Assembly (NCBI GenBank): GCA_944391215.1
Contig: CALXSR010000041.1
Span: 1-32,741, forward strand
Source: an uncultured Clostridia bacterium
Lineage (GTDB): Bacteria; Bacillota; Dehalobacteriia; UBA4068; CALXSR01
DNA: 32,741 nt
Reading direction: 5' to 3'
A program made the translations under genes and the position numbers. Of the stretch, positions 1 through 32,741 are shown piece after piece. How positions within the stretch are numbered: position 1 is the stretch's first letter; every line of letters begins with the position of its first letter. The notes under the pieces were generated by a model that saw only the letters and a list, made by a program, of their open reading frames with translations, was not told the DNA's origin and did not search any database.

Positions 1-2
1 AC

Positions 3-482
3 GACTTAAATGAAGAAGATGCCGCTAATGTTTACCAAGCATTCCAACGCATTGCCGAACATAAAGAAACCGTCGGTACCCGTGAACTGGATGCCATCAT
101 CGCCTCCAGCGCGATGCAGGTACCCGCAGCCTATCATTTGGAAAGCTTTGTTATCACCTCCGGGAACACCATCAGCGCAACAGCAAACATGAAGTTGAGC
201 CGCGATGGTAAGTTGCTGGAAAGCGTCTGCCTTGGCGACGGCCCCATCGACGCAGCCATACTTGCCATTGAGCACATCGCCGGACAGCATTACGAGTTGG
301 ACGACTTCCAGATTCAGGCTGTCACCGAAGGGCGTGAAGCCATGGGCGAAACCATCGTTAAACTGCGCTCCAATGGCAAACTTTATTCCGGTCGTGGTAT
401 TTCTACCGACATCATCGGGGCAAGCATCCACGCCTATCTCAACGCCCTAAACAAAATTGTCTATGAGGAAAGCGGCAACTAA
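3..482 (+). CDS. LeuA-like acyltransferase, C-terminal regulatory part (5' truncated)
   Basis: The reading frame is open from the window edge to the TAA at 480-482, so only the last 159 residues are seen and the start lies outside. The sequence (for example ATANMKLSRDGKLLES, GDGPIDAAILAIE, GISTDIIGASIHAYLNALN) matches the C-terminal allosteric/dimer domain of the 2-isopropylmalate synthase / citramalate synthase family (LeuA_dimer). That family condenses acetyl-CoA with a 2-oxoacid in the cytoplasm. The catalytic TIM barrel is not in view, so 2-isopropylmalate, citramalate and homocitrate synthase cannot be told apart. The stop is 21 bp before the next gene, which has its own AAAGGAG, so it is very probably the upstream member of the operon with the acyl-CoA ligase fusion and nifJ. 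Family call is solid; substrate is open. Confidence 0.85.
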   Translation, partial: DLNEEDAANVYQAFQRIAEHKETVGTRELDAIIASSAMQVPAAYHLESFVITSGNTISATANMKLSRDGKLLESVCLGDGPIDAAILAIEHIAGQHYELDDFQIQAVTEGREAMGETIVKLRSNGKLYSGRGISTDIIGASIHAYLNALNKIVYEESGN

Positions 483-503
483 GCGCGAAAGGAGCAAACA
501 ATT

Positions 504-3023
504 ATGAATCTTTCTTTTTCTACCCGCGGCTGGAACGATTTATCATGGGCAGAACAACTTGAAACGGCGCAGCTTATGCATTTTGGCGGTGTGGAACTCC
601 ATAATCTACACCAGCAAAGCGCACTCACTGAACGCGGCGGCGCCTTCCATAAATATAATATTATGGCAACTGCACGCGAACTACGCGAAAAAAAATTACA
701 TGTACCCTGCCTTGATACCTCATGCGATCTTGCCACAGATGACTGTACAAATGTGCTTGCTACGCTTATGGCGATCGCACATGATATCGGCTGCCCCTAT
801 GTCAGCGCGCAGGTCATGCACGATGACGAACAGGCAGTCTATGACCGTCTTCATATTCTTCTTCCCATTGCAGAAAAAAATCAAGTTACGCTGCTCATTA
901 AGACCAAGGGTATTTACGCCGACACCGAACGGCTGCGCGCCGTGCTCAATAACTTTGCCAGCGACCAACTTGGCGCGCTTTGGAATGCACACCGCACCTA
1001 TCGTGACCGCGGTGAAACGGCAGATACTACAATTAAAAACCTCGGCGCTTATGTCTGCCATGTCCATTTATGTGATTCGGACGATAATGGCAGTTATAAT
1101 ATCATCGGTGAAGGAACGCTTCCTGTAGATGAAGTCATGCGGGCTTTATCTTCGGTAGACTATGACGGTTTTCTCTCTCTTGTATGGATGCCGGAATGGA
1201 TGCCCGACCTTGATGACCGCGATGTTATTTTCCCACACTTTGTCAACTATATGAACCGCTTTGAAAATCCTCGCGGCAAAAGAAAGGCGCTGTATGACAA
1301 TCACGACCACAGCGGCAAATTCATCTGGAAAAAGGATGAGCTGATCTCTGAAACATTCCCGCAAGTACTCGACCGCATAGTTGAAGAATTCCCAGATCAG
1401 TATTGCTTCAAATATACAACACTCGACTATACGCGTACCTATGAGGAGTTTCGCAACGACGTTGATACTTTCGCCCGGGCGCTTATCTCGCTAGGCGTTA
1501 AGCGCGGCAGTAAGGTTGCCATTTGGGCAACAAATGTGCCGGCCTGGTTCATCACCTTCTGGGCAACTACCAAACTGGGCGCCATCCTGGTAACAGTAAA
1601 TACTGCCTATAAGATTCATGAAGCGGAGTATCTGCTACGCCAGTCCGATACCCACACACTGGTAATGATTGACCACTGCCTGGACTCTGACTATCGCAGT
1701 ATTATCAATGAATTATGCCCTGAACTGGCCCAGACCAAGGCCGGCGAGCCGCTGCATTGCAAGAAGCTCCCGTTTTTGCGCAATGTCATCACTGTCGACT
1801 TCCGACAAAAAGGTAGCCTAACCTTTGATGAAGCAATGGAGCGGGCCGAGATGGTACCAGCCGGTGAACTGGCGCGCATGGCAGCGCAAACACGACCGGG
1901 CGACGTATGCAATATGCAGTATACCTCCGGTACAACGGGCTTTCCTAAGGGCGTTATGCTAACGCACTATAATATTGTTAACAATGGCAAATGCATCGGC
2001 GACCGTATGGATCTTTCCACTGCTGACCGCATGATGATCCAGGTTCCAATGTTCCACTGCTTCGGCATGGTATTGAGCATGACCGCAGCGATGACGCATG
2101 GCGCAACGATGTGCCCAATGCCATACTTTTCCGCAAAATCATCGCTGGCTTGTGTTCATCAAGAAAAAATTACCTGTTTTAATGGCGTGCCTACCATGTT
2201 CATCGCTATGTTTAATCACCCTGATTACAAAGCGACTGATTTTTCTCATATGCGCACCGGCATCATGGCCGGCTCCGGTTGTCCGCCGGAGCTGATGAAG
2301 CGGGCGGCACAACCGGACGAAATGAACATGACCGGTATTGTTTCCGTTTATGGACAGACCGAGACTGCACCTGGTAATACGATGTCTGCCTGGGATGATC
2401 CACTCGACATCCGTACGGAAACGGTAGGCTACGCCTTCCCGCATGTGCAGTGCAAGGTTGTCGATCCGGAAACAGGCGAAGAGGTCCCCAACGGCGTTAA
2501 CGGTGAATTCTGCGCCCGTGGCTATAACACCATGAAGGGTTATTACAAAATGCCCGGCGCCACCTATGAAACCATTGATGCGGACGGCTGGCTTCATTCC
2601 GGCGACCTGGCTTGTCGAGATGAACACGGCAATTACCGCATCACCGGTCGATTGAAAGATATGATTATCCGTGGCGGTGAAAATATTTATCCCAAAGAAA
2701 TTGAAGAATTTATTTATACCCATCCCGCTGTGCGCGACGTACAAGTCATTGGTGTACCCGACAAAAAATACGGCGAAGAAGCAATGGCATGTATCATCCT
2801 CAAGGACGATACAAACTGCACCGTTGAGGAAATGAAAGACTATATCCAAAGTCACATGGCACGACATAAAGTGCCCAAATATATCGAATTTGTCGATGCG
2901 TTTCCCATGAACGCCGCCGGTAAAATTCAAAAGTATAAAATGCGGGAAGCTGCTATCGAGCGTCTTGGTTTGGCCAACGCTGCCGGCATCGATACCGCGA
3001 AAGGAGCAAAGCAAAATGAGTAA
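504..3023 (+). CDS. Fusion: xylose-isomerase-like TIM barrel + AMP-forming acyl-CoA ligase
   Basis: An 839-residue protein starting at ATG 504 behind AAAGGAG. Residues 1 to about 255 resemble the sugar phosphate isomerase/epimerase (AP endonuclease 2) TIM barrel: GGVELHN, then HVHLCDSD and GEGTLPVDE. Residues about 275-820 are an AMP-forming acyl-CoA synthetase: phosphate loop YTSGTTGFPKGV from Y473, YGQTE, a GWLHSGDLACRDEHG hinge region and the C-terminal AGKIQK with the catalytic lysine at K807. The ligase half should activate a carboxylic acid with ATP and CoA in the cytoplasm. The barrel looks catalytically damaged: positions where the family normally carries metal ligands read K133, N161 and V227, while the His of HVHL (186/188) remains. 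The last 8 bases overlap nifJ, implying translational coupling. The acid substrate is unknown; medium-chain fatty or branched/aromatic acids are possible. Confidence 0.9.
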   Translation: MNLSFSTRGWNDLSWAEQLETAQLMHFGGVELHNLHQQSALTERGGAFHKYNIMATARELREKKLHVPCLDTSCDLATDDCTNVLATLMAIAHDIGCPYVSAQVMHDDEQAVYDRLHILLPIAEKNQVTLLIKTKGIYADTERLRAVLNNFASDQLGALWNAHRTYRDRGETADTTIKNLGAYVCHVHLCDSDDNGSYNIIGEGTLPVDEVMRALSSVDYDGFLSLVWMPEWMPDLDDRDVIFPHFVNYMNRFENPRGKRKALYDNHDHSGKFIWKKDELISETFPQVLDRIVEEFPDQYCFKYTTLDYTRTYEEFRNDVDTFARALISLGVKRGSKVAIWATNVPAWFITFWATTKLGAILVTVNTAYKIHEAEYLLRQSDTHTLVMIDHCLDSDYRSIINELCPELAQTKAGEPLHCKKLPFLRNVITVDFRQKGSLTFDEAMERAEMVPAGELARMAAQTRPGDVCNMQYTSGTTGFPKGVMLTHYNIVNNGKCIGDRMDLSTADRMMIQVPMFHCFGMVLSMTAAMTHGATMCPMPYFSAKSSLACVHQEKITCFNGVPTMFIAMFNHPDYKATDFSHMRTGIMAGSGCPPELMKRAAQPDEMNMTGIVSVYGQTETAPGNTMSAWDDPLDIRTETVGYAFPHVQCKVVDPETGEEVPNGVNGEFCARGYNTMKGYYKMPGATYETIDADGWLHSGDLACRDEHGNYRITGRLKDMIIRGGENIYPKEIEEFIYTHPAVRDVQVIGVPDKKYGEEAMACIILKDDTNCTVEEMKDYIQSHMARHKVPKYIEFVDAFPMNAAGKIQKYKMREAAIERLGLANAAGIDTAKGAKQNE

Positions 3024-6000
3024 ATTTGTTACATTGGACGGCAATGAAGCCGCAGCACATATCGCTTATGCGCTTAGCGAAATTGCCGCCATTTATCCCA
3101 TTACCCCCTCGTCCCCAATGGCGGGCAAAACCGATGCCTGGTCGGCGCGCGGCAAGAAAAACCTTTTTGGACAAACCGTATCCTTAATTGAAATGCAATC
3201 CGAAGCCGGTGCGATTGGCGCGGTACATGGTGCGCTACAATCCGGCGCACTGGCTACCACCTTTACCTCAAGCCAAGGATTGATGCTGATGATCCCTGTA
3301 CTACACCGCATCGCCGGGGAACGGCTCCCCGCTGTATTACATATTGCTTCTCGCACCGTGGGCACGCATGCTATGAGCATCTTCGGCGACCATTCGGATG
3401 TAATGAATTGTCGCCAAACAGGTTTTGCCATGTTGTGCAGCGGTAGTGTGCAGGAAACAATGGACCTGGCCGGTGTTGCCCACTTGGCCGCCATCCGTAG
3501 TCGCGTACCATTCATGCACTTTTTCGACGGCTTCCGCACTTCGCATCAAATCGAAAAGGTGGAAGAACTCCCTTATGAAGTGTTAGCAAACTTATTGGAT
3601 AAAGACGCGCTGCAAGCTTTCCGCGACAGCGCCTTAAACCCGGAACACCCCACACTACGTAATACCGTACAAAACGGCGACATCTATTTCCAAGTACGCG
3701 AAGCAAACAACCCTTTTTACGAGGCATTGCCCGCCGTGGTTGAAGATTATCTCTGCAAAATTAACAAGGCAACCGGCAGAGACTATCACCTATTTAACTA
3801 CTACGGCGCTTCCGATGCAACGGAGGTTGTAATTGCCATGGGCAGCGTTTCCGGCGCAGCAAGTGAAGCGGTGGACTATCTCAATGCTCACGGCCGTAAG
3901 GTCGGCTTTATACAGGTTCATTTATTTCGCCCGTTTTCCTGTCAGGCGCTGTTGGCCGCTATCCCGCAAACAGTCAAAGCTATCGCTGTGCTAGACCGCT
4001 GCAAAGAAATGGGTAGCGCTGGAGAACCGCTCTATCAGGATGTCTGCACGGCCTTTACCGGTAGTAAACGCAATGTGCGTATCCTTGGTGGACGTTATGG
4101 ACTTTCCTCCAAAGATACTTCTCCCGAACAAATTGTTGCCACATTTGATAATTTACTGGCTGCTACACCCATCAACAGTTTTACCATTGGCATCAACGAT
4201 GATGTAACCCACCGCTCGCTACCATTGCCAGTCTGCCCCGGTATCGGCGACGCGGATATGGTAAGCTGCAAGTTCTGGGGACTTGGCAGCGACGGTACAG
4301 TAGGCGCTAACCATAATACGGTTAAAATTATTAATGATAAAACAAACTATTATGCACAGGCATATTTTGAATACGATACCAAAAAATCCTTCGGTATCAC
4401 CAAAAGCCATCTGCGCTTCGGCCCAAAACCCATTCGCAGCGCTTACTATGTGAAACAAGCAGATTTTGTTGCCTGTCATAACCAAACCTATCTCGGTAAG
4501 TATGAGATGGTCGAGGAATTAAAGGACGGCGGTACCTTCCTACTTAACTGCACTTGGAAACCGGAAGAGCTTTCCAGCAAACTGCCTGCCGCCGTACGCG
4601 CTGAACTTGCCAAAAAACATGCTCACTTCTATATTATAAATGCAACTGCCATTGCTGAAGAACTTGGACTGGGCAATCGTATCAATACCGTATTGCAAGC
4701 AGCCTTTTTCGCCCTTGCCGGCATCCTGCCCATTGAAGAAGCGCTCAATTATATGAAAGACGCCGCTCGTCAAAGCTACTTCACCAAAGGCGATGCTGTT
4801 GTTGCGCAAAATCTCGCCGCTATCGAACGTGGCGCAAACAGCGTTATCGCCGTTCCCATTCCTGCCGAATGGGCAAACGCAACGGAGCAAACGGTGGAAG
4901 CCGACGTACCCGCTGTTATCAAAAATATCCTCTTCCCTATTATCTCGCAAAAAGGAGATGATTTGCCTGTTTCAGCATTTTGCGGCTATGAGGACGGCCA
5001 TATCGACATGGGCCTTACTGCCTATGAAAAACGAGGCATTGCCATGCATATCCCGCAATGGGACGCACAAAAGTGCCTGCAATGTAACCGTTGCGCACTT
5101 GTTTGCCCGCACGCAGTCATCCGTCCTTATCTGCTCCAAGCAGATGAAGTGGCCGCTGCACCGGAGGGCTTTATCACCGTACCAGCTAAAGGCGCGCAGG
5201 AGTTCTCCTATTCCCTACAAATTTCCGCCTACGACTGCACGGGCTGCGGTAGCTGCGCTGCCGTCTGCCCAGCAAAAGACAAAGCACTTACCATGGCGCC
5301 GGCATTACTCACCAAGGAGCAAAGCGAATGCTGGGAATACGGCTTAAGTCTTTCCGACAAAGGCGATCGCTTTAACCCTTATACCGTCAAAGGCAGCCAA
5401 TTCCGCCAGCCGCTGGTAGAATTTTCCGGCGCTTGCGCTGGCTGCGGTGAAACCCCCTATGCCAAGCTTTTAACCCAGCTTTTCGGAGACCGCGTCTATT
5501 GGGCCAATGCTACGGGTTGCTCGCAAGCCTGGGGTGCGCCGATGCCCAGCATTCCCTACACCGTCAACAAGCGCGGTCATGGCGTGGCCTGGACAAATAG
5601 TCTTTTTGAAAATAATGCCGAGCTAACATTAGGGCTATTTTTAGGAGTACGCCAGCAACGCGAAGGACAGAAAATGAAGATCGAAGCTCTGTTGGAGGCC
5701 GGCTGCTCTGATACAGTTCGTACCGCCGCACTAGATTGGCTTGCTACTTATGATGATTTTCAGGCCTCGCGCCAAACCAGTGATGCGCTCATTGCTGCAC
5801 TGCAAGCCGACGGCAGCAATGCGGCAAAGGAAATTCTCAAACGCGCCGATCAGCTTGCTAAAAAATGCTTCTGGATGTACGGTGGCGATGGTTGGGCATA
5901 TGACATCGGCTTTGGCGGCCTAGATCATGTCATCGCAACCGGCGAGGATATCAATGTTTTTGTCGTCGATACTGAGGTCTATTCCAATACCGGCGGCCAA

Positions 6001-6510
6001 TCGTCCAAAGCAACGCCGTTGGGCGCGGTGGCACAGTTTGCCGATTCCGGCAAGCGCACCCGTAAAAAAGACCTTTGTTCCATCTTCCGCACCTACGGCA
6101 ATGTCTATGTTGCCCAGGTCGCTATGGGCGCCGACCCCAACCAGCTGCTAAAAGCCATCCGCGAGGCGGAAGCACATAAAGGGCCGTCTCTCATCGTCGC
6201 CTATACGCCCTGCATCTCGCATGGCATTAAAGCGGGTATGAATAATGTGCAAGAGGAAATGAAGCGCGCTGTGGACGCTGGCTATTGGCTGCTTTATCGC
6301 TACGATCCTAAAAGGGACACCCCCCTAATGCTCGACTCTAAAGCGCCCTCTTTGGACTATCAATCCTTCCTCGAGGGGGAAGTGCGCTATGCTTCCCTCA
6401 AACGCACTTTCCCTGAAAATGCAGCACGCTATTTCAGTACCGCTGCCAAGGAAGCCCAAGAGCGCTATGAAAAATATAGAGCTATGGCAGAAAATACCAA
6501 ACAGGAATAA
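3016..6510 (+). CDS. nifJ: Pyruvate:ferredoxin (flavodoxin) oxidoreductase
   Basis: A 1164-residue single-chain PFOR, the usual length for the fused homodimeric type. It oxidises pyruvate plus CoA to acetyl-CoA and CO2 and reduces ferredoxin or flavodoxin. Visible in order: N-terminal pyrophosphate-domain motif YPITPSSPMA (about 27-36), a gamma-type domain in the middle, two 4Fe-4S sites (C687/690/693/697 and C741/744/747/751), the proximal-cluster and TPP-domain motif CAGCGETPY from C807, and GGDGWAYDIG from 956 with SNTGGQSSKATPLG after it. The longer frame opens at TTG 2965, but ATG 3016 has AAGGAG at 3001-3006 and starts with the typical MSKFVTLDGNEA, so it is chosen. It overlaps the ligase gene by 8 bp. 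All cluster cysteines are present, so it should be active. Confidence 0.97.
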   Translation: MSKFVTLDGNEAAAHIAYALSEIAAIYPITPSSPMAGKTDAWSARGKKNLFGQTVSLIEMQSEAGAIGAVHGALQSGALATTFTSSQGLMLMIPVLHRIAGERLPAVLHIASRTVGTHAMSIFGDHSDVMNCRQTGFAMLCSGSVQETMDLAGVAHLAAIRSRVPFMHFFDGFRTSHQIEKVEELPYEVLANLLDKDALQAFRDSALNPEHPTLRNTVQNGDIYFQVREANNPFYEALPAVVEDYLCKINKATGRDYHLFNYYGASDATEVVIAMGSVSGAASEAVDYLNAHGRKVGFIQVHLFRPFSCQALLAAIPQTVKAIAVLDRCKEMGSAGEPLYQDVCTAFTGSKRNVRILGGRYGLSSKDTSPEQIVATFDNLLAATPINSFTIGINDDVTHRSLPLPVCPGIGDADMVSCKFWGLGSDGTVGANHNTVKIINDKTNYYAQAYFEYDTKKSFGITKSHLRFGPKPIRSAYYVKQADFVACHNQTYLGKYEMVEELKDGGTFLLNCTWKPEELSSKLPAAVRAELAKKHAHFYIINATAIAEELGLGNRINTVLQAAFFALAGILPIEEALNYMKDAARQSYFTKGDAVVAQNLAAIERGANSVIAVPIPAEWANATEQTVEADVPAVIKNILFPIISQKGDDLPVSAFCGYEDGHIDMGLTAYEKRGIAMHIPQWDAQKCLQCNRCALVCPHAVIRPYLLQADEVAAAPEGFITVPAKGAQEFSYSLQISAYDCTGCGSCAAVCPAKDKALTMAPALLTKEQSECWEYGLSLSDKGDRFNPYTVKGSQFRQPLVEFSGACAGCGETPYAKLLTQLFGDRVYWANATGCSQAWGAPMPSIPYTVNKRGHGVAWTNSLFENNAELTLGLFLGVRQQREGQKMKIEALLEAGCSDTVRTAALDWLATYDDFQASRQTSDALIAALQADGSNAAKEILKRADQLAKKCFWMYGGDGWAYDIGFGGLDHVIATGEDINVFVVDTEVYSNTGGQSSKATPLGAVAQFADSGKRTRKKDLCSIFRTYGNVYVAQVAMGADPNQLLKAIREAEAHKGPSLIVAYTPCISHGIKAGMNNVQEEMKRAVDAGYWLLYRYDPKRDTPLMLDSKAPSLDYQSFLEGEVRYASLKRTFPENAARYFSTAAKEAQERYEKYRAMAENTKQE

Positions 6511-6872
6511 AAGAGCAAAGTTTGTGAAACAATCAGGCGGGTATGGCGTTTGACGTGCCCGCCTAGCAATAACTTGCTCCACAGCAAAACATGCGTACTC
6601 ATAATTTAGGCAAAAGTAAAGAGGCAATACTACCTGATACCAAAGGGTAAAAGAGCCTCTTTACCTTCAAAAATCACCCCAAATACAAGTTATCATCTAT
6701 CTTCAGTAGGTCAGCGGTTTCAGTCCGTTCCCTTGCTCCTAATTGACTGTTGTGGTTAAGCCAGATATCTTTTATTCTGTAAAAATAGAATAGGGCCGTT
6801 GCTAAGAATTAATTTAAAACTTGCAAAGGCCCTATTTTGTTACCCTTTTATTACCCTTACCCATCACTATTT
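6511..6872. other. Intergenic region after nifJ with two plus-strand hairpins
   Basis: No gene is seen here. It holds a GC-rich hairpin just after nifJ (6536-6563, GGCGGG against CCCGCC, without a T tract), a perfect 9-bp stem at 6617-6625/6655-6663 (TAAAGAGGC/GCCTCTTTA) with a small TACC/GGTA hairpin inside its loop, and the convergent terminator listed separately. The two hairpins may end or stabilise the nifJ transcript. Base composition drops from GC-rich to AT-rich across this gap. Confidence 0.5.
6789..6836 (-). terminator. Rho-independent terminator of the aldehyde dehydrogenase gene (possibly bidirectional)
   Basis: A perfect 9-bp stem AATAGGGCC/GGCCCTATT (6789-6797 and 6828-6836) encloses a loop that can itself pair partly (TTGCTAAG with CTTGCAA). 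Read on the minus strand it is followed by TTCTATTTTT. On the plus strand it is followed by TTGTTACCCTTTT, a weaker tract, so it may also stop read-through from nifJ. Confidence 0.7.
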
Positions 6873-8311
6873 TTAAAGCACATCTCTTAGGAAAATTGTT
6901 TTTATTTTGGTAAATTCTTTCAATGTTTCTGAAATTCCCTCTACCCCCAAACCAGATTGTTTATGTCCGCCAAAAGGCTGATAGATACTGCGATAAGAAC
7001 CGTGTCCGCCAATAACCATAGCGCCGGTATCGACACTTTTGGCAACTTGGAACGCTACTTTCATATCATGCGTTAAAATACCGCCAGAAAGCCCATAAGA
7101 AGATTGATTGGCAATCGCAATGGCTTCTTCTACCGTATCAAAACCTAAAATGGCAAATACCGGTCCAAAAATTTCTAAATCCTTGGCAATATCCATATCC
7201 GGCCGGATATCCCCTAAAACAGTCGGAGTAAAAAATGCGCCGTTGCGCGTTCCGCCATAACACAAAGTAGCTCCTTGCTGGATGGTACGCAATACTTGAT
7301 GTTCCACTGTTATGGCAGCTTTTTCGCTAACAAGAGGCCCAACTTCCACATCCTCCTGCATGGGATCTCCTATTTTTGCTTCTTTCAAACGCGCCACTAA
7401 TGTATCAGTAAATTCTTTGCGGATACGATTATGTACCAATAATCGTTTACTGCCATTACAAGCCTGTCCAGTATTCCGCAAACGGCCGGCGCAAGCTTCT
7501 TCTATCGCTTTATCCAACTCAAAATCATCCATAATCATCAAAATATCATTGCCGCCGAGTTCTAAAAAAACATGTTGCAAATGGTCGGCTGCCATACGCA
7601 TAATATCTTTTCCTACTTCCGTAGAGCCAGTAAGCGTAACGCCATTGACCGCTTTATCGTTTATCAACCACTGTCCCAGCTCTGAGCCGCTGCCGGTAAT
7701 GACTTGTAATGTTTTCCCCGGAACCCCAGCCTGATGGGCTAAATTGGCCAACAAAATAGCACTTAATGGAGTATCTGACGCTGGTTTTACAATAACAGCA
7801 TTCCCGGCCACCAAGCATGGAGCAACCTTATGGGCAAACATACTCAATGGAAAATTGAAAGGACAAATGGCTACAATAACCCCTAATGGTTCATAAATCG
7901 TAAAAATCATATCGTGCTCCCGCCCTTTTTCGCTAAAAACAGGCATGGATTTTCCATAAAGAGTCGTTCCCGCAGCCAAATAGCCATCCAATGTTTGACA
8001 AATGGAATCCACTTCACCACGCGCTTGGGCCAAAGGTTTCCCACATTCCCTGGTGATCGCTTGCGCTAATTCTTCCTGATGATCCTGTACCAAAGCAATA
8101 AAATGACGTAAAATTTCATTGCGTTGGTAAAGAGGCAGCGCTACCCATTCTTTTTGACCTTCGACTGCAGAAGCAATAGCAAATTTCGCATCCTCCACTG
8201 TCGCTCTTGGCACCGCACCGTATCAAAAACTTGGCCATTTGCCGGATTAACCACCTCCATAGTCGCCCCATTGGCAGCATCAGCCCATTTTCCCCCCAAA
8301 AGCATTTGCAT
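6873..8311 (-). pseudogene. NAD(P)-dependent aldehyde dehydrogenase, frameshifted by a 5-bp tandem duplication
   Basis: Joined across one frameshift this is a normal 477-residue aldehyde dehydrogenase. The start is ATG 8311 (MQMLLGGKWADAANG) with AAGGGAGGAA at 8321-8330. After residue 32 (VFDTV) the frame breaks: the sequence CACCG is present twice in a row (8211-8215 and 8216-8220), and deleting one copy restores VFDTV-PRATVEDAK. The downstream frame is intact for 445 residues and has the cofactor-site motif CPFNFPLS, the catalytic Glu in LELGGND (joined residue 249), the nucleophile Cys in GQAC (283) and EIFGPVFA. It resembles succinate-semialdehyde / lactaldehyde / glycolaldehyde dehydrogenases; the substrate is not fixed. 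A GTG at 8213 could open the long frame but has no ribosome binding site and would lose the N-terminal strands. Convergent with nifJ, with its own terminator. Confidence 0.85.
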
Positions 8312-8385
8312 AATACAAAATTCCTCCCTTATTTTTTGATAAAATATACCAAACGCTGTCTTATAGATCATAAATAAAAAAATGA

Positions 8386-8439
8386 ATTGTAGGAATATTT
8401 CGATAGCACGTTATATTCTATCAAGAATAACGATACAAT
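8386..8439. promoter_or_regulatory. Imperfect dyad upstream of the aldehyde dehydrogenase
   Basis: In the gap upstream of the aldehyde dehydrogenase, ATTGTA (8386-8391) faces TACAAT (8434-8439), and inside it GATAG (8402-8406) faces CTATC (8418-8422). It could be an operator or an RNA hairpin in the leader. The match is imperfect and no known operator is recognised. Confidence 0.3.
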
Positions 8440-8454
8440 GCAAGAGGCTTTTTC

Positions 8455-8488
8455 TTATAAAAAATCGCCAGTTCATGAGAACTGGCGA
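8455..8488 (-). terminator. Strong terminator of the creatininase gene
   Basis: A perfect 10-bp stem (TCGCCAGTTC 8465-8474, loop ATGA, GAACTGGCGA 8479-8488) is followed on the minus strand by an unbroken run of six T and TATAAG. It lies 28 bp beyond the creatininase stop and separates that gene from the aldehyde dehydrogenase, so these two genes probably have separate transcripts. Confidence 0.88.
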
Positions 8489-8516
8489 CCCATTCTTATG
8501 GCAAGAAAAGCTACTA

Positions 8517-9290
8517 TTATTCTATTTCAACCTTATGAAAGGCCATGATAAAATCTGCAACATGGCTGGCTACCGCTGCTAACATCTCTTTTCCCCATTC
8601 GGCAGTAGCGGTATGCGGATGATCGTTTCCGCTCCAACCATTGGGCACCATTTTTCGATAATTGCGCGGCACAAGAAATTTAACCCCTTTATATTCTATT
8701 TTATTCATGCCGACATAAGGCATATTTTCTGCTAGTTTATGCCGGATCAAAGGTTGACAGGATTCCATATGCACCCAATTAGGATTGATCCCCATTACGG
8801 CCGCTGTTTCTACCCCGCTGGCATGTCCGCCATTTGGCCATTTTTCATTGATATCGCCAACACAATCCCACCAATCCACAATAGCCGCCAAAGCGCCTTT
8901 GGTATCCAAATCAACGGCAACTTCAGTTAAAACAGAGGTATTCCCGGCATGCCCATTCAAAAAGATAAATTTACGCACCCCGTAAGCAAATAAATCTTCG
9001 CATAATTTATTCATTACTTTTTTTAGAAGATCCGTTCCTAACGACATGGTTCCAGGAAAACCTCTATGATAATCAGCAACGCCATAAGGAATATGCGGCG
9101 CAATTAAAAGCTCCATTTTGCCTTGTAGATTTTCCTCAATCAAATCCGTCAAACGTGCCGGCACAATATTATCAGTCCCCATCGCTAAATGCTGCCCATG
9201 GTTCTCCACACTGCCAACAGAAATCATAACCATATCATTTTTTTTAAAATACGCCTCTGCCTGCACCCAGGTAATTTGTTCTAATCGCAT
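8517..9290 (-). CDS. Creatininase-family amidohydrolase
   Basis: A 257-residue protein of the creatininase / creatinine amidohydrolase family, metal-dependent cytoplasmic enzymes that open cyclic amides. The metal-site motifs are clear: GSVENHGQHLAMGTD (E29, H31, H34, D40), FLNGHAGN (H114) and GGHASGVETA (E161). Start ATG 9290 has AAAGGAGG just upstream on the minus strand. The family also includes members acting on other lactams, formamides and peptide-like cofactors, so creatinine is not proven. It sits between its own strong terminator and the divergent dinB control region, so it is probably monocistronic. The deaminase-like amidohydrolases at 16868-21442 could act on related small nitrogen compounds, which is inference only. 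Confidence 0.88.
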   Translation of the reverse strand: MRLEQITWVQAEAYFKKNDMVMISVGSVENHGQHLAMGTDNIVPARLTDLIEENLQGKMELLIAPHIPYGVADYHRGFPGTMSLGTDLLKKVMNKLCEDLFAYGVRKFIFLNGHAGNTSVLTEVAVDLDTKGALAAIVDWWDCVGDINEKWPNGGHASGVETAAVMGINPNWVHMESCQPLIRHKLAENMPYVGMNKIEYKGVKFLVPRNYRKMVPNGWSGNDHPHTATAEWGKEMLAAVASHVADFIMAFHKVEIE

Positions 9291-9506
9291 CTATCGAACC
9301 TCCTTTATCCCATTTCAGTAAAAACAACTTTATTTTAACCAATTCCAGAAACAATGTAAAGGAAATATATCGGTACAACAAATTTGCCCTGCACTTTACT
9401 TCTTATCTCACCTATTATTCGACATATTATTCCACTTATTTTTCCTTATCTTCTCTCCTATTGTTTTACTCATGATTTTATCCATAAAAGTAACAATTCT
9501 TTCCAT

Positions 9507-9535
9507 TTGCATTCCATCTTTTTTTGCGGTAAAAT
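9507..9535 (+). promoter_or_regulatory. Probable sigma-A promoter of dinB
   Basis: TTGCAT at 9507-9512 and TAAAAT at 9530-9535 are separated by exactly 17 bp. Transcription would start about 9542-9546, inside or at the edge of the LexA box, which is the expected arrangement for repression. The remaining gap (9291-9506) between the divergent genes shows no other feature. Confidence 0.65.
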
Positions 9536-9545
9536 AACCATATAG

Positions 9546-9559
9546 CGAACAAACGTTCG
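9546..9559 (+). promoter_or_regulatory. LexA (DinR) SOS box
   Basis: CGAACAAACGTTCG is a perfect match to the Bacillus-type SOS box CGAAC-N4-GTTCG. It lies 11 bp downstream of the -10 hexamer and just upstream of the dinB start. The dinB ribosome binding site (GGAG, 9559-9562) begins at its last base. It predicts DNA-damage induction of dinB and the small gene behind it. Confidence 0.93.
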
Positions 9560-9569
9560 GAGTGTTTTT

Positions 9570-10802
9570 ATGGAAAAGATTATTTTGCATGCTGATTTAA
9601 ATAATTTTTATGCTTCGGTAGCTTGCCTTTACCAACCGGAAATTCGCTCCTTTCCGGTCGCTGTAGGCGGCGATCAGGAATTGCGGCACGGCATTGTATT
9701 AGCCAAAAACGAATTGGCCAAAAAATACGGGGTAAAAACAGGGGAACCGCTATGGCAGGCTAAAAGAAAATGTCCTAATTTACAAGTAGTCCCCCCTAAT
9801 CAGAAACAATATTTATATTTTTCTCGTTTAGCCAGAGATATTTATGCCGACTATACTGATTTTATAGAATCATTTGGTATTGATGAAGCTTGGCTTGATG
9901 TAAGCGCTAGCACTAATTTATATGGCAACGGTCAAAAAATTGCCGATACCATTCGTCAAAGAATGAAAGAAGAACTTGGTCTTACCTGCTCTATTGGGAT
10001 TAGTTATAATAAAGTATTCGCTAAATTGGGCTCCGATTATAAAAAGCCGGATGCTACCACTTTAATAGATAAAAATAATTATAAAAAAATTGCCTGGCCA
10101 TTACCCGTTGACGCATTGCTTTATGTGGGACCTGCCACTTGCAAAAAACTAGCTTTATTCAATATTCATACTATTGGCCAATTAGCGCAAGCCAATTTAT
10201 CCATATTAAAACAAAATTTCGGCAAATCTGGCGAAACAATTTGGAATTTTGCCAATGGTTTAGACCAAAGCCCAGTACGCAATATTCATTTAGAACAGAC
10301 AATAAAATCTGTAGGCAATAGCGTTACTACGCCTCGTGATTTACAAAATCTACAAGATGTAGAAATTGTTTTCACCATATTAGCGCAAAGCATCGCTGCA
10401 CGTTTAAGAGAACACAATCTAAAAAGCAACGTTGTGCAAATTAGTATTCGCAATAACCAGCTATTGACCATAAACAGACAGGCCACGTTGCCCTATCCTA
10501 CCTTTTTAGCGCAAGACTTTGCCATGAGGGCTTTATCCATCTTTCAAAAAACCTATCAATGGCAATACCCTATTCGCTCTTTGGGGTTACGGGCAACCAA
10601 CTTACAAACCGGTAAGCAAGCACAGCAAATGACTCTATTCGAGCAGCAAGAGGAACAAATAAAACAAGAAAATTTAGCGCATACTTTAGACATTTTGCAT
10701 CGCCGTTTTGGGGAAAATTGCATTAAACCGGCAGTGCTTTATCAAGATCCAACTTTAAGTAATAGGATTATGCAAGAGGAGCAAATAGGGAGTATCTTAT
10801 GA
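9570..10802 (+). CDS. dinB: DNA polymerase IV (Y-family translesion polymerase)
   Basis: A 410-residue Y-family polymerase that copies damaged templates. The N-terminal metal-site motif HADLNNFYASVA and the second acidic motif SFGIDEAWLDV are intact, followed by the helix-hairpin-helix thumb (VDALLYVGPATCKKL) and the little-finger domain. A beta-clamp binding motif QMTLF is at about 353-357. Start ATG 9570 has GGAG at 9559-9562. The gene follows a sigma-A-like promoter and a perfect LexA box, so it belongs to the SOS regulon. Its stop overlaps the next start (ATGA), so the 80-residue product is probably made together with it. Confidence 0.95.
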   Translation: MEKIILHADLNNFYASVACLYQPEIRSFPVAVGGDQELRHGIVLAKNELAKKYGVKTGEPLWQAKRKCPNLQVVPPNQKQYLYFSRLARDIYADYTDFIESFGIDEAWLDVSASTNLYGNGQKIADTIRQRMKEELGLTCSIGISYNKVFAKLGSDYKKPDATTLIDKNNYKKIAWPLPVDALLYVGPATCKKLALFNIHTIGQLAQANLSILKQNFGKSGETIWNFANGLDQSPVRNIHLEQTIKSVGNSVTTPRDLQNLQDVEIVFTILAQSIAARLREHNLKSNVVQISIRNNQLLTINRQATLPYPTFLAQDFAMRALSIFQKTYQWQYPIRSLGLRATNLQTGKQAQQMTLFEQQEEQIKQENLAHTLDILHRRFGENCIKPAVLYQDPTLSNRIMQEEQIGSIL

Positions 10803-11041
10803 GCAGAAAAACTTTTGTATCAGTTCTGGTTGCTTATGATGTTTTTGGTGCCATAAAACCGCTTTCTATCAACTGGAAAGATGGAACAAAATTTGCTATC
10901 GCCCAGATATTGGAGATAAAAAGAGCTGCCAGTTTAAAAGTCGGAGGAAATGGGCTTCGTTATACCATTCGAATAGAAAACCAAATTACTTATTTGTTTT
11001 TTGATGAACTAGAAAAAAAGTGGTTTGTAGAGGAAAAGTAA
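10799..11041 (+). CDS. Small conserved-looking protein translationally coupled to DinB
   Basis: An 80-residue soluble protein whose ATG overlaps the dinB stop as ATGA, with GGGAG upstream. The sequence alternates short hydrophobic strands (FVSVLVAYD, RYTIRIENQ, ITYLFFD) and a basic helix-like segment (EIKRAASLKVGG), ending in KKWFVEEK. This suggests a small beta-rich fold. Small proteins of this type are, as far as recalled, found behind Y-family polymerase genes in Bacillota. It should be SOS-induced with dinB. A polymerase accessory role is inference; no catalytic motif is seen. Confidence 0.75.
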   Translation: MSRKTFVSVLVAYDVFGAIKPLSINWKDGTKFAIAQILEIKRAASLKVGGNGLRYTIRIENQITYLFFDELEKKWFVEEK

Positions 11042-11169
11042 AACTAACAATTTTGATCTTTAATACAATTGCTACCATACATAATTAGATATTATTTTTG
11101 TTAAAAAAACAAGAATTATGTACAATGAAGCCACCGTTATGATGAAAATACCATTAAACAGAGGTCTTA

Positions 11170-12220
11170 ATGCTATCAAAACATTATCGTCTTCTCGATG
11201 CTTTGCCAAACCCAGTCGTTATCATGGATAACGATATGCATATTACTTTTATCAATAAAGCAATGCTTATGCTAAGCGGCTTTTCTTTAAAAGACTGTAT
11301 TGGCAAACACTGCTCTATTTTCGCTACCCCTTTATGCAATATAGAAAACTGTTGTATCAAACAATATCAGAGGGGCGAATCTGCTATACAATATTTACCC
11401 AACGGTGGAGCAAATCGAATTTCGATTTCTGTTTTATACAACAAAAAGAATAAACCAATCGGCTACATCATAGTTATATTTTTGAACGAAACAAAAATAA
11501 TTTTTTTACTATGACATTCGAATGCTGTGCCTTGGGTATGGAATCGCTAAAAGATAAAATGCAAAACGTCTCCTCTTATCATTTAACGCAAAACTTCTTT
11601 TCCCCAATCATAAAAGTCTATTTTGCATGGAAAACAAGGAAAGAGCCCCGGATTTTGTACAAGAATTTGTCAATCATATTAGCGCTCAGGCCATGGTGCA
11701 ATGCGCTATCCCAATCAATGGAGATTATCTTGGTTATATTGGTATTAATGATTGTCGCGCCCCTAGAAAATTCAGCGCGGAAGAAAAAAATATATTTATA
11801 ACAGCGACCGAAATCATCAGTATTTTTCTAACTAATAAAAGAATTGAGCAGGAAAAAGAAAAATATACCGATGCGCTTAGCAGCATTTTGAATCATATGC
11901 AAAGCAGCGTTTATGTTATTAATCCGCAAACCTTTAAAATTATTTTTATGAATCAAAAAACCATAGAGCTGTTTCCTGATGCTAAAATTGGCCATAACTG
12001 CTATACCGCCTTTAGAAAACAAAACGCGCCTTGCGTCGACTGTTTCATACAATCTGCAGAATCAGCATCCGCCGAGGAAAATGGAAAAACACTGCAAATT
12101 TATAATCTACAAACCGGTAAATGGATCGGTACCTGCATCAATTGGATAAAATGGCTGGATGAGCAGCAATATTGCTTAATAAATTGTACGGATATCACTA
12201 AATTTAAAACAGATTTGTAA
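11170..12220 (+). pseudogene. PAS-domain sensor gene broken by frameshift
   Basis: The first frame (ATG 11170, stop 11512-11514) encodes a PAS domain (LLDALPNPVVIMDNDMHITFINKAMLML) with a Cys-rich stretch (HCSIF..PLCNIENCC). The continuation is in another frame from about 11627 to the stop at 12218: a GAF-like end (GDYLGYIGINDCRAPRKFSAEE), a linker helix, and a second PAS domain (ILNHMQSSVYVINPQTFKI) with the Cys motif NCYTAFRKQNAPCVDC seen in many signalling PAS domains. At least one frameshift, perhaps with a deletion, lies between about 11490 and 11627. No output domain is present, so it may have been a stand-alone sensor or lost its tail. It precedes a decayed GGDEF-EAL gene and may have worked with it. 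Confidence 0.75.
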
Positions 12221-12249
12221 TTAAGGAGTCGTCACCAAGTGAAAAGCAA

Positions 12250-14513
12250 ATGATTCATCAATTTGAAAATAAAAATACAAAGATTTTGCTTATTGGTTTA
12301 TTGCTTATGGCCATCATAGCCGCTTATTTATGCACGTCCTATATTAGTATGCTTAAAAAGGCCGCCGAAGAGCAAGCAAATCATTATTTAACGGAAGTAG
12401 CTTCCCATGTTTCTTCTACCATCAACTCTCGAGTGGAAACCAATTTTAAGGACTTTTCCTCCATTGCCGAAACCTATCAATGATTTGCCAATCCGTAAGA
12501 CGCCTTTCATTTCTTAAGTCTAAAAGCAGAATCTCTAGGTTTTTTGCGTTTGGTTATTATGGATAAAAATGGTATAAACCATACTTCCGATGGTTATGAA
12601 GTAGATATTTCCGACGATCCTTTTATTCAAAAACCACTCAACGGAAAAAACGCTATATCGGGTATTACGTTTTCCCTGGTCAATGGGGAAGAATGTATTG
12701 TATACGGAGTAGCATATTACGATAAAAAAGGAGCTATTATAGGGGCGTTGGTAGCACCTCAAACCAAAGATCATTTAAGATAGGTATAAAATGTAGAAAC
12801 ATTTAATGACGAAGGTTTTCTCAAATTTTAGATTATAATGGAAATTTTGTAATGTACAGCAATAATAAAAATGCGCCTTCCCATCCTATCAACTTTTTTG
12901 ATATGATAAAAAATAGTGGACAAGTTGTAAACGGTTATTCTTTAGAGCAGTTAAAACAAGATATTCAAAATAAACAAACCTATATTTTTTGTTTCCATTT
13001 ATCAGGCGGTACGGAAAGGCTTATGGTTTACACGCCCTTGTAACCAGAAAATTGGGATCTATTCTCTATCATGCCAACTAAAGTTACGCATACCAATATG
13101 GATTTATTTATAAAAAGTACCATTGTGATTAACAGCGCTATTTTTCTTCTTTTCTTATTTTTAATAGCGCTTATTATTTTTATGTATCATCAGAATCGAA
13201 AGAAATTAGAAGAGCTAACTTTTGTCGATCCCGTTACCAATGGTATGAATCGAATTCATTTTGAAATGGGAGCGTTGCAGCTTTTGCAAAATGTTCCCAC
13301 CAAAAGTTATGCTTTAGTTTCCTTAGACATCCAAAAATTCAAATTGATCAATGATACTTTTGGCAGCGAAGCAGGAAATCAGACTTTAAAATATATTCAC
13401 GACATTTTGCAAGCACATTTGCAAGACGGGGAATTATCTGCCCGCATTACAGCAGATAATTTTAATATTTTGATCAGGACCATGCCGCAAAAGCAAATTG
13501 TTGCCCGCACCGAAAATATTATGAAAGAAATCAATTCCTATAATGATCATTTAGCGCAAAAATATTTTTTAACGGCTTCGGTTGGGATTTATATCGTAGA
13601 TGAGCCAAATTTAAATTTTATCGCCATACAAGATAGAGCAACCGTAGCCAGAAAGAATGTGACACATACTTATGCCGACCATTTCAGTTATTGTCAATTT
13701 TACAGCAATTTAGAAAGAATGCGTTTAATTCGCGAAAAATAAATTGATAACAGAATGGAAGAAGCGTTAAGAAACCATGAATTTACCGTATATTTGCAAC
13801 CAAAATATGAATTGCAACAGCATAAAATTGCCGGAGCAGAATCTCTGGTACGCTGATTATATCCGCAAAAAGATATGATTCCCCCTCCCATGAATTTATT
13901 CCAACTTTTGAAAAAATGGCTTTATTTTACAGTTAAACTTATATGTTTTTGAAGAAGTTTGTAAAATATTCATAACTGGATTGCAAAAGGGTTGGCACCG
14001 ATTCCAATTTCTGTTAATCTTTCTTATGTTCACTTAAGGAATCAAAATTTTTTAGAATCCTTTTATCAGATCGTAAAAAAATACCAGGTTCCTCCGCATT
14101 TATTGGAAATTGAATTAACGGAAACACTGGTATTTGAAAACTTAGACGTTTTATTACCCATTATTGATAAAATACATAAACTTGGTTTTATGCGCGCTTT
14201 AGATGACTTTGGTAGCGGTTATTCTTCTTTAAATACTTTAAAAGATATTAATGTAGACATTTTAAAATTAGACCGCGCTTTTTTCAATAGTTATCAAAAT
14301 CAGCATAGTTTGCGCAGCGAATATGTCATACAAAGCATTGTGGAATTAGCACAAAAATAAAAATTACAAACGAAAACGGTTGCCGAAGGCGTGGAAGATA
14401 TGGCGCAAGTAGAATTTCTTCGCAGTATTCATTGCGATATGGTACATGGTTTTGTGTTTGCCAAACAAATGCCCATTGCAGATTTTGAAACGAGCGCTTT
14501 TATACAAAAATAA
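12250..14513 (+). pseudogene. Membrane GGDEF-EAL (cyclic-di-GMP) protein, heavily decayed
   Basis: Reassembled over several frames this was one protein: N-terminal membrane helix (ILLIGLLLMAIIAAYLCTSY), extracytoplasmic sensor domain, second membrane helix (from about 13110), GGDEF domain and EAL domain. The GGDEF signature is degenerate (ARITADNFNIL). The EAL side keeps its motifs: YLQPKYE, GAESLVR, ELTET, LDDFGSGYSSL, LKLDR, TVAEGVE, so it probably once degraded cyclic-di-GMP. Lesions seen: in-frame TGA 12481 and TAA 12496; a stop at 12781 and a frameshift near 12830 (a T4 run where T5 would join FLKF-LDYNGN); TAA 13041; TAA 13740; TGA 13854; shifts about 13890-13975; TAA 14358. The ribosome binding site AAGGAG at 12222 suits a GTG at 12239 that is itself out of frame. 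Not expected to make a functional product. Confidence 0.85.
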
Positions 14514-14618
14514 TTCTATTTAACTTTTGCAATAATTTAATAAGTACTTTCATTTTATTTTATCTAGCAACAATTTTATTACCTTTTACGTGGCAATCAT
14601 TTTTAGGAGCAATTTCAA

Positions 14619-15518
14619 TTATATTTTACTTTGTAATAATGAAATTAAACACTGCGCGGCTTGCGGCAAATAACGGTCATTACGATAAATGGCTGCGATC
14701 GATCTTTGAGCCGGTATATTCTTTAAGGTATAAAAACGAGTACTCTTTCCATCCGTACCGTTTTTCACAAACTGTTCCGTCAAAAAAGTAATCCCCACCC
14801 CTACTCTTGTCATAGCATAGGCTGTTTCCATACTACGGCATTCCATCGTAACTTGTGGAACAAAGCCACTTTGCGCACAAAGACTATCCGCCATTTTCCG
14901 TAATAGCTGATCCTCATTTAATAAAATAAATGGTTCTTTTCTAAAAAGGGATAAATCAATCGGCGGATATTCCTCCGTACTAATCGGCAAATTCATCGTA
15001 TGTTCTTTCGGTAAAGCCAGTAAAATTCTTTCAACCCCTAATAAAATACTGGTAAAGCGAACCTGTCCCAAATGCGAAACACTAATCAGCAAATCAATAT
15101 CACCAGATTCTAATAGTTGATCTAATTCACTCGTAGGTTTTTCAATCAAAATAATATTGCAATTAGGACAAAGCCTTTGAAATTCCGGCATCACCAATGG
15201 TAACAAATAAGTGCTACGAGTTGGCGCAATTCCCACCACCAAACGGGTTAAACGATTAGCGCTAATATCCGCAATTTGTTGCAATACGCTATCCTCACTA
15301 TCTAAAACTCGTTTAGCCCATTTTACATAGAGCTCTCCGGCATGCGTTAAGGTAAGAGGGTAGCTACTACGATCAAATATTGGTGTATTCAGCTGTTTTT
15401 CTAAATTTTTAATACTTTGACTTAAGGATGGTTGAGAAACATAAAGCTTTTTTGCTGCTTTAGAAAAACTTCCTTCCTCTGCAATCGCTACCACATATCG
15501 CAATAAATGATTGTTCAT
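14619..15518 (-). CDS. LysR-family transcriptional regulator
   Basis: A 299-residue LysR regulator. The N-terminal winged helix-turn-helix is typical (EEGSFSKAAKKLYVSQPSLS, about 14-33, then SIKNLEKQLNTPIFDR), and residues about 90-295 form the periplasmic-binding-protein-like effector domain (LVVGIAPTRSTYLLP). Start ATG 15518 has GAGGTGAT upstream. It is divergent from the AbrB-family membrane protein and shares an AT-rich gap of about 200 bp with it, the usual arrangement for a LysR regulator and its target. No unambiguous T-N11-A operator could be picked. The ligand is unknown. Confidence 0.93.
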   Translation of the reverse strand: MNNHLLRYVVAIAEEGSFSKAAKKLYVSQPSLSQSIKNLEKQLNTPIFDRSSYPLTLTHAGELYVKWAKRVLDSEDSVLQQIADISANRLTRLVVGIAPTRSTYLLPLVMPEFQRLCPNCNIILIEKPTSELDQLLESGDIDLLISVSHLGQVRFTSILLGVERILLALPKEHTMNLPISTEEYPPIDLSLFRKEPFILLNEDQLLRKMADSLCAQSGFVPQVTMECRSMETAYAMTRVGVGITFLTEQFVKNGTDGKSTRFYTLKNIPAQRSIAAIYRNDRYLPQAAQCLISLLQSKI

Positions 15519-15664
15519 CCGATCACCTCACCTATATTATACCATAATAAGCTGATATTATAATAAAAAACTATAGAAACTATCATATTATTAGTATTTT
15601 ACTTTATAAATATCCTCCCTCATAATAGAAACAGAACCGATACTCAATCATAATAATGTAGCTT

Positions 15665-15715
15665 GATTCAGGGAGGACGCCACCACCTCCCTGAATCTAT
15701 ATACTTTAAGGAGGT
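15665..15715 (+). promoter_or_regulatory. Leader hairpin and alternative helix over the ribosome binding site
   Basis: A perfect 12-bp stem (15665-15676 with 15686-15697, GATTCAGGGAGG against its complement, 9-nt loop) lies 10 nt before the ribosome binding site AAGGAGG (15708-15714) of the AbrB-family gene. The right arm contains ACCTCC (15685-15690), which can pair instead with GGAGGT (15710-15715) and hide the ribosome binding site. The two helices exclude each other. There is no T tract, so it is not a terminator. No known riboswitch class is recognised. Confidence 0.5.
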
Positions 15716-15722
15716 TTTTTTC

Positions 15723-16799
15723 ACGTTACAGCTATTTTTTACTTTAGCCATCGGACTTTGTTGTGGCTATCTTTTTTTTCGTCTTAAAGTACCTGGCGGT
15801 ATGATGGTCGGCGCTTTGGTGGGTGTTGCAGCTTTTCAAATTCTTACTTCTCAAGCTTATATGCCAACCTATGCCAAAGTATTTGCCCAAATTGTAGCCG
15901 GCGCTTTTATCGCCAGTACCATAGAAAAAAGAGATATTTTACATTTTCAGCATATCATGAAACCGACTTGTATTGTGGTAAGCGGTATGTTAATATTAAA
16001 TATTCTTATGGGTATTATAATTCATTATACCGGACATTTGGATTTATTGACTTCTTTTTTTTGCGCAGTACCAGGCGGCATGGCCGATACCCCCATTATT
16101 GCTGCCGATGTGGGAGCCAACGGCGGGCAAGTAGCTGTTTTGCAATTTGCCAGAATGGTTTTCGGTATTGGCATCATGCCATCGCTCATTTTAAAATTCA
16201 GTAGGCAAAAACAAAAAGCAACCATATCCTCTGCGATAGCGATAGAGGAAGAAATCCTAGAAAAACACAATTCTTCTATGGCGATGCAAACTTCTCATAA
16301 AAATAATACCAACTTTGCCATTACCGTTATTGTAGCAATGCTAAGCGGTATATTGGGCCGGATACTAGGTGTTCCAGTTGGCGCTTTGCTTTTCTCCCTG
16401 CTTGGCGTTATCCTCTTCAACTTCTTTTTTAACCGCGCTTATTTGCCTATTTGGGTAAAAAGGGTAGCGCAAGTCCTATCCGGTGCTTATATTGGCAGTT
16501 CTTTCGGAATACAAGATATTTACGCTTTAAAAAAGCTTATTTTACCGATGATTTTATTATTAGCAGGATATGGGATTGCCTGTTTTGTAATTGGGCATTT
16601 ATTACATAAAACCTGCCATATGGATTTAAAAGAAGCCTACCTTTGCGCTACCCCAGCCGGGGCGAGTGATATTGCCCTAATCGCTTCCGATTTGGGCGTA
16701 CAAAGCACAGATTTGGCTGCCCTGCAAATTATACGCATGCTAACAGCGGTAACTGTTTTTCCTTTGATTATTCTGTTCCTAATTCATCATATCTATTAA
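15723..16799 (+). CDS. AbrB-family membrane protein (putative transporter), non-AUG start
   Basis: About 358 residues, almost entirely hydrophobic, with the internal two-fold repeat of the AbrB/YvrL-type membrane family (formerly called ammonia monooxygenase-like): LPVPGGMMVG-like LKVPGGMMVGALVG and IVAGAFIASTIEKRDI in the first half, VPVGALLFSLLGV and VLSGAYIGSSFGIQDI in the second, with FFCAVPGGMADTPIIAADVG and LCATPAGASDIALIASDLG as matching later motifs. About ten membrane helices. Transport substrate unknown. No ATG, GTG or TTG follows AAGGAGG (15708-15714) at useful distance; the in-frame codon 8 nt behind it is ACG at 15723, giving (M)LQLFFTLAIG. The only upstream in-frame start is TTG 15663, which would translate through the hairpin and has no ribosome binding site. 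Either ACG is used or the start codon is mutated. Confidence 0.85.
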   Translation, partial: TLQLFFTLAIGLCCGYLFFRLKVPGGMMVGALVGVAAFQILTSQAYMPTYAKVFAQIVAGAFIASTIEKRDILHFQHIMKPTCIVVSGMLILNILMGIIIHYTGHLDLLTSFFCAVPGGMADTPIIAADVGANGGQVAVLQFARMVFGIGIMPSLILKFSRQKQKATISSAIAIEEEILEKHNSSMAMQTSHKNNTNFAITVIVAMLSGILGRILGVPVGALLFSLLGVILFNFFFNRAYLPIWVKRVAQVLSGAYIGSSFGIQDIYALKKLILPMILLLAGYGIACFVIGHLLHKTCHMDLKEAYLCATPAGASDIALIASDLGVQSTDLAALQIIRMLTAVTVFPLIILFLIHHIY

Positions 16800-16806
16800 A
16801 TAAAAT

Positions 16807-16838
16807 AAAAAAGAGCACTTGTCAAAAGCGCTCTTTTT
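16807..16838. terminator. Bidirectional terminator between convergent genes
   Basis: A 9-bp A/T-flanked stem AAAAAGAGC/GCTCTTTTT with a 13-nt loop lies between the AbrB-family gene and the last amidohydrolase gene. T-rich tails occur on both strands, so it can end both transcripts. Confidence 0.85.
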
Positions 16839-16867
16839 CTTACCATTTTTCCATTACGGCTTACGAA

Positions 16868-18292
16868 TTATAGTTTGCCTTCTCTCATATAACGAGCATT
16901 CGGGCCATTTACTTCTAAGAATTCTTTTTCCGCAGCGACACCTAATTTTTCCGCTTCGCGTTGGGCATCATCAATCAATTTGCCCACATCGAAGGTAACC
17001 GGTTTTTTATCTTTTACTAAGAATTTACCTTGTACCATAACGGTATCCACTTCACGCCCTTGACCAGCATATACGAAATTCGGAATAAAAGTACGCATCG
17101 GAACTGTCATAACTGGGGTCAAATTCGGATAACGGGTATCTACCAAAATAATATCGGCATCTTTCCCTACTTCCAAAGAACCAGTTACATTATCAATACC
17201 CAAAGCTTGGGCACCTTCAATAGTAGCCATCCGCAAAGCTTCCCAGCAAGGCATAATAACCGCATTTCTATATTGAGATTTTACGGCAAGACAAGTCATA
17301 TTCATTTCACGAATGATATTATGCGCATTGTTCCCAGCCGCTTGGTCAGAACCCAAACCAACTTTACCACCAGCATCTTTAAATGCTTTTCCGGGCGGGA
17401 TAACACCATTGGTTATCATAATAGAAGTTGGGCAAAATACCATATTTGCGCCACGCGCTACAACCGTTTTCACTTCTTCTGGTTCTGCGGTAGAAAGGTG
17501 AATACCAATAAAGTCTTTATCGATATAACCAACTTTATCCAACCATGGAATCGCCCGCATGCCATATCTTCTCATCATTTGATCGGTTTCCCGGTCGCTT
17601 TGTTGTAAATGCATATGAATTTTAGAATGTCTTTCTTTGGCGATATCGCGCACTTTCAACATTAATTCCTGGCTTAAGAAGTCGCAACCTTGAGGGCTAA
17701 AACGAATCCGCATCCGGCCATTATCTTTGCCATCGTATTTATTAAACATAGCTAAAGCGTCATTTAAAGTTCTTTCGCCCATTGCCGGGTCAAAATCGTA
17801 AATTTGGCCAGGTTTATAAAGTTTATAAGCAGCTTCTCTAATACGTACACTAACATTTGCACGCGCGCCTACTTCATCAATGAAAGCGATTGCACCTTCC
17901 ATGTCCATACCATCGTCACCAATGGTAGTGGTACCATTCATAATCGCTTCGGCAATACCAAGTCTGCTACCAATGGTTTTTTGTTCGCTGGTCCTGGTTC
18001 TTTCAAAAGGAGCCATCCCTTCATTCATCCAGTTACCAATATCCTGCGCTACGCCACGCAATACCGCATGACCGGTATGCATATGACCGTCAATTAAACC
18101 GGGTAATACTACTTTGTGATCGGCGCCAATTACTTCATCCGCAGTATATTTGCTTTCAATATCAGCACGAGGAGCAATTGCTGCAATTTTACCATCTTTT
18201 ACAGCAATAGAATGGTTTTCCAAATACCCAACTCCATCGCCCTGCATGGTGTACATATGCTTGGCGTTAATGATCAAATCCACTTTTGTCAT
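16868..18292 (-). CDS. TRZ/ATZ-type amidohydrolase, copy 1 (divergent paralogue)
   Basis: A 474-residue cytoplasmic amidohydrolase of the deaminase/chlorohydrolase type (S-adenosylhomocysteine deaminase, guanine deaminase, AtzA relatives). Metal-site motifs: GLIDGHMHTGHAVLRG (HxH), HMHLQQ, GIHLS and GLGSDQAAGNN (Asp). At the position of the usual catalytic Glu (HLxE) it has Gln (HLQQ), and the substrate-site motif usually reading H-C/N-P-x-S-N is FCPTSI. Start: ATG 18298 is only 2 bp behind AAGGGGGAA, whereas ATG 18292 is well spaced and gives MTKVDLII, matching the starts of both paralogues. It is the most divergent of three tandem copies. No clear terminator separates it from the copy upstream, so they may share a transcript. 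Substrate unknown; the active-site changes argue against a standard adenosine or guanine deaminase. Confidence 0.88.
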   Translation of the reverse strand: MTKVDLIINAKHMYTMQGDGVGYLENHSIAVKDGKIAAIAPRADIESKYTADEVIGADHKVVLPGLIDGHMHTGHAVLRGVAQDIGNWMNEGMAPFERTRTSEQKTIGSRLGIAEAIMNGTTTIGDDGMDMEGAIAFIDEVGARANVSVRIREAAYKLYKPGQIYDFDPAMGERTLNDALAMFNKYDGKDNGRMRIRFSPQGCDFLSQELMLKVRDIAKERHSKIHMHLQQSDRETDQMMRRYGMRAIPWLDKVGYIDKDFIGIHLSTAEPEEVKTVVARGANMVFCPTSIMITNGVIPPGKAFKDAGGKVGLGSDQAAGNNAHNIIREMNMTCLAVKSQYRNAVIMPCWEALRMATIEGAQALGIDNVTGSLEVGKDADIILVDTRYPNLTPVMTVPMRTFIPNFVYAGQGREVDTVMVQGKFLVKDKKPVTFDVGKLIDDAQREAEKLGVAAEKEFLEVNGPNARYMREGKL

Positions 18293-18445
18293 TTCCATTT
18301 CCCCCTTAGTTTTTATTTCCTTAACGGATCACTACATTTAATAATAATACAAAATTTACTTTTTTTCAATAATATACTCCTATACAATCCATACGTTTTT
18401 CCTATTCACTATGCTTTCGTCATTGTAAAAAAGTATAACGATACA

Positions 18446-19870
18446 TTATAATTGATTTTTTTTCATCATTTGTGCATTCATACCATTGATTTCCCAGAAT
18501 TTCGGCGCTACTTTTTCCCCTATTTCATTGGCATATTTTTGCACATCTCTTCTGAGTTCCTGATAATCAAAGGTTAACGGTTTTCTGTTTTCCATCAATA
18601 GTTTGCCATTTACCATAACTGTATCTACAATACTACCAGGCGCTGCATAGACCAAATTAGGGATAAAATTACGCATTGGTTCTGTATAAACAGGATTCAT
18701 CGAAGGATCTTCTAAATTGATAAAAATAATATCTGCTGTTTTTCCAACTGTAATCGAACCAGTAATATCGTCAATTCCCAAAGCTTTGGCGCCTTCAATG
18801 GTAGCCATACGCAAGGATTCCCAAGCTGGTTGATCAACGCCATTCCCTTTTTTAATTTTACCAAATAAGGAACAAAGTTTCATTTCGTTAATCATATTGT
18901 GACAGTTATTGCCAGCCGATTGGTCGGAACCCAAACCAACATTGCCGCCTAATTGGCGCATTTCAGAGCCAGGCGCAATGATGCCCAAAATCAAACCAAT
19001 AGAACCGGGGCAATAAACAGCGGAAACACCGCGTTTCACTAAAAGCTCCAATTCTTCCGTAGTAGATTCTGTTAAATGAATACCAATTAAATAGTTATCT
19101 AAATAATCAATAGAATCTAAAAAGGGAATACTGCGCAATCCGTAGCGCATGGTCATTTGTTCCATTTCCCGAGAATCCTGTTGTAAATGCATATGAATTT
19201 TCGTATCTAATTTTATAGCCATTTCCTTAATTTTGGCCAAAGATTCCGGACTTACAAAATCACAACCTTGCGGACCAAAACGAATACGGATGCGATCATT
19301 TTTTTTATTATGATACTTTTCATATAAATCCATGAATTCAGCAATATTTTTCTCCGCTAATTCTTGTTTATAATCATAAACTTCCCCGTCCAAATATCTT
19401 CTGTTTACAGCATCGCGAATACGAACGCTAATATTTCCTCTGGCGCCAATTTTATCGATAAATTCTACACAAGGCGCTAAATCATTACCATCGTCGCCAA
19501 TGGTAGTAGTACCATTCATTACAGCTTCCGCGACAGCCAAACGAGAGCCCGCCGCCTTAGCATCATAACTACGTACCGCATCTAAAGGAGCAATTGCATC
19601 CATCATCCATTTATCAATATCTTGAGCCAAACCTCTTAAAACAGCATGACAGGTATGCATATGGGCATCAATAAAACCGGGTAACACAAGATGATCCGTC
19701 GCATCAATAACTTTTTCTGCAGTATACTCTTTGGCGACTTCCTCTTTTGGCGCAATCGCAACAATTTTACCATTTTCTATGGCAATATCGTAATTATAAC
19801 AATAGCCAACGCCTTCTCCCTGCATGGTATACATATGCTTTGTTTGTACAATCGTATCAACTTTTCTCAA
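18446..19870 (-). CDS. TRZ/ATZ-type amidohydrolase, copy 2
   Basis: A 474-residue paralogue, very similar along its whole length to the copy at 20018. Motifs: GFIDAHMHTCHAVLRGLAQD, HMHLQQDSRE, GIHLTES, VYCPGSIG and GLGSDQSAGNN. As in the others, the expected catalytic Glu of HLxE is Gln. It differs from copy 3 at DAHMH (DGHMH in copy 3). The start is TTG 19870 (MRKVDTIVQTKH) with AAAGGAGG nine bases upstream; no ATG fits. A terminator of copy 3 lies in the gap before it (19967-19995), so it probably has its own promoter within the AT-rich 19871-19965 stretch. Role presumed like its neighbours: hydrolysis of a small ring or amino group on a nitrogen compound. Confidence 0.88.
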   Translation of the reverse strand: MRKVDTIVQTKHMYTMQGEGVGYCYNYDIAIENGKIVAIAPKEEVAKEYTAEKVIDATDHLVLPGFIDAHMHTCHAVLRGLAQDIDKWMMDAIAPLDAVRSYDAKAAGSRLAVAEAVMNGTTTIGDDGNDLAPCVEFIDKIGARGNISVRIRDAVNRRYLDGEVYDYKQELAEKNIAEFMDLYEKYHNKKNDRIRIRFGPQGCDFVSPESLAKIKEMAIKLDTKIHMHLQQDSREMEQMTMRYGLRSIPFLDSIDYLDNYLIGIHLTESTTEELELLVKRGVSAVYCPGSIGLILGIIAPGSEMRQLGGNVGLGSDQSAGNNCHNMINEMKLCSLFGKIKKGNGVDQPAWESLRMATIEGAKALGIDDITGSITVGKTADIIFINLEDPSMNPVYTEPMRNFIPNLVYAAPGSIVDTVMVNGKLLMENRKPLTFDYQELRRDVQKYANEIGEKVAPKFWEINGMNAQMMKKNQL

Positions 19871-19966
19871 GATAAATACCTCCTTTATTTTTGTTATCGA
19901 TAAAATACTATTACTTATAATTATATTACGATATCCATCATAATATAAATGATTTTATTTTGCAAT

Positions 19967-19995
19967 AAAAAAGGACGCTATGAAATAGCGTCCTT
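19967..19995 (-). terminator. Terminator after amidohydrolase copy 3
   Basis: An 11-bp perfect stem (AAGGACGCTAT 19971-19981, loop GAA, ATAGCGTCCTT 19985-19995) is followed on the minus strand by six T. It ends the transcript of copy 3 and separates it from copy 2. Confidence 0.88.
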
Positions 19996-20017
19996 AAAAA
20001 CAAGTCGATTACCAAAA

Positions 20018-21442
20018 TTATAGTTGACCTTTTTCCATCATAACGGCATTGGCCCCATGGATTTCATTAAATTGCGGCGTACCTTTTACAGCAATTTCAT
20101 CCGCATATTTTTGAGCTTCCTCTACCACTTCTTCTAAATTGAAGGTTAACGGTTTTCTGTTTTCCATTACCAAATTACCAGCAGCAATGACGGTATCCAC
20201 AATACTACCTTGCGCAGCATATACTAAGTTCGGGATGAAGTTTCTCATCGGTTGCGTATAAATAGGACGCATTGCTGGGTCGTTCAAGTTAACAAGGATA
20301 ATATCCGCAGATTTGCCAGCTTCAATGGACCCAGTTAAATGATCGATACCCAAGGCTTTGGCCCCTTCAATGGTAGCCATACGCAAGGATTCCCAAGCCG
20401 GTTGATCTACCCCGTTACCATTTTTAATTTTGCCAAACAAAGAGCACAATTTCATTTCATTGATAATATTATGGCAGTTGTTACCAGCCGATTGGTCGGA
20501 ACCCAAAGCAACATTACCACCCAGTTGACGATATTCCGAACCGGGAGCAATAATACCATCAATAATACCAATAGAACCAGGGCAGTAAACTGCATTCACA
20601 TGATATTTAGCCAAAAGTTGTAATTCTTCGGTAGAAGAGTCCGTTAAATGGATCCCTACCAATCTGTCGTCCAAATAGCCAATCGATTCTAGGAAACGAG
20701 CGCCGCGCATGCCATAACGCATCATCATTTGTTTTGCTTCCCGAGAGCCTTGTTGCAAGTGCATATGGATTTTGGTGTCCAATTCTTCTGCTTTTTGCCG
20801 TAATTCTAATAAAGATTCCTTACTGCAGAAATCCGGACCTTGCGGGCCAAAACGAATTTTAATCCGTTCATTGTCTTTATTATTATATTTTTGATAAAGG
20901 TCCATAAATTCAACCATATTTTTATCGGCCAATTCTTTTTTGTATTCATATAGTTCCCCTGGCAAATATCTTCTATTAACAGCATCGCGAATACGAACGC
21001 TAATATTCCCTCTTACACCAATTTTATCAATAAAGGCGCAAACCGGTTCCACATCATTGCCATCATCGCCAATGGTAGTGGTGCCATTCATAACCGCTTC
21101 CGCAATCGCCATACGGGAACCAGCCGCTTTGGCATCATAACTACGTACAGCATCAAAAGGAGCGATACCATCCATCATCCAATATTCTAAATCTTGGGCC
21201 AAACCTCTTAAAACAGCATGACAGGTATGCATATGGCCATCGATGAAACCAGGCAGAACCAATTTATCGGTCGCATCAATTACTTTTTCTGCAGTATATT
21301 CTTTGGCAACTTCTTCTTTTGGAGCAACTGCTTTAATTCTACCGCCGTCTACTACAATTGCTTGATCTTCTCTATAACCAACGCCATCGCCTTCTAAGGT
21401 ATACATATGTTTGGTATTGATAATCATATCTACTTTATTCAT
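20018..21442 (-). CDS. TRZ/ATZ-type amidohydrolase, copy 3
   Basis: A 474-residue amidohydrolase. Metal ligands by family pattern: H70 and H72 (DGHMHTCH), H228 (IHMHLQQ), H265 (GIHLT) and D316 (ALGSDQSAGNN). Q231 stands three residues after H228, where the deaminase subfamily has the catalytic Glu. VYCPGSIG replaces the usual H-x-P-x-S-N substrate motif. Start ATG 21442 has AGGGAGGAAA upstream. The symporter gene ends about 200 bp upstream on the same strand with no terminator seen between, so the two may be co-transcribed and the symporter could bring in the substrate. It is closest to copy 2 and looks like a fairly recent duplication of it. Product and substrate not identified. Confidence 0.88.
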   Translation of the reverse strand: MNKVDMIINTKHMYTLEGDGVGYREDQAIVVDGGRIKAVAPKEEVAKEYTAEKVIDATDKLVLPGFIDGHMHTCHAVLRGLAQDLEYWMMDGIAPFDAVRSYDAKAAGSRMAIAEAVMNGTTTIGDDGNDVEPVCAFIDKIGVRGNISVRIRDAVNRRYLPGELYEYKKELADKNMVEFMDLYQKYNNKDNERIKIRFGPQGPDFCSKESLLELRQKAEELDTKIHMHLQQGSREAKQMMMRYGMRGARFLESIGYLDDRLVGIHLTDSSTEELQLLAKYHVNAVYCPGSIGIIDGIIAPGSEYRQLGGNVALGSDQSAGNNCHNIINEMKLCSLFGKIKNGNGVDQPAWESLRMATIEGAKALGIDHLTGSIEAGKSADIILVNLNDPAMRPIYTQPMRNFIPNLVYAAQGSIVDTVIAAGNLVMENRKPLTFNLEEVVEEAQKYADEIAVKGTPQFNEIHGANAVMMEKGQL

Positions 21443-21494
21443 AAAAAATTTCCTCCCTTACATATAACAATCGTTGTAAAACCGAAGTCTCACT

Positions 21495-21515
21495 TTGCAA
21501 TTGCGTCAATTGCAA
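21495..21515 (-). promoter_or_regulatory. 21-bp perfect palindrome in the symporter-amidohydrolase gap
   Basis: TTGCAATTG (21495-21503), spacer CGT and CAATTGCAA (21507-21515) form a perfect 9-3-9 inverted repeat. On the minus strand a full AAGGAGGTG lies 18 bp upstream of it with no proper gene behind it (only a TTG-started frame of 24 codons ending at the amidohydrolase ATG). The palindrome could be an operator or an RNA hairpin. The rest of the 21443-21640 gap shows no gene. Confidence 0.45.
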
Positions 21516-21640
21516 GTTCCCTTTTGCACCTCCTTACATCAAAAATTACAGAGTATATTTTAACGGTAAATGATATTGGTATTACCATTTCATCATAACA
21601 TAACACTAGGATTATTACAATAATTGGTATCGTAAAATCA

Positions 21641-23057
21641 CTATTTCATCATGATATTTTCCTGGTTTTTAAAATAAGCCTTGGTTTCGGCAACCACTAC
21701 CCCGTTTAAACATAATAAAGCCACCAAGTTTGGGAAAGCCATTAAACCGTTCATAATATCAGCCAAAGTCCATACTGCCTGCAGACTTAAAAAAGGCCCG
21801 ATGAGCACAGCCAAAATATAGAAACAACGATAAGTAAGTAAAACCGGTCTGTTATTATGGCTTAAATATTCTAAGCAACGTTCACTATAATAATTCCAGC
21901 CTAAAATAGTAGTAAACGCAAAGAAAATAAGACTTAAAGTTAAAATAATTTGCCCAATTTGCGGTGCAAAGAAAAATCCCTGCTGAAAAGCATGCGAAGT
22001 AATATTTACACCGGCAATACCATCCAAATACCAAGAACCGGAACTAATGATGCAAAGGCCTGTCATAGTACAAATAATAATCGTATCAATAAAAGTACCG
22101 GTCATGGAAACCAAACCTTGCCGCACAGAGGATTTGGTAGATGCCGCTGCTGCAGCAATTGGCGCGCTCCCTAAACCAGATTCATTGGAAAAAATACCGC
22201 GGGCCACCCCATTTTGGATGGCATCTTTTATCATTGCGCCCATAAAGCCACCGATAGCCGCTGTGCCACTGAAGGCTCCGCTAAAAATGGCCTGCAATGC
22301 CTGTGGGATGGCATGCGCATTAACGCATAGTACAATAATACAGCCAATCACATAAAAAACCGCCATAAAAGGGACCACCACTTGCGCTACATGAGCAATT
22401 CTTTTTACGCCGCCCAAAATAACCAAAGCCACCAAAAAAGTAATAACTACAGCCGAAATAACAATGGCCCAAGAATAATCTGTTCCCAAAATAGTAACAG
22501 TGTGTAAATAATGGGGATCAAAATAGCTTTGAATCGCATCGGTAATACCATTCATTTGTGTGATAGTACCGATGCCAAAAAGCCCCGCCCCAAGACAAAA
22601 AATTGCGAATAATTTTGCTAGCCAGATAAACCCTTTCCCCAAGCCTTTTTCAATATAATAGAAAGGCCCGCCTAAAACATGGCCTTTTTCATCAATATCT
22701 CGATATTTAACAGCCAATAAGCCTTCTGCATATTTTGTAGCCATACCAAAAAAAAGCAGCAATCCACATCCAAAATAAGGCGCCAGGGCCGCCGGCAGCA
22801 ATCGCAGTAGCTACTCCGACAATATTGCCTGTGCCAATCGTAGCAGATAGCGCCGTGCAAAGAGCGCCAAAACTACTCACTTCCCCTTTTCCATCCACCT
22901 CATTATGCAGCATAAAACGCAATGCCCGCGGTAAATGACGGATTTGTAAAAATCCCAAACGCAAAGTTAATAAAATGCCTACGAAAAGCAATAAACAAAT
23001 TAAAGGCGTTCCCCAAATAAAATCCTTTATCGCAAGCAGCATTTCATTGAAACCCAA
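21641..23057 (-). pseudogene. Na+/alanine-type amino-acid symporter (AGCS family), one-base frameshift
   Basis: Joined over one shift this is a normal 471-residue sodium:amino-acid symporter of the alanine/glycine:cation family in the inner membrane. The N-terminal part starts at TTG 23057 (MGFNEMLLAIKDFIWGTPLI) with GGAG nine bases upstream and includes ALSATIGTGNIVGVATAI, the family signature. It runs to GALFWMWIAAFF. The rest resumes in another frame at FGMATKYAEGLLAVKYR and includes GGPFYYIEKGLG and FSNESGLGSAPIAAAAA. The break lies in a run of eight T on the minus strand (A8 at 22748-22755); seven would restore the frame. It may be a true null allele, a slippage-controlled gene or a sequencing error. 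It lies upstream of amidohydrolase copy 3 and may supply that pathway. Confidence 0.85.
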
Positions 23058-23485
23058 TCTAGCTCACTCCATCCTTCTCATTTCCTTATCAGTTTAAACT
23101 ATTTCTCCGGTGAACTCAAGATTTTTTCTGCATATTTTTCCAATATAAAAGCTGCTTCCTGCGGTTTTTTTTATGCATTTTATTTTATAAAATCCTCATT
23201 TCCTTTTGGGGACACATTTTATCAATCTTCTGATTGCTCCATGACTTTTTCCCTTTTCAATTTTTACTTTCTTTTTGGAACATATTTTGCTAATTTTATG
23301 GTTATCGCATTACTCACTTATTTTACCTTTCATTTCCTCTTTGATCACGTTTTACCAATCTTCTGGTTGCTCTATTCCTTGCACCTTTTCCTTTTTATTT
23401 CCTCTTTGCATCCGTCTAACAAGGTTTTCAACTAAAATTCTATTGGGAAAAATGATTCGAACTTACCAACGGGAAAAAGAAAACA
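23058..23485. other. Pyrimidine-rich intergenic region with an imperfect repeat
   Basis: No convincing gene is present; frames are short and stop-rich. The plus strand is strongly T/C-rich. It holds the approximate direct repeat listed separately, and the upstream control region of the symporter should be near its left end. It may be the remnant of a decayed low-complexity coding stretch on the minus strand (two similar EQ-x-EDW frames can be read), but that is weak. Confidence 0.4.
23196..23410. repeat. Imperfect direct repeat, two units about 134 bp apart
   Basis: About 75-80 bases from 23196 (TCATTTCCTTTTGGGGAC...) recur with changes from 23330 (TCATTTCCTCTTTGATCAC...). The best-conserved core is CAATCTTCTGATTGCTC against CAATCTTCTGGTTGCTC. 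Only two units are seen, with no regular spacing of further copies. Confidence 0.5.
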
Positions 23486-23513
23486 AAAAAGGGAATGCTT
23501 CCATTCCCTTTTT
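23486..23513 (-). terminator. Terminator of the secreted coiled-coil protein gene
   Basis: A perfect 12-bp stem AAAAAGGGAATG/CATTCCCTTTTT with loop CTTC, followed on the minus strand by TGTTTTCTTTTT. It is 25 bp beyond the stop codon. Confidence 0.9.
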
Positions 23514-23538
23514 CTCACTGATTGGTTCCTTTTCAACC

Positions 23539-24339
23539 TTACTCTCCGACATAATACATCATGGGCAAATTTTGTTGAAAATTTTCTATGGTCAAAGGAT
23601 CCATAAAGGATAATTGATTTTGTTCGGCAAAAATACCATTCTCTTGTAAGATAGCTCTCATATCATCTAGCAAAGACTGTTTTTGTTCCCGATAAGTATC
23701 CAGTAAATCGATTTGGTTTTCCGTTAGTTCTAACATTTGTTGCGCCTTATCCCCTATTTGTAAATCCTCACTAAATCCCAGCACTTCTTGTTCTTCCGCT
23801 CTTAACATTTCAATTTGCGCTTGCAAATCAGCAATTTCATCTTGCGTAGCGTCATCCAATTGCGCAATTTCAGCAGCAAAGCGTTCCGTTAAATCCTCTT
23901 TCTTGCCCATAAGGGAATGGCCTTTGTCCTTTTGTTCCGGAATTTGCAAACCAGCATTGCATAATACTTGTTTTAAAGCCTCTTGCGCTTCTTGAATCTG
24001 TTGGGCATAGTTATTTTTTATTTGTTTTTGTTCTTCCGTTAAGTTCCTCATATCTATTTCACTCCCTTGCGTAAAACCCAATGCTTCCATTTCTTCTTCT
24101 ATCAAACGTTCAATTTTCTCTTGATAGGTCATAATGATACTTTGTGTTTCTTCCGAAAGCTGTACAATTTGTTCTTGTAATTGTGGGTTTTTTAACGCTA
24201 ACCCATGGGCCTCATAGCACATTGTTCTTTGGTTTGTAGTCTGCCTCTCTCCGTTATCCGCCAAAGCAGTGCCAGCTAACCCCATTACCAAAACACCAGT
24301 TGCAATCGTTCCACTCATCATTTTTTTATATACAAACAT
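23539..24339 (-). CDS. Secreted coiled-coil protein with an internal duplication
   Basis: About 266 residues with an N-terminal signal peptide (MFVYKKMMSGTIATGVLVMGLAGTALA, cleavage probably after ALA). The mature part is highly charged, rich in Gln and Glu and almost wholly helical, so an extended coiled coil. Two units of about 75 residues are related: both run TQ-x-x-I, an IE-x-L-x-x-EE stretch, LGF, then LTE-x-Q and a Y-x-x-Q-x-Q helix ending near a Gly-Leu/Ile (about residues 57-131 and 157-236). ATG 24339 is preferred; ATG 24351 directly abuts AAAGG. It is divergent from a secreted copper-amine-oxidase-like protein, separated by about 250 bp. Exported or cell-surface role likely; resembles periplasmic Spy/CpxP-like or Heavy-metal-resistance-type helical proteins only in general character. 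Function unknown. Confidence 0.8.
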   Translation of the reverse strand: MFVYKKMMSGTIATGVLVMGLAGTALADNGERQTTNQRTMCYEAHGLALKNPQLQEQIVQLSEETQSIIMTYQEKIERLIEEEMEALGFTQGSEIDMRNLTEEQKQIKNNYAQQIQEAQEALKQVLCNAGLQIPEQKDKGHSLMGKKEDLTERFAAEIAQLDDATQDEIADLQAQIEMLRAEEQEVLGFSEDLQIGDKAQQMLELTENQIDLLDTYREQKQSLLDDMRAILQENGIFAEQNQLSFMDPLTIENFQQNLPMMYYVGE

Positions 24340-24590
24340 TTTTATCCACATCCTTTTTCTTTTCAGCTTGTTTTAAGCTGTTGACCATAGTTTAACCGCC
24401 TCATGTGTTTAAAGCATGAAGGAAGCGTGTTTGAGTTGTTAGAAATTGGTTAAAAATCGTATTTACTTTTTGCATCAGTATCTCTATAATTAAGTTTAAT
24501 TTCTTCGCAAAATTTTATTTTTATTTAGAAACTTTTTGCTTCTTGGCATAGTCATAGAAAGAGAGAAACAATTTAATAGGAGGACAATAC

Positions 24591-25514
24591 ATGAAAAAAA
24601 ATAAATTGCTTATTTCCTTGCTGCTTTCCTTGGCAACAGTATTGAGTTTTGCCCCATTTTCCATCGCCCAAAACGAGATTCCCGTTTATATCAATGAACA
24701 GGAATTGACTTTTGATGTGCCGCCTATGATAGAAAATGGTACCACGCTTGTCCCCCTAAGAGCCATTTTTGAGTCTTTAGGCGCGCAAGTAGAATGGGAT
24801 ACTGCTACTCAAACGGCAACCGGTACCAAAGAAGAAACAATTATTACCTTAAAATTAAACGCGCAAACCGCTATGGTTAACCAAAAAGAAGTAACCCTTG
24901 CGCTACCCGCAAAAGAAATTAATGGCCGTATTTTGGTTCCCTTGCGTTTTATTTCAGAAAGTTTTGCTTGTACCGTAGATTGGTTACCGGAAACACAAAC
25001 CATAACTATCACTACCCCGGACTATGTCCCAATTGTTTGGCACAGCGAGGGCACCTATAAAGTGGGTACTGATATTGCCGCTGGAGAATATTTTGTGCAA
25101 AGCAAAGATAACTTAGGTTGTTATCTTTCTATCAATAAAGATAGCACTGGTGCCATGGATAGCATTATCGCCAACGCCAATACTACTACCCACACTTTTG
25201 TTACCGTGATGGAAGGTCAATATTTACAAATAAAGAGAGGAAAATTCACAAAAGCGGATACTGCCACCGTCCCTAAGGCGCAAGATGGAAAATATATTGC
25301 CGGAACTTATCGAGTTGGTACCGATATTCCGGCCGGAGAATATAAGGTAAGCCCTACCGATGTTTTATCCGGTTATTTAGAAGTAACAAAAGATAGCAGT
25401 AAAACATTTCAAAGTATTTTAACCAATGAAAATTTTACCGGAGATACCTATATCACTGTCGCAGAAGGGCAATATTTAACAGTAACCAGAGGAGAATTTG
25501 TCTTGGTGGAATAA
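24591..25514 (+). CDS. Secreted protein: copper amine oxidase N-terminal-like domain plus two tandem repeats
   Basis: A 307-residue exported protein, start ATG 24591 behind AGGAGG. Signal peptide about 1-26 (LLISLLLSLATVLSFAPFSIAQ). Residues about 30-142 form a copper-amine-oxidase N-terminal-like (stalk) domain with two hallmark half-repeats (GTTLVPLRAIFESLGAQVEWD and GRILVPLRFISESF...VDW), a non-catalytic module common on Gram-positive and clostridial secreted proteins. Residues 153-219 and 237-304 are two copies of another module, each containing GTYKVGTDIAAGEY or GTYRVGTDIPAGEY, then a beta-rich stretch ending in V-x-EGQYL...RG. No catalytic motif is seen; a cell-wall or surface adhesive/structural role is likely. 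A terminator follows at once, so it is probably monocistronic. Confidence 0.9.
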   Translation: MKKNKLLISLLLSLATVLSFAPFSIAQNEIPVYINEQELTFDVPPMIENGTTLVPLRAIFESLGAQVEWDTATQTATGTKEETIITLKLNAQTAMVNQKEVTLALPAKEINGRILVPLRFISESFACTVDWLPETQTITITTPDYVPIVWHSEGTYKVGTDIAAGEYFVQSKDNLGCYLSINKDSTGAMDSIIANANTTTHTFVTVMEGQYLQIKRGKFTKADTATVPKAQDGKYIAGTYRVGTDIPAGEYKVSPTDVLSGYLEVTKDSSKTFQSILTNENFTGDTYITVAEGQYLTVTRGEFVLVE

Positions 25515-25539
25515 CTTTTATTCCCCAAAGAAAAACCAA

Positions 25540-25568
25540 AGCCGTATCTATGATACGGCTTCTTTTTT
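25540..25568 (+). terminator. Terminator after the secreted two-repeat protein
   Basis: A 9-bp stem AGCCGTATC/GATACGGCT with a TAT loop (25540-25560) is followed by TCTTTTTT. Confidence 0.92.
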
Positions 25569-25576
25569 ATCCTAGA

Positions 25577-25607
25577 TGTTGATTGATCAACATTTTTATG
25601 TTATGAT
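25577..25607 (+). promoter_or_regulatory. Promoter and overlapping palindromic operator of the marR-ADH-ALDH operon
   Basis: TTGATT (25579-25584) and TATGAT (25602-25607) are spaced by exactly 17 bp. The perfect palindrome TGTTGAT-TG-ATCAACA (25577-25592) covers the -35 element. This size and position fit a MarR-type self-repression operator, so an inducing ligand would release the whole three-gene operon. Confidence 0.78.
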
Positions 25608-25632
25608 GATTCCTGATTCTAAAGGAGGCGCC

Positions 25633-26088
25633 ATGTTAAAACGTTTTGAAATTTTTATTTTATCCATTCATCAAATTTACCGTTGTATTCAAAAAATAAA
25701 AAGCCAGGAAATGATAGCTTTGGGGTTAAAAGGCACACATGTAATGTGTTTATTTCATTTAAATCAAAAAGAAGAAGGGCTTACTTCGGCTGAATTGGTC
25801 ATCCTTTGTCTGGAAGATAAAGCTGCCATTTCTAGGGCAATTCGCGACTTAAGTCAAAAGGGCCTTCTTACTTTTGCAGATTCTAGCCCGCAAAAACGCT
25901 ACCGTGCGAAATTAAAACTTACCCTAGAAGGCCGGAGAATAGCCGATAAAATGCTTGTTTTAATAGAAGATATGGTAACAAAAGGCGGGCTTGGCCTTAC
26001 GGAAGAAGAAAGAAGCATTTTTTATAAAGCATTAGATACTATTTCTCATAATTTAAACAATCTATGTCTACAAAAAGGAGAAGCCTAA
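25633..26088 (+). CDS. MarR-family transcriptional regulator
   Basis: A 151-residue MarR-type regulator. The longer frame opens at 25576, but ATG 25633 has AAAGGAGG directly upstream and follows the promoter, so it is the start. The winged-helix part reads LTSAELVILCLEDKAAISRAIRDLSQKGLL (about 60-90) with the wing KRYRAKLKLTLEGRRIADKM behind it, and flanking helices serve for dimerisation. Its stop is 2 bp before the alcohol dehydrogenase start, so it is the first gene of that operon and probably represses it through the palindrome at 25577-25592. Inducer unknown; alcohols, aldehydes or aromatic acids are plausible. Confidence 0.9.
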   Translation: MLKRFEIFILSIHQIYRCIQKIKSQEMIALGLKGTHVMCLFHLNQKEEGLTSAELVILCLEDKAAISRAIRDLSQKGLLTFADSSPQKRYRAKLKLTLEGRRIADKMLVLIEDMVTKGGLGLTEEERSIFYKALDTISHNLNNLCLQKGEA

Positions 26089-26090
26089 TC

Positions 26091-27296
26091 ATGAATTTTA
26101 TAAAAAAAGTCTATTGCCGTACCTATCAAACAATGTTAAAAATGGCTTTACCCATTCTACCATACCGCAAGCCGCAACTGTTCCACGCCATCAATGAATT
26201 ACCCCAGTTTTTAAAGCAAAAAGATATCCACTGCATTTTACTGGTAACAGATAAAAGCGTTCATCATTTGGGGCTTACCCAACCGTTAGAAGATTTATTG
26301 CATAAAGAGCAAATAAACTGCGAACTGTATGATAAGACCGTCGCCAACCCTACAACTGAAAATGTAGAAGAAGCAAAAGAACAATATTTGCAAAAGAAAT
26401 GCCAAGCAATTATTGCTTTTGGCGGCGGTTCTTCTATGGATTGTGCCAAAGCAGTAGGCGCTAGAATTGTAAAACCCAAACAAAGTTTAGCGCAAATGAA
26501 AGGAATATTAAAAATACATAAAAAGTTACCCTTGCTGATTGCTATTCCCACTACCGCCGGCACTGGCAGTGAAACTACATTATCGGCGGTGATTACCGAT
26601 AGTAAAACAAGACATAAATATCCCATTAACGATTTTTCCCTTATCCCGCACTATGCTGTACTAGACCCTGAAATGACCAAAACATTGCCGCCTACTCTAA
26701 CAGCAACCACCGGGATGGACGCCCTAACGCATGCGATAGAAGCCTATATTGGTCGCTCTACCACCAAAGAAACGAGAAAAGACGCGCTAGAGGCAATCCA
26801 GCTTATTTTCGCTAATATTGAGCAAGCTTATCAGAATGGTCAAGATAGCAATGCCAGAAAAAACATGTTGCAAGCGGCTTATTTGGCCGGCAATGCTTTT
26901 TCCAGATCTTATGTGGGCTATGTCCATGCGGTGGCCCATTCTTTAGGTGGCAAATATAATACGCCGCATGGATTGGCCAATGCGGTATTACTTCCTTATG
27001 TATTAGAAGCATATGGCGCTAATATTGATCCGCAACTTCACCAAATTGCTTGTGCGCTTGGCTTATCTAATGCCAAGGAAGATCCAAAAATAGGCGCAAA
27101 AAAAATGATTGCCGCTATTAAAAAATTGGCAGACAAACTAGAGATTCCACATAAAATACCAAAACTGCAAGAACAGGATATTCCCGTCCTTGCTTATTAT
27201 GCAGAAAAGGAAGCCAATCCCCTTTACCCGGTACCCAAGTTAATGGATGCAAAAGAACTGGAACAATTTTATTATGATATTATGATTACGGGGTGA
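26091..27296 (+). CDS. Iron-containing (group III) alcohol dehydrogenase
   Basis: A 401-residue NAD(P)-dependent alcohol dehydrogenase of the iron-activated family. Motifs: GGGSSMDCAK nucleotide-binding turn (111-120), TTAGTGSE (154-161), and metal ligands D210, H214 (GMDALTHAIEAY), H279 and H293 (HAVAHSLGG...NTPHGLAN). ATG 26091 with AAAAGGAG is preferred over the upstream frame start at 26064, which lies inside the marR gene. It interconverts an alcohol and an aldehyde and is followed, within 5 bp, by an aldehyde dehydrogenase, so together they can take an alcohol to an acid or the reverse. Substrate not resolvable from sequence (butanol-, propanediol- and methanol-type enzymes share these motifs). 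Confidence 0.94.
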   Translation: MNFIKKVYCRTYQTMLKMALPILPYRKPQLFHAINELPQFLKQKDIHCILLVTDKSVHHLGLTQPLEDLLHKEQINCELYDKTVANPTTENVEEAKEQYLQKKCQAIIAFGGGSSMDCAKAVGARIVKPKQSLAQMKGILKIHKKLPLLIAIPTTAGTGSETTLSAVITDSKTRHKYPINDFSLIPHYAVLDPEMTKTLPPTLTATTGMDALTHAIEAYIGRSTTKETRKDALEAIQLIFANIEQAYQNGQDSNARKNMLQAAYLAGNAFSRSYVGYVHAVAHSLGGKYNTPHGLANAVLLPYVLEAYGANIDPQLHQIACALGLSNAKEDPKIGAKKMIAAIKKLADKLEIPHKIPKLQEQDIPVLAYYAEKEANPLYPVPKLMDAKELEQFYYDIMITG

Positions 27297-27301
27297 TAAG
27301 A

Positions 27302-28681
27302 ATGCAACAAAAAGAAATAAGCCATATGATTTCCCAGCAACGGCTATTTTTTGCCAGCGGCAAAACATTGGCGATCGATTACAGGATACAAGCACTAAAA
27401 AGATTACAAGCTATCATACAAAAATATGAAACTGAAATCAGTACCGCTTTGCAAAATGATTTGGGAAAAAGCAAACAGGAAAGCTATATGTGTGAAATAG
27501 GATTAACGCTTAGCGAAATATCCTATATGATCAAGCATGTAAAAAAATTTGCCAGGAAGAAAAAAGTAAGAACGCCATTGTCTCAATTTGCCGCTAAAAG
27601 CTATGTACAATTCTCTCCTTATGGCGTTTGTCTGATTATGAGTCCATGGAATTATCCCTTTTTGTTAACCTTAGAACCTTTGGTGGATGCTTTAGCTGCC
27701 GGGAATACTGTGATTGTGAAACCGAGCGCCTATTCTGCCCAAACCAGCGCCATACTGGAAAAAATAATAACGGAGTGTTTTGCGCCAGAATATGTGGCCA
27801 TCTTAACCGGCGGCCGAGAAGCCAATCAAAATTTATTGCAAGAACAGTTCGATTATATTTTCTTCACTGGCAGCCAAACCGTAGGACATGAAGTAATGAA
27901 ATATGCCGCCGCCTACCTTACCCCTATCACTTTAGAATTAGGCGGCAAAAGCCCATGCCTTGTTGATGATAGCGCTAAAATCAGTCTGGCTGCCAAAAGG
28001 ATCGTCTTTGGCAAGTTTTTAAATTGTGGTCAAACTTGCGTAGCCCCAGATTATATTTACTGTGATGAAAAGATAAAAGACCACCTAATCCAAGAAATTA
28101 TACAGCAGATAGAAAAACAATTTGGCCAAGAGCCATTACAGAATGAAAATTATGGCAAGATCATCAACGCCAAACATTTCGGACGCCTTACTGGCTTACT
28201 AGATGCCAGCAAAATCATTTATGGCGGAAAAACACACCAAGAAACGCTTAGGATAGAACCGACCATTATGACCAATATCCATTGGGAGGACGCCGTTATG
28301 CAAGAAGAAATTTTTGGCCCAATTTTACCAATTCTCACCTTCCAACAAATAGAAGAAGCAATAAACACGATCAATGATCACCCGCACCCGTTGGCCTTTT
28401 ATTGCTTTTCAGAAAACCGACAAACAGTAGAAAAGATAACCCAAAAATGTCAATTCGGCGGCGGCTGTATCAATGATACCATTATCCATTTAGCAACCAG
28501 TTATATGGGTTTTGGCGGTGTCGGAGCCAGCGGGATGGGCGCTTACCATGGTCAAGTGGGTTTTACCACCTTTTCCCATCAAAAAGGCATGGTAGATAAA
28601 AAAACATGGTTAGATTTACCGATGCGCTACCAACCTTACCAAAAGAAAAACGAAAAACTGGTGCGTTTTTTCCTAAAATAA
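27302..28681 (+). CDS. Aldehyde dehydrogenase (class 3-like)
   Basis: A 459-residue aldehyde dehydrogenase resembling the shorter class-3 / coniferyl-aldehyde / YwdH type. Motifs: MSPWNYPF (113-120), catalytic E212 in LELGGKSP, nucleophile C246 in NCGQTCVAPD, and EEIFGPILPI. ATG 27302 with GGGGTGAT is preferred over the GTG at 27293 that overlaps the previous stop. It is the third gene of the MarR-controlled operon and should oxidise the aldehyde made by the neighbouring alcohol dehydrogenase to the acid with NAD(P), in the cytoplasm. Intact, unlike the aldehyde dehydrogenase at 6873-8311, and only distantly similar to it. No terminator of note follows directly. Confidence 0.94.
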   Translation: MQQKEISHMISQQRLFFASGKTLAIDYRIQALKRLQAIIQKYETEISTALQNDLGKSKQESYMCEIGLTLSEISYMIKHVKKFARKKKVRTPLSQFAAKSYVQFSPYGVCLIMSPWNYPFLLTLEPLVDALAAGNTVIVKPSAYSAQTSAILEKIITECFAPEYVAILTGGREANQNLLQEQFDYIFFTGSQTVGHEVMKYAAAYLTPITLELGGKSPCLVDDSAKISLAAKRIVFGKFLNCGQTCVAPDYIYCDEKIKDHLIQEIIQQIEKQFGQEPLQNENYGKIINAKHFGRLTGLLDASKIIYGGKTHQETLRIEPTIMTNIHWEDAVMQEEIFGPILPILTFQQIEEAINTINDHPHPLAFYCFSENRQTVEKITQKCQFGGGCINDTIIHLATSYMGFGGVGASGMGAYHGQVGFTTFSHQKGMVDKKTWLDLPMRYQPYQKKNEKLVRFFLK

Positions 28682-28790
28682 GGAATTTTTATTTTTTATC
28701 GCAGTCCGCCATCTTTTCTTGCCCAAATTGATAAAAATTTGACAATTCCTCATTATAATAAGAGCAAATAAAAGAAAAGAAGGTTTGGTT

Positions 28791-29312
28791 ATGACAATTC
28801 CTTTTTTTATGGAGGAAGAATATAATTCAATGATTGCAGATTTGTGGCAAACAGAAGAAGTACAAAAGATGGCTACCTGTTTCCAGCACGTATCCGCAGT
28901 TACTTGTTTAGATCATTGCCTTATGGTTTCCTATTTTAGCTACTGCTTTTGCCGGTTTTTTGGTTGGAAAGCCAAGGAAGCAGCCAGAGCCGGCTTATTA
29001 CATGATTGTTATTTATACGATTGGCGGCGACGAGATAGTCACCAAGGGCATCATGCTTTTCTTCACCCACAAATTGCTTGCGCCAATGCTGAAAGAATTT
29101 CCCCATTAACTGAGTTAGAAAAGGATATTATTTTGAAACACATGTGGCCTCTCACTTTGACTTTTCCTAAATACAAAGAATCCTATGTCGTTACACTTGC
29201 TGATAAAATTTGCGCGACAATAGAATTATTGCATTTATATCCCCTGCTTGCCATTAATAGAAAAAAGAAAGGCATCGCCATCCCATCTTCCTGGAAGAAA
29301 ACGTTATCATAA
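28791..29312 (+). CDS. HD-domain phosphohydrolase
   Basis: A 173-residue HD-superfamily protein, metal-dependent hydrolases that mostly act on nucleotides or phosphodiesters. The ligand pattern is complete: H42 (CLDHCLMVSYFSY), H71-D72 (AGLLHDCYLYDW), and D138 (VTLADKICA), with further His at 117. Start ATG 28791 has AGAAGG eight to ten bases upstream (TTG 28785 is the longer alternative). A single gene between the alcohol/aldehyde operon and a strong terminator. HD proteins of this short type are widespread in anaerobic Bacillota with unproven substrates. Confidence 0.88.
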   Translation: MTIPFFMEEEYNSMIADLWQTEEVQKMATCFQHVSAVTCLDHCLMVSYFSYCFCRFFGWKAKEAARAGLLHDCYLYDWRRRDSHQGHHAFLHPQIACANAERISPLTELEKDIILKHMWPLTLTFPKYKESYVVTLADKICATIELLHLYPLLAINRKKKGIAIPSSWKKTLS

Positions 29313-29318
29313 AAACAG

Positions 29319-29370
29319 AAAAAGCCGAAAATAGACAAATGGATCATCATTTGCTGTTTTTCGGCTTTTT
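29319..29370 (+). terminator. Long terminator hairpin after the HD-domain gene
   Basis: A 13-bp stem AAAAAGCCGAAAA/TTTTCGGCTTTTT (29319-29331 and 29358-29370) with further pairing CAAATG/CATTTG in the loop, ending in five T. It starts six bases behind the HD-domain stop. Confidence 0.92.
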
Positions 29371-29838
29371 ATAGTATCCTATCAAAATACAATTTATAAG
29401 GATTCATAAAGGTTGCAATACTATATTTGCTACAGTCCTTAACCTATTTCCTTCCCTATTACGCCGCACGTTCATCACCCACCTAGCAAAATTTGCTTTG
29501 CCCTACAAACAATTATTAGTCTATCGCTTTTATGCATAGCTTCTCAAGTTTTTTAAATTATCAATCGCTATATATAAATCTCTTTTTGAGAAAGTGAAAA
29601 AAGCACAGTAATTACAAGGCTTTTCATCTTTTCATATCTTGATTTTTTTGAAAATACATCATAGTTTAATATTTGCAGCAAAATCACCCTAAGAAAAAAG
29701 CTGTCGAGCAGAAGCGGCAAGCGGCTATTTCTGGCCCTTATAGCTTAATTGGTATTGTAAGCGGCATTGTTATTGCTTTTCCTAATGCTGACTCTATTCC
29801 TTTGGCAAGCATAGTTAAAAAACTATCGTTATTTTCAA
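29371..29838. other. Gene-poor region between HD gene and broken arr
   Basis: No convincing gene. On the minus strand a 34-codon frame (29738-29842) starts at an ATG overlapping the arr stop (ATGA) and reads MIENNDSFLTMLAKGIESAL before an in-frame TAA; sense-like sequence continues for a few codons beyond it. This could be the head of another decayed gene in the arr operon, but no family is recognised. The rest (29371-29670) is AT-rich with no visible structure. Confidence 0.35.
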
Positions 29839-30199
29839 TCATATATTTAAAACTTCGGGAGAATGCCCCTTCCAGCCGATTACTTCTGCCACAATTTTAA
29901 GCGGTTGTTTCGTTCGATAAGACTTAATGGGATTGTCCAGGAATTTTTTATCAGTAAGGTTGAGGTCATCTTCTAATTCCCCAGTTGGCTCCACCACAAA
30001 AATTCGCTGCCTGCCATTCCCATCTGCAAGTTCCGCCCCCCCAAATTGCAGCATCCAATGTCCCTGAAAAATAGCCATAGAGCGACTTCCTATCGTCTTC
30101 ATAAATTTTTTGCTGTCCTGCAGTTAAAAAATCACCTATCTTTAACTCTGCTTTTGTCCCATGGAAAAAAGAACCTTGGCCAAATAGTGTTTTTTTCAT
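29839..30199 (-). pseudogene. arr: Rifampin ADP-ribosyltransferase (arr), frameshifted
   Basis: Reading across two frames gives a complete Arr-type enzyme of about 120 residues, which inactivates rifamycins by ADP-ribosylation with NAD. The first frame (ATG 30199, AGGAA upstream) gives GSFFHGTKAELKIGDFLTAG and YFSGTLDAAIW. The second gives GAELADGNGRQRIFVVEPTGELEDD, NLTDKKF, SYRTKQPLKI and GWKGHSPE, ending at TGA 29839. They join at a run of seven G on the minus strand (C7 at 30036-30042); six would restore AIW-GAEL. The His-Tyr-Asp type catalytic region (FFHGTK, GYF) is retained. Some less typical residues (KKFLDNP where KKFPGNP is usual) suggest drift. Loss of function is likely if the base count is right. 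Confidence 0.88.
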
Positions 30200-30240
30200 T
30201 CATTTCCTGTGTTATCACAATAAACCAAATGTACCCTTCG

Positions 30241-30477
30241 TTACGATTTCTCTATCATTGGTATCCATATTTGACTCAAATAATTTTTATCCTAACGGTT
30301 CTCGTCACTATACCATTCTAACTTTGGGTAAGGAGCATGATGAAAAGGATATCGGACGCACCATTCTTCCTTCAGATAGCACCACCCTTTCTGAATGGCT
30401 TGCGATATCATATCTACACAATTAAATATGGCCCAAGTTGTTTCCGCTAATACAATTTCAGTAAATCTATCTGGCAA
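30241..30477 (-). pseudogene. Remnant of an AraC-type effector-binding (GyrI-like) regulator domain
   Basis: A 61-codon frame (30477 to TAG 30292) contains LAETTWAIFNCVDMISQAIQ, EEWCVRYPFHHAPYPKLEWY and ends at SDENR. Behind the TAG the same frame continues DKNYLSQIWIPMIEKS and stops at 30241. Joined, this is the C-terminal half of the effector-binding domain found in AraC-type and stand-alone regulators (pattern TWAVF ... LE-Y ... EIWIP). The TAG is thus an in-frame nonsense mutation. The DNA-binding part is missing, and an added A near 30480 would extend the frame as DYIKKLPDRF, so a second lesion is likely. No function expected. Confidence 0.65.
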
Positions 30478-30708
30478 CTTTTAATATAATCAATAACGTA
30501 ATCAATAATAATTTACAATTTTTCAATCCATTCATTCTATTAGCTGCTATTCCATTCTTCAATCCTATTTTATCATACGTAGTTATTTTTTTGCGCTTAT
30601 TTTTGATAGCAAATGGATAGCAGAAAGAACCCATCGTTAGATACAAATGTAAATGTAACAGTACAACATAACTCCCCTTTATTCCCTTTGCTTACCGTAC
30701 CCAATAAC

Positions 30709-30769
30709 AAAAAGCTCTATTAAGAACATGATACCTTAAGTGATACAGGTGTTCTTAATAGGGCTTTTT
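30709..30769. repeat. Long inverted repeat, 20-bp stem
   Basis: 30709-30728 (AAAAAGCTCTATTAAGAACA) pairs with 30750-30769 over 20 positions with a single G-T wobble, around a 21-nt loop containing CTTAAG. T5 closes the plus side and the mirror A5 the other, so it looks like a bidirectional terminator, yet no gene borders it closely on either side. It could be a leftover terminator, a small RNA end or a miniature element. Confidence 0.6.
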
Positions 30770-31041
30770 ACTTTTCTGTATTTTTTCAAATCCTTTGCTA
30801 TAAATTTTTTGCCACGATAAAAAAACCAAAATTTGTTAAATTTTATCCTTCCCTAGGAAGTCCCAAAAGCTAAAACTTACTGCTTCCCTAGGTTATTTTA
30901 ACAAGCCTTTGTTCATATGGTATTACATGATATTTACAATTTGCCCAGCTCTTACCACTTCTACCAAAACTTAACTTTGAAAAACCCAGTTTATGGGGTG
31001 TATGATAAATTTATTCCAATAAAGAAAGAGGGGTATCTTTT
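30770..31041. other. Leader region of the CAP-domain gene
   Basis: No gene. Two direct copies of CTTCCCTAGG occur at 30848-30857 and 30883-30892, and the first also forms an inverted match with the second (CCTAGGAAG facing CTTCCCTAGG). The function is unknown. The promoter of the following gene is at the right end. The 30478-30708 stretch further left is AT-rich and equally empty. Confidence 0.4.
30977..31006 (+). promoter_or_regulatory. Probable sigma-A promoter of the CAP-domain gene
   Basis: TTGAAA (30977-30982) and TATGAT (31001-31006) with an 18-bp spacer. Transcription would start about 31013, leaving a short leader before the GTG at 31042. Confidence 0.65.
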
Positions 31042-31827
31042 GTGAAAAAGTTTTTAACCATTGTAACATTATCTTTAGCCATAGGGGTTTTCGGTTCTAG
31101 CATTGCGCTAGCCAATTGTAATGCACCGGGAAACGCCAACTACAACTGTAGTAGTCAAAACTGTAATATGCTGTTAAGTGGTGGTTTGCCAAACTGCTTG
31201 CAGAATCTTTACCAAAACAATTGCGGCCAACCCAATTCTTCCGGATGTTTGCCAAACTGTAATCCAAACAAGATACTATTTCAACTTTTTTCCGGCTGCA
31301 ATTTACCAGACTTTCCTACGCTGGAATACCCTGCTTGCCTAAGCACTCCAGTTGATCCACCGGTAATAAACCCCAACCCAAAGCCAAACGAACCCACGCA
31401 ACCAAGTCAACCTAATCAACCGGGTACCGAAGAACCCAGCATTTCTCTCAATGAACAAGAAGCAGAAGTAGTCCGTTTGGTCAATGAACAAAGAGCTGGT
31501 CAAGGACTTAGTGCATTAACAGTAGATGCCAATTTGCAAAAGGTTGCTCAAGTACGAGCACAAGAACAAACTACATTATTTTCTCATACCAGACCCAATG
31601 GCACCAGCTGCTTTACCGCTCTCGATGAAAATGATGTCGCCTATATGGGAGCAGGAGAAAATATTGCCTATGGGCAAACTTCCGCCGCGCAAGTCATGAA
31701 TGATTGGATGAATTCTGCCGGGCACAAAACCAATATTATGAATCCCAATTTCACTAAAATTGGCGTAGGTTGCTATCAGGACAACAACGGCGTCCTCTAT
31801 TGGGCCCAAGAATTTATTTATGAATAA
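31042..31827 (+). CDS. Secreted CAP/SCP-domain protein with Cys-rich N-terminal region
   Basis: A 261-residue exported protein, start GTG 31042 behind GAGGGG. Signal peptide about 1-24 (FLTIVTLSLAIGVFGSSIALA). Residues about 25-101 hold nine cysteines, most preceded by Asn or Gly (NC or GC pairs), which suggests disulfide knots. A Pro/Asn/Gln linker (about 105-135, PNPKPNEPTQPSQPNQP) leads to a CAP/SCP (YkwD-type) domain from about 138 to the end: LVNEQRAGQGLSAL, FSHTRPNGTS, GENIAYGQTSAAQVMNDWM, SAGHKTNIMNPNFTKIGVG and WAQEF. The YkwD type is common in spore-formers and clostridia; biochemical roles are varied and mostly unknown. A bidirectional terminator follows. The N-terminal Cys module is not recognised from a named family. 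Confidence 0.92.
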   Translation: MKKFLTIVTLSLAIGVFGSSIALANCNAPGNANYNCSSQNCNMLLSGGLPNCLQNLYQNNCGQPNSSGCLPNCNPNKILFQLFSGCNLPDFPTLEYPACLSTPVDPPVINPNPKPNEPTQPSQPNQPGTEEPSISLNEQEAEVVRLVNEQRAGQGLSALTVDANLQKVAQVRAQEQTTLFSHTRPNGTSCFTALDENDVAYMGAGENIAYGQTSAAQVMNDWMNSAGHKTNIMNPNFTKIGVGCYQDNNGVLYWAQEFIYE

Positions 31828-31856
31828 AATAATTGGTATATCAGAAATTAAATAGC

Positions 31857-31884
31857 AAAAAGAGCGACTTGGGTCGCTCTTTTT
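31857..31884. terminator. Bidirectional terminator between convergent genes
   Basis: A perfect 12-bp stem AAAAAGAGCGAC/GTCGCTCTTTTT with loop TTGG. T tracts are present on both strands. Its last base is the first base of the convergent gene's stop codon. Confidence 0.93.
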
Positions 31885-32498
31885 TACTGCCTTTTTTCCA
31901 CTTGCACCGCAATTTCCATCACAAATTTTTCTTCTTCATCAAATGTTAAATAGCCCAACAAATCCCGTACATAGGCATTGCCCGCCACCTGCCAATTATT
32001 TTTATTTAAATAAGATAGTAAGTTTTCATAAGCCGATAAAAAGACGCCGTCGCCCCCTTTATGCAACTGTACCGCATACCAGCCTGCCGGTTTGATAAAT
32101 AAACGATTGCTCTTCATTGGCTTTTGCGTTTGACTAAAATAATAACGGTCTTCATAATAGCCCTTTTTTAAATCTTCCTGCAAAATAATGGAACCCAAAG
32201 GAAACTTACGAATCGAAGCATGTTTTTCACAATAGGCAAAATGATCGCTTAATATTTCAGCTAAATAGGTCATATTTTCTTCATTTTCTGGTTTTACTTT
32301 TATGGTGATCAGGTATTCTTGTGGACAATGTATTATCCTTGGCTGCAAATAAGGCTCGTTTATCGCATATTCGGTAACATCAATCATATTGCTTACCATT
32401 CTTTGCATTTGCTCAATTCTTTGTTTCTCCCAGCCCAACCAACAGTCATTCCAACCTTGCTCACTAATTCTCCTTGAAAGTATCCAAATATCCCGCAA
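31884..32498 (-). pseudogene. MerR-type regulator, effector-binding part only (N-terminal HTH missing)
   Basis: The readable frame (TTG 32498, 204 residues) begins with a helical linker (EKQRIEQMQRMVSNMIDV) typical of the MerR coiled coil, followed by a GyrI-like multidrug-effector domain of the BmrR/BltR type: RPLxI-like N-part, RLFIKPAGWYAVQLHKGG, SAYENLLSYLNKNNWQVAGNAYV and FVMEIAVQVE. The about 75-residue winged-helix DNA-binding end that should precede it is absent. The open frame goes only about 14 codons further (to a TGA near 32533) and loses family resemblance, exactly where GC-rich, foreign-looking sequence begins. It is therefore probably cut by an insertion or deletion about 32500-32540. 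Without the DNA-binding domain it should not act as a repressor or activator. Confidence 0.7.
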
Positions 32499-32584
32499 AC
32501 AGAGCTGTTTTTGTCCTGCATTCAGATTGCAGACTCATTCTGTGCGCCACTTGACCACATGTTTGCCCACAGACAGCGAAAATC

Positions 32585-32616
32585 GGCCCACCAGGGATGG
32601 CATTCCCTGATGGGCC
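32585..32616 (-). terminator. GC-rich terminator after the edge gene
   Basis: GGCCCA-C-CAGGGA (32585-32597) pairs with TCCCTG-A-TGGGCC (32604-32616) with one mismatch and a 6-nt loop. On the minus strand it is followed by GATTTTCGC, a short T tract. It sits just beyond the stop of the partial gene at the window end. Confidence 0.7.
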
Positions 32617-32628
32617 GGTCGTTTTGCC

Positions 32629-32741
32629 TCAGCTGGCCTCTCGGCTCCAGCGTTTTCTGGCCTGGAAGGTGGTCATAGTCCGTTCTGGCTGGGCAATGGC
32701 TGTGTCCTGTACCTCCGCCTTTGCGATGCCCTGGTCGATCT
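32629..32741 (-). CDS. C-terminal end of an unidentified protein (5' beyond window)
   Basis: The minus-strand frame is open from the window edge to TGA at 32629-32631 and encodes 36 residues (IDQGIAKAEVQDTAIAQPER, then TMTTFQARKRWSREAS). The basic, Gln/Arg-rich tail could belong to a mobilisation, relaxase or plasmid-type protein, but no family is recognised. A terminator follows, and GC-rich codon use differs from the other genes, supporting foreign origin. Too short to name. Confidence 0.45.
   Translation of the reverse strand, partial: IDQGIAKAEVQDTAIAQPERTMTTFQARKRWSREAS

Follow-up and report, generated by a model that had tools for sequence, protein, structure and literature searches.

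The window, i.e. the whole analysed stretch of 32,741 nucleotides from an uncultured Clostridia bacterium, carries three tandem genes (here W1, W2 and W3) for COG0402-type amidohydrolases, which match the Pfam family Amidohydro_1 at 1e-42 to 1e-47. Proteins of this kind, with a glutamine at the position of the catalytic glutamate, are termed Q-type below and glutamate-bearing proteins E-type. The genes and the features around them are the following:

14619..15518, minus strand: LysR-type regulator, by its proximity a possible regulator of the locus
15663..16799, plus strand: AbrB-type membrane protein (PF05145), likewise by its proximity a possible transporter
16807..16839, minus strand: terminator-like hairpin after W1
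16868..18298, minus strand: W1, Q-type amidohydrolase, 476 aa, 51% identity to W3
18446..19870, minus strand: W2, Q-type amidohydrolase, 474 aa, 74% identity to W3
19920..19949, minus strand: promoter-like site before W2 (TTTATA-18-TATAAT), a consensus match only
19971..19995, minus strand: terminator-like hairpin between W3 and W2, an 11-bp stem followed by a T-run
20018..21442, minus strand: W3, Q-type amidohydrolase, 474 aa
21641..23057, minus strand: AGCS sodium:alanine/glycine symporter upstream of W3, in two overlapping ORFs

Since a hairpin and a promoter-like site lie between W3 and W2, the copies are probably transcribed separately. An Rfam search of the window returned no element. 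The AGCS reading frame is interrupted at about 22750, close to a T run, by a frameshift that could stem from misassembly or mark a true pseudogene. A recent tandem duplication including the spacers was considered and rejected, as the two 147-bp spacers are dissimilar. No hydantoinase or carbamoylase gene adjoins W1-W3 in the window. A creatininase-family protein (PF02633, 189 bits) is encoded at 8517-9290 on the minus strand; because it reaches 84 bits against the creatininase equivalog cut-off of 235 bits and no creatininase-family gene was found beside the other Q-type loci tested, it is not counted in support of any reading below. Elsewhere in the window, a GGDEF-domain ORF and, after it, a short distinct EAL ORF (13071-14360, plus strand) possibly form one interrupted GGDEF-EAL gene, and an 839-aa ORF (504-3023, plus strand) upstream of a pyruvate:ferredoxin oxidoreductase ORF joins an N-terminal AP_endonuc_2/xylose isomerase-like domain to an AMP-binding domain.

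An earlier note on this DNA had stated that all three copies keep the metal ligands of the family, and the alignment does place the HxH motif, the beta-5 and beta-6 histidines and the beta-8 aspartate in each of them (in W3, the key residues are H70/H72, Q201, D204, H228, Q231, H265 and D316). The replacement of the catalytic glutamate by glutamine, which the same note had pointed out, is found in 3/3 copies as HMHLQQ. The second glutamine of this motif (Gln231 of W3, codon 20750-20752) occupies the position of Glu203 in TM0936, as assigned by alignment to solved MTA/SAH deaminases and by the PDB numbering of TM0936, transferred via a deaminase of the own genome. Two further exchanges had been overlooked. 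Gln201 of W3 (codon 20840-20842) stands in place of His173 of TM0936, and Asp204 in place of Tyr176. Both glutamines and Asp204 are invariant in the 43 sequences of the Q clade described below (43/43 each).

Comparison with 68 Glu-bearing proteins, a set selected for Glu and in which the Glu column is therefore fixed by construction, revealed a clade-specific pattern of invariant residues near the active site, namely Q201 (mostly H in the comparison set), D204 (mostly Y) and I291 (N), and further Q317 (G) and G320 (S). The proposed exchange of HxPxSN for (F/Y)CPxSI also holds beyond the window, since Ile291 is present in 43/43 clade members and Asn in 67/68 Glu-bearing proteins. The resulting fingerprint, PQGxD, HxxQ, SI and (S/T)DQ, falls into one clade. 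Acidic residues at positions 268 and 295, which the note had not mentioned either, are near-invariant (41/43 clade members each). As W1 has Thr and Asn at the positions equivalent to D268 and D295, and W2 has Leu in place of D295, the three enzymes may differ in specificity.

A scan of a genome collection yielded 32 relatives with 46-52% identity, nearly all of full length, from scattered Firmicutes (Tissierellia, Oscillospiraceae, Geosporobacter, Erysipelotrichaceae and others). Profile searches detected carriers in 14/399 genomes of the phylum and in 3/391 genomes of one class, and 0/60 sampled relatives had a Q-type gene at 1e-60. A wider search of the class added two members, both of a sister subfamily (HVAQGDREI), which is counted with the core in the 43 clade sequences. 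One Q-type copy, at locus L053, is broken by a frameshift.

In a quick tree of 122 sequences without bootstrap, 70 of them with Glu and with L092 and L105 excluded as wrong ORFs, all 43 Q-type sequences form one clade with an SH-aLRT value of 100 and a long stem. This is the family tree that had been proposed as a check, and together with a recurring gene context that is unlike that of E-type loci it bears out the assumption of a distinct subfamily. W1-W3 share a sub-branch with L072, in which W2 and W3 are the younger pair. The argument that the same change in divergent paralogues amounts to independent evidence has to be given up, however: W1-W3 descend from one Q-type ancestor and are not independent cases, because the Gln change was inherited once. 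The copies are clearly under purifying selection. The dN/dS ratio is about 0.14 for W2/W3 and 0.24 and 0.23 for the other pairs, rough values since dS (1.3-1.8) is near saturation, and agrees with the view that the subfamily was kept and amplified.

The AlphaFold model of W3, computed with the family alignment (pLDDT 92, pTM 0.93), is a predicted TIM barrel with a flanking beta domain like those of 4dyk and AtzA (TMq 0.86), and Foldseek ranks MTA deaminases and AtzA highest (TMq 0.84-0.86). With Amidohydro_1, HxH, the beta-5/beta-6 His and the beta-8 Asp, W1-W3 have the features of the mononuclear ATZ/TRZ-type enzymes of COG0402, and they are to be placed in a separate clade with a putative one-metal site (HxH-His-His-Asp), related to the MTA/SAH-deaminase/AtzA branch. 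The MTA/SAH deaminases (TM0936; 1p1m, 4dyk, 4gbd, 4f0r) share the TIM barrel (TMq 0.78-0.86, 24-29% identity), the HxH-His-His-Asp ligands and the Trp75 position with the Q clade. They differ from it in gene context and in Glu203, His173, Tyr176 and SN, which are Gln, Gln, Asp and SI in the Q clade; HxxE with Glu203, His173 and HxPxSN are thus absent from 43/43 clade members. No member of the clade was found among solved structures. None of the NCBIfam cut-offs is reached, the MTA/SAH equivalog NF012037 scoring 143-150 of 779 bits and the best curated deaminase match 274 of 540 bits.

It is unlikely that W1-W3 are ordinary COG0402 deaminases for an unsampled amino-heterocycle in which another residue replaces Glu203. 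The predicted fold and the metal ligands are those of deaminases, and Asp204, present in 43/43 clade members and absent from Glu-bearing proteins, could fill the acid role of Glu203; the earlier note had named a different Glu in that role as refuting its view. However, no curated deaminase cut-off is even approached, the gene context is unlike that of E-type loci, and Glu203 is strongly conserved, even in distant relatives: in an unbiased sample (usable proteins of 101 genomes, profile NF006549), the position is Glu in 66/68 and Gln in 2/68 proteins. Against this background, Gln231 in 43/43 clade members is not due to chance.

AtzA (4v1x) and TrzN (3ls9; E241Q variant 3lsb) also share the fold at about 21-27% identity. 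Position 241 of TrzN, which we take to be the site equivalent to Glu203, is Glu in the natural enzyme, whereas it is Gln in all members of the Q clade. E241Q crystal structures of TrzN are in the Foldseek list, and a Glu-to-Gln exchange is commonly made to trap an enzyme in inactive form. That W1-W3 are catalytically dead or regulatory paralogues which lost their Glu is nevertheless extremely improbable, given the metal ligands invariant throughout the clade, the low dN/dS and the recurrent placement among catabolic genes.

To examine this placement, the genes up to 5 kb away from 44 Q-type and 38 E-type loci were compared, with phmmer seeds taken from Q-type neighbourhoods and from the LysR and AbrB proteins of the window. 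M20 enzymes of any type occur at 19/44 Q-type and 0/38 E-type loci (p 7e-7) and, after collapsing at 75% identity, at 9/20 versus 0/38 loci (p 2e-5); as the families were chosen post hoc, these and the following p-values are descriptive. AGCS or NhaC transporters are found at 7/20 collapsed Q-type loci versus 1/38 (p 0.002). Hydantoinase alone was discarded as a context marker, because its enrichment is lost on collapsing relatives (4/20 versus 2/38, p 0.17, not significant) whereas that of M20 is kept. Three kinds of M20 enzymes recur (carbamoylase, RocB-like and M20D), so that a single inherited operon would not explain their enrichment.

Some Q-type loci additionally carry genes for hydantoinase/allantoinase, racemase, D-aminopeptidase and AGCS/NhaC transporters. 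Seven loci (L033, 38, 41, 42, 44, 54, 55) have the operon M20 carbamoylase, PF01177 racemase, D-hydantoinase, NhaC antiporter and Q-type enzyme. The closest relative, L072 (55% identity to W3), is flanked by an M20 enzyme above the cut-off of the allantoate-amidohydrolase subfamily and, at 16 bp, by a hydantoinase above the allantoinase cut-off. Elsewhere, the own genome encodes an M20 carbamoylase and a hydantoinase that resembles allantoinases and, with 356 bits, falls just short of their cut-off of 358. AGCS adjoins four other Q-type loci (L032, L073, L079, L191). The neighbourhoods are heterogeneous, with D-aminopeptidases, prolyl peptidases, tryptophanase or sometimes no tested family.

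Parts of this context would fit a peptidase or amidase that acts, together with DmpA, DppA, RocB-like or M20D enzymes, on D-amino-acid or N-acyl amino-acid derivatives and not on hydantoins: S58 is found at L026/L027, M55 at L075/L077/L078, M20D at L027/L031/L034/L045/L191 and AGCS at five loci. Against this reading, which we regard as distinctly unlikely, stand the surroundings of L072 and the operons with hydantoinase, racemase and carbamoylase found in some of the core clade.

The same operons already hold a separate ring-opening enzyme, and the prior step is therefore free. It could be taken by a deiminase that makes hydantoins by stripping an exocyclic imino or amino group from a compound resembling creatinine or from a 2-iminohydantoin, with Asp204 or Asp268 as the acid, and feeds the neighbouring hydantoinase. 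Acids newly conserved at positions 204, 268 and 295 would go well with a cationic amidine. Core members of the clade occur in Tissierellia, and in Tissierella creatinophila a cytosine-deaminase-like gene and a D-hydantoinase are part of a proposed creatinine route (PMC5364220). However, W1 lacks D268 and D295, and the Tissierellia loci were found without a hydantoinase within 5 kb. Literature on creatinine and ergothioneine routes gave no decisive match, and the ergothioneine ErtD/ErtE models score under their cut-offs. Taken together, a deiminase appears rather unlikely.

Our preferred reading, held tentatively and with a little less than even confidence, is that W1-W3 are active metallohydrolases and no purine or SAH deaminases, with a cyclic ureide or amide of an amino acid as substrate, and that they act upstream of an M20 carbamoylase/amidase. 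Their activity is supported by the conserved ligands and the constraint on the copies. The substrate is probably other than the usual purine-like ones, since Q-type relatives often adjoin enzymes that free amino acids from hydantoins or amides. D-hydantoinases and allantoinases (TIGR02033, TIGR03178) belong to the amidohydrolase superfamily too and, judging by the neighbourhoods, probably share a pathway with the Q-type enzymes, but they are of a different subtype and encoded by separate neighbouring genes. The end of beta-4 in W3 reads Pro-Gln201-Gly and has no Lys, whereas the binuclear hydantoinases of subtype I have a carboxylated Lys there, and hydantoinase profiles are absent from the best 25 profile matches of W1-W3.

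In this branch of the superfamily, Glu203 shuttles a proton to the ring nitrogen during deamination, and the attacking water is the task of the beta-8 Asp. In the Q clade, Gln has replaced both this proton shuttle and the His that contacts purines, and Asp204 and usually two further acids have been gained. How the Q-type enzymes bind metal, move protons and react, and on which substrate, is inferred as follows. The beta-8 Asp (D316 in W3), together with the beta-6 His (H265), would activate the metal-bound water and protonate the leaving nitrogen. Rather than protonate a nitrogen of an aromatic ring, the side chains of both Gln residues would form hydrogen bonds to a carbonyl or amide group in the substrate. 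Such an exchange, with Asp and ligands kept, would suit an enzyme that hydrolyses amides, imides or ureides, a reaction in which no ring nitrogen has to be protonated and a hydrogen-bond donor to the carbonyl would be useful. Judging by the neighbouring genes, the enzymes probably act on a cyclic ureide of the hydantoin, allantoin, dihydropyrimidine or iminohydantoin class or on another amide derivative of an amino acid, and the product would be handed to the M20 carbamoylase/amidase, which frees the amino acid. It is conceivable, with rather low confidence, that this represents an undescribed activity, in which the double Gln and Asp204 made a deaminase pocket that of a ureide/amide hydrolase and the three copies diverge in substrate range. 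A search of the literature on HxxE/Gln, TrzN E241 and hydantoinase operons found nothing usable.

The Gln change itself is real and family-wide, and a reaction or substrate differing from that of the deaminases is plausible. Deaminase names are often spread over the superfamily by similarity, and the fixed loss of the catalytic Glu throughout the clade means that such a name is probably wrong for the Q-type group. If the link to hydantoins and M20 enzymes is true, these proteins would contribute a further step to how anaerobic Firmicutes, Oscillospiraceae among them, break down ureides derived from amino acids, and the clade would be a natural counterpart of the TrzN variants in which E was changed to Q.

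HxxQ is found outside the Q clade as well, and the clade is thus a variant within known amidohydrolases. Within the own genome, the motif recurs in six more amidohydrolases (L011, L012, L016, L018), and two sampled proteins from other genomes (L118, L127) have it too. These resemble the Q clade in the Gln at the Glu203 position and differ from it in the surrounding residues. As they sit on separate branches of the tree, HxxQ is present in more than one lineage. The own genome is rich in amidohydrolases (15 Amidohydro_1 matches in 1.79 Mb). Its other HxxQ enzymes are located on contigs C23, C17, C49 and C6 (L012, L011, L016 and L018, respectively), and the tandem pair on C23 adjoins a PF01177 racemase and a DcuC-type transporter.
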